60,180 nucleotides of DNA from Atribacterota bacterium (GCA_028717805.1 JAQUNC010000008.1:1-60180), one strand, 5' to 3'; positions 1 through 60,180 are shown, counted from the stretch's first letter. Made by a program: numbers and translations. The notes: generated from the sequence alone by a model not told the origin.

Positions 1-53
1 AGGCCGAAGCAGTAGCTCAGGCAGCACGTGATAGCGGGGTAGCCAGGATATAG
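1..53 (+). CDS. 3' end of a probable malic enzyme (partial)
   Basis: The reading frame beginning at base 3 encodes AEAVAQAARDSGVARI and stops at 51-53. The pattern AVA-x-AA-x-x-SGVAR-I resembles the C-terminus of bacterial NAD(P)-dependent malic enzymes (malate to pyruvate and CO2). Only 16 codons are visible, so the assignment rests on this short tail. An aspartase (aspartate to fumarate) lies 83 bases downstream, which makes a C4-dicarboxylate enzyme plausible here. The 83-base gap leaves open whether the two genes share a transcript. Confidence 0.5.
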   Translation, partial: AEAVAQAARDSGVARI

Positions 54-135
54 GGCATGTTTTTAGGAAACTGTATTAGATAAGTAATAGCAAATAAGAT
101 AAAGAAAGAATAATAAGTCAAAGGAGAGATTTAAA

Positions 136-1554
136 TTGAAAGAGTATCGTATTGAAGAGGATTTATTGGGGAAGAAAGAAGTTCCCAATGATGTTTACTA
201 TGGAGTACAAACTCTAAGAGCAATGGAAAACTTTAAATTAACTGGTTATAAGATGGACAGAGATTTTATTAAGGCATTAGGAATAGTTAAGAAAGCTGCG
301 GCAAAAGCCAATATGGAAATTGGTCTACTTGATGAAAAACGGGCTAAGGCTATTATGGATGCTACTCAAGAGGTTATTGACGGTAAACTAAATGAAGAAT
401 TTGTGCTAGATCCAATTCAGGGTGGAGCAGGAACTTCTAATAATATGAATGCCAATGAAGTAATTGCCAATAGAGCTATTGAAATATACGGAGAAGGCGA
501 AAGAGGTGATACTTCTGTTATATCATCCCTAACCCATGTAAATATGTCTCAATCTACTAATGATGCAGTTCCCACAGCCATCAAAATCGCACTACTAATA
601 AAATCACAGGCATTATTAGAAGCTACCGATAAATTAGAGAAGTCTTTTCGGACCAAAGCTAAGGAATTGGACCATGTTTTAAAAATGGGCAGAACTCATT
701 TACAGGATGCGGTTCCTATACGGTTAGGACAGGAATTTTTAGCTCATACTAATGCCGCAAAAAGGTCACGAGAAAGAATAGCTCGGTCGATAGAAGGACT
801 AAAAACAATAAATATGGGAGCAACAGCAGTAGGAACTTGCCTTAATGCTGAGCCTGAATATATTAAACTGGTAGAAAAAATACTAAGAGAAATGTCAGGG
901 TTTGATTTGCTTATAGCAGAAGATTTAGTAGATGCTACCCAAAATGCTGATGCTTATGTAGAAGCTTCGTCAGCTATTAAAGCATGGGCAGTGGTATTAT
1001 CTAAAATATGTAATGATTTAAGGTTAATGGCTTCTGGCCCACGGGCAGGTTTATATGAGATAAGGTTGCCTGAAGTTCAACCTGGCTCATCTATAATGCC
1101 AGGAAAAGTAAATCCGGTAATTCTCGAAGCAACTAATCAGGTGGTATTTCAGATCATAGGCAATGATGTTACCATTAATTTAGCCGCTGAGGCAGGTCAA
1201 TTAGAACTAAATGTAATGGAGCCAGTATTGGCATTTAATTTAATGCAGAGTTTTGATCTAATGACCAACGTCCAGAACATGCTCAGAGAAAAATGCATTG
1301 ATGGAATAATAGCTAATGAACAAAGATGCCGGGAATTTGTAGAGAGAAGTATTGGTATTATAACTGCCTTAAATCCACATATCGGGTATGAAAAAACTTG
1401 CCTGGTGGCTAGAGAGGCTTTTCTAAAGAATAAGAGCGTCAGAGAAGTGGTTTTGAAGCATAAAATAATGGATGAAGATAAGTTAAATAAGATACTAGAT
1501 CCTTATGAAATGACTAAAGTCGGTATTGCCGGAAAAGAGCTGTTAAAAAATTAA
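136..1554 (+). CDS. aspA: Aspartate ammonia-lyase (aspartase)
   Basis: Catalyses reversible deamination of L-aspartate to fumarate and ammonia in the cytoplasm. The 472-residue product has the full length of the aspartase/fumarase superfamily. Visible landmarks are the N-terminal RIEEDLLG and YYGVQTLRA-x-ENF typical of aspartases rather than fumarases, the QGGAGTSNNMNANEV segment near residues 95-110, the HVNMSQSTNDAVP segment near 134-146, and the catalytic serine-loop signature GSSIMPGKVNP near 316-326. The start is TTG at 136, chosen because AAGGAGAG lies at 121-128. The gene begins a run of co-oriented genes (ferredoxin, AOR, racemase, cyclic amidohydrolase). A class II fumarase is the alternative, but the N-terminus favours aspartase. 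Confidence 0.92.
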   Translation: MKEYRIEEDLLGKKEVPNDVYYGVQTLRAMENFKLTGYKMDRDFIKALGIVKKAAAKANMEIGLLDEKRAKAIMDATQEVIDGKLNEEFVLDPIQGGAGTSNNMNANEVIANRAIEIYGEGERGDTSVISSLTHVNMSQSTNDAVPTAIKIALLIKSQALLEATDKLEKSFRTKAKELDHVLKMGRTHLQDAVPIRLGQEFLAHTNAAKRSRERIARSIEGLKTINMGATAVGTCLNAEPEYIKLVEKILREMSGFDLLIAEDLVDATQNADAYVEASSAIKAWAVVLSKICNDLRLMASGPRAGLYEIRLPEVQPGSSIMPGKVNPVILEATNQVVFQIIGNDVTINLAAEAGQLELNVMEPVLAFNLMQSFDLMTNVQNMLREKCIDGIIANEQRCREFVERSIGIITALNPHIGYEKTCLVAREAFLKNKSVREVVLKHKIMDEDKLNKILDPYEMTKVGIAGKELLKN

Positions 1555-1596
1555 ACATTAATTATAGAATCTTGAGGCAGCAAAAAAGGGTAAAAT

Positions 1597-1836
1597 TTGA
1601 TAATAAAAAGAAATGCTAATTTGTGTTATTACTGTAAATCCTGTCAATTAGCCTGTTCATTTCATCATACCCGTACTTTTTGGCCGGAAAAAAGCAGTAT
1701 AAAAATATATCGTAATCCGGTTAGTGGTGAAGCTGAGTGGAGGATTATGTCAACTTGTGACCAATGTTCTGAGGAAGAAATCCCTCTGTGTGTTAAATAC
1801 TGTTCTTATGGGGCTCTAAGTCTATCAAATGGGTAA
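1597..1836 (+). CDS. Small two-cluster ferredoxin-like protein, AOR partner
   Basis: This 79-residue protein carries two cysteine groups. The first is C-Y-Y-C-K-S-C-Q-L-A-C near the N-terminus (C-x2-C-x2-C-x3-C). The second is spread over CDQCSEEEIPLCVKYC. That pattern suits one or two [4Fe-4S] clusters, as in the small electron-transfer subunits encoded beside aldehyde ferredoxin oxidoreductases. It sits 15 bases upstream of an AOR gene, so its likely role is to carry electrons to or from that enzyme. The start is TTG at 1597, with a purine run ending in AGGG at 1587-1590. It is shorter than typical HycB-like subunits of about 150-200 residues and ends soon after the second cysteine group. 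Confidence 0.8.
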   Translation: MIIKRNANLCYYCKSCQLACSFHHTRTFWPEKSSIKIYRNPVSGEAEWRIMSTCDQCSEEEIPLCVKYCSYGALSLSNG

Positions 1837-1851
1837 TGAGGATAAACGATT

Positions 1852-3783
1852 ATGAGTAAGAATAGAAACATTAGAGGTTGTTTAGCAGGTAAAATATTAT
1901 GGATAGACTTATCCGATAATAAAATATGGAGTGAAAATACCGAAAAGTATGCCTTAAAAACTCTAGGCGGAAGAGGAATTAATTCTCTAATTATGCTGGA
2001 AAAAATTGGAAAGAATACCAAATGGTCTGATCCAGAAAACCTTCTTTGTTTTGGTGTTGGTAGTATGGTAGGAACAATGGCTCCCGGAGCATGTCGTGTT
2101 GATATTTCAACCATTAATGTATTTAATGGAGGAAAGGGCTCAGCAAATGTGGGAGGATTTTGGGGTCCTGAGTTGAAATATGCCGGTTATGACAACCTAA
2201 TTATTATTGGTAAAGCAAAAAGTCCAGTTTATCTGTATATTAATGACAATGATATTCAGATTAGAAATGCAGAGAATTTATGGGGAAAAGATACCTTTGA
2301 AACAGAAGAACTACTACGAGCAGAAATCGGAGATAGGGATATTAAAATTGCTTCAATCGGTTCCGCTGGAGAAAATCTGGTAAGGGGTTCAGCTATTATA
2401 GTTGATACTGCAAAAGCTGCTGGCGGCTCAGGTGTAGGTTGTGTTATGGGAGATAAAAAGCTTAAGGCTATAGTGGCTCGTGGACATGGAAAAATAAATG
2501 TTGCCGAACCGGAAAAGTTTATGGCTATTGTGGCAGAATGCAACAAAAAGTGTATAAATCAAGAAAGCACTGCTCTGATGAGAAAAGCTCCCTTGAATTT
2601 TTATACAAATCCTGAATGGGAAGGTTGGAATACTAATATTGTTGCTAAAAACGGACAGGATGACCAGTGGGAATACGAAAAAAGAATCAGATTGATGAAT
2701 CTCCAAAGTGGCGTTCCCAGTATGGTAAAAAAGGTCAGGGCATGTTATCTATGTCCAACTGGATGCATGCCCTTTATGGAAATAAGCAAAGGAGAATACC
2801 AAGGAACCAGAGGAGAGGGATTTTGGATTAATACTATTATGGGGCATGCTTGCCGAGTTGATGTTTCGGAGCCGGAAGCAGTCGTAGGATCATGGATACT
2901 GACTAACAAATTAGGCTTAGATGGCGATTTTGCTGCAGCAGTAATATCATGGGCATTTGAATTATATGAGAAAGGTATTATTTCCCAAAATGATACCAAT
3001 GGATTGGAATTAAATTGGGGTAATAGTAAATCTTTTATAGAAATGCTAAAAAAACTGGCTTATAGAGAAGGATTAGGTAATTTATTAGCTGATGGGTTAA
3101 TAGAAGCAGCTAAAAATATTGGCAGAAATTCAGAAGATTATATTATACATATGAAAGGGCAGCCTTCTATAGAGCCTTTTCGGGTCCCCAAAGCATGGGC
3201 GCTGGCAGTTTCTACTTCACCAGTTGCTGGCAGACATCTCAGGGGGGCTACCATGGGGAATAAAAGATATGGGCCTAAACCACGTATTGGTAAGTTTAAT
3301 GTAATTGATTATGAAAATCAAGCTTATGGAGTTTTTTGGCAGGGGAAAACTAAAGAAATTGAAGATAATCTGGGTATATGCAATTATGTCGGAACATGGT
3401 CTGGAGCAAATTTTCTTGATATATCAGATTTTGTTCAGTTAATAAATACTGGTATGGGATTGAATGTGAATGAAAAAGATTTAATGGATTATTATGCGAC
3501 CTTGGGCAGAAATATGGAAAAGGCGTTTAATGAGCTACATACGAATATGTCTCGGGAAGATGATATGCCTCCTAAAAGATTTATGCAGGAAGAGGTAAAA
3601 TCGGGTCCATACAAAGGATTTAAAATCGATAGAAAACAATATGATAAAATGTTAGATGAATATTATGGCCTCTGGGAATGGGATATTAAAACAGGAAAAC
3701 AAACTAGATCAGTATTGGAAAAGTTAGGAATGAAAAAAATAGCTAACAGGCTTGCCCAAAAAGGAAAATTAGTGGCAAGATAG
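1852..3783 (+). CDS. aor: Aldehyde:ferredoxin oxidoreductase (tungstopterin enzyme)
   Basis: Interconverts aldehydes and carboxylic acids using ferredoxin, in the cytoplasm. The 643-residue length is usual for the family. The [4Fe-4S] ligands are visible as C298-x2-C301-x3-C305 (CYLCPTGC) and a distant C510 in the segment LGICNYVG. This is the same spacing as the four cluster ligands of Pyrococcus AOR. The N-terminal segment with GGRGINSLIML and the GGSGVGCVMGDKKLKAI block belong to the AFOR N-terminal domain that binds the pterin. The ferredoxin-like gene immediately upstream and a racemase and cyclic amidohydrolase downstream suggest that the aldehyde substrate comes from amino-acid or ureide breakdown. 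The exact substrate cannot be read from the sequence. Confidence 0.93.
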   Translation: MSKNRNIRGCLAGKILWIDLSDNKIWSENTEKYALKTLGGRGINSLIMLEKIGKNTKWSDPENLLCFGVGSMVGTMAPGACRVDISTINVFNGGKGSANVGGFWGPELKYAGYDNLIIIGKAKSPVYLYINDNDIQIRNAENLWGKDTFETEELLRAEIGDRDIKIASIGSAGENLVRGSAIIVDTAKAAGGSGVGCVMGDKKLKAIVARGHGKINVAEPEKFMAIVAECNKKCINQESTALMRKAPLNFYTNPEWEGWNTNIVAKNGQDDQWEYEKRIRLMNLQSGVPSMVKKVRACYLCPTGCMPFMEISKGEYQGTRGEGFWINTIMGHACRVDVSEPEAVVGSWILTNKLGLDGDFAAAVISWAFELYEKGIISQNDTNGLELNWGNSKSFIEMLKKLAYREGLGNLLADGLIEAAKNIGRNSEDYIIHMKGQPSIEPFRVPKAWALAVSTSPVAGRHLRGATMGNKRYGPKPRIGKFNVIDYENQAYGVFWQGKTKEIEDNLGICNYVGTWSGANFLDISDFVQLINTGMGLNVNEKDLMDYYATLGRNMEKAFNELHTNMSREDDMPPKRFMQEEVKSGPYKGFKIDRKQYDKMLDEYYGLWEWDIKTGKQTRSVLEKLGMKKIANRLAQKGKLVAR

Positions 3784-3818
3784 CTGAAATACCTATTAGT
3801 CTTATTAAGGAGGGACAC

Positions 3819-4490
3819 TTGAAGATATTGTGTATTAATCCAAATAGTTCTAGTGAGGTAACGGATGGGATTAGAAAGATCTGTGAGAAATATGCCTTGG
3901 CTGATACAAGAATTGAAGTTAAGCAAATCGAAGAAGCTCCGTTAGGAATTGAAAGTTATTTGGATGCAGCTATTGCTGAAAAATATTTATTAAAATATTT
4001 CAAGGATTGGGAAAAACAATATGATGGATTTATCATTGGCTGTCATAGCGATATAGGTATAGATCTGCTTAGAGAATTAACCAATAAACCGGTTATAGGA
4101 ATTGGCGAGGCGTCTATGCTTTATGCTTTACCTTTAGGTCACAAATTCAGCATATTATCACTAAAAAGAAAAAAAATACCCCAAAAAGAGGATTTGGTCA
4201 AAAAATATGGCTTGGAAGACCGATGCGCATCAATCCGTACTACCGGTTTAGGTGTAGTTGCAACTGAAAACGATAAAAGAGAAAAGTTACTCCAAGAAGG
4301 GATGGCGGCGGTACAAGAAGATAGAGCTGAAGTTTTAATACTGGGATGTGCTGGAATGGCAGGATTAGATAAAGAAATTGAAAAAGTTGTAGAAGTCCCT
4401 GTTATTGATGGACTAGTATGTGCTTTGATGATGATAGAGTCTTTTATTAGATATGGAGTTGGAACTAGCAAAATAGCTAAATATAGGTAA
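3819..4490 (+). CDS. Asp/Glu/hydantoin racemase family protein
   Basis: A 223-residue cofactor-independent racemase of the Asp/Glu/hydantoin group. The N-terminal MKILCINPNSS is diagnostic for the hydantoin-racemase branch. Two catalytic cysteines are visible, C75 in IIGCHSDIG and C177 in LILGCAGMAGL, which act as the acid/base pair. The start is TTG at 3819, preceded by AAGGAGGG at 3807-3814. With the cyclic amidohydrolase downstream it fits a hydantoin-like route in which the racemase supplies one enantiomer of a 5-substituted hydantoin to the ring-opening enzyme. Arylmalonate decarboxylase or maleate isomerase relatives are less likely alternatives. Confidence 0.85.
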   Translation: MKILCINPNSSSEVTDGIRKICEKYALADTRIEVKQIEEAPLGIESYLDAAIAEKYLLKYFKDWEKQYDGFIIGCHSDIGIDLLRELTNKPVIGIGEASMLYALPLGHKFSILSLKRKKIPQKEDLVKKYGLEDRCASIRTTGLGVVATENDKREKLLQEGMAAVQEDRAEVLILGCAGMAGLDKEIEKVVEVPVIDGLVCALMMIESFIRYGVGTSKIAKYR

Positions 4491-4573
4491 AATACATAAT
4501 TAACAATTTATTGAATGTTTTATTTTTAGTAAAAATAACTAGAATATATTAGTAAATCTCAGGAGGGTATATA

Positions 4574-5953
4574 ATGGACAATTATGATCTAGCGATTAAT
4601 TCCGGAAATGTATTTATCAATGACCAATTAGTAAGCTGTAGCATCGGTATTAAAGATGGAATAATTGCTGTTGTTAGTAAAAATGCTTTAAAAGCAGAAA
4701 AGGTTATTGATGCCAAGGGAAAAACAATTCTACCTGGAACAGTAGATCCGCATGTCCATATTAGAGCACCAGGTGATGAATATAGAGAAACATTTCTTTC
4801 GGGAACCAAAGAAGCTGCTTTAGGTGGGGTAACTACTGTGCTGGAAATGCCCATATCTTCTCCGCCACCTTATTCTCCGGAAATTGTGAAAAGCAGAATG
4901 GCTATTGCTGAAAAGGAAGCAGTGGTGGATATAGCCTTTTTTGGAGCTGCCGGGATTGACCAGAAAGAAAGTATTTTACCATGTTCCAAATCAGGTATAG
5001 TTGCTTTTAAAACTTTCTTACATGAAGCTCCCGAAGGGAGGGAAAAGGAATTTATTGGATTGACTGCACCTGATACAGGTGATCAGTATGAATTGATGGA
5101 GATATTAGCTGAAACTGATCTCATTACTGCTTTTCATGCCGAGAATAATGATATGATTAAGAAAAACATTGCCCGGCTCAGGAAAGAAGGAAAGACTTCT
5201 CCTATCTATCATGAGAGATCTCGTCCTCCTGTTGTAGAAATTGAAACTACTGCTAAAATATTACTTTTTGCTGAAAAGACTGGGGCAAAGGTGGAAATAG
5301 CTCATATCAGTACACCCGAGGCAGTTCAACTAGTTCAAGAAGCAAAGGAAAAAGGAGTATTAGCTATTGCGGAAACCTGTCCTCATTATCTGTTTTTGAA
5401 TGAACAGGCTTTAGTTAAGCACGGTGCTTTTGCTAAATGTAATCCACCAGTCCGTAGTGAAGCTGAACAAGAGGAGATGTGGGAATATTTAAGAGCAGGT
5501 TATTTTGATATAATTGGCAGTGATCATGCTCCCTATACTAAAGAGGAGAAAGAAAAGGGTAATGGTGACATTTTTGTACCTCCGGCTGGTTTCCCTGGAC
5601 TTTCTACCAGACTTCCCTTAATGTTTACCGCAGTTAAGGAAGATAAGCTTGATCTGGCTATGATGGTACAACTAATCTGTGAAAATCCGGCTCGTATTTT
5701 CGGATTATATCCCCAAAAAGGAGTGATAATGGTAGGCGCTGATGCAGATTTTGTTATCTTTGATGCAGATCAGAAAGGCAAAATAGACAAAGATAAAATG
5801 TTTACTAAATGCAAAGACAGCGCCATAGTCTTTGATGGATGGGAAGTTTATGGACAACCAGAACAGACTATAGTAAGAGGGGAAGTTGTTTATGAACATG
5901 GTGCTATCAAAGTTAATCCAGGATATGGGAAGATTATCAAAGTATTAAGGTAG
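4574..5953 (+). CDS. Cyclic amidohydrolase (allantoinase / dihydropyrimidinase / dihydroorotase family)
   Basis: Zn-dependent hydrolase of cyclic amides, 459 residues. Metal and catalytic residues are visible in order: H60 and H62 (DPHVH), a probable carbamylated lysine K146 in FKTFLH, H188 (AFHAEN), H244 (AHIST) and the catalytic aspartate D317 in IGSDHAPYT. The ETCPHYLFL segment is typical of the allantoinase/dihydroorotase side of the family. The start ATG follows AGGAGGG at 4561-4567. Adjacency to a hydantoin-racemase-like gene suggests a hydantoin or dihydropyrimidine substrate. No carbamoylase or pyrimidine-synthesis gene is nearby, so allantoin, hydantoin and dihydroorotate all remain possible substrates. 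Confidence 0.85.
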   Translation: MDNYDLAINSGNVFINDQLVSCSIGIKDGIIAVVSKNALKAEKVIDAKGKTILPGTVDPHVHIRAPGDEYRETFLSGTKEAALGGVTTVLEMPISSPPPYSPEIVKSRMAIAEKEAVVDIAFFGAAGIDQKESILPCSKSGIVAFKTFLHEAPEGREKEFIGLTAPDTGDQYELMEILAETDLITAFHAENNDMIKKNIARLRKEGKTSPIYHERSRPPVVEIETTAKILLFAEKTGAKVEIAHISTPEAVQLVQEAKEKGVLAIAETCPHYLFLNEQALVKHGAFAKCNPPVRSEAEQEEMWEYLRAGYFDIIGSDHAPYTKEEKEKGNGDIFVPPAGFPGLSTRLPLMFTAVKEDKLDLAMMVQLICENPARIFGLYPQKGVIMVGADADFVIFDADQKGKIDKDKMFTKCKDSAIVFDGWEVYGQPEQTIVRGEVVYEHGAIKVNPGYGKIIKVLR

Positions 5954-6004
5954 ATGAATTGTTGTCTCTTTAAAAATCATAAAGTTTAAGTTGATGAAAA
6001 CATT

Positions 6005-6066
6005 AAAAGGCTAATTTTTCTGATTTGATATATGAGCTTGAAAAATTAGCCTTTTCTGCTTTTTAA
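6005..6066 (+). terminator. Rho-independent terminator of the aspA-amidohydrolase gene run
   Basis: A perfect 16-bp inverted repeat (arms 6005-6020 and 6040-6055, arm AAAAGGCTAATTTTTC) with a 19-base loop, followed by CTGCTTTTT. It lies 51 bases after the amidohydrolase stop. The A-rich left flank would also let it work for the convergent gene at 6101-6577. Confidence 0.85.
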
Positions 6067-6100
6067 TGAAAGGAAGACTGAAAGGGTAACATTCTTTGCC

Positions 6101-6577
6101 TTAATGAATAGTGCTGTTTTGCTCACCAATTATTTTAGAAGGTTCACATTTAATTTCATAATTAAATATCTGCTTATTGGGTATATTCAGGATTTGTTCT
6201 CCCAGAGTTTCGCAGCTTTCTTTTTGGAAGTCAATTAGTTTGTTTATTTCTGGTTTTAAGGTGACCAGAAGTGTTTTGTGGTCTGATTTGAAAAGGACTC
6301 TAATTATACCAGGATTATTTTTTACTCTGATGTTTCCTTTGCCCATAGTGCAACCGGTAGATATCTGTAAACCGTCGATCAAGCAGGATGTCGGAGTACG
6401 GTATTCTAATTCTATTTCAGTTGAGAGATCAAAATATCCTTTTACTCCCAGCAAATCCAGGGCAAATAAACCCATCTTAATACCCAGATTAAGGTAGGGT
6501 CCGGAGTGACCATGTAGCTTAATGCCACGTTCAACCATAGCATTGATATTATTATAATCCACTGCTAATTTAATCAT
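6101..6577 (-). CDS. FmdE-like (formylmethanofuran dehydrogenase subunit E) domain protein
   Basis: A 158-residue protein of the FmdE domain family. Visible landmarks are H22-G-H24-S-G-P near the N-terminus (family HGH-x-GP), C65 in TSCLIDGLQ, and C76 within STGCTMGKGNI (family TGCT-x-GKGN). These His and Cys residues form the predicted metal site. It lacks the C-terminal zinc ribbon of archaeal FmdE and stands alone with no Fmd/Fwd subunits around it, so a role in methanofuran chemistry is unlikely. A NikR-type palindrome lies 72 bases upstream of its start, which points to nickel homeostasis or a nickel-responsive function. The family assignment is secure; the function is inference. Confidence 0.85.
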   Translation of the reverse strand: MIKLAVDYNNINAMVERGIKLHGHSGPYLNLGIKMGLFALDLLGVKGYFDLSTEIELEYRTPTSCLIDGLQISTGCTMGKGNIRVKNNPGIIRVLFKSDHKTLLVTLKPEINKLIDFQKESCETLGEQILNIPNKQIFNYEIKCEPSKIIGEQNSTIH

Positions 6578-7113
6578 TGATTCCTTTACGCTTTATCATT
6601 TATACACTATCATAAGTCTTCCCACGATCTGCTTCTTTTTTGGTTATTGTGTTACGAAAATATTAATTGTAACACTATCTAATATACTTAAATATTATCA
6701 TAAAGCTGAGAAATGTCAAGGAAAATAGTCATATATCATCAGCTCTTTCTTTCCAGATATCTTTTTAATAACACAATAATTATAGAAAAAATTCCGGATC
6801 AATTTGCTCAGGGAGGCCATGGGCATGAGTTTATCTGTGCAATAATTGTTGTTATTCCTGGCAGCGGTGGATGAGAATAATAATTAATTCTAGCATTTTG
6901 CCAGCATAAAAAGAAAAAATAGAATACCAATATGAGCTTGAAAATAAAAGTGGTAAGTATTTAATGTAGATGTGGAAAGGATTATGTTCCATTTTATAAA
7001 TAATATTTATCCCACAATTAATATAGTTGCAATCGAAAAATGATTGTAATAAAATAAAAATAGTTAAGTGAAGAAAAAAAATAATAAATCTAGCAAGGAA
7101 ATTAAAAAGCAAA
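6578..7113. other. Intergenic region, AT-rich, no gene recognised
   Basis: Holds the NikR-type palindrome at 6649-6675 and the divergent promoter space for the genes at 6101-6577 (minus) and 7114-7659 (plus). A less AT-rich patch at about 6797-6874 has a short open frame containing GGHGHEF and IPGSGG that I could not assign. It could be a gene remnant. Confidence 0.4.
6649..6675. promoter_or_regulatory. Candidate NikR operator (GTGTTAC-N13-GTAACAC)
   Basis: Perfect 7-bp arms GTGTTAC at 6649-6655 and GTAACAC at 6669-6675, separated by 13 bases. This matches the NikR consensus as I recall it for Desulfovibrio-type bacteria (GTGTTAC-N13/14-GTAACAC). It lies upstream of the minus-strand FmdE-like gene, where a bound repressor would block the promoter. 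Confidence 0.6.
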
Positions 7114-7659
7114 ATGCAACCCACATTATCAGAATATCTTGAAGGATTATCAAAAAGATATAAGCTGCATTATAATGTTGAAACTAACAAATTAATCTCA
7201 GGAAAGAAAATAGATATATATGCTCTTTCTGTTCTAGAGCATTACCGTCATGTTCTTACCAAAAAAATTCAAATTGACCGTTACCAGGAAAAAGAAATTA
7301 TCTTTGTCCAGGGATTTGAACAATTAGTAGATGATAGAATTATAAATGATTTTTCTCAATTTTTAATCAATATCACCCGGGAACTGGTTATCCCTTCTTT
7401 TGAGGTGATGTCTCACACAATCAATGGAATAATAATATCTGCTCAAGGTTTTTCTCCAGAGGCAATTGCTACTACTAAAAGATTCAGATATGGCAAGACC
7501 TTTGTCTTAGGAATAAAGGGCTGGTGTGATATTCGTTTATTGCTTATTGACCTTAAACACAGTTGCGTATACTGTAATCCCAAAGGTAAAGAAATTGCCT
7601 CAGTCTATAATTTTAAAAAGGAATTAGGGGGTGGTAAAAAACAATCAGTAATTAATTAA
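7114..7659 (+). CDS. Hypothetical protein, 181 residues
   Basis: I do not recognise this protein. It is a soluble, mixed-charge product without signal peptide, membrane segment or cysteine cluster. The C-terminal half has the more structured look of a small alpha/beta domain, including QGFSPEAIATTKRFRYG and LGIKGWCDIRLLLID. The ATG start at 7114 has AAGGA at 7095-7099, a slightly long spacing of 14 bases. It stands alone between an FmdE-like gene and cstA. Codon use matches the neighbours, which supports a real gene. Confidence 0.6.
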   Translation: MQPTLSEYLEGLSKRYKLHYNVETNKLISGKKIDIYALSVLEHYRHVLTKKIQIDRYQEKEIIFVQGFEQLVDDRIINDFSQFLINITRELVIPSFEVMSHTINGIIISAQGFSPEAIATTKRFRYGKTFVLGIKGWCDIRLLLIDLKHSCVYCNPKGKEIASVYNFKKELGGGKKQSVIN

Positions 7660-7700
7660 TTAATACAATCGCTTATATTATCTGTTCTTGCTCAAGTTTT

Positions 7701-7721
7701 AGGATTTAAATGTATAATCCT
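7701..7721. promoter_or_regulatory. TATAAT box inside an inverted repeat upstream of cstA
   Basis: TATAAT at 7713-7718 overlaps the inverted repeat AGGATT (7701-7706) and AATCCT (7716-7721). It lies about 110 bases before cstA. TTGCTC at 7688 would be a -35 with a long 19-base spacer. The layout suits a repressor that covers the -10 element, but it is a weak call. Confidence 0.35.
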
Positions 7722-7826
7722 ATTGTCGGGGTATCGATCTATTGCTCATTTTTCAATCATTATTTTTTATTAAAAACATTTATTAATTAATTTCTTTCTA
7801 ATCATTTTTGAAGGAGGTTTGTTCTA

Positions 7827-9446
7827 ATGAGTCTGTTAACCATACTGATTTTAGCCATTATTCTTTATATTATTGCTTACAGGATATATGGAAGTTTTTT
7901 AGATAAATTAGTTGAGATTGATGACAAAGCCAAGACGCCAGCACACACTATGACTGATGGGGTAGATTATGTTCCAGCCAAGGCTCCGGTTTTACTAGGT
8001 CACCATTTTGCCTCCATTGCCGGTGCCGGACCAATTACCGGCCCAATTGCAGCAGTAGTATTTGGGTGGCTGCCCTGTTTTATCTGGATTGTACTTGGTT
8101 GTATTTTTGTAGGAGGAGTACATGACTATTTCGGCTTGATTACCTCAGCTCGTCATAAGGGCAAATCTGTGGGTGAGATTATTGGACAGTATGTGGGTAA
8201 GAAAGCAAGAACCTGGTTTTTACTATTTGCCTGGTTAGCTCTGGTATTGGTGGTTGCAGTCTTTACCATTTTAACTGCCCAGGCTTTTGCCGCTAATGCC
8301 TCTGTTGCCACAGCCGGATTTTTAATGTTATTGATTGCCATGGCTATGGGATTCGCTCTTTATCGTGCCAATATGAGTCTACCACTGGTTACAGTAATTG
8401 GGGTAATTCTCCTCTTTGTTTCCATCTGGATTGGACTTAATTCACCATTTTTATTCTTCAATCAAGTGACTTGGACCTGGATTTTAATTGCCTACATCTT
8501 TCTGGCTTCAACCTTGCCGGTCTGGATGTTATTACAACCTCGTGATTATCTCTCCTCTTTCCTGCTTTATGTTGCTCTTATTGGTGGAATCCTTGGAATA
8601 CTGGTTGTCAGACCTACTTTGGTTTATCCTGCTTATACCAGTTTCAAAACAGGGGTAGGATTTTTATTCCCCATGTTATTTGTTACTATAGCCTGTGGTG
8701 CAGTTTCTGGTTTCCATTCCATGGTTGCCTCTGGAACCACAGCAAAGCAGCTTGACAATGAGAAAGATACCAGATTAGTAGGCTACGGAGCCATGCTTCT
8801 TGAAGGAGTGCTGGCAGTTATTGCCCTTGGTACAGCTGCTATATTGACTCAGGAAGGGATGAAGACAGGTTTGGCTGAATGGGGTGGTGCAGTTGGTATA
8901 TTTGCACACGGTCTGGGTAAATTTTTAGCTGGTTTAGGTGTCCCGGAACAGACCGGTGTTGTCTTTGGTTCTTTGACTATCTCTGCCTTTTTGATTACAT
9001 CTCTGGATACAGCAACACGTCTGGGAAGGTACTGCTTTGAAGAACTAACAGCTGAAAAAATGCCCTCTATTTCTAATCGTTATATGGGTACCATTATAAC
9101 TGTTATTGCCGGTGGAGCACTGGCCTTAACCGGACAATGGGCTGCAATCTGGCCGATCTTCGGTTCTTCTAACCAATTATTGGCTGGTTTATCCTTAATG
9201 GGTGCCACTGCCTATCTAGCTCATCTGGGTAAAAACTTCAAAGTCACTTATTATCCTATGGCTTTTATGATGATTGTTACCATTGTTGCCCTTATTAATC
9301 TGGTCTTTACCAATTTTGGTAGGGGCAATGTTCTTCTCGGTACAGTATCTATTTTATTGTTAATCTTAGCTAGCTTTGTAGTCTATAGTGGATTCCAGGC
9401 TTTGGGTAAATTTAAAGAAAAAGTATCCACTGGTGAAGCTAAATAA
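7827..9446 (+). CDS. cstA: CstA-family carbon starvation transporter (pyruvate/peptide uptake)
   Basis: Polytopic inner-membrane protein of 539 residues. CstA-family proteins take up pyruvate or peptides, and this one has the family's conserved early block. DGVDYVPAKAPVLLGHHFAS and AGAGPITGPI near residues 50-75 are characteristic, followed by a Trp/Phe-rich first bundle and GGVHDY. More than a dozen hydrophobic segments are visible. GAVSGFHSMVASGTTAKQ near residue 295 and SLDTATRLGRYCFEE near 390-405 are further signatures. The ATG is preceded by GAAGGAGG at about 7809-7816. It is about 540 residues rather than the roughly 700 of E. coli CstA, which matches shorter clostridial and archaeal forms. 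No BtsS/BtsR-type two-component genes are nearby. Confidence 0.93.
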   Translation: MSLLTILILAIILYIIAYRIYGSFLDKLVEIDDKAKTPAHTMTDGVDYVPAKAPVLLGHHFASIAGAGPITGPIAAVVFGWLPCFIWIVLGCIFVGGVHDYFGLITSARHKGKSVGEIIGQYVGKKARTWFLLFAWLALVLVVAVFTILTAQAFAANASVATAGFLMLLIAMAMGFALYRANMSLPLVTVIGVILLFVSIWIGLNSPFLFFNQVTWTWILIAYIFLASTLPVWMLLQPRDYLSSFLLYVALIGGILGILVVRPTLVYPAYTSFKTGVGFLFPMLFVTIACGAVSGFHSMVASGTTAKQLDNEKDTRLVGYGAMLLEGVLAVIALGTAAILTQEGMKTGLAEWGGAVGIFAHGLGKFLAGLGVPEQTGVVFGSLTISAFLITSLDTATRLGRYCFEELTAEKMPSISNRYMGTIITVIAGGALALTGQWAAIWPIFGSSNQLLAGLSLMGATAYLAHLGKNFKVTYYPMAFMMIVTIVALINLVFTNFGRGNVLLGTVSILLLILASFVVYSGFQALGKFKEKVSTGEAK

Positions 9447-9525
9447 ATAATTGATTGCCAAAAAGTAAAGGCAGTATATATTTATAAAGTAGTATAACGC
9501 CTCAACGCCCCGACAATGAATAAAA

Positions 9526-9560
9526 ATAAATCAGGCTGGCAAAAGTCAGCCTGATTTATC
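9526..9560 (+). terminator. Stem-loop after cstA
   Basis: Perfect 13-bp arms ATAAATCAGGCTG (9526-9538) and CAGCCTGATTTAT (9547-9559) with an 8-base loop, 80 bases after cstA. There is no long U-tract; CCTTATC follows. Termination efficiency is therefore uncertain. Confidence 0.6.
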
Positions 9561-9691
9561 CTTATCTATTGGAATTATCAATCTTTTTTTAGAATATCGG
9601 AATTTTTTAACATTACGATACTATAAAAATTTTTTTGATAAAGAAAAATAAATTATATAATTTACGGTATATTAGATACGATATACTAAGT

Positions 9692-9753
9692 ACTAATGCA
9701 AGGATTCACAAGGATAAGGATTCACCTTGAATCCCTATCTAAGTATCATTAGT
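9692..9753 (+). promoter_or_regulatory. Nested hairpin upstream of the deoxynucleoside kinase operon
   Basis: Outer arms ACTAATG (9692-9698) and CATTAGT (9747-9753) enclose inner arms GGATTCA (9702-9708) and TGAATCC (9728-9734). GGATTCAC also occurs as a direct repeat (9702 and 9719). The structure sits 32 bases before the first kinase gene and could be a leader RNA element or an operator pair. Confidence 0.4.
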
Positions 9754-9785
9754 CCCGAATTACAAAAGAAGAAGAGGTGTGGTAA

Positions 9786-10412
9786 ATGTACGCATTCCGG
9801 AGTAAGTATATTGCGGTTGAAGGAGCTATTGGTGCCGGAAAAACAAGTTTAGTGCTACAATTGAGCAAACGATATAATGCCCGAGCTATCCTGGAAGTTG
9901 TGGAAGAAAATCCTTTTTTACCTCATTTTTATGAAGACATAAAAGACTTTGCTTTTCGAACCCAGATTTTCTTTTTATTAAGTCGATATGACCAGCAGGT
10001 AAAGGCTGCTCAACAGGACCTTTTCAGACAATTGTCATTTTCGGATTATATGTTTGCTAAAGACCGGATTTTTGCTTACCTTACTCTTTCCGGCAATGAA
10101 CTGGCAATGTATGAACATCTATATCAAATAATATGTCGGGATATACCTGCTCCTGATATGATTGTCTACTTAAGAGCCAGCACCAACTTACTGATGAAAA
10201 GGATAATGCTCAGAGACCGTCCTTTTGAACGTAAAATCTCTGTTCAATATATGGAAAGACTAAATAAATCTTATGAAGACTATTTTACTAATCAGCATAG
10301 TTTTCCCCAAACCAAGCTGGTCATCATTAATGCTGATGAATTAGATTTTGTGGGCAATAGTCGTGATTTAGAGTTTGTGTGTCAGAAGGTTCAAGAGAAA
10401 GACAAAGAATGA
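9786..10412 (+). CDS. Deoxynucleoside kinase, first of a tandem pair
   Basis: Phosphorylates deoxynucleosides for dNTP salvage in the cytoplasm. The 208-residue length matches the bacterial dNK family (dAK/dGK/dCK). The P-loop GAIGAGKT is at residues 13-20. The ENPFLPHFYEDI segment and the SDYMFAKDRIFAYLTL segment (substrate-site region with D and R) are family hallmarks, and the lid arginines appear in MKRIMLRDRPFERKI. It overlaps the second kinase through ATGA at 10409-10412. Tandem dNK genes are known in Lactobacillus and Bacillus, where paired products have different base preference. SDYMF rather than DRS suggests a different specificity from the partner. Confidence 0.9.
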   Translation: MYAFRSKYIAVEGAIGAGKTSLVLQLSKRYNARAILEVVEENPFLPHFYEDIKDFAFRTQIFFLLSRYDQQVKAAQQDLFRQLSFSDYMFAKDRIFAYLTLSGNELAMYEHLYQIICRDIPAPDMIVYLRASTNLLMKRIMLRDRPFERKISVQYMERLNKSYEDYFTNQHSFPQTKLVIINADELDFVGNSRDLEFVCQKVQEKDKE

Positions 10413-11083
10413 GAAAGAGTCACTTAGTTATGAAAAAATTTATTATTATCTCTGGAAACATCGGAAGCGGAAAATCAAGTTTGACCAAGCTTTTGAGTAA
10501 ACGGCTGGGATGGAAGGCTTTTTATGAAGTGGTAGAAAACAATCCCTATTTAGAAGATTTTTATTATGATATGAAAAAATGGAGTTTTCATCTGCAAGTT
10601 TTTTTCCTCTCTAAACGCTTTCAACATCACCAGACTATAGTGAGAGACCCATCTTCTGTGGTACAAGACCGTAGTATTTACGAGGATGTTGATATATTTG
10701 CTAAAAATTTGTATGAACAGGGATTGATGGAACCCCGAGACTATCATAATTATAGAGAGTTATTCAGTATTATGGTGGATTTTTTATCTCCGCCTAATCT
10801 GATAATTTACCTGCAGGCATCTGTTGACACTTTAAAGAGAAGAATTGCCTTACGGGGCAGGGATTATGAGAAAAAAATTTCCAGAGCCTACTTAGAACAA
10901 CTCAATATATTGTATGAGAAATGGTTAGAGGGATTTACTATTTGTCCTATTTTGACAGTTCCCACTGATGATCTTGATTTTGTGCAGAGAACGGAACATC
11001 TGCAACTGATCACTGAAAAAATTCTGACTAAATTGCAGGGAGTAGAAAAAGTCTCTTTTGACTCAACTGATGTTAAGGATTGA
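10409..11083 (+). CDS. Deoxynucleoside kinase, second of a tandem pair
   Basis: A paralogue of the preceding kinase, about 224 residues from this start. The P-loop GNIGSGKS lies at residues 16-23, followed by ENNPYLEDFYYDM, the catalytic VVQDRSIYEDVDIFA motif (DRS) and the lid RRIALRGRDYEKKI. I place the start at ATG 10409, which overlaps the upstream stop (ATGA) and implies translational coupling. An in-frame ATG at 10430 with AGAAAGAG 11 bases before it is an equally possible start. The two products may form a heterodimer, as in the Lactobacillus dAK/dGK pair. A short C-terminal extension follows the kinase domain. Confidence 0.9.
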   Translation: MRKSHLVMKKFIIISGNIGSGKSSLTKLLSKRLGWKAFYEVVENNPYLEDFYYDMKKWSFHLQVFFLSKRFQHHQTIVRDPSSVVQDRSIYEDVDIFAKNLYEQGLMEPRDYHNYRELFSIMVDFLSPPNLIIYLQASVDTLKRRIALRGRDYEKKISRAYLEQLNILYEKWLEGFTICPILTVPTDDLDFVQRTEHLQLITEKILTKLQGVEKVSFDSTDVKD

Positions 11084-11095
11084 ATAGAAAAATTG

Positions 11096-12082
11096 ATGGA
11101 AATGAATTTAAAAAATCTGGATATTCCCGTATTATCTTATCTATCAGAGGAGTATCCCATAGCGATAGAAGAATTAAGTAATAGGCTCTCACTTTCCCGG
11201 GCAGAAGTAGAAAAACAGATTCAGCAATTAAAACAATTAGGATATTCTATTTCTATAAATGATCAAAAAAGTTATCGTATTATTTCCCGTCCTGATATTT
11301 TGTTACCATTTGAGATTAAAAATAAACTAACTACCAGATATATTGGACAAACAATCTATTATTTTCCTGCACTAACCTCTACTAATATAATAGCTAAACA
11401 GAAGATTCTAAGAAAAACCGATAACATACCAGAAGGAACAATTATTATTACTGAGCAACAAAGCGAAGGGAAAGGTAGATTAGGGAAAACATGGTTTTCT
11501 CCAGCAGGTGGCATCTGGCTTTCTATAATATTGTATCCTGAAATTATTTCTTCTTCTATAGGATTAATTACCTTAATGGCTGCTGTGGTTGTAGCTAACA
11601 CAATCAGTAAATTGTTTCCAATTAAGGCGCAAATTAAATGGCCCAATGATATACTTATAGATGATAGGAAAGTATGCGGTATATTAACTGAAATGAGTAC
11701 AGAGACAAAGAATATACAGTGGGTTATAGTAGGAATAGGCATAAATGCCAATAATGACTCATCTGAGTTACCCGAAGATATTCGCAAATGTTCTATTTCC
11801 TTAAAAGAAATTACTGGGCAATTGATACCCCGGGTTATGTTAGTGCAGTATCTTTGTACTGAGTGGGAAAAGTTTTATGAGATGTTGAAAAGAAAAGATT
11901 TTTCCTTAATTTTAGAAGAATGGAAACTCTACAACAATATAATAGGGAAAAGAATTAGGCTGGATACCGAAGAAAAAATTATTGCTGGAGAAGCTATTAA
12001 TATTTCAGATAAAGGTGCCTTAATTTTTAAAACGGATGACGGTAAAACTATGGAAATAATATCTGGTACTGTTCTAAAATAA
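11096..12082 (+). CDS. birA: Biotin-protein ligase / biotin repressor
   Basis: Attaches biotin to carboxylase-type proteins, and in the bifunctional form also represses biotin genes. The protein has an N-terminal winged helix-turn-helix at about residues 5-65 (IAIEELSNRLSLSRAEVEKQI). The catalytic domain has the biotinyl-AMP loop GRLGKTWFSPAGGIWLSI near residue 125 and KWPNDIL near 180. A C-terminal SH3-like domain ends in GALIFKTDDGKTMEIISG. The size is normal for group II BirA. I take the ATG at 11096; TTG at 11093 and ATG at 11102 are also in frame. A bioY transporter gene lies about 5.5 kb downstream on the same strand. Confidence 0.92.
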   Translation: MEMNLKNLDIPVLSYLSEEYPIAIEELSNRLSLSRAEVEKQIQQLKQLGYSISINDQKSYRIISRPDILLPFEIKNKLTTRYIGQTIYYFPALTSTNIIAKQKILRKTDNIPEGTIIITEQQSEGKGRLGKTWFSPAGGIWLSIILYPEIISSSIGLITLMAAVVVANTISKLFPIKAQIKWPNDILIDDRKVCGILTEMSTETKNIQWVIVGIGINANNDSSELPEDIRKCSISLKEITGQLIPRVMLVQYLCTEWEKFYEMLKRKDFSLILEEWKLYNNIIGKRIRLDTEEKIIAGEAINISDKGALIFKTDDGKTMEIISGTVLK

Positions 12083-12115
12083 AAAAGTAGAAGGGAAGGT
12101 TACAAAGAAGGTAAA

Positions 12116-15100
12116 ATGCCAATAATACAAAAAGATACCAGGCAAGTAGTAAAAGATAAAAATCTTTCTACTGAACAAAAATGGTTATTAGATATTTCTT
12201 CTGCTTATTTTGGTATCCATCAGAGAATAATAAATTTCTTGACAGAAATTTACCTTTCTCCTCTCAGACCAAAATTTGTCCATGAAAAACTCAGAGAGAT
12301 AGCCCTCAATGATATGTGGTTTTATAAATCTCACCCTGAAGCGAGTAGGGCTATCAAAGCCATCCTAACATTATTTAATGATATGTTAAATAAAGAGCTT
12401 AATTTTAGGGACAAACAACGAGTTCTGGAAACCTTATTTGAATTCATTCGGGAGTTAGCCAAAGATGACTATATGGAAGTGGAATTAGATTTTCTTGCTG
12501 AAGAAGTGTTTCATATTCTGGATAAAACCTTACACCATGATAAAGATATAAGAATATACTCATCGAGTTTATTAAAAAAGCTTCCTACTCACCTCACCAA
12601 GCATAGAGATTATTCCCGGAGAATGGAGAATTTACTCAGGGTATCTCTAAAGGAAAATATACAGATATGGAAAAATCAGCTGGATTTCCAGGAATGGTGT
12701 CAAAAGCAGGATAAATATTTTTCTGAGAAATATAAGGTAGAAATCTTAAATATCGCTAAAAGAGAAAAACAATTTATTTCCGAAATGCAGGAAAAATTAT
12801 CTCAAGCCCATAACTGGGAGGAACTGGACAGCATCCCTGATTTTAAAGAATGTATAGCTAAATTAATTGGTTACCTTGAAAAAGATGCATCGATTTTAGA
12901 GAAAATACATTTCCTTTATTACTTACTGGAAATCCCGGAAATGATGGGATTAAGAGATTCTCTGTTAGTGGAATTAGCCCAGCTCTATAAAAGGTTTGCC
13001 CCTGAAGATATAGCAGAATTACCTCTGAATAGTTTTTTGACCACTACTTTCTCCCTCTTTAATAGCCTCAAAACTGAAAATATGGAAAAGATTTTAGAAT
13101 GCTTGTTGAGATTGGGGCAAGGTATATATCAAACAGAAGATCAGACCTATATAGATACTTTGATTGAGCATCTTATCAGATTTGGTTTTATTTATCCTGG
13201 TGAAGTAAAAATTAACGATGATTGGCAAATTCAGACCGATAATAATCATCTCAAGATAATTAGATTATGGCTTGAATTAATCAAGTGCTCAATCCGGCAT
13301 AGCAGTAAGCTCATATCTGCTTTAATCGTAAATTTGAAGCTGGGAGGAGTGCTTATTCGAGATGAAGATCTTTTTCAAAGGGATGTTAGCAAATTACTCA
13401 ATAGTGATATCAAATCAAACTATGTGTTAATAAAGCAATTACTAAGCCTTTTTCCGGTTTATTTTAGCGCAGTTGGAGCAGAGGGAAAGATCAGGGAACT
13501 ATCTACAGATATAGATAAACTTTCTTATAGTGAAGATAGATTAATCCATTTTTTAAGAAAGCAAGTACATGTAGAAAGCAATAACTCACAGATAGAACTG
13601 ATAAGAAGAATTTTTTGTTTCTGGTATGACAGGAATCATCACCCTTTATTAGAGTATCTTCCCAGCGATGTTCAAAAAGAGTTGTCTGTGTCAGGAAAGT
13701 GGTTTGATCCGGTACATAATATTACACGTAAGCTTTGTAAAGCAATGAAAGTAAGTCCAGTAGCTATGCTGGAGAAGGATATTGATGAAATAAAAAAGGC
13801 TTTAGAAAAAATCAAAAACCTTGATGACTGTAATAGCAAGCGAATTATTTATCTGATTGAACTTTATCAACTATTAAAACATAAATATACACTGGATTAT
13901 AAATTTATTTGCCTTGATTTGCAAAAATCAAATATTTTTACCATCAGGGAAATAAAAAAGTTAGAAAATAATATTAAAAATGACAAATGTACCGCTTCGA
14001 TAAAACTTATTTATAATATGATCTCCCGCTTAAAGAAAATCATTCTGGAATCTCCCAAGACTGAAGCCCAGGAAAGCATATACCTTAAGCGTCATATTGC
14101 CTCCGGAATTCCTTCCATGTATGGACAATATTATGAACAAAAATTAGTTGCTATGGGATTAATTCTGCGCCTGGAAAAATTAGCAGATTATCTTATCAGT
14201 AAATTAATCAGTCAAAGAAATCTGGATTATATGACTATAGATGGTTTCCATAATGCTGCCAGAATATTAGATTTATTTAAAGAAGGATTAAGTCTAAATG
14301 GAATTTCCAATGAGAATTTTAACTCCCATCTGGAAATGCTTAATTATAGTTTTAAAACTACAACCTTTTCCATGGACCAGTTTGTGAATATTTTCTATTT
14401 TTTTACTCTCAATATTAAAGAAATAATTGATAATTATTATATACTGCCCTTCAGTTCATCTCTGAAAACGATTATTCGGCAAAACATCATGGGGACCGAT
14501 ACTTCTAACAAAACCAATCAGGAGCACATTATCTACCGGAAATCAGAAGAATTTTACCGTGACATAATCGTTGCCGCTTTTTTAGTGCAAAGTTTAGATA
14601 ATTATGTTTCTAAAATACTGAGTACTTTAAGAAATATGATGGCGAGATTAAAACCAGAAGTGATTCATATGTTACTCAATTATAATCCCAAATTATTATG
14701 TACTTCCTTACACAAATCCAATCCTAAAGTAGATAACCAGATATTTTTAGGTGCCAAAGCCTATTATCTTAAAAAATTATATTCCTACAAATTTCCCATT
14801 CCGCCAGGTTTTGTGCTTACTACAGAATGGTTTCGAGATAGAAAAGCTATCATGCAGTTTCCTGAAATGTACCAGGCAATATTGGGGATGATAAGAGATA
14901 AATTAATGGAATTAGAAAGAATAACCAGGAAAAAATTTGGAGATTTAAAAAACCCTCTCTTCCTGGCAGTTCGTTCCGGAACAGTCATTCCCATGCCTGG
15001 AGCTATGGATTCCATTTTGAATATTGGTATGAATGATGAGATTGCCGAAAGTTTAAGCAAAATCCCTGAGTATGGATGGGCAGTCTGGGATTCTTACCGA

Positions 15101-16237
15101 AGGTTATTACAAAATTGGGGCATGGCTCATGGAATAGAGCGAGATGAATTTGACAAACTTATCTTAGGATTTAAACAAAAATATGAAGTAGAAGAAAAGA
15201 GAAAATTTAGCAAAGAACAGATGAAAGCGATTGCCTTTTCTTATAAAACTTTGCTGCTGGATTGTGGGATTAAATTTGAAGAGGATCCCTTCAAACAGCT
15301 GATCCAGGCTATAATTCTTGTATTTCAATCCTGGTACAATGATAGAGCGCAAATTTTTCGTAAAAAGCTTCAGATTGCCGAAGAATGGGGAACAGCAGTT
15401 ATAGTACAGGAAATGGTTTTTGGTAATATTAATACTGAATCGGGGACCGGAGTCTTTTTTACCAAGGTACCATTTGAAAAAAGTTCGGAGGTTACCTTAT
15501 ATGGCGATTTTACCAGTTGCAGTCAGGGAGAAGATATTGTATCTGGATTAGTTTATACTTTACCGGTTTCCGAATTTCAAAATAAAAAATTTCCTCAGTT
15601 TAGAGGAGAGTCTCTGGAAAAACAATTTCCGGAAATTTATCAAGAATTGCTTAGATTAGCAAAAGAGTTAATTTATCAGAGAGGGTATGAGCATCAAGAA
15701 ATTGAATTTACCTTTAAGTCAAAACACAGGCAAGATTTATATATCTTGCAAACCAGACCGTATGCCCTGAAGGATAAAGAAAAAACTCCTATTTTTACCA
15801 GTCCAGATATTCTTAGCCATCTGGCTGGATCGGGTATCGGAGTCGGTAGAGGGGCAATGAATGGTCGTGTTGCTTTTAGCCTGGATGATATAAGACTGCT
15901 GGCAGAAAGATATCCTCAAGAGCACAAGATTTTAATTCGACCTGATACAGTACCGGATGATATTGAAATGATATTTGAATGTGATGGACTGTTAACTTCA
16001 CGTGGCGGAGTCACCTCTCATGCAGCAGTCACCGCTGCCCAGTTAGGTAAAGTTTGTGTGGTGAATTGTAAACACTTAATAGTACTAGAAGGGGAAAAGA
16101 AATGCATTATTAATAATACGGAATTCAAAACTGGTGATAAAATTGCCATAGATGCCTACCTGGGGAATATCTATAAAGGTCATCATGCTATTGATTTAGA
16201 ACAAATATCTTATTTTAATGAGAAGGGAAACCTATAA
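12116..16237 (+). CDS. Large PPDK-like phosphotransferase with an unknown helical N-terminus and no PEP/pyruvate barrel
   Basis: A 1373-residue protein. Residues 1 to about 880 are helix-rich, lysine- and leucine-rich, and match no domain I recognise. From about 890 (YKFPIPPGFVLTTEWF) to 1215 is the ATP-grasp domain of pyruvate phosphate dikinase, with LAVRSGT near 950 and MPGAMDSILNIG near 960. The swivelling phosphohistidine domain follows at about 1245-1360, with catalytic H1302 in SRGGVTSHAAVTA. The protein ends there, so the C-terminal TIM barrel that binds PEP/pyruvate in PPDK and PPS is absent. It should autophosphorylate from ATP, but the acceptor is unknown. Rifampicin phosphotransferase also lacks the barrel, but places its substrate domain between the other two. 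It overlaps or abuts a divergent GAPDH-like gene. Confidence 0.85.
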   Translation: MPIIQKDTRQVVKDKNLSTEQKWLLDISSAYFGIHQRIINFLTEIYLSPLRPKFVHEKLREIALNDMWFYKSHPEASRAIKAILTLFNDMLNKELNFRDKQRVLETLFEFIRELAKDDYMEVELDFLAEEVFHILDKTLHHDKDIRIYSSSLLKKLPTHLTKHRDYSRRMENLLRVSLKENIQIWKNQLDFQEWCQKQDKYFSEKYKVEILNIAKREKQFISEMQEKLSQAHNWEELDSIPDFKECIAKLIGYLEKDASILEKIHFLYYLLEIPEMMGLRDSLLVELAQLYKRFAPEDIAELPLNSFLTTTFSLFNSLKTENMEKILECLLRLGQGIYQTEDQTYIDTLIEHLIRFGFIYPGEVKINDDWQIQTDNNHLKIIRLWLELIKCSIRHSSKLISALIVNLKLGGVLIRDEDLFQRDVSKLLNSDIKSNYVLIKQLLSLFPVYFSAVGAEGKIRELSTDIDKLSYSEDRLIHFLRKQVHVESNNSQIELIRRIFCFWYDRNHHPLLEYLPSDVQKELSVSGKWFDPVHNITRKLCKAMKVSPVAMLEKDIDEIKKALEKIKNLDDCNSKRIIYLIELYQLLKHKYTLDYKFICLDLQKSNIFTIREIKKLENNIKNDKCTASIKLIYNMISRLKKIILESPKTEAQESIYLKRHIASGIPSMYGQYYEQKLVAMGLILRLEKLADYLISKLISQRNLDYMTIDGFHNAARILDLFKEGLSLNGISNENFNSHLEMLNYSFKTTTFSMDQFVNIFYFFTLNIKEIIDNYYILPFSSSLKTIIRQNIMGTDTSNKTNQEHIIYRKSEEFYRDIIVAAFLVQSLDNYVSKILSTLRNMMARLKPEVIHMLLNYNPKLLCTSLHKSNPKVDNQIFLGAKAYYLKKLYSYKFPIPPGFVLTTEWFRDRKAIMQFPEMYQAILGMIRDKLMELERITRKKFGDLKNPLFLAVRSGTVIPMPGAMDSILNIGMNDEIAESLSKIPEYGWAVWDSYRRLLQNWGMAHGIERDEFDKLILGFKQKYEVEEKRKFSKEQMKAIAFSYKTLLLDCGIKFEEDPFKQLIQAIILVFQSWYNDRAQIFRKKLQIAEEWGTAVIVQEMVFGNINTESGTGVFFTKVPFEKSSEVTLYGDFTSCSQGEDIVSGLVYTLPVSEFQNKKFPQFRGESLEKQFPEIYQELLRLAKELIYQRGYEHQEIEFTFKSKHRQDLYILQTRPYALKDKEKTPIFTSPDILSHLAGSGIGVGRGAMNGRVAFSLDDIRLLAERYPQEHKILIRPDTVPDDIEMIFECDGLLTSRGGVTSHAAVTAAQLGKVCVVNCKHLIVLEGEKKCIINNTEFKTGDKIAIDAYLGNIYKGHHAIDLEQISYFNEKGNL

Positions 16238-16238
16238 A

Positions 16239-17483
16239 TTGGACTCAAATAGTACAAAGAATCGCCTGGGTATTAATGGATTAGGCAGAATTGGTAAATT
16301 AACCTTATGGTATCAGCTGCAGGAAAATCATTTTGATAGTTTTATAATAAATATAGGGCGTTCGGTTGGAACTAATCTGGTAGATATTGCCAATTTGATA
16401 GCTACAGATTCCACTTATGGCTCTATAGAAAGATTTTTATTTGGTATAAAGGCAGAAAAAGATATTAAGATTATTAATGAAAAAGAAAATCTTTTAGAAA
16501 TTTTTGGGAAACCAGTAAAAATATTATGTCAAGCGAGAAATCCCAGAAATATAGGCTGGAAAGAATATGGAGTAAAAATAGTTATTGATACTACTGGTGC
16601 TTTTAATGATCCTACTGTTGCTGAAGATAATGATATAGGTAGCCTGAGAGGGCATCTATTTGCCGGAGCTCAAAAGGTTATTAATAGTGCACCTTTTAAA
16701 ATAAAAGATAAATCCAGAAAAATGCCGGTGGACTGCAGTACCCTTATTTATGGTATTAATCACACTTCCTTTAATCAACATAAGCATAACATTATTTCTG
16801 CCGCTTCATGCACTACTACTGCTTTAGCCCACATGGTAAGACCTTTACTAGAAAGAGAAGAAACCAAAAATATACTAACAGCATCCTTATCCACCATTCA
16901 TGCTGCCACTAATAGCCAACGAGTGCTTGATTCACTGCCTGGTGCTGGTGATACAGATTTACGAAAAAATAGAATGGTCTTTAATAATATTATCCTTTCT
17001 ACTACTGGGGCTGCCAATACCTTAGAAAAAGTTTTGCCAGAGGTGAAAAGGGTTGGTTTTATGGCAGATTCTGTTCGAATTCCCACCGATACCGTTTCTC
17101 TCATTATTTTAAATCTTACTTTTCATACCTATTTGGATAAAAGAGGAAATTCTATCATTAATCGAGAATTTCTGAATAGTATCTATCAGAACACAGCTCA
17201 AGGAGCACAAAAAAATCTTTTATGTTACAGCGATAATCAGAATGTATCATCAGATTTAAAAGGAAAACTGTATGCAGTTGTTATAGAGGGTCATGATACT
17301 CATACTCGAACTGGATTTATCAGCCTTAATCCGGGAATGCTGCAAAAGGTGGGATTCAATTCTGATAAAACAATTGATATTCCAATAACTCACTCTACCT
17401 TATTTGGATGGTATGATAATGAATATGGCAGTTATGTTCACTGTTTAGGGAAGCTGGCTATCTATATTGATAAAAACTTATAA
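16239..17483 (+). CDS. Divergent glyceraldehyde-3-phosphate dehydrogenase-like protein
   Basis: About 414 residues, against about 335 for a typical GAPDH. The N-terminal Rossmann motif is GINGLGRIG (residues 11-19). The catalytic cysteine is C191 in SAASCTTTALAHM, where canonical enzymes have SNASCTTN-x-LAP. The partner histidine is H221 in STIHAATNSQ. WYDNEYGSY near the C-terminus is the standard GAPDH motif. Extra sequence lies near residues 120-150 and near 325-350. I chose TTG at 16239 because GAGAAGGGA lies about 10 bases before it; ATG at 16218 would overlap the preceding gene and has no ribosome site. Catalysis appears possible, but the substituted cysteine loop suggests altered substrate or cofactor use. 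Confidence 0.85.
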   Translation: MDSNSTKNRLGINGLGRIGKLTLWYQLQENHFDSFIINIGRSVGTNLVDIANLIATDSTYGSIERFLFGIKAEKDIKIINEKENLLEIFGKPVKILCQARNPRNIGWKEYGVKIVIDTTGAFNDPTVAEDNDIGSLRGHLFAGAQKVINSAPFKIKDKSRKMPVDCSTLIYGINHTSFNQHKHNIISAASCTTTALAHMVRPLLEREETKNILTASLSTIHAATNSQRVLDSLPGAGDTDLRKNRMVFNNIILSTTGAANTLEKVLPEVKRVGFMADSVRIPTDTVSLIILNLTFHTYLDKRGNSIINREFLNSIYQNTAQGAQKNLLCYSDNQNVSSDLKGKLYAVVIEGHDTHTRTGFISLNPGMLQKVGFNSDKTIDIPITHSTLFGWYDNEYGSYVHCLGKLAIYIDKNL

Positions 17484-17544
17484 ATATATTAAAAACAGTG
17501 GAAAGATATATTATTAAAGAACATTGTAAATTGTAGGTTTGCCA

Positions 17545-18084
17545 ATGAAAAAAATAACTATTCGTCAAATGACTCTGGTTTCCCTATTTGCAGCACTAAC
17601 TGCTGCCGGTGCTTTTATTTCCATTCCTATTGGCATAGTTCCCATAAGTTTACAAAACCTGTTTACTTTTTTATCCGGAATGGTTTTAGGAAGCAGACTG
17701 GGTGCTTTTAGTCAATTAATCTACATCTTGCTGGGAGCAGTGGGTTTACCGGTCTTTTCCGGGTTTAGAGGAGGCTTAGGGATTTTAGTGGGACCAACTG
17801 GAGGTTTTTTAATAGGTTTTGTTATCTCTGCTTATGTTATTGGAAAACTCATTGAAAAGTTAAAAGAAGCCAGCATATGGTCTTATTTTACTGTGGGATT
17901 ACTGGGAGCATTTATAATATATCTTACTGGAGTAATCCAATTATTAATTATCACCAGAATAGGGATAAAGGAGGCTGTCCTGGTGGGAGCAATTCCCTTT
18001 TTACCGGGTGATTGTTTAAAAGTGATTATTGCTTCTTTCCTTGCCCTCAGACTAAAATCAGTGGTTTCCTTACCTGAGGTGTGA
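17545..18084 (+). CDS. bioY: BioY biotin transporter substrate-binding (S) component
   Basis: A membrane protein of about 180 residues with six hydrophobic segments. The conserved N-terminal LFAALTAAGAFISIPIG-x-VPISLQNLF and the FRGGLGILVGPTGGFL-G block identify BioY of the ECF transporter group. It captures biotin and normally works with the general ATPase/transmembrane ECF module, which is not in this window. The start is ATG at 17545; a TTG at 17539 is in frame but not needed. It lies 61 bases after the GAPDH-like gene. No clear BirA palindrome was found upstream, although TTGTAAATT at 17524 resembles one half-site. Confidence 0.93.
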   Translation: MKKITIRQMTLVSLFAALTAAGAFISIPIGIVPISLQNLFTFLSGMVLGSRLGAFSQLIYILLGAVGLPVFSGFRGGLGILVGPTGGFLIGFVISAYVIGKLIEKLKEASIWSYFTVGLLGAFIIYLTGVIQLLIITRIGIKEAVLVGAIPFLPGDCLKVIIASFLALRLKSVVSLPEV

Positions 18085-18090
18085 TATAAT
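18082..18090 (+). promoter_or_regulatory. Extended -10 promoter element for tRNA-Pro
   Basis: TGA followed by TATAAT (18085-18090) is an extended -10 box. It overlaps the bioY stop codon and lies 16 bases before the mature tRNA. No good -35 hexamer is present, as is common with extended -10 promoters. Confidence 0.5.
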
Positions 18091-18106
18091 TTTGTTCGTA
18101 ACTATG

Positions 18107-18184
<78 letters not shown>

Positions 18185-18364
18185 CCTACTTTTTATTAAT
18201 CTTATTACTAAGTTCCTTTCAAGGTTATATTCGAAGATACTATTTAATGATTTTATTGCTTGATTTATGTTAATTTGCTATCATAATTAATAGACAAATG
18301 AATGTAAATTTCTACTAATATCTCAAAAAATAGTAAGTTTAAATAACAATTTTAAGGAAATACT

Positions 18365-19954
18365 ATGTATCACACAAAAACCCTACTTACAATTAAAGAA
18401 GCAAGCCAATGGGCAAGTGATTTTTTACAGAGAGAAATTAGTGAGTCTAATATATCCTATTTAATTCAGTATGGAAAAGTAAGAAAATACAATGGCGGGA
18501 ATTCGATACTGGTAGATGTAGATGATTTAAGACATTATTACCAGTCTTATCGAGGTTGGCGTGAAATAAATTGGAAAAAGCAACTGGGTGAAGATTTAAA
18601 TTGGTCCTTATCTTTTGATCACTTAAGAGAAAAAGATACTACAAAGCATGTGCATCGCTTACACCCATACAAAGGAAAATTTATCCCCCAGCTGGTTCAA
18701 TATTTTATAGATGATCATATAGATGATTTTAAAAAAGGTGTTTATTTTAAGCCTGGAGATATTATTCTTGATCCTTTCATGGGTTCTGGAACCACGTTGG
18801 TACAAGCTAATGAAATGGGAATGCATTCCATAGGAATTGACATATCTCGGTTTAATTGTCTGATTGCAGAAGCAAAACTACTTAATTATGATTTTACTTC
18901 TCTGGAAAAGGAAATCAGAAAAATTCAAAAGGCTATTGCTGAATTTGAATCTAAAAGCAATGTTAGAGATTTTGAAGAAGAACTGTTGTTACAATTAGCC
19001 GAATTTAATCGCAAGCATTTCCCCAGTCCGGAATTCAAATATAAGGTGAACACAAAACGAATAGATGAGGAGCAATATGGTGCTGAAAAAGAACAAGAGT
19101 TCTTAGATATTTATAATGATCTGGTTAAAAAATACAATATTGAACTTAATCATTTTTCTGCTCAAAACTTTTTAGATAAATGGTATATCAGGAATGTAAA
19201 AAAAGAGATTGATTTTGCCTTCGAGTTAATTAAAAAAATTGAAGATATAAAAAACAAAAAGATTTTAGCAGTAATATTAAGTAGAACAATTAGATCCTGT
19301 CGTGCTACAACACATTCAGATTTAGCTACCCTTAAAGAACCACAAGTAACTACTTACTATTGTTGGAAACACAAAAAAATATGTAAACCAATTTTTTCTA
19401 TAAAAACGTGGTTTAATCGTTATGCAATTGATACATTTTACCGATTAAAAACTTTTTCTCAACTTAAAACCCATTCTTATTACATAATTATTTCTTCCGA
19501 TTCTCGTACAATGGATATTTTTAAGGAAATTGAAAAACGAAATAAGAAATTTTATGAATTATTGTTAAAAAATAAAATCCAGGGGATTTTTACCTCTCCA
19601 CCTTACGTTGGGCAGATTGATTACCATGAACAACATGCTTATGCCTATGATCTTTTTGGTTTTCAACGTAAAGATGAACTTGAAATAGGTCCTCTATATA
19701 AAGGAAAAGGACCAGAGGCACGAGTTGCTTATGTAGAAGGAATTTCAAAAGTTTTACTGAATTGCCGAAATTTTTTAGCAAAAGATTTTAACGTATTTTT
19801 AGTTGCTAATGATAAGTACAATCTATATCCAGAAATTGCTCAGCGAGCTAGTATGAAGATTATAAACCAGTTTAAACGCCCTGTATTAAATAGGACGGAA
19901 AGAGACAAATCTCCCTATTCTGAGACGATATTCCATTTAAAAGATAGAGAATAA
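18365..19954 (+). CDS. Type II DNA methyltransferase (N4-cytosine/N6-adenine class)
   Basis: Modification enzyme of a restriction-modification pair, 529 residues. The AdoMet-binding motif is DPFMGSGTT at residues 136-144 and the catalytic motif IV is TSPPY at 410-414. TSPPY is typical of N4-cytosine or N6-adenine amino-methylases. Motif I precedes motif IV with about 265 residues between them, so the target-recognition region is probably internal, as in alpha-class order. HPYKGKFIPQLVQYF upstream of motif I is common in this group. The N-terminal 60 residues look like a helix-turn-helix/excisionase-type DNA-binding segment (LTIKEASQWASDFL). The endonuclease starts one base after its stop codon, so the two are cotranscribed. 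Confidence 0.9.
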   Translation: MYHTKTLLTIKEASQWASDFLQREISESNISYLIQYGKVRKYNGGNSILVDVDDLRHYYQSYRGWREINWKKQLGEDLNWSLSFDHLREKDTTKHVHRLHPYKGKFIPQLVQYFIDDHIDDFKKGVYFKPGDIILDPFMGSGTTLVQANEMGMHSIGIDISRFNCLIAEAKLLNYDFTSLEKEIRKIQKAIAEFESKSNVRDFEEELLLQLAEFNRKHFPSPEFKYKVNTKRIDEEQYGAEKEQEFLDIYNDLVKKYNIELNHFSAQNFLDKWYIRNVKKEIDFAFELIKKIEDIKNKKILAVILSRTIRSCRATTHSDLATLKEPQVTTYYCWKHKKICKPIFSIKTWFNRYAIDTFYRLKTFSQLKTHSYYIIISSDSRTMDIFKEIEKRNKKFYELLLKNKIQGIFTSPPYVGQIDYHEQHAYAYDLFGFQRKDELEIGPLYKGKGPEARVAYVEGISKVLLNCRNFLAKDFNVFLVANDKYNLYPEIAQRASMKIINQFKRPVLNRTERDKSPYSETIFHLKDRE

Positions 19955-19955
19955 T

Positions 19956-20732
19956 ATGGCACTTACTATCCAACAAAGTAAACAAATAAAAGATTATTTA
20001 ATTGGGAAGATCCACAATAAGCTGGCAACTTATGCTCCTGAAACAAATTATATGCCTTTTCATTTTCGCTTACTTGGCAAAGATAGAATGGCTATATTTT
20101 CCTTTATTCAATCAGTTAACACAATGTTAGGTACTTCAATATTTGAACAAATTGGGAAATTGATAGCTGAACCAAAAGCAAAAATGGCTATTGGTCAATA
20201 TAGAGAATTTGTAGGTTATATCAGTAGTGAGTCAGTTTTAACAATTGATAGAATTATGCGTGATTTACGATCAGCTTTGCGCAAACCTGATAAAGAAAAA
20301 GAGACTGATGAGATTTTAGAGGTTGCCAAGAAAGGAAATTTAGGAAGGAAATTGAAAAAACGAGTTGACCTTTATATAGAAATGAATGGCATAGAATATT
20401 ATTTTGAAATTAAAACTGCTAAACCAAATATCAATGAATTCATTGGGATAAAAAAGCAATTATTGGATTGGATTGCAATGCGAAGTAGTGAAAAAACTGA
20501 TGTAAAAATTAAAACTATAGTTGCTATTCCTTACAATCCTTATGAACCGAAACCTTATGAACGCTGGACCTTGCAGGGGTTATTTGATTTATCGGAAGAA
20601 GTGTTAGTGGGTCATGAATTTTGGGACTTGTTAGGTGGGGAAAATACTTATGAAGATTTATTAAAGATATTTGAACAAGCAGGGTCAGAGTTATATGATG
20701 AGATTGATAAAAAAATTAAAACACTAAAATGA
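19956..20732 (+). CDS. TdeIII-family Type II restriction endonuclease
   Basis: A 258-residue nuclease that would cleave DNA unmethylated by its partner. The PD-(D/E)xK core is visible as D138 in KKRVDLYIE and E151-I-K153 in YYFEIKTAKPN. The preceding GQYREFVGYISSES and the TIDRIMRDLRS block look like the TdeIII-type restriction enzymes. It begins at ATG 19956, one base after the methyltransferase stop. Recognition site is not deduced here. Gene order (methylase first, nuclease second) protects the host during expression. Confidence 0.85.
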   Translation: MALTIQQSKQIKDYLIGKIHNKLATYAPETNYMPFHFRLLGKDRMAIFSFIQSVNTMLGTSIFEQIGKLIAEPKAKMAIGQYREFVGYISSESVLTIDRIMRDLRSALRKPDKEKETDEILEVAKKGNLGRKLKKRVDLYIEMNGIEYYFEIKTAKPNINEFIGIKKQLLDWIAMRSSEKTDVKIKTIVAIPYNPYEPKPYERWTLQGLFDLSEEVLVGHEFWDLLGGENTYEDLLKIFEQAGSELYDEIDKKIKTLK

Positions 20733-21042
20733 TAGTTAACTTAAAGCCACATTAAACCACATTACCTATAAGATTACCTTAAATCAGTAGTTGAGAATTT
20801 ACTGTTGGTCAAAAAATACTGTATTCCTTCAAAATATTAGATACCGAGTTGGTGTAATATAGCATTTATATGTTGAAAAAGAATACTATTATATCTTTAT
20901 ATTTCTAAAAATGGAAATATAATTTGCCATATTTCCAAAATAAGACAAAAATGACAATATGGTACAGGATTATTCATATTCAATAAACAAGTAACTTTTT
21001 TAAATCTTTAAAAAAACTGGAATAACTAAAACCGATAAAAAA
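20733..21042. other. AT-rich intergenic region with overlapping inverted repeats
   Basis: No gene seen. Two inverted repeats share a central arm: TATATTTC (20898-20905) with GAAATATA (20914-20921), and GGAAATAT (20913-20920) with ATATTTCC (20929-20936). They could form alternative hairpins or operator sites in front of the RhuM-like remnant. Confidence 0.4.
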
Positions 21043-21324
21043 ATGCTGGAGAACTTTATGACAAAAGAAGAAATTAAAAAAGGCGAAATTATAATATATA
21101 AATCCGATGAAGGACCTCAGTTAGAGGTTCGTTTAAAAGAAGATACTGTTTGGCTAACGCAAAAACAGATGGCTCTACTTTTTGAGAAAGGATTGCCAAT
21201 AATAAACGAACATATAAAAAATATTTATAAAGAGGGTGAATTAAAACAAGATTCAACTATTCGGAAATACCGGATAGTTCAAACAGAAGTAAGCTGCCTA
21301 TTACCAATTATTGTAAAACACTAG
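21043..21324 (+). pseudogene. Truncated RhuM-family (virulence RhuM-like) protein
   Basis: The first about 75 residues match the RhuM family: GEIIIYKSDEGPQLEVRL, then DTVWLTQKQMALLFEK, then NEHIKNIYKEGELKQDST and RKYRIVQTE. Family members normally run to about 250-350 residues, and the next expected segment is the YYNLD block. Here the frame ends after VSCLLPIIVKH, so the gene is cut by a deletion or frameshift. RhuM-like genes are common on mobile and defence islands, which fits its place beside a restriction-modification system. Confidence 0.75.
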
Positions 21325-21326
21325 CT

Positions 21327-21542
21327 TTGCTTGAACTATATAACAAGGGGAAAATTTCACTTGTGAGAAAAGCAAAAGGTAGGTGTATTTTAAATTATGA
21401 CAAGGCAAAGGAAATTATTGAAGAAATAAAAAAGGAATTAATGGATAGACAGGACAGGGTAGATTTGAAGATTCACACAAGTGTTAGAAAAATCTTTTTA
21501 TTAGCTTTGATTTGTGGTAATATCAATAGTATGATATTTTAA
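21327..21542 (+). pseudogene. Gene fragment following the RhuM remnant
   Basis: The frame is open upstream of the TTG at 21327 to a stop near 21268, and reads LPITNYCKTLALLELYNKG, then LVRKAKGRCILNYDKAKEI. The segment looks like genuine protein up to about EEIKKELMDRQ, after which the sequence loses coding character. It is in a different frame from the RhuM fragment and does not look like the RhuM C-terminus. The likeliest origin is the tail of another gene joined to RhuM by deletion. I cannot name the family. Confidence 0.45.
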
Positions 21543-21562
21543 AGATTATAGGGGGGATAAAT

Positions 21563-22081
21563 ATGGAAACTGTCAAAAAAGTAGCCATCCTGGCAGAAAA
21601 TTTATATGAAGATCCTGAATTGTGGTATCCTTACTATAGACTTAAAGAAGCAGGTTATGAGGTAAAAGTTGTAGCGCCGGAGAAGAAGACCTATTACAGT
21701 AAACACCAATATCCCGTAGAAGCAGATTTATCTATTGAGGAAGTAAAAGCAGATGATTTTGTAGGTGTCGTTATTCCAGGTGGTTTTGCACCGGATCACC
21801 TTCGCAGATATCCGAAAATACTTAGTTTTGTCCGTAAAATATTTGAAAAAGATGGCCTGGTTGCGGCAATTTGCCATGCTGCCTGGGTTCCTATTTCAGC
21901 AGGGATATTAAATGAGAAGGATGCCACCTGTTTTTTTGCCATTAAGGATGATTTGATAAATGCGGGAGCTAATTATTTAGACCAAGAGGTAGTTGTAGAT
22001 CATCACCTGGTTACTTCCCGTACACCCAGAGATTTGCCAGCATTTCTACCCGCTATACTAAAAGTTTTAGATGAATTATAA
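21563..22081 (+). CDS. DJ-1/PfpI family class I glutamine amidotransferase-like protein
   Basis: A 172-residue cytoplasmic protein. It has the DJ-1/PfpI nucleophile elbow at C104-H105 in AAICHAAW and the conserved acidic E12 (LAENLYEDPEL). IPGGFAPDHLRR near residue 71 and the C-terminal VTSRTPRDLPAF are further family features. Members act as proteases, glyoxalases or protein deglycases that repair glycation damage. The ATG follows GGGGGGA at 21551. The 'EDPELWYPYYRLKEAG' insertion is typical of the PfpI-like bacterial subgroup. It is transcriptionally independent of the RhuM debris just upstream. Confidence 0.9.
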   Translation: METVKKVAILAENLYEDPELWYPYYRLKEAGYEVKVVAPEKKTYYSKHQYPVEADLSIEEVKADDFVGVVIPGGFAPDHLRRYPKILSFVRKIFEKDGLVAAICHAAWVPISAGILNEKDATCFFAIKDDLINAGANYLDQEVVVDHHLVTSRTPRDLPAFLPAILKVLDEL

Positions 22082-22118
22082 TTGTAAAGGCAAAAAATAA
22101 GTAATTATTTTTTAAAAA

Positions 22119-22802
22119 ATGGAAAAGCACATGCGTAAAGCTGTAGTACATGCCCTGCCATATGGTGTTTTATGCTTGTTTACGCTGCTTATCATTATGA
22201 TTTTTTGGCCGGTGGAACAAGGCTGGATACAATTGTCCAATTCCTGGATTGCCTTATTCTTTGTCTGTGCATTTTGTGCTATTTTTTTATTTCAGGAAGA
22301 TATTTACCATTTTTTAGATCAGAATATCACCAGTAATTTTTTAGGAGCATCTGTTCCCCTGCAAAAACACCGAGCTATTCCCGAAATATTTAAAGATGAC
22401 CATAAATTCCAGGAAATAATTTCTGGTACTGTTATGGCCTGGATGGATAAGATAAATATAGAAAAACAAGAAAAAATAATGAGGGAAGAAGAGATAACTC
22501 AAACTATAGAACGGTATAAGAAAGAGAAAAAGGATAATGTCAAATGGCTCTTCCTTTTTGCTGATTATTTTTTAGTTCCGCATAGTAAGGATATTTTATA
22601 TGAAATTAACGAAAGACACTATATAACAGAAGAGATATTTCAGGAAATGACCGCTGAGATGTCTATTGATGAGAATGAATCAGAAGCCATTTTAGAGATT
22701 TTAAAGTTTTTAAGATTTATCAGGAAACAGGAGGAAGAATTTATCATAACTGAAACAGGTTCTGCCTATTGCACCTATCTGGAAAGAATTAATCAAAAAT
22801 AA
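22119..22802 (+). CDS. Membrane-anchored hypothetical protein with helical cytoplasmic domain
   Basis: I do not recognise the family. Two hydrophobic segments (about residues 9-30 and 39-56) form an N-terminal membrane hairpin. The rest is charged and helical, with a possible coiled coil at about 115-138 (INIEKQEKIMREEEITQTIERYKKEKK). Its end (ITEEIFQEMTAEMSIDENESEAILEILKFLRFIRKQ, then a beta-like pair) resembles a winged helix. A membrane-bound sensor or regulator is possible. ATG at 22119 or 22131 could be the start. A long bidirectional terminator follows at 22844-22894. Confidence 0.65.
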   Translation: MEKHMRKAVVHALPYGVLCLFTLLIIMIFWPVEQGWIQLSNSWIALFFVCAFCAIFLFQEDIYHFLDQNITSNFLGASVPLQKHRAIPEIFKDDHKFQEIISGTVMAWMDKINIEKQEKIMREEEITQTIERYKKEKKDNVKWLFLFADYFLVPHSKDILYEINERHYITEEIFQEMTAEMSIDENESEAILEILKFLRFIRKQEEEFIITETGSAYCTYLERINQK

Positions 22803-22843
22803 AGGGCAAATCATAATAAAGACGAACTTACTTAGGTATGAAA

Positions 22844-22894
22844 GACTAAAAAACAACAGGGAGAAGCTTGTAGTCTCCCTGTTGTTTTTTAGTC
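22844..22894. terminator. Bidirectional terminator between convergent genes
   Basis: A perfect 21-bp stem (arms 22844-22864 and 22874-22894) with a 9-base loop. The arm reads GACTAAAAAACAACAGGGAG plus one A. The right arm contains TTTTTT and the left AAAAAA, so it can terminate from both sides, between 22119-22802 (plus) and 22938-23225 (minus). Confidence 0.85.
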
Positions 22895-22937
22895 TCTGTA
22901 ATGTAATATATAATCTGTTTTTATTGTTTATAATTAT

Positions 22938-23225
22938 TTAATTATCCCCAGCTTTCTGGAAATCTAATCTGATTTTACTGATTTCAGCAAGCTGTTCCTG
23001 GGATAGATCTAAATTCATCATTCCCCATGGCTTAGCTCCTCTTTCTGAAAAACCAAAGCATTTACCGGATGCAAACTGTTCCTGATTCAGAAAATCCGAT
23101 GGTGATGCCCCGGGTTTACCCACATAACCACTCCGGGTACGCGACTCAGCAAAGGAAGCAATACTAAAAAATAGGGATGTGCTGGTCACCACGAGCAGTA
23201 ATAAAGTAACCTTCTTTGTCTTCAT
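22938..23225 (-). CDS. Short exported Spy/LTXXQ-like protein, probably truncated
   Basis: A 95-residue product with a clear Sec signal peptide (MKTKKVTLLLLVV... to about SFA-E at residue 27). Near the C-terminus, MNLDLSQEQLAEISKIRLDFQK resembles the first LTxxQ-type helix of Spy/CpxP/ZraP periplasmic chaperones. Those proteins normally run to 140-170 residues with a second such motif. This one stops eight residues or fewer after the first, so it is either a truncated copy or a very short variant. The ribosome site GGAGGT lies upstream of the ATG. Presence of a Spy-like protein favours a diderm cell envelope. Confidence 0.65.
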   Translation of the reverse strand: MKTKKVTLLLLVVTSTSLFFSIASFAESRTRSGYVGKPGASPSDFLNQEQFASGKCFGFSERGAKPWGMMNLDLSQEQLAEISKIRLDFQKAGDN

Positions 23226-23496
23226 AATATTTTACCTCCATTATTGATTAGTGTTTGTTTAACGAAGGGAGTATTAATTTCCCTGTCTATCTATTTAGAC
23301 GTAAATAAAAGCAGGTTTCTTTTAAAAATAAATTTTACTTATCTGCTTCTATTCTGGTTATAATAATCCTGAAGGGTAGAATTTATGGAAGCATTCAGGT
23401 AAAATGTAGTGGATTACAAAGTCTTTATTGAAAAGCTATATTATGATACTATATAAATTTGCCTGGATAATCAAAGAAGGAGAAGACAGAAAAGAG

Positions 23497-24447
23497 ATGA
23501 GATATAATACACTGGGAAACTCAGGAATAAAAGTAAGTGAATTATGTTTTGGTGTTTTACCTATGGGACCGTTGCAGGCTAATATGTTAGTTCAGGAAGG
23601 AGCAAAGATTATTAGGAAAGGATTGGATTCAGGTATTAATTTTCTGGATACTGCTCAGGCTTATAAAACCTACCCTTATATTAGAGAAGCCCTTGTTGAT
23701 TTTCCAAAAGAAGTTATTATAGCCAGCAAATCACATGCTACTGGTTATGAAGAAATGAAAGAAGCAGTTTTGGAAGCTTGTCGGGAGCTGAATCGCCCTT
23801 ATATTGATATTTTTCACCTGCATGCTCCACAAGAGGATAAGGATGTTTTTCAGAAAAGAGTAGGTGCGCTTTCCGCTCTGGTGGACTTAAAAAAGGAAGG
23901 AATAATAAGAGCTATAGGGATTTCCACTCATGCTCTAGAAGTGGTAGAAAAATCAGCCGAGGTCGAAGAAATTGATGTTGTTTTCCCTTTAATTAATAGA
24001 ATCGGATTAGGTATTATCGGGGGAAAGCCAGCAGAAATGATTCAAGCGATTAAAAAGGTCTTTAATAATGGTAAGGGTGTCTATGCTATGAAAGCATTAG
24101 CGGGTGGTTATCTTATAAAAACGATAGAAGAGGCAATTACTTTTGTAAGAAAGATTAAGGAAATACAATCCATTGCTGTAGGTATGGTTCATTATCGGGA
24201 ATTGGGAATAAATCTAAAAATATTTGAAGACCAAAAGATCAATCAGGAAAAACTTATCAAAGAGGAATTTTCTAGAAAAAGGCTCATTGTTTCCCGATTT
24301 TGTGAGGGATGCGGTACCTGTGTAAAGGCGTGTCCCAATCAAGCCCTGTCTTTGAGGGATGGGAAGGCTGTTGTAAACTATAACTTTTGTCTCACCTGTG
24401 GTTATTGTGTACCCCATTGCCCCATCTTTGCTCTAAGAATTGTTTAG
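23497..24447 (+). CDS. Aldo/keto reductase with C-terminal two-cluster ferredoxin domain
   Basis: A 316-residue oxidoreductase. Residues 1 to about 255 form the aldo/keto reductase TIM barrel: MRYNTLGNSGIKVSELCFG at the N-terminus, NFLDTAQAYKTYPYI with the catalytic D and Y, and DIFHLHAPQ. From about 266 it carries CEGCGTCVKACP and CLTCGYCVPHCP, two [4Fe-4S] sets. Such fusions are common in anaerobes and may couple ferredoxin to carbonyl reduction. I chose ATG at 23497 over an upstream frame start at 23428 because family homology begins there and AAGGAG lies at about 23477. The neighbour on the opposite strand converges with 24 bases between them. Confidence 0.9.
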   Translation: MRYNTLGNSGIKVSELCFGVLPMGPLQANMLVQEGAKIIRKGLDSGINFLDTAQAYKTYPYIREALVDFPKEVIIASKSHATGYEEMKEAVLEACRELNRPYIDIFHLHAPQEDKDVFQKRVGALSALVDLKKEGIIRAIGISTHALEVVEKSAEVEEIDVVFPLINRIGLGIIGGKPAEMIQAIKKVFNNGKGVYAMKALAGGYLIKTIEEAITFVRKIKEIQSIAVGMVHYRELGINLKIFEDQKINQEKLIKEEFSRKRLIVSRFCEGCGTCVKACPNQALSLRDGKAVVNYNFCLTCGYCVPHCPIFALRIV

Positions 24448-24471
24448 AGAGTAGCAGGTAAATTATTTCTC

Positions 24472-25374
24472 TCAGGATACTATTACATTAAGTTTTCGGG
24501 GCAATATTCTAATGTGATAATCCTTTTTCGCTGGTAATATTTCACCGGCAACCTGTGCTTTTATCGGCTTATCAACCTCTATTGATATTTCCTTTCCTCT
24601 GAAAAAGCTGACTTCTGATACCTCACGATGTGTTCCTTTTATAGCCTTGGGTAATAGGTAGAGACAGCGAAATCTATTCATTTTACCAATAACACAGATA
24701 TCGAGTAAGCCGTCATCAATTTCTGCTTCGGGAGTTATATTAAATTTTCCACCTTCAATTCTACCATTGGCTATTGCTATAAGTAACATTTCTCCTTCTA
24801 TCACTTGACCATCAATGGTTATTTTAGCCTGAAAAGAAGGTAGGGGTAAGAGTAGTTTTTGGATAGTGGCAAAGACATAAACATAAGCGCTTAGTGCTTT
24901 CCAGTCAGGATGATTTGTTTTCATCTGATTGGCTAAAGCGGCAATATCAGCATCAAAACCAATACCACAGACGTTAACAAAATAGATTTGCTCATTAATG
25001 AGGCCTACATCTATTTTTTTTGTCTTTTGCCCGGGGATGATCTGGCAGGCTTGCAAGATGTCTTTAGGTATAGAAGTACTTTTGATAAAATCATTAGCCC
25101 AACCAGCTGGAATTATACCAAGAGTTGGCTGATTTGGTGCTTGAATTATGCCATTGACAATTTCATTAATGGTGCCATCACCACCAACTGAAATTATTAA
25201 GTCAACCCCCTGTTCAGCAGCTTGGCAGGCTAGAGTGGTTGCTCCTCCGGAAGAGGGAGTCCAGCTGATCTGATACTCTAAGTTTGTACGGTCAAAATAA
25301 CTGAGAATTTCAGAAATAAATTTTTGTGGTTTTCCACCACCAGCAGTATGGTTGATAATCAGTTCTGCTTTCAA
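24472..25374 (-). CDS. Diacylglycerol kinase / YegS-like lipid kinase
   Basis: Phosphorylates a lipid hydroxyl, probably diacylglycerol or a related lipid. The nucleotide site GGDGTINEI is at residues 64-72, with PAGWANDF following, and the N-terminal IINHTAGGGK replaces the usual NP-x-AG-x-G. The beta-sandwich C-terminal domain holds ICVIGK and the DDGLLDI segment. The start is placed at TTG (25374), with GAGGAT ten bases upstream; GTG at 25389 is in frame but would make that ribosome site internal. The product of about 300 residues is full length. Confidence 0.88.
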   Translation of the reverse strand: MKAELIINHTAGGGKPQKFISEILSYFDRTNLEYQISWTPSSGGATTLACQAAEQGVDLIISVGGDGTINEIVNGIIQAPNQPTLGIIPAGWANDFIKSTSIPKDILQACQIIPGQKTKKIDVGLINEQIYFVNVCGIGFDADIAALANQMKTNHPDWKALSAYVYVFATIQKLLLPLPSFQAKITIDGQVIEGEMLLIAIANGRIEGGKFNITPEAEIDDGLLDICVIGKMNRFRCLYLLPKAIKGTHREVSEVSFFRGKEISIEVDKPIKAQVAGEILPAKKDYHIRILPRKLNVIVS

Positions 25375-25571
25375 AAAAAATATCCTCACTGATATTTAAG
25401 ATAGGCAAGGGTAATTCTACCCCTTGAAAACCCTTAAATTAGCTTAATACTTATTCATCCCTTGAATATCTTGTTTAATATATTTACTATATCATTTGAA
25501 TATCTCAAATAGCCAGATAATGAAAATTATAACTACCTATCTCCTAAATATCAATATCTTTACATAATCTT

Positions 25572-27227
25572 TTAAGAGGTTAATAATTGATAAGATTCAG
25601 GTTGTCGACCAAGAATAGCCTTAGTATGAGGAACAATAGTCTTATCCCTGGCCAGACTGAGGAAAATCGAGGCCATACTTGCCACTTCCTGGTTTTGCAG
25701 ACAGCCAGTAACAATTTGTCCTGATGGTGCTGTGATAATACTATGACCGTTATATTCTTGCTGAATGGAATTAGGGCAGATGATAAAGATTTTATTTTCT
25801 GCACTTCTGGTCTGACAAATTTTTAGGTGTTCATCATAACCGAACTGGCTTGCCCAGATTATGATTTCAGCACCTTTTAGAGTCAGGATGCGAGCAATTT
25901 CCGGGAAATATCCCTCATAATCGAGCATCATACCGATGGTACCAAATTGTGTTTCAAATACTGGGAAATAATTTTCTCCAGGATTAATTTTATCTTTTTC
26001 CGGTAATTCCAGATGTGTTTTTCTGTATTTACCTATTATTTTTCCTGATTGTACCAGGAAGCTTGTTTTATATCTAAGAGAATTTTTCTGTTCCTTTAAG
26101 ACAATAGAGCAAAGTACAGAAGATTTTTTAGTTAATTCTTGTAATAAGTCCAGAACAACCGGGCTTTTATGAACAGGAAGGAAATTATGTTGAGAAAAAG
26201 AAAGGAGGGATACCTCCTGATCTGTTAAGGTGTGGAAAAAATATTCCATCCTGGATAGGTAAGCAGAAAACTCTTCATCTGCAGAACCTCCGATTTGGAT
26301 TACAGCAGCGAAATAATTCTCCGTTTTTTTATTAGATTGTTTTTTAGAATCCTTAGAAATGGGTAGTTCGCTGGTAGGCAAAGCAAGATAGTTGTATTGC
26401 TCGGGCTTTCTGCTTTGAAAAACATCAATCAGACCAGCAATGTTTTTCTGATGGGATAGAGATAAATCAATTTCTCTAAGCAGTATTTCTTCCTGGTCGG
26501 AAGATGCCATGATTACTGTTTCTCCATCTGGTGAGAAGAAGGCACTTTTCCCGCAGTATTGAATTGATTTTTCTTCATAACCAATTTTATTTGCTGCTAC
26601 AATCCAGACTTTGTTTTCCAGCGCCCTGGTGGGAATCATATATTCTGCTTGGGGATTAGACCAGGCTTTTCTTTCCAGGCCTGAGGTAACCCAGTTGGTA
26701 AGGTCTAATAGAACTTCTGCTCCCTGTAAGGAGAGACAGCGGGTGATTTCGGGTAGGCGGCCATCCGCACAGATAAATAAACCAATTCTCCCAATTTTGG
26801 TATCAAAAACGGGATAGTTATTATCACTTTGAAACCATTTATTATCAAAATGCCAGAGAAAAGACTTTCTTACCCTTCCAATCTCTTGGCCTTTATCATT
26901 AATCAGAGCAGCCGAATTGTAAAGTAGATTTTTTTCCGGAATAAATTCAGGCAAGCCCAGGGCAATGTAAATCTGGTATTTTCGGGCATATTCTTTTACT
27001 TCATCCAGAAATTGATTAGTAAGAGCAGTAAGCACTCTATAATCAGGAATAATTCTAGGGGATAAAAAATAACAGGGGTAGACACACTCAGGTAAAATTA
27101 TCAGGTCGGGTTTTAAGCGGGCAGCTTTGATAATAAATTGTAAAATGTGTTCTTTATTCTTTGCCTCTTTTAAAAAAGGCCTTGCCTCTAATTGAAGACA
27201 GGCAACTCTAATTTTATGATTGTTCAT
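25572..27227 (-). CDS. Tandem nitrilase-superfamily (C-N hydrolase) protein with one intact and one degenerate domain
   Basis: A 551-residue fusion of two C-N hydrolase domains. Domain 1 (about 6-265) has the full Glu-Lys-Cys triad: E47 in LILPECVY, K121 in GRVRKSFL and C153 in IGLFICADGRLPE. Domain 2 (about 305-545) keeps lysine K403 (KYRKTHL), but the aligned glutamate is Q346 and the aligned cysteine is D436 (IGMMLDYEGYFPE). Domain 2 is therefore probably non-catalytic and may be structural or regulatory. The substrate is unknown; the superfamily covers nitriles, amides and carbamoyl groups. A carbamoylase role linked to the amidohydrolase cluster 20 kb away is possible but unsupported by proximity. 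Confidence 0.85.
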   Translation of the reverse strand: MNNHKIRVACLQLEARPFLKEAKNKEHILQFIIKAARLKPDLIILPECVYPCYFLSPRIIPDYRVLTALTNQFLDEVKEYARKYQIYIALGLPEFIPEKNLLYNSAALINDKGQEIGRVRKSFLWHFDNKWFQSDNNYPVFDTKIGRIGLFICADGRLPEITRCLSLQGAEVLLDLTNWVTSGLERKAWSNPQAEYMIPTRALENKVWIVAANKIGYEEKSIQYCGKSAFFSPDGETVIMASSDQEEILLREIDLSLSHQKNIAGLIDVFQSRKPEQYNYLALPTSELPISKDSKKQSNKKTENYFAAVIQIGGSADEEFSAYLSRMEYFFHTLTDQEVSLLSFSQHNFLPVHKSPVVLDLLQELTKKSSVLCSIVLKEQKNSLRYKTSFLVQSGKIIGKYRKTHLELPEKDKINPGENYFPVFETQFGTIGMMLDYEGYFPEIARILTLKGAEIIIWASQFGYDEHLKICQTRSAENKIFIICPNSIQQEYNGHSIITAPSGQIVTGCLQNQEVASMASIFLSLARDKTIVPHTKAILGRQPESYQLLTS

Positions 27228-27397
27228 AAGGCTTTATTTTTCTTTCATTTATTATTTTAATAGATTCAGAGTATTGCACCTTTGTTAATTTTGTCTAATC
27301 TATTTTATCTACTATAAATTATTTTAAGTGCGAGCTGTCTTAAAGCTACTTCTAACTAAAGGAGCCTTTATTCCTTAATGCTTTATATTATATAAAT

Positions 27398-28957
27398 TTA
27401 TTTTTCCACGATCTTATCAATTTCTTCTAAATCAGTATCTATTATTTTAGTAAGACCTGTTACCCTTGCTGCCCCTTCTGTTAGAGGAATAAGGTCATCA
27501 CGACTGATGCAGGGCAACTGATATTTTCGGCATAAAGCCATCAACTGTTGTAAGCCGGTGTTAATCCTTTCCATATAATTATATACTCCAAAGGCACCCA
27601 GCGGAATATCTTCCACTTTATCACCAAATCGTGCTTTGAGGTCAGGGAAACCACAAAAAATCTCTGATAGTGACTGGCCATATTGAGTAAGATCTGTTGG
27701 GATATTTCCCTTTTGAATTAACTTTCCGAGAGTCTGCCCTACCATGGCGGCAGTCATAGCAGCTCTCCCAATACCGATAAGTCTTACATAAGGAGAACCG
27801 AGAGCCAGACCTTTAAAGATATGATCTTCAAAAGAAAATCCACCTGCCATTACCAAAGTCGGTAAGCGCAGATTTCTTTCTTGCATTTTTTGACAAATTT
27901 TAAAGAGAATGGTCTCTAAGTATACAGTTGGATATCCCCATTCATTCATCATATGGATAGGACTATTACCGGTACCACCTCCGGCACCATCGACTGTCAT
28001 AAAATCTATCCCCGCTTTGGAAGCCAGCATAATTGTTTTAGCCAAATCAGCAGGTCTAAAAGGCCCGGTTTTGATGGAGATATATTTAGCGCCTTTGTCT
28101 CTGAGGTTTTTTACACGTTTCAGAAAGGTTTCTTCTTCCCATTCAGGTAAACGTCCAACTTTGTAAAGTGTGGGTCCCATATTATTTCTATAAAGTTCCT
28201 GGACTGTCGGATCATTCGGATCAGGATATACCTCGTATCCCATTTGTTGAAATTGCAGGGCTTTTTCCAGAGAGGGAAGCTTCCCCATGCCCTGAATACC
28301 TTTAGCTGCTTGACCAAGTTTTAGCTCAACTGCCTCAAATCCTACCTCTTGAAGAGCGTAATCCAGTAATCCTAATTTCTCATCATCTGAATTTGCCTGT
28401 AAAAATAAGGCACCATATCCTTCATTAAACTGATAAAATGAATCATACATTTCCTTTAGCATGGGAAGGTGGACGATCTTACCGTGTTTAAGAACAGTGT
28501 CAGGATCAGTAGTAGGCATATCTTCCCCAATGACCGCAATTAAACCTGAAATTGCTGCTCCTGAAAAATAGCCTTTCCAGTTTAATTTGGCCATAGCAGG
28601 CAACACAAAAGGTGATTTTAATTTGAGTTTGTTTTTTTCATTTCCTATTGCTATGTTCAAATTGACATTAGGATAGGCAGTTTTTCCCGGTTCAGTACCA
28701 AAAGAACCAAAACAACGTCCGTTGATATTGAAGTGTGAAAAATCTACCGGGTAGTCTTTTTCAGATGCTGTCTGGGATGTGGTGCGTTCTGTGGGGTATA
28801 ATATTTCTGAGCCCCTCACTGCGGAACGACCAATTTCACAGGTGCCCAGGCAGTCATTAGTACAAACCGTACATATTCCCGAGAAAGGCGAGAAATCTTT
28901 AGGAGTTCTACGTTTAGTTTTATTTACCGTAGAAGCGTTATAAATACTAAAGGACAT
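27398..28957 (-). CDS. GltB-like FMN-binding glutamate synthase domain protein
   Basis: A 519-residue protein of the FMN-binding glutamate synthase family (COG0069 type). It begins with a cysteine cluster, C29, C32, C36 and C40 (CTVCTNDCLGTC), likely binding an iron-sulfur centre. The barrel includes SPFVLPAMAKL, SIKTGPFRPADLA and the FMN-site segment TVDGAGGGTGNSP, then VMAGGFSFEDHIFKGLALG. It lacks the N-terminal glutaminase domain of full-length GltB. It may be an archaeal-type glutamate synthase core or another FMN-dependent oxidoreductase. No GltD-like partner is next to it. The ribosome site AGGGGTG precedes the ATG. Confidence 0.88.
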   Translation of the reverse strand: MSFSIYNASTVNKTKRRTPKDFSPFSGICTVCTNDCLGTCEIGRSAVRGSEILYPTERTTSQTASEKDYPVDFSHFNINGRCFGSFGTEPGKTAYPNVNLNIAIGNEKNKLKLKSPFVLPAMAKLNWKGYFSGAAISGLIAVIGEDMPTTDPDTVLKHGKIVHLPMLKEMYDSFYQFNEGYGALFLQANSDDEKLGLLDYALQEVGFEAVELKLGQAAKGIQGMGKLPSLEKALQFQQMGYEVYPDPNDPTVQELYRNNMGPTLYKVGRLPEWEEETFLKRVKNLRDKGAKYISIKTGPFRPADLAKTIMLASKAGIDFMTVDGAGGGTGNSPIHMMNEWGYPTVYLETILFKICQKMQERNLRLPTLVMAGGFSFEDHIFKGLALGSPYVRLIGIGRAAMTAAMVGQTLGKLIQKGNIPTDLTQYGQSLSEIFCGFPDLKARFGDKVEDIPLGAFGVYNYMERINTGLQQLMALCRKYQLPCISRDDLIPLTEGAARVTGLTKIIDTDLEEIDKIVEK

Positions 28958-29276
28958 TTCATAACACCCCTTTTAATTATATTTATATATCTAAAATATA
29001 TAGCATAGTCAAATATTATAGTAATAGCTATTTTTTGTCAAAAATTGCTCTAAATATATATTATCTGACAAGTATTTTGAGAAAATAATTCTTAAAAAGT
29101 ATACCGTCATTTTACAAAAGAATATAACATATTTAGATCTGACTAAAACTCCTGTAACTAAAAACCAATATAACTTTTTGTTTCTTATATTTTATGATAT
29201 TATAAAAAAAGGAACGTTTTATTCATAAAGCATAAATGAAGAAGAGACAAAAATATTTAAGGGGGATTAAGATAAT
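28958..29276. other. AT-rich divergent promoter region
   Basis: Lies between the minus-strand GltB-like gene and the plus-strand EncFtn-like gene. No coding sequence or strong structure was seen. AT-rich -10-like stretches (for example GATATTATAAA near 29197) suit a promoter for the ferritin-like gene. TAAGGGGGAT at 29259-29268 is its ribosome site. Confidence 0.4.
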
Positions 29277-29582
29277 ATGCCAGATTTTGGAAATTCTTTT
29301 TCTGGTTTAAAGAAAGACCGAAAACTAACTAAGGAAGAATTAATTCGTGCTATAAGATTTATGATTGCAGCAGAATATGAGGCTATTCAACTTTACATGC
29401 AACTTGCTGAATCAATTGATTATAAGTTAGCTCAGGAGGTATTAAAAGATATTGCGGATGAAGAACGGGTCCATGCCGGTGAGTTTCTTAGACTATTAAA
29501 AGAACTTGACCCTGAAGAAGAAAAATTCTATACTGAGGGAGCAAAAGAAGTAGAAGAAGAAATTGACAAGTTGAATAATTGA
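29277..29582 (+). CDS. Encapsulated-ferritin-like (EncFtn / PfV ferritin-like domain) protein
   Basis: A 101-residue, two-helix ferritin-like protein. Iron-site residues are visible as E33 in MIAAEYEAIQLY and E63-x-x-H66 in DEERVHAGEF. The order (LTKEEL, then AAEYEAI-x-LY, then DEERVH-GEF-x-LL-x-x-LDPEE) closely resembles the ferritin-like domain fused to the Pyrococcus furiosus virus-like encapsulin and the short EncFtn cargo proteins. EncFtn oxidises Fe(II) as a ring of dimers and is normally packed in encapsulin. No encapsulin gene lies within this window on either side. The acidic tail has no obvious encapsulin-targeting peptide. Rubrerythrin-type ferritins are longer. Confidence 0.8.
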   Translation: MPDFGNSFSGLKKDRKLTKEELIRAIRFMIAAEYEAIQLYMQLAESIDYKLAQEVLKDIADEERVHAGEFLRLLKELDPEEEKFYTEGAKEVEEEIDKLNN

Positions 29583-29750
29583 ATTCCATGAAGCATATTC
29601 CAGCTGCAGCACTTATTGTTCTCCAATTATCCCTGTTTAATTAATAAGGCTACAATCCCTAATTTCCATTTGAAGTAAAAATATTTTAAATTTATTTACT
29701 TATTGACCGGCTATCTATTAAGAAGAGAACTACAAGAAGAAAGGAAGAAG

Positions 29751-30689
29751 ATGTCCAGAAAAATTCGGAATATTTGTGTATTTGGTATTGGTGGTGTAGG
29801 AGGATATTTTGGCGGCAGGATAGCTTATAGAATAAATAAAAATAATTTAGCCAGAGAAGTTTATTTTATTGGCCGAGGAGAGCATTTAACCACAATTCAA
29901 GAAAAAGGTTTACAGGTAATAACTGATAAAGAGGAATTACTTTGCTTTCCCAATATTGCCACAGACAGGATAAGACATATTCCCACTCCAGACATATATT
30001 TACTTTGTGTAAAAGGGTATGATCTAAATTATGCGGTAATAGAAATCGCTAAGAATATATCTAATGATACTATCATTCTGCCTCTACTTAATGGTGTTGA
30101 TATATATGAGCGAATCAGAGTAGTTTTACAAAAAGGGATAGTTATACCTGCCGCAGTATATGTTTCTTCCAGTATTGAACAACCGGGTGTTATCAGACAA
30201 AAAGGTCCTGAAGGACATATTGTATATGGCAAAGATCCTCAGTTCTTAAATCATGATTATCAGAATCTCAGGGAATTCTTTTCAGAAATGGAGATTAGCG
30301 CAGCTTGGTTTGAAAATCCTTATTCAGCTATCTGGGAAAAGTATGTCTTTATTGCTGCCTTTAGTTTAATGACTGCCTATTCTGGCAAGACCATTGGTGG
30401 AGTTATAGAGGATAGCGCATTACATAAGTCGACTGAAAACATTATGCAAGAGATTGTTATGATTGCCAGGTCAAGAGATATCAATTTAAAGCAAGATATA
30501 ATTGAAACTTCTATGCAAGTAGCTAAAAGATTTCCCTACGATACTACAACTTCCTTTCAGAAGGATTACTTAAAAGGAAATAACAAAAACGAAAGAGACA
30601 TATTTGGCGGAACCTTAATTCGTATGGCTCAAGAATATGGTATTGCTGCTCCTACCATTACCGAAATCTATAGCAAATTAATATCTTGA
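29751..30689 (+). CDS. Ketopantoate reductase family protein (PanE/ApbA)
   Basis: NADPH-dependent reductase family, about 312 residues. The N-terminal dinucleotide motif GIGGVGGYFGGRIA is clear. The central LLCVKGYDLNYA, PLLNGVDIYERI and the SSIEQPGVIRQKG block are PanE features. The C-terminal helical domain has AIWEKYVF with the catalytic Lys region and LIRMAQEYGIAAPTI. ATG at 29751 is chosen because AAGGAAG at 29741 precedes it; an upstream TTG at 29703 adds residues unlike the family. Ketopantoate reduction for coenzyme A synthesis is the default role, though many paralogues act on other 2-keto acids. No panB or panC is adjacent. Confidence 0.85.
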   Translation: MSRKIRNICVFGIGGVGGYFGGRIAYRINKNNLAREVYFIGRGEHLTTIQEKGLQVITDKEELLCFPNIATDRIRHIPTPDIYLLCVKGYDLNYAVIEIAKNISNDTIILPLLNGVDIYERIRVVLQKGIVIPAAVYVSSSIEQPGVIRQKGPEGHIVYGKDPQFLNHDYQNLREFFSEMEISAAWFENPYSAIWEKYVFIAAFSLMTAYSGKTIGGVIEDSALHKSTENIMQEIVMIARSRDINLKQDIIETSMQVAKRFPYDTTTSFQKDYLKGNNKNERDIFGGTLIRMAQEYGIAAPTITEIYSKLIS

Positions 30690-30716
30690 ATTAATTAAAG
30701 CTTTAAGAGGGAGCCT

Positions 30717-31631
30717 GTGGATAGTAAAAAAGAAGAGAAAAAATTTGATATAGATGAATCTCTTATATTAAAATCTCTTCTGGAATTAATACCCGATTCT
30801 ATTTACTTTAAAGACCTGCGAAGTAGATTTATCCTCATAAATAAAGGTATGGCTGAAAGAATTGGACTAAAAAATCCCAGGGAAGCTATTGGAAAGACTG
30901 ATTTTGACTTTTTTTCTGATGAGCATGCCCAACAAGCATTTCAAGATGAGCAAAATATTATCAAAACAGGAAAACCAATAATAAATTATATAGAAAAGGA
31001 AACCTGGCATAACAAAGTCTATAAATGGGTATACACTACTAAAATGCCTTTATATGACAAAGAAGGCGAAATCATAGGAACATTTGGAATTTCGAGAGAT
31101 ATTACCGAAAGAAAGAAAACAGAAGAGAAAATAAAATTTCTATATTATCACGACCTACTAACCGGGCTATATAATAGGGCGTTTTTTGAGGAAGAATTGA
31201 TTAGATTAGATACCAGTCGACAGCTGCCCATTAGCATAATAATGGGGGATGTTGATAGTCTTAAATTAGTGAATGACACTTTTGGTCATTACCGGGGAGA
31301 TATGCTTCTTAAGAATATGGCAAACATATTTAGAAAATGTTTTAGAGAAGAAGATATTATTTCTAGATGGGGAGGAGATGAATTTATATGTATACTTCCT
31401 AAGACTGGCAAGAAAGATGCAGAAATGATTACTCGGAGAATAAAAGTTTTATGTAAGAACAAGAGTACAACTGAGCTACCTCTATGCATTTCTTTAGGAA
31501 TTTCCACCAAGCAATCTTCTACAGAAAATATTCTGGATATATTAAAAGAAGCGGAAGACCTAATGTATAAAAATAAACTATCCAAAAGAAGAATAAAACC
31601 AGAAAACCACCCATTTCCCCACCTCGAGTAG
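30717..31631 (+). CDS. PAS-GGDEF diguanylate cyclase
   Basis: A soluble 304-residue enzyme that makes cyclic di-GMP. The PAS domain spans about residues 21-133 (LIPDSIYFKDLRSRF... to FGISRDITERK), a sensor for a small ligand or redox state. The GGDEF domain follows at about 140-295, with the intact signature GGDEF at 219-223. R210-E-E-D213, five residues before it, matches the inhibitory I-site RxxD, implying product feedback. The start is GTG at 30717, with AAGAGGGA at 30704-30711. No membrane segment is present. It precedes a sugar transport operon but is separated by 317 bases and a promoter. Confidence 0.92.
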   Translation: MDSKKEEKKFDIDESLILKSLLELIPDSIYFKDLRSRFILINKGMAERIGLKNPREAIGKTDFDFFSDEHAQQAFQDEQNIIKTGKPIINYIEKETWHNKVYKWVYTTKMPLYDKEGEIIGTFGISRDITERKKTEEKIKFLYYHDLLTGLYNRAFFEEELIRLDTSRQLPISIIMGDVDSLKLVNDTFGHYRGDMLLKNMANIFRKCFREEDIISRWGGDEFICILPKTGKKDAEMITRRIKVLCKNKSTTELPLCISLGISTKQSSTENILDILKEAEDLMYKNKLSKRRIKPENHPFPHLE

Positions 31632-31948
31632 ATAGAAAGAGAAATAAAAAATAGAACATAAATATGCTTGACTGTATTTGAAATATCGTATATTATTTAA
31701 GTAAATATTAATATAATACTTAATTTAAGTTTTATAAAAAGTATTCATCACAACAAACTACCAAAGAACCGCACTACAAAAGCCCAAGTATTATGGTATT
31801 TAACAACCTAATACATAGAAAAAAGGAGGTGTGTTTTCAAAAAAAAATATTAAAACAAATATATTTTAACATATTATCAATATTAATTATCTTACTGTCC
31901 AATGTGTAAGGAAACTTTTGAAATATTATGTAAAAGGAGGCTATTATC
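31632..31948. other. Leader region of the sugar ABC operon
   Basis: Contains the promoter at 31668-31696 and an untranslated leader of about 245 bases. A second strong ribosome-site-like AAGGAGG at 31823-31829 precedes only very short open frames. No gene is recognised. Confidence 0.5.
31668..31696 (+). promoter_or_regulatory. Sigma-70-type promoter for the sugar ABC operon
   Basis: TTGACT (31668-31673), a 17-base spacer and TATTAT (31691-31696). The spacing is ideal and the hexamers are near consensus. It is the only good promoter seen between the cyclase and the binding-protein gene. Confidence 0.6.
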
Positions 31949-33220
31949 ATGAAAAAAATTTTTTTGGTTATATGTTTGGTTGGAATATTGCTTTCAAGTA
32001 GTGTATTTCCTGCATTGGCAGCAGCCGATCAGGTTACCGTTGCTTGGTGGCATATTCAGACTGAAACAGAACACAGAGATTTATGGCAAGAGTTAGCAAA
32101 TCAGTATATGGCTATGCATCCCAATGTTAAAATAGAGATTACAGTAATGGAAAATGAAAATTTTAAAGCTAAATTAACTACTGTTATGCAGTCTGGAGAG
32201 GTTCCCGATCTCTTCCAGAGCTGGGGTGGTGGCACAATGAATGAACAGGCTGAAGCGGGATTACTCAAAGATATTACCAACTATCTGGACAAAGAGGGAT
32301 GGCGTGAAACATTCTCAGAGGGAGCTCTTGGTGTTTATGCCTATAAAGGAAGAAATTATGGAGTGCCACGCGATATGGGAATGGTAGGTTTCTGGTATAA
32401 CAAAGATTTATTCGCTCAAGCTGGCATAGCGAAACCACCTGCGACATGGAGTGAACTTTTTGAAGCTATTCAGAAACTGAAAGATGCTGGTATTACCCCT
32501 ATTGCCCTTGGTGAAGGAGATAAATGGCCAGGCGCTTTTTACTGGGAGTATCTTGCTGCACGTATTGGAGGGGAAGAAGCCTTTGTCAAAGCTGCTTCCA
32601 GAGAAGGTTCTTTTACTGACCCAGCTTTTATAGAAGCAGGAGAAAAACTCCTGGAATTAGTTGCTGCTGATCCTTTCCAACTTGGTTTTCTTGGGGCTAC
32701 CTGGGCTGATGAAGCCACTCTCATGGGTAATAGTGAAGCTGCAATGGATCTGATGGGACAATGGGCTCCTGGATCGTTTAGGGAGAATAGTATTGATGGT
32801 CAGGGACTCGGGGATAAAACAGGATGGTTTAAATTTCCCATGGTGGAAGGTGGTGCCGGACATCCCAATGATGCATTAGGTGGAGGAAATGGATTTGTTG
32901 TGGGTAAAAATGCTCCTGAAGAAACTATTGATTTCCTCAAATTTATCAGCAGTGTAGAATCACAGATTAGACAAGCAGAAATAGGCTTATCAGTTCCAGT
33001 AGTGAAAGGAGCAGAGGCTGGGTTGACTGATCCAATGCTCAAACTCGTTCAACAGGGTGCAGCAGATGCAGGTTATTTCCAACTTTACTATGATCAATAT
33101 CTCCCACCGGCAACTGGCTCAGTTGTAAACGATGCAGTTCAGGGTTTATTTGCAGGTACTTTAACTTCAAGAGAAGCGGCTCAAATGGTTGAAAATTCTG
33201 CCGCTCGGGAAATAAAGTAA
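31949..33220 (+). CDS. Sugar ABC transporter substrate-binding protein (CUT1 type)
   Basis: Exported solute-binding protein, 423 residues, of the family 1 (MalE/UgpB-like) group. A signal peptide runs to about residue 24 (SSVFPALAA). The mature start QVTVAWWHIQTETEHRDLWQ and the SGEVPDLFQSWGGG and NKDLFAQAGIAKPPATWSE segments are typical of oligosaccharide binders. AAAAGGAGG precedes the ATG. It is followed by a long stem-loop and then two permease genes, then a GH3 glycosidase, so the ligand is probably a beta-linked oligosaccharide. The N-terminal signal lacks a clear lipobox, suggesting a soluble periplasmic form. Confidence 0.93.
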   Translation: MKKIFLVICLVGILLSSSVFPALAAADQVTVAWWHIQTETEHRDLWQELANQYMAMHPNVKIEITVMENENFKAKLTTVMQSGEVPDLFQSWGGGTMNEQAEAGLLKDITNYLDKEGWRETFSEGALGVYAYKGRNYGVPRDMGMVGFWYNKDLFAQAGIAKPPATWSELFEAIQKLKDAGITPIALGEGDKWPGAFYWEYLAARIGGEEAFVKAASREGSFTDPAFIEAGEKLLELVAADPFQLGFLGATWADEATLMGNSEAAMDLMGQWAPGSFRENSIDGQGLGDKTGWFKFPMVEGGAGHPNDALGGGNGFVVGKNAPEETIDFLKFISSVESQIRQAEIGLSVPVVKGAEAGLTDPMLKLVQQGAADAGYFQLYYDQYLPPATGSVVNDAVQGLFAGTLTSREAAQMVENSAAREIK

Positions 33221-33238
33221 ACAAGCTTTGATTCTAAA

Positions 33239-33275
33239 GATAGGTATGGGAATCAGCCTGATTCCCATACCTATC
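33239..33275 (+). repeat. Near-perfect 37-base palindrome between binding-protein and permease genes
   Basis: 18-bp arms (33239-33256 and 33258-33275) around a single base; the arm is GATAGGTATGGGAATCAG. No U-tract follows. In RNA it would form a very stable hairpin, suited to protecting the binding-protein mRNA or partly terminating transcription before the permeases. Confidence 0.75.
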
Positions 33276-33296
33276 AACATTGCTTAATAGCTTTTT

Positions 33297-34235
33297 ATGA
33301 TGAAAAATATTTTTAATAATAATCAGATAGTAACACAAAGGTTTAATTCTTCCAGGCAATTTAAATATAAGATGACCATTTTGCTTTTTTTATTGCCTGC
33401 CTTCCTATTTTTGTCTTTATTTTTAGTTTATCCCATAGCCCGATCAGCTTACTATAGTTTGTTCAACTGGAAAGGTCTTAGTGCAGCAGTTGACTATATT
33501 GGATTGGAGAATTATCAACGTTTAATTACCGATACAATATTCTTAAAAGCAGTTAAAAATGGAATTTTAATTGTAATTTTTTCTCTGCTTATCCAACTTC
33601 CTTTAGCTATGGGATTAGCCCTTATCGTAGGACGCAATATACCAGGTCGTTCCTTTTTTCGGGCAATTTTTTTTATGCCCTATGTTTTATCTGAAGTCAT
33701 TACCGCAATCATGTGGTTAATTCTATATAATCCCAATCCCAGAAGAGGATTCCTTAATGCCATTATTAATATTATCCCATTTTTAAAACCACAAGCCTGG
33801 TTGGCTGATACCAGGTTAGTTCTGCTGGCCATATTTGTCGTATTGACCTGGAAATATGTTGGATTTCATATGCTTTTATATATTACTGGTTTACAAAATA
33901 TACCAAGAGACATTGAAGAGGCTGCTTTAATAGATGGTGTTAATAGTCGTCAGATGATAACCTATATAACTTTACCCATGTTATCCGGTACTATAAAAAC
34001 ATCAGTTTATCTTTCTATTATCGGTTCTTTACAGGTATATGCACTGGTGTGGATTATGACTAGAGGTGGACCGGTTAATGCGAGCGAGGTTATGTCGACT
34101 TATATGTATCGCTACAGTTTTGTTCGTTTTGAGTTTGGTTATGGTTCGGCAGTGGCGATATTTATGCTACTAATTTCGCTGACCTTTTCTATAATTTATT
34201 TGCGCCTTACCAGGAAAGCAGAAGTTATGGCTTAG
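33297..34235 (+). CDS. Sugar ABC transporter permease (MalF/UgpA type)
   Basis: Inner-membrane subunit of 312 residues with about six membrane segments. The cytoplasmic EAA loop is EEAALIDGVNSRQMITYITLP near residues 205-225, which docks the ATPase. The N-terminus has the family pattern PAFLFLSLFLVYPIARSAYYSLFNW. The start at ATG 33297 (or 33300) has only a weak ribosome site, so translation may be lower than that of the binding protein. The permease pair has no ATPase gene beside it. In many bacteria a shared MsmX/MalK ATPase is encoded elsewhere. Confidence 0.92.
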   Translation: MMKNIFNNNQIVTQRFNSSRQFKYKMTILLFLLPAFLFLSLFLVYPIARSAYYSLFNWKGLSAAVDYIGLENYQRLITDTIFLKAVKNGILIVIFSLLIQLPLAMGLALIVGRNIPGRSFFRAIFFMPYVLSEVITAIMWLILYNPNPRRGFLNAIINIIPFLKPQAWLADTRLVLLAIFVVLTWKYVGFHMLLYITGLQNIPRDIEEAALIDGVNSRQMITYITLPMLSGTIKTSVYLSIIGSLQVYALVWIMTRGGPVNASEVMSTYMYRYSFVRFEFGYGSAVAIFMLLISLTFSIIYLRLTRKAEVMA

Positions 34236-34249
34236 ATGAGGAATTTTAT

Positions 34250-35107
34250 ATGTTGTTAAACAATTCAAAAAAAAGCAAAAAGTTGAAAAAGAACTATTCG
34301 GTAATTCTTAAATATATTATTCTAATTCTTGCTGCTCTCTTTATTTTATTCCCGATTGTTATGATTATTTTTGGAGCATTAAAAACTCGCGGAGAATTTA
34401 TGACCATACCATATATTCCACCTATTCCTCCTAAGTGGGATAATATTAAAAAGGTCCTCAGCATGCCTATTTTCTGGTATATGCTGCGCAACAGTGTACT
34501 GGTGATGATTATGACTACTATAGGAGTTTTAAGTATTGCCGCCTTTGCCGCCTTTGCCTTTTCGCGGTTAAAGTTCCGCGGGCAGAATATATTTTTTAAT
34601 TTTTTTACTCTGGGTTTAATGTTCCCGATTACTGTGGCTATTTTACCTATATACTTGGTGATACGTCAGATGGGTTTAACCAATAACCTTATGGGGGTAA
34701 TTCTGGTACAGATAGCATTTCATCTCTCGGTTTCCATAGTAATTCTTCGAAATTTCTTTCTGGCAATTCCTTCTGAATTGCAGGATGCTGCAAGCATAGA
34801 TGGATGTACCGCATTAGGTTTTTTCTGGTGTGTATTACTTCCACTGGCTCGCCCTTCCCTGGCAGCTGTTGCTGCATTGACTATGGTTAACAGTTGGAAT
34901 GATTTACTGGTACCCCTGGTATTGATTGATAAAGAAAGGTTATGGACACTTCCCCTTGGTACCATGCAATTCCAGGGTCAGTATGGCATGGACTTATCAT
35001 TGGTAGCAGCATTCTTGTTATTGTCCGCAATTCCTGCACTGATCTTCTATATCTTTGCTGAGCGTCAATTAGTTTCTGGCCTTACCGCTGGAGCATTGAA
35101 AGGTTAA
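34250..35107 (+). CDS. Sugar ABC transporter permease (MalG type)
   Basis: Second permease of the CUT1 system, 285 residues and about six membrane segments. The EAA loop is LQDAASIDGCTALGFFWCVLLP near residues 178-200. It pairs with the preceding MalF-type subunit 14 bases upstream. LKTRGEFMTIPYIPPIPPKW in the first periplasmic loop and the terminal RQLVSGLTAGALKG are standard family ends. It is followed 110 bases later by a GH3 glycosidase gene in the same direction. Confidence 0.92.
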   Translation: MLLNNSKKSKKLKKNYSVILKYIILILAALFILFPIVMIIFGALKTRGEFMTIPYIPPIPPKWDNIKKVLSMPIFWYMLRNSVLVMIMTTIGVLSIAAFAAFAFSRLKFRGQNIFFNFFTLGLMFPITVAILPIYLVIRQMGLTNNLMGVILVQIAFHLSVSIVILRNFFLAIPSELQDAASIDGCTALGFFWCVLLPLARPSLAAVAALTMVNSWNDLLVPLVLIDKERLWTLPLGTMQFQGQYGMDLSLVAAFLLLSAIPALIFYIFAERQLVSGLTAGALKG

Positions 35108-35217
35108 TTAATAAAACAGGTAGTTTATAAAAGTAATCAGGGTAAAATTAAGGAAATAGTATCTTGATACTGGTTAATTAAATAGAACAAAAATATAAAA
35201 ATGAAGGATTTATAAAA

Positions 35218-37551
35218 ATGAAGGATAAAGTTAATAGACAGACCAATGCCAACTGTCAAGAAAAAAATCATCTTTTTGCCAGGCAGTCTATTGATAAGAA
35301 AGTTCAGCATCTTTTATCCCGAATGACACTAGAGGAAAAGATTGCTCAATTAGGAAGTGTCTGGATATATGAGATATTGGAAGGTAATAGTTTTTCTCAG
35401 GGAAAAGCCAAAAAATTGATGAAGCATGGGATCGGGCAGGTAACCCGACTTGGCGGAGCAAGCAATTTTAGCCCGGTGGAATCTGCCAGGATAGCCAATA
35501 AGATTCAAAAATTTTTACTGAAGGATACCCGACTGGGAATACCAGCTATAATTCACGAAGAATCCTGCTGTGGATATATGGCTAAGGGAGCAACTTGTTT
35601 TCCTCAGGCTATAGGTGTGGCAAGTACCTGGCAACCAGAATTGGTTAAGGAAATGGCTGTTGTCATTAGAGAGCAGATGAAATCAGTTGGTGCTCACCAG
35701 GCGTTAGCTCCTGTGCTGGATATTACCAGAGATGCCCGATGGGGAAGGGTAGAAGAAACCTTTGGAGAAGATCCTTATCTTGTTTCTATAATGGGACTAC
35801 ATTATATAGTGGGAATTCAGGGTAATGATTGGAAGGAAGGAATAATGGCTACTGCTAAACATTTTGTGGGTTATGGCCTGTCAGAAGGTGGAATGAACTG
35901 GGCACCGGTACATATCCCTCCGAGAGAAATGCAGGAGGTATTCTTATTACCCTTTGAAGTTGCAGTCAAAGAAGCAAAAGTTGCTGCAATTATGCCAGCT
36001 TATCATGAATTGGATGGCATTCCCTGTCATAGTTCAACAGAATTATTAAGAGATATCTTAAGACAACAATGGGGCTTTGATGGTTTAGTCGTATCGGATT
36101 ATTTTGCCATAAATATGCTTAAGGAGACACATTTAATTGCCTCTAATAAGGAAAATGCAGCAAGGTTAGCAATTGAAGCAGGTGTGGATATAGAATTACC
36201 TAGTACTGATTGTTACGGTAAACCATTAAAAGATTTATTGCAGAAGGGTAAAATTGATGAGCAATTAATTAACGAATCTGTGGCAAGGATTCTTAAAAAG
36301 AAGTTTTTATTAGGTATTTTTAATAACCCCTCTGTAGATGAAAATAAGAGTTCTAAGGTATTTGATACACCGAAACAGAGGAATCTTGCCCATAGGATAG
36401 CTCAGGAATCTATTGTTTTATTAAAAAATGAGAATAATATTTTACCTCTTAAAAAAGGTTTTTCTTCTATTTCGGTAATTGGACCCAATGCTCATAGCGC
36501 CAGGAATATTATTGGTGATTATGCTTATCCCTGTCATATAGAATCACTTCTGGATATGAAAAAAGATGATAAATTTAACACCCCAATTCCCAGTAAAGTA
36601 GAGATGGATAATAATTTTATACCTATATTGACTGTCCTGGAGGGAATAAAGGAAAAAGTAAACAAAGATACAAAGATTTTCTATGCTGAAGGGTGTGCAG
36701 TGTTAGATGATTCCAGAGCAGGCTTTTCTGAAGCGCTGGAATATGTCCGAAAGGCAGAAGTAGCAATAGTGGTTGTGGGGGATAAATCGGGGCTTATTGA
36801 TGACTGTACCAGTGGTGAAACCAGAGACAGAGCAAGCCTAAATTTACCTGGTGTACAGGAAGAATTGATAAAAGAAATTCATAAAACTGGTACTCCGATT
36901 ATTTTAGTCCTGATAAATGGCAGGCCTTTATCTATTAATTGGGCAGCAAGGTACATACCGGCAATAATAGAAGCATGGTTGCCAGGCGAAGAAGGAGCAA
37001 GGGCAATTGCTGATGTCCTTTTTGGTGATTATAATCCAGGAGGCAAGCTTCCTATTTCCTTTCCTCGTTCTGTAGGACAGGTACCGGTATATTATAATCA
37101 TAAACCATCTGGTGGCCGCTCTCACTGGAAGGAAGATTATGTTGAGATGAGTAGCAAGCCTCTTTTCCCATTCGGCCATGGATTAAGTTATACCAATTTT
37201 GAGTATAGCAATATGGTTATTACTCCCAGGACTGTGTCTCGGGATAGCCAGGTGAAAATAAGTGTTGATATAAAAAATATTGGCTCCAGTACAGGAGATG
37301 AAGTTATACAGTTATATGTTCACAATAGACAAAGTACCATAACTAGACCATTAAAAGAACTGAAGGGTTTTAAGAGAATTACTTTAAAGCCAGGCAAAAA
37401 AAAGACAGTGTACTTCATTTTACTATCAGAACAACTTGGTTTTTATAATAAAGAATTCAAGTATGTTGTAGAACCGGCAACAGTAAAGGTTATGATAGGA
37501 AGTTCTTCTGAACATATCCGTTTAGTGGATGAGTATGAAATTATAGAATAA
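35218..37551 (+). CDS. Family GH3 beta-glycosidase (beta-glucosidase / beta-xylosidase)
   Basis: A 777-residue retaining glycoside hydrolase. It has no signal peptide, so it should act on imported oligosaccharides inside the cell. The order is the GH3 N-terminal barrel, the GH3 C-terminal sandwich and a fibronectin-III-like domain. The catalytic nucleophile is D294 in FDGLVVSDYFA. TARDARWGRVEETFGEDPYL, KHFVGYG, and FPFGHGLSYTNFEYS are standard GH3 motifs. AAGGATT precedes the ATG. It sits between a CUT1 oligosaccharide transporter and a CUT2 xylose/ribose-type transporter, so cleavage of beta-xylosides or beta-glucosides is likely. The exact specificity is not readable. Confidence 0.93.
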   Translation: MKDKVNRQTNANCQEKNHLFARQSIDKKVQHLLSRMTLEEKIAQLGSVWIYEILEGNSFSQGKAKKLMKHGIGQVTRLGGASNFSPVESARIANKIQKFLLKDTRLGIPAIIHEESCCGYMAKGATCFPQAIGVASTWQPELVKEMAVVIREQMKSVGAHQALAPVLDITRDARWGRVEETFGEDPYLVSIMGLHYIVGIQGNDWKEGIMATAKHFVGYGLSEGGMNWAPVHIPPREMQEVFLLPFEVAVKEAKVAAIMPAYHELDGIPCHSSTELLRDILRQQWGFDGLVVSDYFAINMLKETHLIASNKENAARLAIEAGVDIELPSTDCYGKPLKDLLQKGKIDEQLINESVARILKKKFLLGIFNNPSVDENKSSKVFDTPKQRNLAHRIAQESIVLLKNENNILPLKKGFSSISVIGPNAHSARNIIGDYAYPCHIESLLDMKKDDKFNTPIPSKVEMDNNFIPILTVLEGIKEKVNKDTKIFYAEGCAVLDDSRAGFSEALEYVRKAEVAIVVVGDKSGLIDDCTSGETRDRASLNLPGVQEELIKEIHKTGTPIILVLINGRPLSINWAARYIPAIIEAWLPGEEGARAIADVLFGDYNPGGKLPISFPRSVGQVPVYYNHKPSGGRSHWKEDYVEMSSKPLFPFGHGLSYTNFEYSNMVITPRTVSRDSQVKISVDIKNIGSSTGDEVIQLYVHNRQSTITRPLKELKGFKRITLKPGKKKTVYFILLSEQLGFYNKEFKYVVEPATVKVMIGSSSEHIRLVDEYEIIE

Positions 37552-37698
37552 AGAAACAATCAATATTAAAATATGTGATAGCAAATTGAAATACCTACCA
37601 GTAATAAAAAACTAAATAAAAAAAAGGGGGGATTGCTTAGATAAATAAACTTTTTCTATATTTAATTTTTTTATTATATAAAAAAGGAGATTCTAATT

Positions 37699-38754
37699 AT
37701 GAAAAAATTTCAGATTGGGTTACTAACCATTACATTTTTAATTGTTTTGAGTCTATCAGTTTTTGCTGCCGACAAACCTTTAATCGGTCTATCTTTTGCT
37801 GATTTTACCTTAGAAAGATGGGTAAGAGAAGCTGAAGAGATGACTAAATTAGCCAATAATGCAGGTGCCGAGGTTATTGTTCAAGAAGCTAACCATGATC
37901 CAAAGATACAGAATGATCAAATAGAGAACATGGTTTTACAAGGTGCAGATGTTATTCTTATTGTTGCAGAAGATGGTGCAGCTGCTGCAACAGCAGTCGA
38001 TGCTGCAACAGAAGCTGGTGTAAAGTGTATCGCTTATGACCGTTTAATCAAATCACCAAACAATGCTGTGTATATTTCCTTTGACAATGTGGAAGTCGGA
38101 CGAGCCCAAGCCAGAGGAGTTTTAGCTGTCAAAGATAGTGGCAAATTTGCACTTCTTGGTGGAAGTCCCACAGACAACAATGCAGTGCTGGTCCGAAAAG
38201 GTCAAATGGAAGTTCTGCAACCTTATATTGATAAAGGTCAGGTTGAGATTGTCGCAGACCAATGGGTACCTAATTGGGATACGGCTGAAGCATTAAAGAT
38301 TATGGAAAACATGCTTACTGCTACTAATAATGAGATTGATGCGGTTGTTGCCTCCAATGATTCAACTGCATTAGGGGCTATTGAAGCTTTAAGAGCTCAG
38401 GGTCTGGCTGGTAAGGTTCCTATTTCTGCCCAGGATGCCACAGCAGCAGGTTGTAATGCAATAGCTAAAGGAGAGCTTACGGTTAGTGTATATAAAGATA
38501 TAAGAAAACTTGTTCCGCTATCAATTGAAATAGCAGTCAAGCTGGCTAAAGGTGAAGCTGTAGAAGGCTTAGAAGAGTTCTCATTGGCAGAGCTAACCGG
38601 AGAAGACCTAAAAGGTACAGTGCCTTGTCGATTCCTGGAAGTTGTAGGCGCCACAAAAGATAACCTTTATGAGGTCATTATAAAGAGTGGGTATCAGTCC
38701 TATGATGATGTCTATAAAGGTGTTCCTGAAGCCGAGAGACCCCCAAGAATATAG
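37699..38754 (+). CDS. Monosaccharide ABC transporter substrate-binding protein (xylose/ribose type)
   Basis: Exported binding protein of 351 residues in the Peripla_BP_4 group. A signal peptide ends near residue 23 (SLSVFA-A). LIGLSFADFTLERWVREAE followed by EVIVQEANHDPKIQNDQIE and AYDRLIKSPNNAVYISFDN matches xylose-binding XylF more than ribose-binding RbsB. The C-terminal QDATAAGCNAIAKGELTVSVYKD also fits XylF. AAAAAGGAG precedes the ATG. It is the first gene of a binding protein, ATPase, permease and ROK regulator set. The ligand is probably D-xylose or a similar aldose. Confidence 0.9.
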   Translation: MKKFQIGLLTITFLIVLSLSVFAADKPLIGLSFADFTLERWVREAEEMTKLANNAGAEVIVQEANHDPKIQNDQIENMVLQGADVILIVAEDGAAAATAVDAATEAGVKCIAYDRLIKSPNNAVYISFDNVEVGRAQARGVLAVKDSGKFALLGGSPTDNNAVLVRKGQMEVLQPYIDKGQVEIVADQWVPNWDTAEALKIMENMLTATNNEIDAVVASNDSTALGAIEALRAQGLAGKVPISAQDATAAGCNAIAKGELTVSVYKDIRKLVPLSIEIAVKLAKGEAVEGLEEFSLAELTGEDLKGTVPCRFLEVVGATKDNLYEVIIKSGYQSYDDVYKGVPEAERPPRI

Positions 38755-38771
38755 TAGCTAAAATACTTTAA

Positions 38772-38813
38772 CAGATGTACCACCGGCTATTAATAATACC
38801 GATGGTACATCTG
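38772..38813 (+). repeat. Stem-loop after the monosaccharide-binding protein gene
   Basis: 11-bp arms CAGATGTACCA (38772-38782) and TGGTACATCTG (38803-38813) with a short inner CGG/CCG pairing. It lacks a U-tract, in the same position relative to its binding-protein gene as the palindrome at 33239-33275. A role in mRNA stability or partial termination is likely. Confidence 0.65.
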
Positions 38814-38864
38814 ATACTTTTATAATACTAATATAATGAAAAACCCTAATGGGGGGTATTAAAT

Positions 38865-40385
38865 TTGAAAGATCAATTTATTTTAAAAATTAAAAATATA
38901 ACAAAAGATTTTCCAGGTGTACGAGCATTATCTGATGTTTCCTTTAATGTAAAGAAAGGAGATATTCATGGTATCTGCGGAGAAAACGGTGCTGGTAAAT
39001 CAACTTTAGTTAAGATTTTAGCAGGAGTATATCCTTATAATACTTATGAGGGAAATATTTATTTTGATGAAAAAGAATTAAAACTTACCTCATCTTCTAT
39101 TGAAGAAGCAATAAATGAGGGAATTGCCACTGTCTATCAAGAACTTGTTCTGGTACCATACTTAACAGCTGGCGAAAATATTTTTTTAGGAAGAGAGCCA
39201 GAAGAAAAAGGAATTTTAAATTGGGAGAAGCTTTATTCAGATACAAAAGAGATTCTTACTAAATACAAATTAAACGTTCCTCTGTTTAAAAAAATATCCT
39301 CATTGAGCGTTGGACAACAACAGATGGTTGAAATTGCCAAGGCCTTATCACGTCAAGTTAAATTACTAATTCTTGATGAGCCTACCTCTGCCCTTACTGA
39401 TGCCGAATCTAATTCTTTAATGGAGATCCTTAAGAATTTAAAAAAGAGCGGAGTCACCTGTATTTATATTTCACATAGGTTAGATGAATTTTTCCGGATT
39501 GCGGATAGCATAACAGTACTTAGAGATGGCCAGGTTGTCGATACAGTGAAAACTAAAGATACTACTGAAGAGAAAGTCATTGCCATGATGGTTGGGAGAG
39601 AGATGAAAAAAAGATTTCCTGACAAAAAATCTAAACCCGGGGGAAAGCTTCTAGAAATAAAGAATTTATCAGTGTCATTGAAAAATAAATCCATAATTAA
39701 GAATGTTTCATTCGATTTGAAAAAAGGAGAAATACTGGGAATAGCAGGATTAATGGGTTCAGGAAGAACTGAACTTGTAACAGCTTTATTTGGTGAGTAT
39801 GGAAATCAAGTTACTGGTGATATTTTTCTGGAAGGAAAGCCTGTGCAAATTAATTCGGCAGAAGATGCTATTAAATATGGAATAAGCCTGGTTCCGGAAG
39901 ATAGAAAAGAAAAGGGATTGGTGTTGATACAGGAAATGTTTAAAAACATTTCTTTACCAAACCTTAGGCAATTTACCACCAGATTAAATATTGATAAATA
40001 TAAGGAATTGCAGGAATGCAAAAAGTATTCTGATTACCTTACCATCAAAGCACCCTCTCTTTTTACTATTACGGAATCTTTAAGTGGAGGCAATCAACAG
40101 AAAGTTGTTATTGCCAAATGGTTAATGTCAAATCCGAAAATCCTTATTTTAGATGATCCGACTAGAGGAATTGATGTAGGTACAAAGTATGAGATATATA
40201 ATCTCATAAACAAGCTTGCTGAAAAGGGCGTAGGCATAATTATGATATCTTCAGAGTTGGAGGAGGTACTGGGGATCAGTGACAGAATTATGATTATGCA
40301 TGAAGGCCAGTGTGCTGGAACATTAGAACGCAAAGAAGCTACTCAGGAAAAAATTATGGCGTTAGCCACAAATATAAAAAAATAA
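38865..40385 (+). CDS. Sugar ABC transporter ATPase with two nucleotide-binding domains (XylG/RbsA/MglA type)
   Basis: A 506-residue double ATPase. Domain 1 has Walker A GENGAGKST (39-47), signature LSVGQQQ and Walker B LLILDEPTSAL. Domain 2 has the degenerate Walker A GLMGSGRTE, signature LSGGNQQK and Walker B LILDDPTRGID. The altered second P-loop is normal for the CUT2 family. The start is TTG at 38865, chosen because GGGGGG lies at 38851-38856. It lies between the binding protein and permease genes. The VVPEDRKEKGLV-like segment near residue 345 is a standard CUT2 feature. Confidence 0.93.
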   Translation: MKDQFILKIKNITKDFPGVRALSDVSFNVKKGDIHGICGENGAGKSTLVKILAGVYPYNTYEGNIYFDEKELKLTSSSIEEAINEGIATVYQELVLVPYLTAGENIFLGREPEEKGILNWEKLYSDTKEILTKYKLNVPLFKKISSLSVGQQQMVEIAKALSRQVKLLILDEPTSALTDAESNSLMEILKNLKKSGVTCIYISHRLDEFFRIADSITVLRDGQVVDTVKTKDTTEEKVIAMMVGREMKKRFPDKKSKPGGKLLEIKNLSVSLKNKSIIKNVSFDLKKGEILGIAGLMGSGRTELVTALFGEYGNQVTGDIFLEGKPVQINSAEDAIKYGISLVPEDRKEKGLVLIQEMFKNISLPNLRQFTTRLNIDKYKELQECKKYSDYLTIKAPSLFTITESLSGGNQQKVVIAKWLMSNPKILILDDPTRGIDVGTKYEIYNLINKLAEKGVGIIMISSELEEVLGISDRIMIMHEGQCAGTLERKEATQEKIMALATNIKK

Positions 40386-40397
40386 CAGGTATGACTA

Positions 40398-41606
40398 ATG
40401 AAAGATTTAAATTATATTCAAAAGTTTAAGGGATTCAGGATTGATTTTAGGGCATATACATTGTTTTTTGCTCTTGTTATTATTTGGTTGCTTTTTGGAT
40501 CTTTAACTGGTGGTGTATTTCTTTCAACAAGAAATTTTTCAAATCTTCTAAGACAAATGACCATTATCTCATTTCTAGCCATAGGGATGACCCCAGTCAT
40601 TATAACAGGTAATATTGACCTTTCAGTAGGAGCCATGACTGGGTTTATAAGTGTAATAGCTGCCTATTTACAAGCAATTATTTTACCCAATCTTCTTCCA
40701 GGATTGTTTCCTTCTCTTTCTATGGAATCATTAGGAATTATCAGTACAGTTGTTACAGTGCTTATCTGTCTTTTGATTGGTTTATTGATTGGACTTGGTC
40801 AGGGTTACATTATAGCTTATGGAGGAGTACCAGCTTTTATTGTTACGCTTGGAGGACAATTCGTTCTTAAGGGTGGTATTTTGGGAGTCACTCAAGGTAA
40901 AACAATCATTCCCATTGAAGATTCCCTTCGTGTTATGGCTCAAGGATATCTATCTACGTATACAGGTATAGTCATTGCGATTATTGCTATTATAATTATT
41001 TTTATATCTACATTACAGAATAGAGCGAAAAAGAAACAATATGGGATTAAAATCAGATCACTTGGTCTGGATCTATTTTTTGCAGCGGTATTTTCAGTAT
41101 TTATTTTAGTGTTTACTTTTATGATGAACAGTTATAGAGGAATTCAGATTCCAGTATTGATTATGGCAGCTATTGCCATAATAGTTACTTATATAATGAA
41201 CAATACAAGGTTTGGAAGATACATTTATGCTGTGGGTGGTAACAGAGAAGCAACAAGGCTGTCTGGTATAAATGTGAAAAAAGTTGTTCTAAAAACATAT
41301 GTTATGATGGGCATTCTATGCGGTGTTAGTGGAATTATTTTGACCGGTTATGTTGCCGCAGGGACCACCAGTGGTGGTACTAACTACGAGCTTTCAGCAA
41401 TCGGTGGCTGTGTTATGGGCGGTACCAGTTTAATGGGAGGTATTGGAACAGTATTTGGTGCTGTAATTGGCACTCTTATTATGACCAGTCTTGAAAATGG
41501 AATGAGTGTCATGAATATGAGTGTCTTCTGGCAGTATATTGTTAAGGGATTGATATTGATTCTGGCTGTTTATATGGATGTAACATCAAGAAAAAATAAG
41601 ACGTAA
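40398..41606 (+). CDS. Sugar ABC transporter permease (XylH/RbsC type)
   Basis: A 402-residue inner-membrane permease with about ten membrane segments. GNIDLSVGAMTGFISVIAAY near residue 70 and the YGGVPAFIVTLGGQFVLKGG region are hallmarks of BPD_transp_2 permeases. RYIYAVGGNREATRLSGINV follows in the C-terminal half. The length of about 400 residues, with an extra segment near 190-240, matches XylH rather than the 320-residue RbsC. It starts 12 bases after the ATPase gene. Confidence 0.92.
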   Translation: MKDLNYIQKFKGFRIDFRAYTLFFALVIIWLLFGSLTGGVFLSTRNFSNLLRQMTIISFLAIGMTPVIITGNIDLSVGAMTGFISVIAAYLQAIILPNLLPGLFPSLSMESLGIISTVVTVLICLLIGLLIGLGQGYIIAYGGVPAFIVTLGGQFVLKGGILGVTQGKTIIPIEDSLRVMAQGYLSTYTGIVIAIIAIIIIFISTLQNRAKKKQYGIKIRSLGLDLFFAAVFSVFILVFTFMMNSYRGIQIPVLIMAAIAIIVTYIMNNTRFGRYIYAVGGNREATRLSGINVKKVVLKTYVMMGILCGVSGIILTGYVAAGTTSGGTNYELSAIGGCVMGGTSLMGGIGTVFGAVIGTLIMTSLENGMSVMNMSVFWQYIVKGLILILAVYMDVTSRKNKT

Positions 41607-41659
41607 AATAAAAAAAATATTATAAAAATTATATTCAAGAAAAGGAATAGTTTCAAATC

Positions 41660-42841
41660 ATGAACAAAAGCAAAACCAACCTGGGAAATTCAATAACAAT
41701 AAAGAAATGGAATCTTAGCAGCATATTCAAAACCATCCAGACAAAAGGGCCCATCTCCAGAGTGGAACTTGCTAAAATTACCGGCTATAGTCCGGGTACA
41801 GTTTCCAATCATGTCAGAACTCTCATAGAAAAGGGTTATGTAATTGAAACAAATAAAGGAATCTCTTCCGGTGGTAGAAAACCGGTACAGTTAATCATTA
41901 ATTCTAATAAGGCTTATATCTTGAGCGTAGAGATTGAAGTTAATCAAATCAAGACAGTTTTGTTTAACCTGGATATGAAGATGATTTCTAAAAGCACTAT
42001 TCCTATAGAATCAAAGGATAATTACCTGGAAACCTTAACCAAACTGTTTTCTGAAATAGACAGGATGATTGGAAAGCATCTTATTAGCCTTGATAATCTC
42101 CTGGGTATAGGGGTAGCAGTGCCCGGTTTGATTGATAAAGGAAAGGGTATGCTTGAATTTGCACCCAATCTGGGGTGGAAAGCTGTTCCCATTGTTCGAA
42201 TTTTTAAGGACAGATACAGCCTTCCCATCATCTTAAATAATGAAGCAAAAGCTGCAGCTATAGGAGAGAGAGCATCCTTCTATCCTGATATTAACAATAT
42301 GGTTTTTGTTTCGATTAATGAAGGAATTGGTTGTGGTATATTTTTAAATGGTAAGCTCTATCGGGGGGCTAGTGGAAATGCTGGAGAGTTTGGACACATC
42401 ACTATTGATACCAATGGTCCACTCTGTCACTGTGGAAACCGGGGATGCTGGGAAACATTTGCCTCAGAAACTTATATTGTTAATAGTTATTTAAAATTAC
42501 CAGGCAGTAATAGCCAGCTGACCAAGACCAAGAGAGAGATATATCAATATGGTAAGAATGGCGATTTAAAAATAAGGGCCATCTTTGCTGAAACCGGGAA
42601 AAACATAGGAATAGGCTTGGTCAATATTATTAATGGACTCAGCCCGGAGTTACTGGTTATCGGTGGAGGGATTGTAGAGATAAAAGATTTTATCTATGAT
42701 GAAATAATTAACAAACTAAAAGAAAATGCCCTTACTATTAATTATAAAAAGACCACCATAAAATTCAGTAAGCTGGGTAGTTTGGCGGCAGTTTATGGTA
42801 TGGCTGAATTGATTATCAATGAGCGAATAAGATTTATTTAG
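41660..42841 (+). CDS. ROK-family transcriptional repressor (XylR-like)
   Basis: A 393-residue regulator. An N-terminal winged helix-turn-helix occupies about residues 20-75 (FKTIQTKGPISRVELAKITGYSPGTVSNHVRTL). The ROK sugar-kinase-like domain follows, with the zinc motif CHCGNRGCWETFAS near residues 255-268 and INEGIGCGIFLNGKLYRGASGNAGEFGH before it. The genomic place, directly after a xylose-type transporter, suggests it represses that operon until its sugar is bound. The convergent minus-strand gene ends three bases away. GGR-K-P after the HTH is the usual junction in ROK repressors. Confidence 0.92.
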   Translation: MNKSKTNLGNSITIKKWNLSSIFKTIQTKGPISRVELAKITGYSPGTVSNHVRTLIEKGYVIETNKGISSGGRKPVQLIINSNKAYILSVEIEVNQIKTVLFNLDMKMISKSTIPIESKDNYLETLTKLFSEIDRMIGKHLISLDNLLGIGVAVPGLIDKGKGMLEFAPNLGWKAVPIVRIFKDRYSLPIILNNEAKAAAIGERASFYPDINNMVFVSINEGIGCGIFLNGKLYRGASGNAGEFGHITIDTNGPLCHCGNRGCWETFASETYIVNSYLKLPGSNSQLTKTKREIYQYGKNGDLKIRAIFAETGKNIGIGLVNIINGLSPELLVIGGGIVEIKDFIYDEIINKLKENALTINYKKTTIKFSKLGSLAAVYGMAELIINERIRFI

Positions 42842-42844
42842 CCT

Positions 42845-43366
42845 CTACCCCCTCTCTACCTTTACGTAAGGCAACCCAATTCTGGCAGGTTTAAGAGCTC
42901 TTGGGGGACCTAAAATTTCTTCAACTACAATTGCTAATGGTAGCTTACGCCCCATTAAGAAACTGTTCAGCTCTTTCTCCAGATTAATAGAAGCTGTATC
43001 TATCTTTAAATCCTCTTCTTTTTCTTGAGCTTCCTTCGATAAAAAGAAAGATTCCGTTTGTTCTTCTACTTCTTGATCTGAAGAGAAAATAAATTCTTTT
43101 ATCTCTTCCTGTTGAGGAACATCTTCTGCTGGAGGCTCTAGTTCTTCCGCTTCTTCAATTTCCGCTTTCCCATCTTCTATCAAAATATCTCTTCTCCCTA
43201 TTTCCGCTTCCATTCTTTCTTGAGCTTTCTTCAGTTGATTTTCTGGCAAATCTTCTTCAAAGGACCAGGGATCAAAGAAGGTGTCTTTTTTTCTATTCTT
43301 TTTTGCTTGTCTGGTTAAGGAAGAAACTATTGATATCAGGATAAAAGCAAAGATTAAAAATTCCAT
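42845..43366 (-). CDS. Small membrane-anchored acidic protein next to FloA/NfeD
   Basis: A 173-residue protein with one N-terminal membrane segment (MEFLIFAFILISIVSSL), then a long, highly acidic and probably disordered region. The conserved-looking tail holds IVVEEILGPPRALKP near residues 148-162. That EILGPPRA motif appears in small hypothetical proteins of Firmicutes-like bacteria, but I cannot name a function. It lies immediately downstream of floA, with 53 bases between them, so a role with membrane microdomains is possible. SD AGAGGTGG lies before the ATG. Confidence 0.75.
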   Translation of the reverse strand: MEFLIFAFILISIVSSLTRQAKKNRKKDTFFDPWSFEEDLPENQLKKAQERMEAEIGRRDILIEDGKAEIEEAEELEPPAEDVPQQEEIKEFIFSSDQEVEEQTESFFLSKEAQEKEEDLKIDTASINLEKELNSFLMGRKLPLAIVVEEILGPPRALKPARIGLPYVKVERG

Positions 43367-43419
43367 CTCATTCCACCTCTATTTCTATAAGGATTATTTC
43401 ATAGTATTATTTATGACCT

Positions 43420-44424
43420 TTATTTGCTGGCATCATTCTTCTTTTCAGTATCAGAACTCATCTTGGATATGGTACCTCTCATCTGGGTATCTGACTGAAT
43501 ATTTTGCATATTATAATAATCCATTACACCAAGCTTACCTTCTCGCAGTGCCTGGGCTAGGGCTTTTGGTACCTCTGCCTCAGCTTCTACTACCTTTGCC
43601 CTCATTTCTTGTACGGCAGCTTTCATTTCCTGTTCTCTGGCTACCGCCATAGCTCTTCTCTCTTCTGCTTTAGCCTGAGCAATGCGTTTATCAGCTTCAG
43701 CTTGATCGGTTTGTAGTCGTGCACCAATATTTTTCCCTACATCTACATCGGCAATATCAATAGACAAAATTTCAAAAGCAGTTCCGGAATCCAATCCTTT
43801 TTTTAGAATAGTACGAGATATGTCATCAGGATTTTCTAAAACTTTTTTATGGGTTTCAGCTGATCCGATTGTAGTAACGATTCCCTCTCCGACACGGGCA
43901 ATAATGGTCTCCTCTCCGGCTCCTCCTACTAAACGTTCAATATTAGCTCTTACCGTTACTCTGGCCTTGGCTTTTACTTCAATACCGTCACTGGCAACAG
44001 CGGCAACAATAGGAGTTTCAATTACCTTGGGATTAACACTCATTTGAACAGCCTTTAAGACATCCCGACCAGCCAGATCAATAGCGGCAGCTCTTTCAAA
44101 TCCCAGTTCAATATTTGCTCTCTGAGCAGCAATGAGAGCATTAACTACATTATCCACATTGCCTCCAGCCAGATAATGACCTTCCAGCTTGTTAACATTC
44201 AAATCCAGACCGGCTTTAGTTGCTTTAATTAAAGGTTCTACCACCTTTGAGGGAATAACCCTGCGTAGTCTCATCCCGATGAGATTCATAAGTCCTACCC
44301 TGACTCCAGCTGCTAAAGCAGCAATCCATAACCTTAAAGGAATAAAACTGAATATTATCGAAAAAGCAATGATGATAAGAAAAACCATAACCAAAAATGG
44401 TAAAATATTTCCCACATTTACCAT
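43420..44424 (-). CDS. floA: Flotillin-like membrane scaffold protein FloA
   Basis: A 334-residue SPFH-type protein that scaffolds functional membrane microdomains. After a hairpin membrane segment (about 8-42), the SPFH core includes [33 protein letters not shown]. The coiled-coil flotillin region follows, with repeated AEAxx[11 protein letters not shown] and ending [21 protein letters not shown]. All match FloA (YqfA type) rather than eukaryotic flotillin. It lies 37 bases after nfeD, the usual partner, and the two are likely cotranscribed. AAAGGAGA precedes the ATG. Confidence 0.93.
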
Positions 44425-44461
44425 AGTTAATTCTCCTTTCTTCCATTTGATTTATCTTTAC

Positions 44462-45763
44462 TTATCTATTTATTTTACGAACCACAATCCTGTATCCTTC
44501 TACTTTAATGATTTCAACCGTTTCACTGGAGTCTAAATAGCCACTTTCACTGACTGTATCATATCTCTTACCTTCTATTTCCACCGTTCCTGAAGGGCGT
44601 AAAGGAGTAACAGTTTTGCCTTCTTTTCCCAGCAGATAGCTATAATCTGCCGATGAACTATAACCTGCTTCCCGGGTAGCTGATTCTGATAATATGAAAC
44701 TTTTCAGAGCCCCCTTCCTCTGAAAATATTTATAGGCTAAAAAACTGGCAATACCGGCAATAAATAGAGAAATCAAGAGCATGTATATCCCGGAAGTAGT
44801 TGAAGCTGCTGCCAGTACTATGGCAATAATTACGGCTACCAATCCACTTATACCAAAGATACCAAAACCCGGTAGAAATGCCTCTACCAATAGAAATATA
44901 ATGCCGAAAACAAAGAGAAGGATAGCTGGCCATCCGCTGACTCCAGTTAAAAAATGTCCTCCAAAATAAAGGCCAAAGGCAAGCAAACTTAAGAATCCCC
45001 CGATGCCAAAACCAGCAGTCATTATTTCTACTACCAGAAAGAAAAAGCCCATCATTAATAGGATAGTTGCTACAATTGGATTTATTAACCATCCGCTTAA
45101 TTTTTCCCAAAAAGTATCCGAACTGTAAATGAGTGCACTACCCGATAGATCAACCCTATCCAATATCTCTGTTATAGAATTAACTGTACCATCGCTGAAA
45201 GATAGCTTTTCAGCTTCCAGGGTGGTAAGAGTTAATAACTCTCCTTCTTCTACCAGACCTTCGATAGCTAACTGCCTGCGCACCATTGCCGCTGCTATAA
45301 GGGGATCCTTCCCTTGTTTTTCTGCAGTACTTCTCATTTCTGCTTCCCAGAAAGAAAGCATCTTCTCATCTATCTGTCCACCACCTAAAAGAATCGGCTC
45401 AGCCGCTCCTATGGTAGAACCAGGTGTCATAAAAAACCTATTGGTTGCCAGAGCCAGGTAAGCTCCGGCGGAAAGGGCATCAGTATTGATATAGCCATAA
45501 ACCGGTATAGTAAGTTTATCGAGGATTTTTTTGGCTTCTCGGGCGGTGTCAATAAAACCCCCTGGGGTGTTCATTTCCAGAATAATTGCCTGCGCACCGG
45601 ATTCTTGTGCTTCCTTTATAGAACGTTCCAAAAAAAGTAGCCAGCCTGGTTCAATTTGCCCCTGGATCGGTATTACATAAACTGATTTAGATTGTACCTG
45701 TAGAAATAATGAGGTAACTAAAAGTATCATAGTTACCACCATAATAAAATATCTTTTCACCAA
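44462..45763 (-). CDS. nfeD: NfeD-family membrane serine protease (ClpP-class)
   Basis: A 433-residue membrane protein. A signal anchor at about 7-22 is followed by a ClpP/crotonase-like protease domain. The nucleophile is likely S98 in TDALSAGAYLA, with MNTPGGFID upstream and GSTIGAAEP downstream. The middle (about 220-350) has several hydrophobic segments. The C-terminal soluble OB-fold NfeD domain holds GKEGKTVTPLRPSGTVEIEGKRYD. The general-base lysine could not be placed with confidence. Start is TTG at 45763 with GGAGGG upstream; a GTG follows at 45760. With FloA it forms the standard nfeD-floA membrane quality-control pair. Confidence 0.93.
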   Translation of the reverse strand: MVKRYFIMVVTMILLVTSLFLQVQSKSVYVIPIQGQIEPGWLLFLERSIKEAQESGAQAIILEMNTPGGFIDTAREAKKILDKLTIPVYGYINTDALSAGAYLALATNRFFMTPGSTIGAAEPILLGGGQIDEKMLSFWEAEMRSTAEKQGKDPLIAAAMVRRQLAIEGLVEEGELLTLTTLEAEKLSFSDGTVNSITEILDRVDLSGSALIYSSDTFWEKLSGWLINPIVATILLMMGFFFLVVEIMTAGFGIGGFLSLLAFGLYFGGHFLTGVSGWPAILLFVFGIIFLLVEAFLPGFGIFGISGLVAVIIAIVLAAASTTSGIYMLLISLFIAGIASFLAYKYFQRKGALKSFILSESATREAGYSSSADYSYLLGKEGKTVTPLRPSGTVEIEGKRYDTVSESGYLDSSETVEIIKVEGYRIVVRKINR

Positions 45764-45876
45764 GACAACCCTCCATTTTAGCGGTTAATCATAACTAAAA
45801 AATTATTGGGTTCTTTTTTAAAAATAGTATTAAGATAATTTTATACTAACATTTACCTTAAATTAGAGCAAGGCAA

Positions 45877-46611
45877 TTAACAGGAAATACCAGCTTTTTT
45901 AAATGTTTGGGAAAGTGTCTTTTCCGCTTTTTCAAAAAATTCCTTAGTCTTTTTGCCTTCCAGACCGTATTTCCGGTAAATCCAATCAGCATAATTATAA
46001 TTCATTTTATCAATAATTACATAATCAACTTTGCCCGCCAGGATTGCTCCAAGATCTTCAACTCCCGGGAGGATGGGAGCAATCATGGCATAGGTTTTTA
46101 TTCCTGCTCTATGCAATTCAGCAAGGGTAGCAATCCTCTCTTTTATTTCAGGAGCATTCGGTTCAAATAGTTTTCTGATTGTATCATCTGCAGTGGCAAT
46201 GCTGAAGCCTACCTGAAAGTTCCTCTCCTTTTTAAAAATATCAATATCCCTCAAAACCAGAGGAGATTTGGTTTGAATTACAACTGGCCAACATTCATCT
46301 GCCAGTATAACGAGACACTGACGGGTAATTTTATATTTTTCTTCTAAGGGTTGATAGGGATCGCATACTCCACTTATCCAGACCTCTCTCAGTTTTTTTC
46401 TAGCAATTTCCTTACTCAGTAATTCCGGCGCATTCGTCTTTACGTCCACAAAGTTTCCCCAGGGTTCAGAATGACCGGAATATTTTTTCATAAAACGAGC
46501 ATAACAATAGATACAGCCATGTTGGCAACCCAAGTAAGGATTGATAGCATAGGGATAGACTTTTGATTTAGATAGAATAGTCTTTGATTTTATTTCCTTG
46601 ATGATAATCAT
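45877..46611 (-). CDS. SplB-like radical SAM protein
   Basis: A 244-residue radical S-adenosylmethionine enzyme. The cluster motif is C29-x3-C33-x2-C36 (GCQHGCIYCYA) after NPYLGC. The later WISGVCDPYQPLEEKYKITR and FSIATADD segments match the SPL-family radical SAM proteins (Rv2578c-like, COG1533), which resemble spore photoproduct lyase but mostly have unknown substrates. It is shorter than SplB (about 340). A DNA-repair link is suggestive because a pyrimidine-dimer glycosylase-like gene lies divergently 430 bases away. No ribosome site is clear in front of the ATG. Confidence 0.88.
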   Translation of the reverse strand: MIIIKEIKSKTILSKSKVYPYAINPYLGCQHGCIYCYARFMKKYSGHSEPWGNFVDVKTNAPELLSKEIARKKLREVWISGVCDPYQPLEEKYKITRQCLVILADECWPVVIQTKSPLVLRDIDIFKKERNFQVGFSIATADDTIRKLFEPNAPEIKERIATLAELHRAGIKTYAMIAPILPGVEDLGAILAGKVDYVIIDKMNYNYADWIYRKYGLEGKKTKEFFEKAEKTLSQTFKKAGISC

Positions 46612-46662
46612 GGTCTAATTTTTTAAAACATTCCTCTTACTAAATAATTTAATAATTTTATC

Positions 46663-46830
46663 TTATTTTAGGGTTAGGCGTAGAATTTTGTCGTCACCTT
46701 CCTGAGGCTTACCTCTTCCATCGTGATTGTTGGTTAATACATATAGAGCATTATTCGGTCCCACCACTACATCATGCAGGCGGCCATAAGTACCACTTGA
46801 CCAGTCAAGAGCTAATAATAAAATTACCAT
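46663..46830 (-). pseudogene. C-terminal remnant of a PQQ-type glucose/sorbosone dehydrogenase
   Basis: A 55-codon minus-strand frame reads GTYGRLHDVVVGPNNALYVL, then TNNHDGRGKPQEGDD and KILRLTLK before the stop at 46663-46665. This is the last blade and tail of soluble sorbosone/glucose dehydrogenase beta-propellers, where the family has GRLRDV-x-x-GPDG-x-LYVLT-N-x-DGRG. The rest of the gene, about 300 residues, is missing. A hydrophobic MVILLLALD run precedes it by chance. It is debris of a deleted gene. Confidence 0.8.
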
Positions 46831-47040
46831 TAACTGATTACTTGTACTGTAAAAGCTATTATTATTTTATCATGTTCTGCCAATAAGAATAATAGAAAAA
46901 GCTAGGGTAGACAATAAAACAATATAATATTACAGATAATTCTGGTTATGATAGAATGATAGAGAAAAATATATTGTTTATTGATGATTAAATTTTTATT
47001 ATAATAATATAACTAAATTATTTTAAAATTGGTGATGATT

Positions 47041-47796
47041 ATGAGGGTCTGGGATATTCACCCTGGTTATCTTTCTGGACAAAGCTTACTGGGGGAGCAC
47101 TCAGAAATTCATGCATTATACAGTATCATTACTGAGCATAAAAGAGGTTATTCCAGTCATCCTGAAACAAAAAGATGGAATGATCATTTAAATCTTCTGG
47201 TTCTCCGACATAACTTACTGGTTAGAGAAATGACTATCAGGGATTTTAAGCATCTCAGCCCTTTAGGTTTTGCAGAATATATTGACAAGGAAGAACAATG
47301 CAATCCTGTTTCCTATATTGATTTACCCTCAGCACAATTTGAAATTTTGCATCAGAAATACCAGGCAAAGGGACAAAGAGGCCGTATCCCACTACCTCTT
47401 TATGGTACTGAATTTTGGGCTCAGCATAAATATTCTGTTATGTCCCGTGGTTATCAGTATTATAAAGAAATGCAAAGTTTTATGAACAATAGACCTAATT
47501 TACCTATTATTCAGGATAATAATTTAATAGTAAAGATTCAGAATTTTATGAAAATACCCGTTTCCGAAAAGGCATTAGGAAATGTTATTCTACATTTATG
47601 GGGGTATTTCAAAAATGAAGCCAGTCCAGAAGAAAAGAGACACCTGTTTGATTTAAATAATTTTTCAGAGAAAATGAAGTTACTTTATGATATGTCTATA
47701 AAATATCAAAAAAATTATCTTCTTCACTCCACTATTTTTGCTGATATTTTTATAATGGTAAAAAGAGAAAGGAGAAAGGGAATATGCTCGCATTAA
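47041..47796 (+). CDS. Pyrimidine dimer DNA glycosylase-like protein
   Basis: A protein of about 252 residues whose N-terminus, MRVWDIHPGYLSGQSLLGEHSEIHAL, matches the bacterial relatives of T4 endonuclease V (Pyr_excise type). These repair UV pyrimidine dimers or act as adenine-specific mismatch glycosylases. RGYSSHPETKRW and the SVMSRGYQYYKEM segment are also family-like. The C-terminal 100 residues look like an added helical domain. I choose ATG 47041 over upstream in-frame TTG, GTG and ATG codons because the family begins with M-R-x-WD; GGTGA lies five bases before it. The last 13 bases overlap the ZIP transporter gene, so the two are coupled. Confidence 0.8.
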   Translation: MRVWDIHPGYLSGQSLLGEHSEIHALYSIITEHKRGYSSHPETKRWNDHLNLLVLRHNLLVREMTIRDFKHLSPLGFAEYIDKEEQCNPVSYIDLPSAQFEILHQKYQAKGQRGRIPLPLYGTEFWAQHKYSVMSRGYQYYKEMQSFMNNRPNLPIIQDNNLIVKIQNFMKIPVSEKALGNVILHLWGYFKNEASPEEKRHLFDLNNFSEKMKLLYDMSIKYQKNYLLHSTIFADIFIMVKRERRKGICSH

Positions 47797-48512
47797 GTAC
47801 ATTTACCTGGATCGTTCTTTTTGCTTTATTAGCAGTAATTGTTAATGGCCTAGGTATAATAACAATTTATAAGAATAAAAAATTAGCAGAAAGAGCAAAT
47901 ACTTATTTTATGTGCTTTGCTGCAGGTGTCTTAATTACAGTTCCCTTAGTTCTGGTCTTTCCGGAAGCGGTGGAAAAGAATTATTCTGCTGGTCTTGCTG
48001 CCCTGGTTGGTTTTTTATTTATGTTTTTTAGTAATAGGATTATTCAACAGAGGACTAAACAGAAATCTCTGGCTTTTGGTATTACGGCAGTGGAAGGTAT
48101 AGCCATACATTCCTTTGTCGATGGTGTAATATATGCGGTAACATTTAGTACCAGCATACTTACTGGTTTTTTAGCCGGAATAGGTTTGGTAGTGCATGAA
48201 TTTGCTGAGGGTGTCATTACTTTTTCTGTTTTAATGGAAGGAGGTTTCAGCGGGAAAAGAGCATTTTTGTTTGCTTTTTTAATGTCAGCTTTGACCACTC
48301 CACTGGGAGCTCTGTTAGCCTATCCTGTTGTTTCTAAATTAAGCTCTTCTATTTTAGGTTTGTCTCTCGGTTTTGTGGTAGGGGTGTTAATCTATCTTTC
48401 TGCTTCCCATCTATTGCCGGAAGCAAGAGGTCATGAAAAACACCATTCCCCACTTGCTTTTGTGGCAGGTATTATTCTAGCTCTATTTATTGTTATGACC
48501 GAAACGGTCTAA
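47784..48512 (+). CDS. ZIP-family metal transporter
   Basis: A 242-residue membrane protein with about eight hydrophobic segments. The metal-site helix residues appear in AIHSFVDGVIYA and in VVHEFAEGVITFSVLMEGGFS (H-E-F-A-E-G), the ZIP signature region. It would import Zn(II), Fe(II) or Mn(II). The start ATG is at 47784, with AAAGGAG at 47768, overlapping the end of the glycosylase-like gene. A metal-supply role for a DNA-repair enzyme is not implied by the family. The overlap mainly shows cotranscription. Confidence 0.9.
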   Translation: MLALSTFTWIVLFALLAVIVNGLGIITIYKNKKLAERANTYFMCFAAGVLITVPLVLVFPEAVEKNYSAGLAALVGFLFMFFSNRIIQQRTKQKSLAFGITAVEGIAIHSFVDGVIYAVTFSTSILTGFLAGIGLVVHEFAEGVITFSVLMEGGFSGKRAFLFAFLMSALTTPLGALLAYPVVSKLSSSILGLSLGFVVGVLIYLSASHLLPEARGHEKHHSPLAFVAGIILALFIVMTETV

Positions 48513-48618
48513 GTCATTGCCAAAAAATAATTAATATTGCCCGTAAAAGATTAACTTCTTTTAAAAATTCTATTGTCATCCGCTATGCAATTCTTTTTCA
48601 CTTATTGACATTTAGATG

Positions 48619-48624
48619 TATAAT
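48619..48624 (+). promoter_or_regulatory. Candidate -10 box for the V/A-ATPase operon
   Basis: A TATAAT at 48619-48624 lies 42 bases before the first ATPase gene. TTTCAC at 48596-48601 gives a 17-base spacing. TTGACA at 48605 is too close to serve this -10. The call is tentative. Confidence 0.4.
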
Positions 48625-48666
48625 CAAATTTGAGCAATATTTGTTTAGCTGAAAGAAGGTGTTATA

Positions 48667-49002
48667 TTGGAAGAGATAGATATCATAGAAAACCTCATTA
48701 ATTTAGATTCTAAAGCGATAGAAATAAGTGAAAAGAGAAAAGAACAACTACTAGATTTGACTAATCAATACAAAGAAGAAGAGCTAAAAATTATAAAAAA
48801 TTATAAGAAGCAGATTGAGGAAAAAACCCGGTATATTGTTCAAAAGATGGAACAGGAAACAGAACAAGAAGTAAATCAATTAAGATTGGAAAATAAAATT
48901 TTGTTGGAAGATATGCAGAAAAAATTTGAAAAAAACTTAAAAGGTATTATTGATGAGATAATTAAGCGAATTTTTGAGATTAACAGGGAAAATTATGGAT
49001 AA
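48667..49002 (+). CDS. V/A-type ATPase coiled-coil stalk subunit (G/H)
   Basis: An 111-residue, almost wholly helical and highly charged protein (ENLINLDSKAIEISEKRKEQ, then KQIEEKTRYIVQKMEQETEQ). Its size, coiled-coil nature and first position in the operon identify it as the peripheral-stalk subunit G/H that pairs with subunit E. The start is TTG at 48667 with GAAGGTG upstream. Its end overlaps the start of the subunit C gene by eight bases. Confidence 0.85.
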   Translation: MEEIDIIENLINLDSKAIEISEKRKEQLLDLTNQYKEEELKIIKNYKKQIEEKTRYIVQKMEQETEQEVNQLRLENKILLEDMQKKFEKNLKGIIDEIIKRIFEINRENYG

Positions 49003-50041
49003 GATCATAGTCTATTCAGCAATAAATACCAAGATAAGAATTTTAGAAAGAGAGTTTTTAAAAAGGCAGGATTATTTAAATCTGCTTAAAATGTTTTCTG
49101 TTGCTGAGACAGCGAGTTATTTAAAAGAAAATACTCCTTATAGAAAGCTTCTGGCTGAAATAAAGACAGATATAGTCAGCAGGCGGGATATTGAAGATAT
49201 TCTAACGCTAAATATGGTTACCAATATTGACAAACTAATCTATTACTTTCGTGGTGATTATAAAAAACTGGTTCGTTCTCTTTGTATAAAATATGAGATA
49301 GAAGATTTAAAAGTACTTGCTAGAATTATTTTTAATGGTAAGGAACCCGGAGAAATCGAAAAACCACTCTCTTTTTTAGGCAAGTACAGTCAGATGGAAC
49401 CTGAACAATTTTATAAAGCGAAGACAATTAGGGATTTAATATATTCACTGAAGGGATCAGAGTTTTTCGAATTTTTAATACCACTGATTGATGGCAGAAG
49501 GGAGAATCTTTTTCGTTTTGAGATGGCTTTAGATACTGGTTATTTTAATATCATTCAAAGCCGAAGATTAAAGATTTTCTCTGCAGATAGATATTTAATA
49601 AAAAAATGGGAAGGTTTGTTATCTGATTTGTATAACATTCAGTGGATATATAGGGGGAAAAAGTTTTATCAGTTATCTCCGGAAGAATTATTGAATTATA
49701 CCATAAATTTTGGTGATAAATTGACTTACAAAGACCGTCAAAGAATGTGTTATGCAAAGAGCTTAGAAGAATTTTACCAGATGACATTAAATTCAGTCTA
49801 TGGTTTTTTATTTAAAAAAGAAGAGATGTCAACAGATATCTATATGGAAAGACGTATAAATAGGTTTATTTTTTACAAGCTCAAGTTATTAAGTCGGAAA
49901 TTTCCTCTTAGCATTATTCAAACAATTGCTTATATCTGGAAATCAGAGCTGGAAATAAAAGACATTATTTCTATTGTCGAGAGTATAAGGTATAAATTAT
50001 CCAGTGAAGAAGCTAAAAAATTTTTGGTAAAAGTAGCTTAA
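48995..50041 (+). CDS. atpC: V/A-type ATPase subunit C (central-stalk connector, d-like)
   Basis: About 348 residues, largely helical. It begins MDKIIVYSAINTKIRILERE, as in the C/d subunit that links the rotor ring to the central stalk. Funnel-like helical domains are suggested by repeated aromatic/charged segments. I take ATG at 48995 (AGGGA just upstream); an earlier in-frame start at 48974 adds seven residues. It is followed 18 bases later by the membrane subunit I. Confidence 0.88.
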   Translation: MDKIIVYSAINTKIRILEREFLKRQDYLNLLKMFSVAETASYLKENTPYRKLLAEIKTDIVSRRDIEDILTLNMVTNIDKLIYYFRGDYKKLVRSLCIKYEIEDLKVLARIIFNGKEPGEIEKPLSFLGKYSQMEPEQFYKAKTIRDLIYSLKGSEFFEFLIPLIDGRRENLFRFEMALDTGYFNIIQSRRLKIFSADRYLIKKWEGLLSDLYNIQWIYRGKKFYQLSPEELLNYTINFGDKLTYKDRQRMCYAKSLEEFYQMTLNSVYGFLFKKEEMSTDIYMERRINRFIFYKLKLLSRKFPLSIIQTIAYIWKSELEIKDIISIVESIRYKLSSEEAKKFLVKVA

Positions 50042-50059
50042 ACTGAGGGAGACTCATTT

Positions 50060-52123
50060 ATGAGTGTAGAAGAAATGAAAATAATGGGGATTATTGGATC
50101 GAAGAATCTTTTAAACAGGGCTTTACGCTTAATTATTTTGCAAGGCAGCATGCATACGATTAATGCCTTGACCAGGGTAAATTCAGCTGATTTTTTTCTT
50201 CCACCTACCGAGAGAAATATTGAAGCCTTAGAAGAAGAACCTTTTCTAAAATCCTATACAAACAGGAGAGACTTTACCGAAGAAGAAAGAATTGTAAAGT
50301 TATTCTATGATCTTTTTGATATAAAGTCACATTTAAAGAATGAATTTTTAAGTGAAGAATATGACTATGACAATTTTATGAAGCAATTTTTAGGAATATA
50401 TGATGTGTTACATTTCACTATGCTTGAGATTGAGGCTAAATTTAAAGAGATTGATAGTAAAAGGGAATTTATAAACAACCTAAAATATCTATCTAAAATC
50501 AATTTAGATATCAGCCGCTTTGCTAATATGAAATACCTGGTATTCAGGTTGATAAGGATTACCAGAGAAAATTATGATAAGCTTAAGAGGAATTATGAGA
50601 ATATTCCAGCAGTCATATTGAAAGTAGCAATAGAAGGTAAATATGTTATATTGGTATCTATTACTCCGGAAACTCTGGAGGAAACCTTAGAGAAGATTTT
50701 TAGCTCACTAAATTATACAATTCTGCCTATACCTCGAGAAATGAAAGGCACTATAGCAGAGGTTTTAGAACAGCTGAATAATAGTATTGAGCAAGACCTA
50801 AAATTGATTGAATCACTGAAAAGATCAATAGAAGAGTATAAAGAGCAATATAGAGATGAATTAAAAAAGATGTATTCCAGGTTGGAAATGGAGAAAAGAA
50901 TTGAAGAGGTTAAGTCAGAAGTTGCCATAGGTAAGAAATTGTTTTTTATGTTTGGTTATGTACCGATCAGTAGTGTAAATAAGTTAAAAGAAAATTTAGA
51001 AAAAAAATTGGGTAATAAATTAATCATTTTAGTAGATGACGTAAAAAAACCTTATTCGGGTACAATTCCTCCTACTAAGTTAAACAATGTAAAGCTATTT
51101 AAGCCTTTTGAGAGTTTAGTAAAAATGTATGGCATCCCATCTTATCAAGAAAAGGACCCTACTATCTTTTTTGGTTTGTCTTATATGATTATCTTTGGAG
51201 CCATGTTTGGCGATGTTGGTCAGGGACTTGTTCTACTTATAAGCGGTCTTATTTTAGAGTATATTTACCAAAAAATAGATTTTGGTGGAGTTTTAAACAG
51301 GTTAGGTTTAAGCTCAATCATTTTTGGTTTCCTATATGGCAGTGTTTTTGGGTCGGAGGAAATATTACCTGCCCTGGTTATCAGACCGATGGCTAATATT
51401 GAAAATATGCTGATTATAGCAGTATTTTTTGGCATAATACTTATTTCACTCAGTTATATATTCAATATTATAAATACTATAAAGGAAAAGAATTTGGAAG
51501 AGGGATTACTTGGACAAAATGGTCTAGCGGGATTCATCCTTTATCTTCTATTATTATATACCGTATACCAGGCTTTTATCATCCATAACGACTTGTTACC
51601 GGTTTTAATAATAATTCTACCTGTTCTTCTCTGTATTATGTTATTTAAAAAATCAATTGCCTCAAAATTATTCCATTTAAATAAAATTTACAAAAAATTA
51701 TCGGCCAATGATTATATTGAAGAAGGTTTTGGCATAATAGAAATGTTACTGTCTATGCTCTCTAATACCATTTCCTTTCTCAGAGTTGGCGCTTTTGCCC
51801 TGAATCATGTTGGACTTTATATAGCCTTTCTTACCCTGGCTAATATGATGAGTAGTGCCTGGAGCAATTGGGTAGTTCTGGTAGTAGGAAATATTGTTAT
51901 TCTAACACTGGAAGCCCTGATCGTATTTATTCAAGCTTTGAGGTTAGAGTATTATGAGTTGTTTACTAAGTATTATAGGGGAGATGGAATTGAATATGTT
52001 CCGTTAAAAATTAAGAGACCATCTCTCCAAAAAGAGAAAAAAAGAGTAATTTTTAAAACAATAGTTTTACCAATTGATGGAAACAAATCCTATAATTTTG
52101 TCAATTCGAAAACGGAGGTTTAA
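50060..52123 (+). CDS. atpI: V/A-type ATPase subunit I (a-like stator)
   Basis: A 687-residue stator subunit. The N-terminal half is a cytoplasmic helical arm with coiled coils around residues 240-300. The C-terminal half has about eight membrane segments. The conserved arginine for ion translocation is in FLRVGAFALNHVGLYIAF near residue 578. GLSYMIIFGAMFGDVGQGL near residue 375 is the standard start of the membrane domain. The order after subunit C and before subunit K fits the operon. Confidence 0.92.
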   Translation: MSVEEMKIMGIIGSKNLLNRALRLIILQGSMHTINALTRVNSADFFLPPTERNIEALEEEPFLKSYTNRRDFTEEERIVKLFYDLFDIKSHLKNEFLSEEYDYDNFMKQFLGIYDVLHFTMLEIEAKFKEIDSKREFINNLKYLSKINLDISRFANMKYLVFRLIRITRENYDKLKRNYENIPAVILKVAIEGKYVILVSITPETLEETLEKIFSSLNYTILPIPREMKGTIAEVLEQLNNSIEQDLKLIESLKRSIEEYKEQYRDELKKMYSRLEMEKRIEEVKSEVAIGKKLFFMFGYVPISSVNKLKENLEKKLGNKLIILVDDVKKPYSGTIPPTKLNNVKLFKPFESLVKMYGIPSYQEKDPTIFFGLSYMIIFGAMFGDVGQGLVLLISGLILEYIYQKIDFGGVLNRLGLSSIIFGFLYGSVFGSEEILPALVIRPMANIENMLIIAVFFGIILISLSYIFNIINTIKEKNLEEGLLGQNGLAGFILYLLLLYTVYQAFIIHNDLLPVLIIILPVLLCIMLFKKSIASKLFHLNKIYKKLSANDYIEEGFGIIEMLLSMLSNTISFLRVGAFALNHVGLYIAFLTLANMMSSAWSNWVVLVVGNIVILTLEALIVFIQALRLEYYELFTKYYRGDGIEYVPLKIKRPSLQKEKKRVIFKTIVLPIDGNKSYNFVNSKTEV

Positions 52124-52128
52124 ATTGT

Positions 52129-52548
52129 ATGTATATAATACTATTTATCGCAATGACTATATCAGGTTTAACTATAGCAGCTGGATTTTACCTCTTATTA
52201 AAGAAGGATAATAATAATCTGCTTAGAATTAGAAAATTAGTTAAAATGTCTGTGGTAACTTATGTTATTCTGGTAGCGAGTTTTCTCTTTTTCTTAATTC
52301 CGAATATGGCTAGTGCTCAATCTTCACCAGATCCCTCGTCAGGGATGGGGTTTTTAGCAGCCGCACTTTCAACCGGATTAGCTACTATTGGAGCAGGTTA
52401 TGCAGTGGGTGCAGTAGGCTCTTCTGCCCTTGGAGCTGTTTCAGAAGATCCCAATATTTTGGGAAAAACCTTAATATTTGTGGGTTTAGCTGAAGGTATT
52501 GCTATTTATGGCTTAATTGTCTCTATTATGATATTAGGAAGATTATAA
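52129..52548 (+). CDS. atpK: V/A-type ATPase proteolipid subunit K with two extra N-terminal membrane segments
   Basis: A 139-residue rotor subunit. The C-terminal hairpin (about 70-139) has ALSTGLATIGAGYAVGAVGS and then FVGLAEGIAIYGLIVS, with the ion-binding glutamate in LAEGIAIYG. Before it are two more hydrophobic segments (about 3-24 and 38-57) that end in NMASAQ, like a signal-peptidase site (ASA-Q). Only one hairpin carries the carboxylate. Either the precursor is processed to a two-helix protein, or it has four helices with one ion site. No glutamine of the Na+-type motif is seen in the first helix. Confidence 0.9.
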   Translation: MYIILFIAMTISGLTIAAGFYLLLKKDNNNLLRIRKLVKMSVVTYVILVASFLFFLIPNMASAQSSPDPSSGMGFLAAALSTGLATIGAGYAVGAVGSSALGAVSEDPNILGKTLIFVGLAEGIAIYGLIVSIMILGRL

Positions 52549-52562
52549 TACAGAAGGTTAAC

Positions 52563-52871
52563 ATGAAAATCTTTTTAATTAGTGATAATACCCATACCCT
52601 GGCAGGAATGAGACTAGCAGGTGTTGAAGGAATAGTAGTTCATGAAAGGGAAGAGATATTAAGAGAATTAGAAAAGATTAAGGGGAAAAAGGATTTAGGA
52701 ATTTTACTTATTACAGAATTATTGCTAGAGAAGGTACAATCGGAAATTAACGAGATGAAACTATCCAGAAATCTTCCTATCATTGTAGAGATTCCTGACC
52801 GGCATGGAAGTAGGCGTTTACCTGACTTCTTAACCAGATATATAAGAGAATCCATAGGACTCAAGATTTGA
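52563..52871 (+). CDS. atpF: V/A-type ATPase subunit F
   Basis: A 102-residue central-stalk subunit. MKIFLISDNTHTLAGMRLAG and the GILLITELLLEKV and LPIIVEIPDRHG segments form the small Rossmann-like fold of subunit F. It lies 14 bases after subunit K and 14 bases before subunit E. Length is normal. Confidence 0.9.
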   Translation: MKIFLISDNTHTLAGMRLAGVEGIVVHEREEILRELEKIKGKKDLGILLITELLLEKVQSEINEMKLSRNLPIIVEIPDRHGSRRLPDFLTRYIRESIGLKI

Positions 52872-52885
52872 GGTGAGAAAATCCC

Positions 52886-53518
52886 ATGTCAAATACTATT
52901 GAAGACAAGATTTCCCTGTTTACAAAAGTTATCATTGAGAGAATAGAATCCGACTTCCAGAAAAAACAAGAAAATATAATAGAAAATCATAAAAACAGGG
53001 CGAAAAATATCATTGATGATTATGAGGAGGAAAAAATACTCACAATAGAGAAGATTTCTAAAGAAGCTCAAAGTAGAAAGCAAGGTATAGTTTTAAAAAC
53101 CAGGTCAAATATGCGTTTGGCAGTATTAAAAAAGAAAAAAGAATTAATGGAAAGAATTTTTAGGGAAGTAAAAAAGAGAGTTAAAACTTTTGTGCAAACA
53201 GACGAATATACGATTTTTTTAGCAGAGGTAATAAAGAAGGTATTATCCAGATTTTCTAAAGACCAATTTGTCTGTTTTAAATTTAGCAATAATGATATTA
53301 AGAAGAGACAGGAATTGATTTTAAAAACTATCAATTCCACCAGAAGCCAGGATACCTATCAGATTGATACTGATGATCGACAAATAGGTGGAGTTTTTGT
53401 AGAGAGTGGAGATGGTCGATTAGAAATAGATTATACCATTAATACCATTCTGGAGGAGAGTCATAAACTGATTGTAGAAGTATTATTCTCATGGCTGGAT
53501 AGGGATAAGGAGAAATAA
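52886..53518 (+). CDS. atpE: V/A-type ATPase subunit E (peripheral stalk)
   Basis: A 210-residue helical protein. The N-terminal half is a long charged coiled coil (residues about 15-100). The C-terminal globular half has IGGVFVESGDGRLEIDYTIN, the conserved motif of V/A-type E subunits. GAGGTGAG precedes the ATG. Stop and the next start (53520) are adjacent, consistent with coupling to subunit A. Confidence 0.9.
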   Translation: MSNTIEDKISLFTKVIIERIESDFQKKQENIIENHKNRAKNIIDDYEEEKILTIEKISKEAQSRKQGIVLKTRSNMRLAVLKKKKELMERIFREVKKRVKTFVQTDEYTIFLAEVIKKVLSRFSKDQFVCFKFSNNDIKKRQELILKTINSTRSQDTYQIDTDDRQIGGVFVESGDGRLEIDYTINTILEESHKLIVEVLFSWLDRDKEK

Positions 53519-53519
53519 G

Positions 53520-55307
53520 ATGCAAGGGATGGGAAGGATTATTTATATTAACGGACCAGTGGTAAAAGCTGAGCATTTGGAAGGTTTTAAGGTACGGGAA
53601 ATGGTAACAGTAGGAGAAAAAAAGTTGATTGGTGAGGTTATTTCTCTAGAAAATGAGATCGGTACTATCCAAGTTTATGAAGAGACAACCGGCCTCAAAA
53701 TAGGCGGGAAAATCAACGGTACAGGCAAACCTTTGTCCGTAAAGTTGGGACCAGGGATTGTGAGTCATATCTTTGATGGCATAGAAAGACCCCTATCTAA
53801 AATTTATAATTCAGGAAATCCATTTATTCCTGAAGGGATTGGTCTTATCTCACTGGATAAAGAAAAACCATGGGATACTAGAATTGTAACAAAAGAGGGG
53901 GATATTTTAAAACCGGGTACTATTTTTGCTGAAATAAGAGAGACCACAATAATTGTTCATAAAGTAATGATTCCCCCTGATATTAAAGGAAAGGTAATAA
54001 GTGTAGTGCCAGATGGTTATTACACTATTGAAGATACCTTGATTATCTTATTAGATAAAGATGGGCAAAATCATGAGATTAAAATGTCTCAGGAATGGCC
54101 GATAAGACAACCAAGACCAGTTATGAATAGAATACCTCTGGAGAAATTATTGATAACTGGACAGAGGATTATTGATACTTTTTTCCCTTTAGCTAAAGGT
54201 GGCACTGCTGCTATTCCGGGAGGATTTGGTACCGGGAAAACTATCACCCAACACCAGTTAGCTAAGTGGAGTGATGCTGATCTGATTGTCTATATTGGTT
54301 GTGGCGAACGCGGTAATGAGATGACTGAAGTTCTGGAAGATTTTCCTAAACTTAGGGATCCGAAAACCAATAATCCATTAATGGATCGCACCATACTTAT
54401 TGCTAATACTTCCAATATGCCGGTAGCAGCTCGTGAGGCCTCTATATATACAGGCATTACTATTGCTGAGTACTTTAGAGATATGGGATATAATGTAGCT
54501 GTAATGGCTGATTCTACATCTAGATGGGCAGAAGCTTTAAGGGAGATTTCAGGTAGATTAGAGGAAATCCCTGCTGAAGAAGGATATCCGGCTTATCTTG
54601 CTTCTAGACTGACGGCTTTTTATGAGAGAGCAGGATATTGTAAAAATCTCAATGGCACAGAAGGTTCTATAACTATAATAGGTGCTGTTTCCCCAGCCGG
54701 AGGAGATTTTTCTGAACCAGTTACCAAATCTACCAAGAGAATTGTAGGCACCTTTTTAGCCTTAGATCGTGAATTAGCCCATGCCAGGCATTTCCCATCC
54801 ATTAACTGGCTTTTATCCTACAGTAATTATATTCCTGTTTTAAAAGATTGGTTTAAAGATAACGTATCTTCAGAAATAATGGATATTAGGTCTAAAATGA
54901 TGGCAATTCTTCTGGAAGAAAATAAACTAATGGACATTGTGAAATTAATAGGAGAGGATGTTTTACCAGATGAACAGAGGATTATACTGGAAATTGCGAG
55001 AATAATAAAAATAGGATATCTTCAGCAAAATGCCTTCCATCCCCAGGATTTATATACTATTCTATCTAACCAGTATAACATGCTAAAAGTAATTGATAAC
55101 CTTTATGATAGGTCCTATTCCTGTATTAAAAAGGGGATACCTCTTTCCAAAGTAAAAGATGAAAGTTTATTTTCCGATGTAATCATGATGAAATATAAAA
55201 TTAGTGGAGAAAAAATAAAGCCATTCAGGGAATTAATAGATAAAATTAATAAATATTATGATAGCTTGGAGAATATGTATAAAGAAGGTTCCGTTGATGA
55301 AGGTTAA
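53520..55307 (+). CDS. atpA: V/A-type ATPase catalytic subunit A
   Basis: A 595-residue catalytic ATPase subunit. The P-loop is GGFGTGKT near residues 234-241 ([19 protein letters not shown]). [19 protein letters not shown] and [19 protein letters not shown] follow in order, and the bulge domain typical of A subunits lies between about 110 and 195. Most A subunits have GPFGSGKT; the GG and T substitutions are mild. AAGGAG precedes the ATG. It overlaps the start of subunit B by 11 bases. Confidence 0.95.
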
Positions 55308-56670
55308 ATATCTTAAACTGGATAAAGCAGAAGGGCCCCTGATTATAATGAATGGGGTCTCAGATGCAGTTTATGGAGAAATTGTCGAAATAGAGATACC
55401 TGGTAAGGAATGCCGAATGGGGCAGGTTGTTCAAATTGATAAGGATAAGGTAGTTATTCAAGTTTTCCAAGGTTCTTCAGGTATTTCTTTGAATAATGTG
55501 GCAGTAAGTTTTTCAGGAAAACCTATGGAGATTCCTGTTTCATATGAGGTTTTAGGTAGGATTTTTAGTGGAATGGCAGCCCCTATAGATGGTGCTGGAG
55601 AAATCTATTCAAAAAAGAGTTATAACATCAATGGTAGGCCGATGAATCCTATAGCCAGACTTTATCCTAGAAACTATATCCAAACCGGGATATCTAATAT
55701 TGATGGTCTTGTAACTCTGATTAGAGGACAAAAACTACCTATCTTTTCTGGAGATGGTCTTCCTCATAATCAGTTGGCTGCCCAAATTGTTAAACAAGCT
55801 CGCATTTTAGAGGAAGAAGCTAGTAATTTTGCCATTGTTTTTGCTGCTATTGGCATTAAGCACGATGAAGCTGACTTTTTCAATAAGGTTTTTGAAGAAT
55901 CTGGAGTTATGGATAGAATAGCTATGTTTCTGAATTTAGCTGATGATCCTGTTATGGAGAGAATTATTACTCCCAGATGTGCTCTTACTGTTGCCGAATA
56001 TCTTGCCTTTGAATGTGAAAAACATGTGTTGGTAGTAATGACAGATATGACCAGTTATTGTGAGGCATTGAGAGAGATTTCTTCAGCGAAAGAAGAAGTA
56101 CCTTCCCGTAAAGGATATCCAGGATACCTTTATTCTGATTTAGCCAGTCTCTATGAGAGAGCAGGAATGTTAAAAGGTTCAAAGGGTAGTATTACTCAGA
56201 TACCAATTCTTACCATGCCTAATGATGATATTACCCATCCGGTACCAGATCTCACCGGCTATATTACTGAAGGTCAGATAGTTTTAAGTCGTTCTTTACA
56301 CCAGATAGGGATATACCCACCAATAAATATCCTTCCTTCCCTTTCCCGTTTAATGAAGGATGGAATTGGTAAAGGGTTTACCCGTGAAGACCATGCTGAT
56401 ATTGCTAATCAAGTTTTTTCATCTTACTCCCGGGTCCAGGAGATAAAAGCTTTAGCTCAGATTATAGGAGAAGATGAACTTTCTTATATTGATCGCAGCT
56501 ATATGGAATTTGGTCGCCAACTTGAAGAAAAATATGTTCGGCAGGATTTTGAAGAATATCGTGATCTAAATCAAACCTTAAATCTCATGTGGGAACTTAT
56601 CAGTATTTTACCAGAACAGGAGCTTAATAGGATAGATCCTTCTTTGCTTAAGAAATATCTCAGGAAGTGA
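55297..56670 (+). CDS. atpB: V/A-type ATPase regulatory subunit B
   Basis: A 457-residue non-catalytic subunit. It lacks a P-loop and has [18 protein letters not shown] instead, as expected. [20 protein letters not shown] begins the family, and [37 protein letters not shown] follows in the C-terminal half. ATG at 55297 is chosen with GAAGGT upstream; the frame is open further upstream to 55258 but that part reads as the shadow of subunit A. It is followed by subunit D after 6 bases. Confidence 0.94.
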
Positions 56671-56676
56671 ATATTT

Positions 56677-57309
56677 ATGCAGGGAAATATTGCTGCTACC
56701 AAATCTAATCTGATTGCCGCTCAGACTGCACTGGATTTTTCTAAAAGGGGCTTTGAATTGCTGGATAAAAAGAGAAATGTCCTTATTAGAAAGATGATGG
56801 ATTTTGTAGACAGGGCAACAGAAGCTCAACAAAAGATAAGAGAAATATTTAAAGAAGCGTATGAAGCCCTTACTGTAGCAAATATAACCCTGGGAATAAA
56901 TGAAGTAAACGAAATAGCCAGATCAATTCCACAGGCTACTGAATTTAACATTCTTGCTTATAGCGTTATGGGTGTGGAAATACCTCAGATTAAGTATGAA
57001 CGACATAGAGTTGAACCTTGTTATAGTTTTTATCACACAAATACAGCTTTAGATGTAGCTTTACAGAAATTTCAGCAGGTTAAATATCTAATCTATGATC
57101 TGGCAGAAATTGAGGATTCAATATACAAATTAGCTATGGAAATAAAAAGAACTCAGAAAAGAACCAATGCTCTAAAAAATATTCAAATACCTAGATATGA
57201 AGTTCTGGTGAAATCAATTTCCGAGGAGTTGGAAGAAAAGGAGAGAGAAGATTTCTTTCGCCTGAAAATATTAAAGAGGAAAAAACAACATAAATATCTT
57301 TCTTTATAA
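56677..57309 (+). CDS. atpD: V/A-type ATPase subunit D (central rotor shaft)
   Basis: A 210-residue coiled-coil rotor shaft. GNIAATKSNLIAAQTALDFSKRG at the N-terminus and RRTNALKNI-like KRTNALKNIQIPRYE near residue 165 are the conserved antiparallel helix ends. The ATG follows AGGAAG. It closes the operon; no strong terminator was seen in the next 250 bases. Confidence 0.93.
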   Translation: MQGNIAATKSNLIAAQTALDFSKRGFELLDKKRNVLIRKMMDFVDRATEAQQKIREIFKEAYEALTVANITLGINEVNEIARSIPQATEFNILAYSVMGVEIPQIKYERHRVEPCYSFYHTNTALDVALQKFQQVKYLIYDLAEIEDSIYKLAMEIKRTQKRTNALKNIQIPRYEVLVKSISEELEEKEREDFFRLKILKRKKQHKYLSL

Positions 57310-57575
57310 TTAGCTGCTTAATTGATGGTTATTCCTCAGGGATTTTATTAAAGTGTTAGCTGAAAATAAAAACCAACGACTGAACACCATACATTAAAGC
57401 CTATAGTTCTTTACTTACTATCCTATATCTTACTAGTAGTATTCCAAATGAAATAATTTATTTTTCAATTTTGAAAGAAAGTTATTATTTTTTATCTTTA
57501 CATGTTGCAAGAATTTTTTTCTCATTCCAGAGTATGATATTTGGTTATTTCTGAATCTGGTATCGTCAGGTAAAA

Positions 57576-58391
57576 TCAAGAATGTACCCATATCCTTTTA
57601 AACCAGCGGTAGAGCCATTCGTTAGCTAATTTTCTATTTTTAAAAAAGATAAATTGTATATCCGGAAAAGTTACATATAGTTCAGCCAGTATATCAGCAG
57701 TATAAGAAGCATTGTAAAATAGATTAGTTTTGGGATTAATGAATTCTGAATATGGAGAATCAAATATTAATGCTTTATAGGGATATCTCTGTAATTCTTG
57801 GAGGCTTATTTTTAAAACCTCAAAATTTCTTACCTCATGCAGAAAATTATCAAGAGTCTTTCTTTCGGCAACAGCAATAATACAATTGCCCTTGCTTAAG
57901 GCATAGTCCCCAACCTGTAGATTTTCTTTTTTGATATTACTATGAGCAAACTTATAAGGATAACGCTCTCGTTTATCAATAATAATTTCCATTCTTTCTT
58001 GTTTGCCACCCTGGGGAATGTAGGCTCCAGGACCCTTCATTTTCATAGAGGATTGGGTTATCCAGAAGATTTGTTCATAATATTGCCCCGGTGTAGACTT
58101 ATACTCCTTTTGTAAAAAAATGAACCAGCATCTTCTTCTGGTTTTTCTATCCAGGATGATATTGAGTTTTTTACCCCATCTTTTTGCTAAAATGATGGGA
58201 CATTTTTCTTCAGGTTCTTCATTAGGAAGATTCTTTTTGGACAAAATTCCTTCTGAAATACAGAATATTTTCATTCCAGGACCAGGCCATTTAGCCTGTA
58301 CTCTTAGAGTTAGATATTGGCCAAGCTTTTCTTCCAGGTAAATGGTATAGGGGAATTTATTATTTTCATTCTTATAAAGATACCAGTACAA
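57576..58391 (-). CDS. ERCC4-type nuclease domain protein
   Basis: A 271-residue protein. The C-terminal half (about 133-265) has the XPF/Mus81-type ERCC4 nuclease core: D139-x-R141-E142 in IIDKRERYP, then G161-D162-Y163, and E176-R177-K178-x2-D181 in AVAERKTLDNF. These are the metal-binding and catalytic residues, all present. The N-terminal half (1-130) is an unrecognised basic and aromatic region. There is no helix-hairpin-helix domain or helicase part. In bacteria such stand-alone ERCC4 proteins occur in phage and mobile contexts or as repair nucleases. The gene has no operon partner. Confidence 0.8.
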   Translation of the reverse strand: MYWYLYKNENNKFPYTIYLEEKLGQYLTLRVQAKWPGPGMKIFCISEGILSKKNLPNEEPEEKCPIILAKRWGKKLNIILDRKTRRRCWFIFLQKEYKSTPGQYYEQIFWITQSSMKMKGPGAYIPQGGKQERMEIIIDKRERYPYKFAHSNIKKENLQVGDYALSKGNCIIAVAERKTLDNFLHEVRNFEVLKISLQELQRYPYKALIFDSPYSEFINPKTNLFYNASYTADILAELYVTFPDIQFIFFKNRKLANEWLYRWFKRIWVHS

Positions 58392-58940
58392 TTAGATCTC
58401 CTTTTTATTGTTATACTCTTGGATTAAATTTTTTAGGATATTAAGTAATTACTCAGATTATTAATTGTAAAGTATATCTAAAAATGTTGTAAATAACAAT
58501 AAGACAGCAAACCTGAGTCTATCCCAATTTTTCTCTAAAATTTAATTAGTAAAGCAACCAAATTATTATGAAGAGAAAATAACACCTCAGTTAACTTGAT
58601 AATAGAATAATCTTAACCATCGGGATAGTCAAAAAATTATCTTTATGCCAGAATAATAAAATATGGCCTAAGGAGCATCTGATCGCTTGTAAGAAATTTA
58701 ATGATTGTAAACCCAATTTAGCCGTTGTATAATGATAAAAACTGATCTCGTAAAATTCATTTCATTCTTATTCCTAAAACCAAATGAAGATTTACCTCTC
58801 AAGAATGTGGCAATCCATTTGCTGTAGTTGATACCTTAAAAAGATTACTCTCTTATGCTTCTTAATGAGGCATTTTAAAGACATCCCAATTTTTAAAGAC
58901 TAATGGTCTTATAATCTTAATAGAATAAGGAGGTTTAAAA
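58392..58940. other. Long AT-rich gap without recognised genes
   Basis: About 550 bases before the beta-helix lipoprotein gene. No open frame of convincing coding quality and no strong hairpin were seen. AAGGAGG at 58927-58933 is the ribosome site of the next gene. Confidence 0.4.
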
Positions 58941-60017
58941 ATGTTTACCAAACGAATCCCTGCTATTGTCTTTATCTTGTTCTTAGCAATTGTTTTTCTT
59001 ATAGGAGGCTGTACAGCTCCCCCTCCAACCATCACCTATACCATCACTGCCACTGCCGGGGAAAACGGACAGATTAACCCTGAGGGGGAAGTCCAGATCG
59101 TTGAGGGAAAAGATAAGACGTTCACTATCATCCCAGATGAGGGGTATCTGCTTGACGTTTTACTGGTAGATGGTATATCCATAGAACCGATACCATTGAC
59201 CCCTATTTTCACCTATACTTTTAAAGAGGTCATTCAGAACCACACTATTCAGGCAAGTTTTGTATTAGCCAAAAAAATATACAATATAGATACCGTTGTT
59301 GGTTACGATACCATCCAGGAGGCAATAGATGCCGCCTTAGACGAAGAGACCATTGTGGTTTCCCCGGGAACCTATTATGAAAACATCGTTTTCGATGACC
59401 GGGACATCACTGTACGAAGTAACGAAATTCCAGACGGCCCTGGTATGATAATTGATTTGACTAAAACCATCATTGACGGGGGAGAGGTGAATTCTGTTGT
59501 GGTGTTTACCGGTGGCGATACTTCAACCCTGAAAGGATTTACCATCCAGAACGGAGCTTCATTTTACGGCGGCGGAATTTATATTGATCACAGTAATCCC
59601 ACAATTGAAGACAATACTATCAAGGATAACTGGGTTACAGACCACGGCGGCGGGATTTATGTGTATTACGGTGAACCAAACATTATCGGGAATACCATCA
59701 TCAATAATTCGGCAGGTCTCACCGGTGGCGGAATTGATTTGTATTACAGTTTTGCCTACATCATTGATAATGATATTTATAGCAATGTGGCAGGTTTCGG
59801 CGGTGGTATTTGTGTCGGTAAACACAGTGAACTTCTGCCTAATGCAGCCCGTCCGGATGGATGGGGAACAGGAACAGATGTACAGAATATCCCGGCTGGC
59901 GAGCCGCTTAATCCGGCAGAAAGTGAAATGTACACGATTGCCGGTAATACATTTCGTGGAAATGAACACGGTTCTCCGTCAGATTACACCGAGGGTGCCC
60001 ACGTCTTTTTTGACTAA
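58941..60017 (+). CDS. Secreted lipoprotein with InlB-like repeat and parallel beta-helix
   Basis: A 358-residue surface or periplasmic protein. A lipoprotein signal peptide ends at the lipobox FLIGGC (C24). Residues about 31-105 form a bacterial InlB/Flg_new-type repeat (YTITATAGENGQINPEGEV then FTIIPDEGYLLDVLLVDG). From about 115 it has right-handed beta-helix repeats of the pectate-lyase-like type, including TIQEAIDAALDEETIVVSPG, NPTIEDNTIKDN and GGGIDLYYS, and ends with EGAHVFFD. Codon use is clearly more GC-rich than neighbours (many GGC, ACC, CCG), which suggests recent acquisition. Carbohydrate binding or surface adhesion is the usual role. Confidence 0.85.
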   Translation: MFTKRIPAIVFILFLAIVFLIGGCTAPPPTITYTITATAGENGQINPEGEVQIVEGKDKTFTIIPDEGYLLDVLLVDGISIEPIPLTPIFTYTFKEVIQNHTIQASFVLAKKIYNIDTVVGYDTIQEAIDAALDEETIVVSPGTYYENIVFDDRDITVRSNEIPDGPGMIIDLTKTIIDGGEVNSVVVFTGGDTSTLKGFTIQNGASFYGGGIYIDHSNPTIEDNTIKDNWVTDHGGGIYVYYGEPNIIGNTIINNSAGLTGGGIDLYYSFAYIIDNDIYSNVAGFGGGICVGKHSELLPNAARPDGWGTGTDVQNIPAGEPLNPAESEMYTIAGNTFRGNEHGSPSDYTEGAHVFFD

Positions 60018-60094
60018 AGTGATATAGGATATAGAAGAATATTCTTTGTTCTACAATATAAATACTGGTCAGAATAAGAGGTAATATAAGCATT

Positions 60095-60180
60095 ATGAGT
60101 AAGATAGTGTTTTTTAACATCCCGGCCTATGGTCATACCAATCCCACAATCGAAGTGGTACGTGAGTTATGCGAAAAAGA
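60095..60180 (+). CDS. 5' part of a UGT/MGT-type glycosyltransferase (partial)
   Basis: The visible 28 codons begin MSKIVFFNIPAYGHTNPTIE and continue in VVRELCEKE, cut by the window edge. The N-terminal F-x-x-I-PA-x-GH-x-NP-x-x motif is typical of macrolide glycosyltransferase-like UGT family members. GAGG at 60079-60082 is upstream of the ATG. The gene follows the beta-helix lipoprotein after 77 bases. A GT1 family transferase acting on a small lipophilic acceptor is the usual function. Confidence 0.75.
   Translation, partial: MSKIVFFNIPAYGHTNPTIEVVRELCEK

Follow-up and report, generated by a model that had tools for sequence, protein, structure and literature searches.

The window analysed here, a 60,180-nucleotide stretch of DNA from Atribacterota, encodes a protein related to pyruvate phosphate dikinase (PPDK), here named PPDKL, that keeps the ATP-grasp and phosphohistidine domains of PPDK but lacks its barrel, and whose gene is linked to GAPDH genes across several bacterial lineages. 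An extra domain of ~870 residues, predicted to be all-helical, is kept in all complete PPDKL members. Our preferred reading, which we hold tentatively, is that PPDKL may be a dikinase that works at the GAPDH node through an acceptor domain of a new kind, with 3-phosphoglycerate as the leading candidate for its substrate.

The genes of PPDKL and its partner, the divergent GAPDH homologue GAPL, overlap by 20 bp (Table 1), and since the GAPL start codon is placed within the 3′ end of PPDKL, their translation is probably coupled. Both belong to a one-strand series with small gaps (dNK-dNK-birA-PPDKL-GAPL-bioY), ahead of which a terminator-like hairpin (9526-9559) lies behind cstA. A functional tie to deoxynucleoside kinases or biotin was rejected, as the neighbours dNK, birA and bioY are kept within Atribacterota only.

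Table 1. Features of the PPDKL-GAPL locus, in coordinates of the window.
Feature	Coordinates	Strand	Basis
birA (biotin-protein ligase), operon neighbour in Atribacterota only	11093..12082	+	
PPDKL, barrel-less PPDK-type dikinase, 1373 aa	12116..16237	+	ORF, Pfam/NCBIfam/PDB matches, orthologues
PPDKL residues 1-375, fast-evolving helical alpha-solenoid-like region	12116..13240	+	AlphaFold2, conservation
PPDKL residues 376-500, conserved patch A of helical domain, proposed acceptor site	13241..13615	+	conservation, model
PPDKL residues 641-700, conserved patch B, KRHIAxGIPSMYG on beta-hairpin	14036..14215	+	conservation, model
PPDKL residues 873-1215, PPDK-type ATP-grasp domain, catalytic residues kept	14732..15760	+	sequence and structure matches, conservation
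PPDKL residues 1216-1373, swivelling phosphohistidine domain, GGVTSHAAV	15761..16234	+	sequence and structure matches, conservation
Catalytic H1302 of PPDKL, codon	16019-16021	+	
GAPL, divergent type-I GAPDH homologue, 421 aa	16218..17483	+	ORF, Pfam/NCBIfam match
GAPL cofactor motif INIGRSVG (family N-x-G-R-x-[VI]-G)	16347..16370	+	alignment
GAPL active-site loop SAASCTTT, catalytic Cys198 (His227 follows)	16797..16820	+	alignment
bioY (biotin transporter), downstream neighbour in Atribacterota only	17539..18084	+	

In the C-terminal half of PPDKL, Pfam recovered PPDK_N, strongest over residues 926-1146 (E = 1e-25), as well as PEP-utilizers at 1268-1349 (E = 4e-16), and the ATP-grasp and His domains were contiguous by both Pfam and PDB. 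The PEP-utilizers_C barrel was absent from the Pfam and PDB matches alike: residues 877-1356 matched PPDK (1kbl, 9pzl) from residue 18 to ~509 of 873, ending before the barrel, and the PPDKL C terminus falls ~17 residues past the His-domain match. These matches bear out the original prediction that both domains persist, with H1302, while the barrel is gone, and that the domain order departs from that of rifampicin phosphotransferase. PPDKL scored below cut-off against both the NCBIfam PPDK model TIGR01828 (341 bits; cut-off 843) and the 534-position short PPDK model NF004531 (257 bits; cut-off 456), and PEP-synthase models scored 60-73 bits against the 341 of the PPDK model. H1302 and the ATP-grasp residues K881, R953, E1195, E1197, Q1212 and R1214 were invariant in 35/35 homologues; PPDKL thus has both domains of the dikinase superfamily (ATP-grasp and swivelling His) on one chain, with their residues intact. 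An AlphaFold2 model of residues 376-1373 (28-sequence alignment; pLDDT 87) superposed on PPDK 1kbl over 542 columns at 2.9 Å. In 1KBL the His domain sits next to the nucleotide domain, as in the other conformers of its cluster (PMC5371819), so the model places H1302 in the autophosphorylation pose. By homology, H1302 should be phosphorylated from ATP with release of AMP; the barrel-less VadK still autophosphorylates (PMC13400623).

The N-terminal region had been described in the original prediction as unknown helical sequence, and it has stayed so: residues 1-870 showed no Pfam match over cut-off and no NCBIfam or PDB sequence relative, and residues 1-872 were predicted by AlphaFold2 to be all-helical (nine sequences, pLDDT 75), with 376-872 again helical in the 376-1373 model. 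A fold search of the PDB with the helical N terminus returned no significant match (all E > 0.001, TM ~0.2 or less), the best resemblances being weak, non-significant ones to HEAT-type or alpha-solenoid folds, and the matches of the 376-1373 model were confined to its PPDK half and relatives. A known PEP/pyruvate fold, the finding that would have spoken against the original prediction, was thus recovered neither by sequence nor, at significance, by fold; Pfam matches to Peptidase_S48 and HEAT were sub-threshold, differed between members and were set aside. Conservation was counted over 35 full-length PPDKL homologues (and, in a second version, over 28 sequences) and was concentrated in two patches. 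Invariant columns made up 1.3% of residues 1-375 (5/375), 21% of patch A (26/125 of residues 376-500), 3% of residues 501-640, 25% of patch B (15/60 of residues 641-700) and 3% of residues 701-872, compared with 20% of the ATP-grasp domain and 14% of the His domain. Patch A, which reads D-x-D-x-FQ ... GAEG..R...T ... HFxRKQxHxE and is as dense in invariant columns as the ATP-grasp domain, holds the invariant residues D416, D418, Q421, R460, H478, R481, K482, Q483, H485 and E487, and the second patch holds K658, R659, H660, S667, Y669, K676, R685 and E687. As both patches are as invariant as the ATP-grasp domain, a second active site is suggested; the invariant residues are mostly polar, and the richness of both patches in D, R, K, H and E is what one would expect where an enzyme acts on an anionic small molecule. 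The hairpin loop of patch B (659-666) was among the least confident parts of an otherwise confident model (pLDDT < 50) and is possibly a mobile lid of the putative acceptor site.

GAPL, as the original prediction had it, directly follows PPDKL and is unusually long (421 residues versus ~335 in ordinary GAPDH), with ~85 extra residues and with insertions. It scored 280 bits against the NCBIfam GAPDH-I model TIGR01534, below the cut-off of 367, and formed a clade of its own (support 100/100). The claim of an altered active-site loop holds for its letters, SAASCTTT where ordinary GAPDH has SNASCTTN, and stops short of the catalytic positions: Cys198 and His227 are kept, as are the phosphate-site positions Thr179 and Arg231, so that GAPL is probably an active dehydrogenase and not a dead enzyme. 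In GAPL, INIGRSVG (N-x-G-R-x-[VI]-G in the family) replaces the (I/V)ND of ordinary GAPDH, and in the aligned family members Asp32 is lost, with Gly-Arg standing instead; the N-x-G-R motif also occurs in L155 and L158-L161. (The Bacillus GAPDH row served as a numbering ruler only; the GAPDHs actually compared come from the loci.) An N-x-G-R in place of the NAD-binding Asp is a feature of NADP-binding Rossmann dehydrogenases and, with the Asp lost and an Arg gained, GAPL is likely of the NADP(H) type.

To judge from two surveys, GAPL occurs only in genomes that also carry PPDKL (19/19): it accompanied PPDKL in 9/9 cases among 50 Atribacterota (Fisher 4e-9) and 10/10 among 198 Bacteroidota genomes (Fisher 1e-12), both values counting genomes as independent. 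GAPL usually lies just downstream of PPDKL, and in Atribacterota and both Bacteroidota orders the two stand side by side with PPDKL first; in an independent sample, made after the idea was formed, they were adjacent in 5/7 genomes of other families. Where Bacteroidota lack GAPL, an ordinary GAPDH gene lies divergent to PPDKL at a distance of 0.3-3.7 kb in 5/7 genomes (L113, L114, L121, L123 and L126), while in other Bacteroidota loci (L083, L111, L112, L119 and L120) a distinct GAPDH clade stands in tandem ~5-215 bp upstream, and L155 has another GAPDH-like gene upstream. Altogether three or four GAPDH lineages accompany PPDKL, in three arrangements. PPDKL is found without adjacent GAPL in G009, L113, L114, L117, L121-L123, L156 and L157; in G009, GAPL is gone and PPDKL intact, 97% identical to that of G008. 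No other neighbour recurred in more than three loci outside Atribacterota, and GAPDH is the only recurrent PPDKL neighbour across phyla. Identity matrices of PPDKL and GAPL correlated over 18 genomes (r = 0.97). The pairing, for which the original prediction had proposed a neighbourhood survey and whose absence from related genomes would have spoken against it, is thus conserved across several bacterial lineages, and no description of a PPDK-GAPDH pair was found in the literature covered, which was mostly openly readable papers.

PPDKL was found in 10/50 Atribacterota genomes (56 to 78% identity; two partial at contig ends, among them G015, recognized by its C-terminal part), in two Bacteroidota/Ignavibacteria orders (5/16 and 17/198 genomes), in 1/395 genomes sampled across Bacteroidota and in 7/336 other bacteria, from four families. 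Homologues from Bacteroidota showed 37 to 40% identity and those of the four further families 33 to 44%, a spread of homologues that excludes chance. In a tree, PPDKL domains formed a single clade beside PPDKs (support 97/91), and the nesting of Atribacterota sequences inside those of Bacteroidota suggests horizontal transfer. Phosphoglycerate kinase (PGK) was present in 16/16 PPDKL genomes tested, another GAPDH in 21/22 Bacteroidota PPDKL genomes and an ordinary GAPDH in the genome of the window as well. These counts led us to reject PPDKL/GAPL as a necessary substitute for PGK or as the sole GAPDH, and with PGK in every genome tested, the PPDKL step would serve as a bypass or a control and would not replace PGK.

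We propose that PPDKL derives from PPDK and would have kept its first half-reaction, in which ATP phosphorylates H1302 and AMP is released. A new all-helical acceptor domain, set ahead of the ATP-grasp domain, would replace the pyruvate barrel, and the swivelling His domain would carry the phosphoryl group to an acceptor at the site of residues 376-500 and 641-700. This acceptor would most likely be a metabolite of the GAPDH node, because the constant genomic companion of PPDKL is a GAPDH, whether GAPL, the upstream variant or an ordinary one. A small molecule is favoured because the invariant patches are polar, and the reductive direction because GAPL is predicted to use NADP. The leading candidate would be 3-phosphoglycerate, converted to 1,3-bisphosphoglycerate; NADPH-dependent reduction of this product by GAPL would then yield glyceraldehyde 3-phosphate. 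The net effect would be a one-way, AMP-forming bypass of PGK, comparable to the way in which pyruvate kinase is bypassed by PPDK and PEP synthase. Conversion of 3-phosphoglycerate to 1,3-bisphosphoglycerate is the simplest reaction that fits the polar patches, the GAPDH companions and the NADP direction. However, a bypass is not required given the PGK and GAPDH counts above, PPDKL persists without adjacent GAPL in several genomes, and glycerate, glyceraldehyde, dihydroxyacetone or a protein would fit equally well as the acceptor. In its full form, in which PPDKL acts on 3-phosphoglycerate or another C3 compound and makes with GAPL an irreversible, AMP-forming, NADPH-linked route beside PGK/GAPDH that spread horizontally, we regard the proposal as unlikely. 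The idea in the original prediction that acceptor phosphorylation is coupled to triose-phosphate chemistry has gained from the three kinds of adjoining GAPDH and from a highly invariant site of polar residues, with acceptor and coupling alike still inferred.

Doubtful in itself, and nearly as likely as the 3-phosphoglycerate reading, is a regulatory role like that of VadK, in which PPDKL would autophosphorylate on H1302 and control GAPL or an ordinary GAPDH by binding or phosphoryl transfer, with the helical N terminus as a docking part. VadK (Rv1127c), likewise a barrel-less PPDK, uses His422 for autophosphorylation; the proteins it binds are methylcitrate synthase and dehydratase, beside whose genes its own gene lies (PMC13400623). 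Such control would agree with a GAPDH partner that varies in kind beside a constant PPDKL, and with the weak resemblance of the alpha-solenoid-like residues 1-375 to protein-binding repeats. However, the polar patches are confined to 376-500 and 641-700 and residues 1-375 are barely conserved, which looks more suited to the binding of a small molecule than to protein docking; VadK lacks a helical domain of this sort, and GAPL can be lost with PPDKL staying. Rather unlikely is a new pair of kinase and acyl-phosphate reductase, with a PPDKL substrate outside the GAPDH node and GAPL acting on an aldehyde or acyl phosphate other than glyceraldehyde 3-phosphate. Pairs of this sort are common in metabolism (aspartokinase and aspartate semialdehyde dehydrogenase, for example), and the sub-threshold score, changed loop and insertions of GAPL would fit one, but the ordinary GAPDH beside PPDKL in GAPL-free genomes points to ordinary triose-phosphate substrates. 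The reverse, glycolytic direction, in which a phosphorylated C3 compound (e.g., 1,3-bisphosphoglycerate) would phosphorylate H1302 and AMP and pyrophosphate would yield ATP and phosphate, we consider improbable: by score the ATP-grasp domain belongs with PPDK and not with PEP synthase, and PPDK is reported to run in this direction in bacteria and protozoa (PMC5371819), but the predicted NADP preference of GAPL suggests a biosynthetic direction. The missing barrel might also mark a decayed or truncated ordinary PPDK, a reading that is ruled out by the architecture shared across lineages, the invariant catalytic residues, the codon-position pattern (change of 0.15, 0.10 and 0.29 at positions 1, 2 and 3) and a separate full PPDK elsewhere in the same genome.

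Among known systems, barrel-less PPDKs (VadK), other acceptor domains (RPH, HpeHI) and divergent GAPDHs are already on record, and a helical acceptor-like domain, the PPDKL domain order and a cross-lineage PPDKL-GAPDH module were found in none of the databases and literature searched. Glucan water dikinase, of the same dikinase family, has its His domain before the ATP domain and contains carbohydrate-binding modules; PPDKL has neither that order nor such modules. With PPDK itself (TIGR01828; 1kbl) PPDKL shares ATP-grasp and phosphohistidine domains that align over their full length with catalytic residues kept, but it lacks the C-terminal PEP/pyruvate barrel and has the helical N-terminal domain. 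GAPL keeps the fold signature, the catalytic Cys and His and the phosphate-binding positions of type I GAPDH (TIGR01534, including NADPH-linked gluconeogenic forms), and differs in its SAASCTTT loop, N-x-G-R motif, extra residues and separate clade. By homology, PPDKL and GAPL are likely to carry PPDK and GAPDH annotations, and models of metabolism in these bacteria would be misled as a result. Rifampin phosphotransferase (RPH) also joins an ATP-grasp domain, a mobile His domain and a non-barrel acceptor domain, but in the order ATP-grasp, acceptor, His, where PPDKL would have acceptor, ATP-grasp, His (PMC4844700), and its structural match to the PPDKL model was weaker than that of PPDK. The dikinases HpeHI, PpsAB and CreHI likewise have a non-barrel acceptor domain, but are split over two polypeptides and act on phenolic substrates (PMC12167813); HpeI matched the PPDKL model weakly. 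What defines a dikinase is the acceptor domain served by its swivelling phosphohistidine. Those known are the pyruvate barrel, the rifampin/phenol domain and the glucan site; if true, an all-helical one conserved in several bacterial lineages would extend the dikinases to a new substrate class. A barrel-less PPDK has a precedent in mycobacterial VadK, found in mycobacteria and related genera with its gene adjoining those for enzymes of one central pathway; VadK consists of the ATP and His domains only, at about 50 kDa (PMC13400623), whereas PPDKL has a large extra domain with a conserved site of its own and a GAPDH partner. GAPDH is among the most studied metabolic enzymes, which makes PPDKL function directly testable, and the tie would mean either a new enzymatic step at the GAPDH/phosphoglycerate node or control of GAPDH by a histidine kinase, in parallel to VadK and the methylcitrate cycle.

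A separate clade of divergent GAPDHs was found immediately upstream of the barrel-less dikinase PPDKL in five loci, giving the gene order GAPDH-PPDKL-GAPL, where GAPL is the divergent type-I GAPDH homologue (L119 stops at the contig end); an ordinary GAPDH is additionally encoded elsewhere in all five genomes. At L155, from an unrelated lineage, ASCTTN is replaced by GTCTGN in the GAPDH-like protein.

Among Bacteroidota of the G062 order, a long GAPDH (~500 aa; NF006139) was present in 6/7 genomes with PPDKL but without GAPL, compared with 0/10 carrying GAPL and 21/181 lacking PPDKL (Fisher P = 6 × 10−4 and 3 × 10−5, respectively). This protein may be a substitute for GAPL, or merely a lineage marker.

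No GAPL separates PPDKL from the biotin transporter gene bioY in G009 and in one G022 fragment; PPDKL of the latter is ~90% identical to that of the window, and the fragment may represent contamination. Two deoxynucleoside kinase paralogues (~35% identity to each other) lie in tandem in the window; they are kept together as a pair in Atribacterota and could form a heterodimer. The methyltransferase and endonuclease genes recur in some relatives (L036 and L040), are reduced to fragments in L035 and were not detected in other relatives; the window segment is a mobile restriction-modification cassette adjoining a tRNA gene.

Coordinates of GAPDH-related and neighboring features
Feature	Location	Remark
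Upstream GAPDH clade	L083:2096-3094	
Upstream GAPDH clade	L111:7688-8704	
Upstream GAPDH clade	L112:4955-5968	
Upstream GAPDH clade	L119:5431-6432	
Upstream GAPDH clade	L120:6930-7928	
Very divergent GAPDH-like protein	L155:7660-8658	332 aa; immediately upstream of PPDKL
Long GAPDH (NF006139)	L148-L153	example loci, G062-order Bacteroidota
PPDKL-bioY without GAPL	L036:5955-10650	G009
PPDKL-bioY without GAPL	L044:1-886	G022 fragment
Deoxynucleoside kinase pair	window 9786-11083	
tRNA-Pro, then DNA methyltransferase and TdeIII-type restriction endonuclease	window 18107-20732
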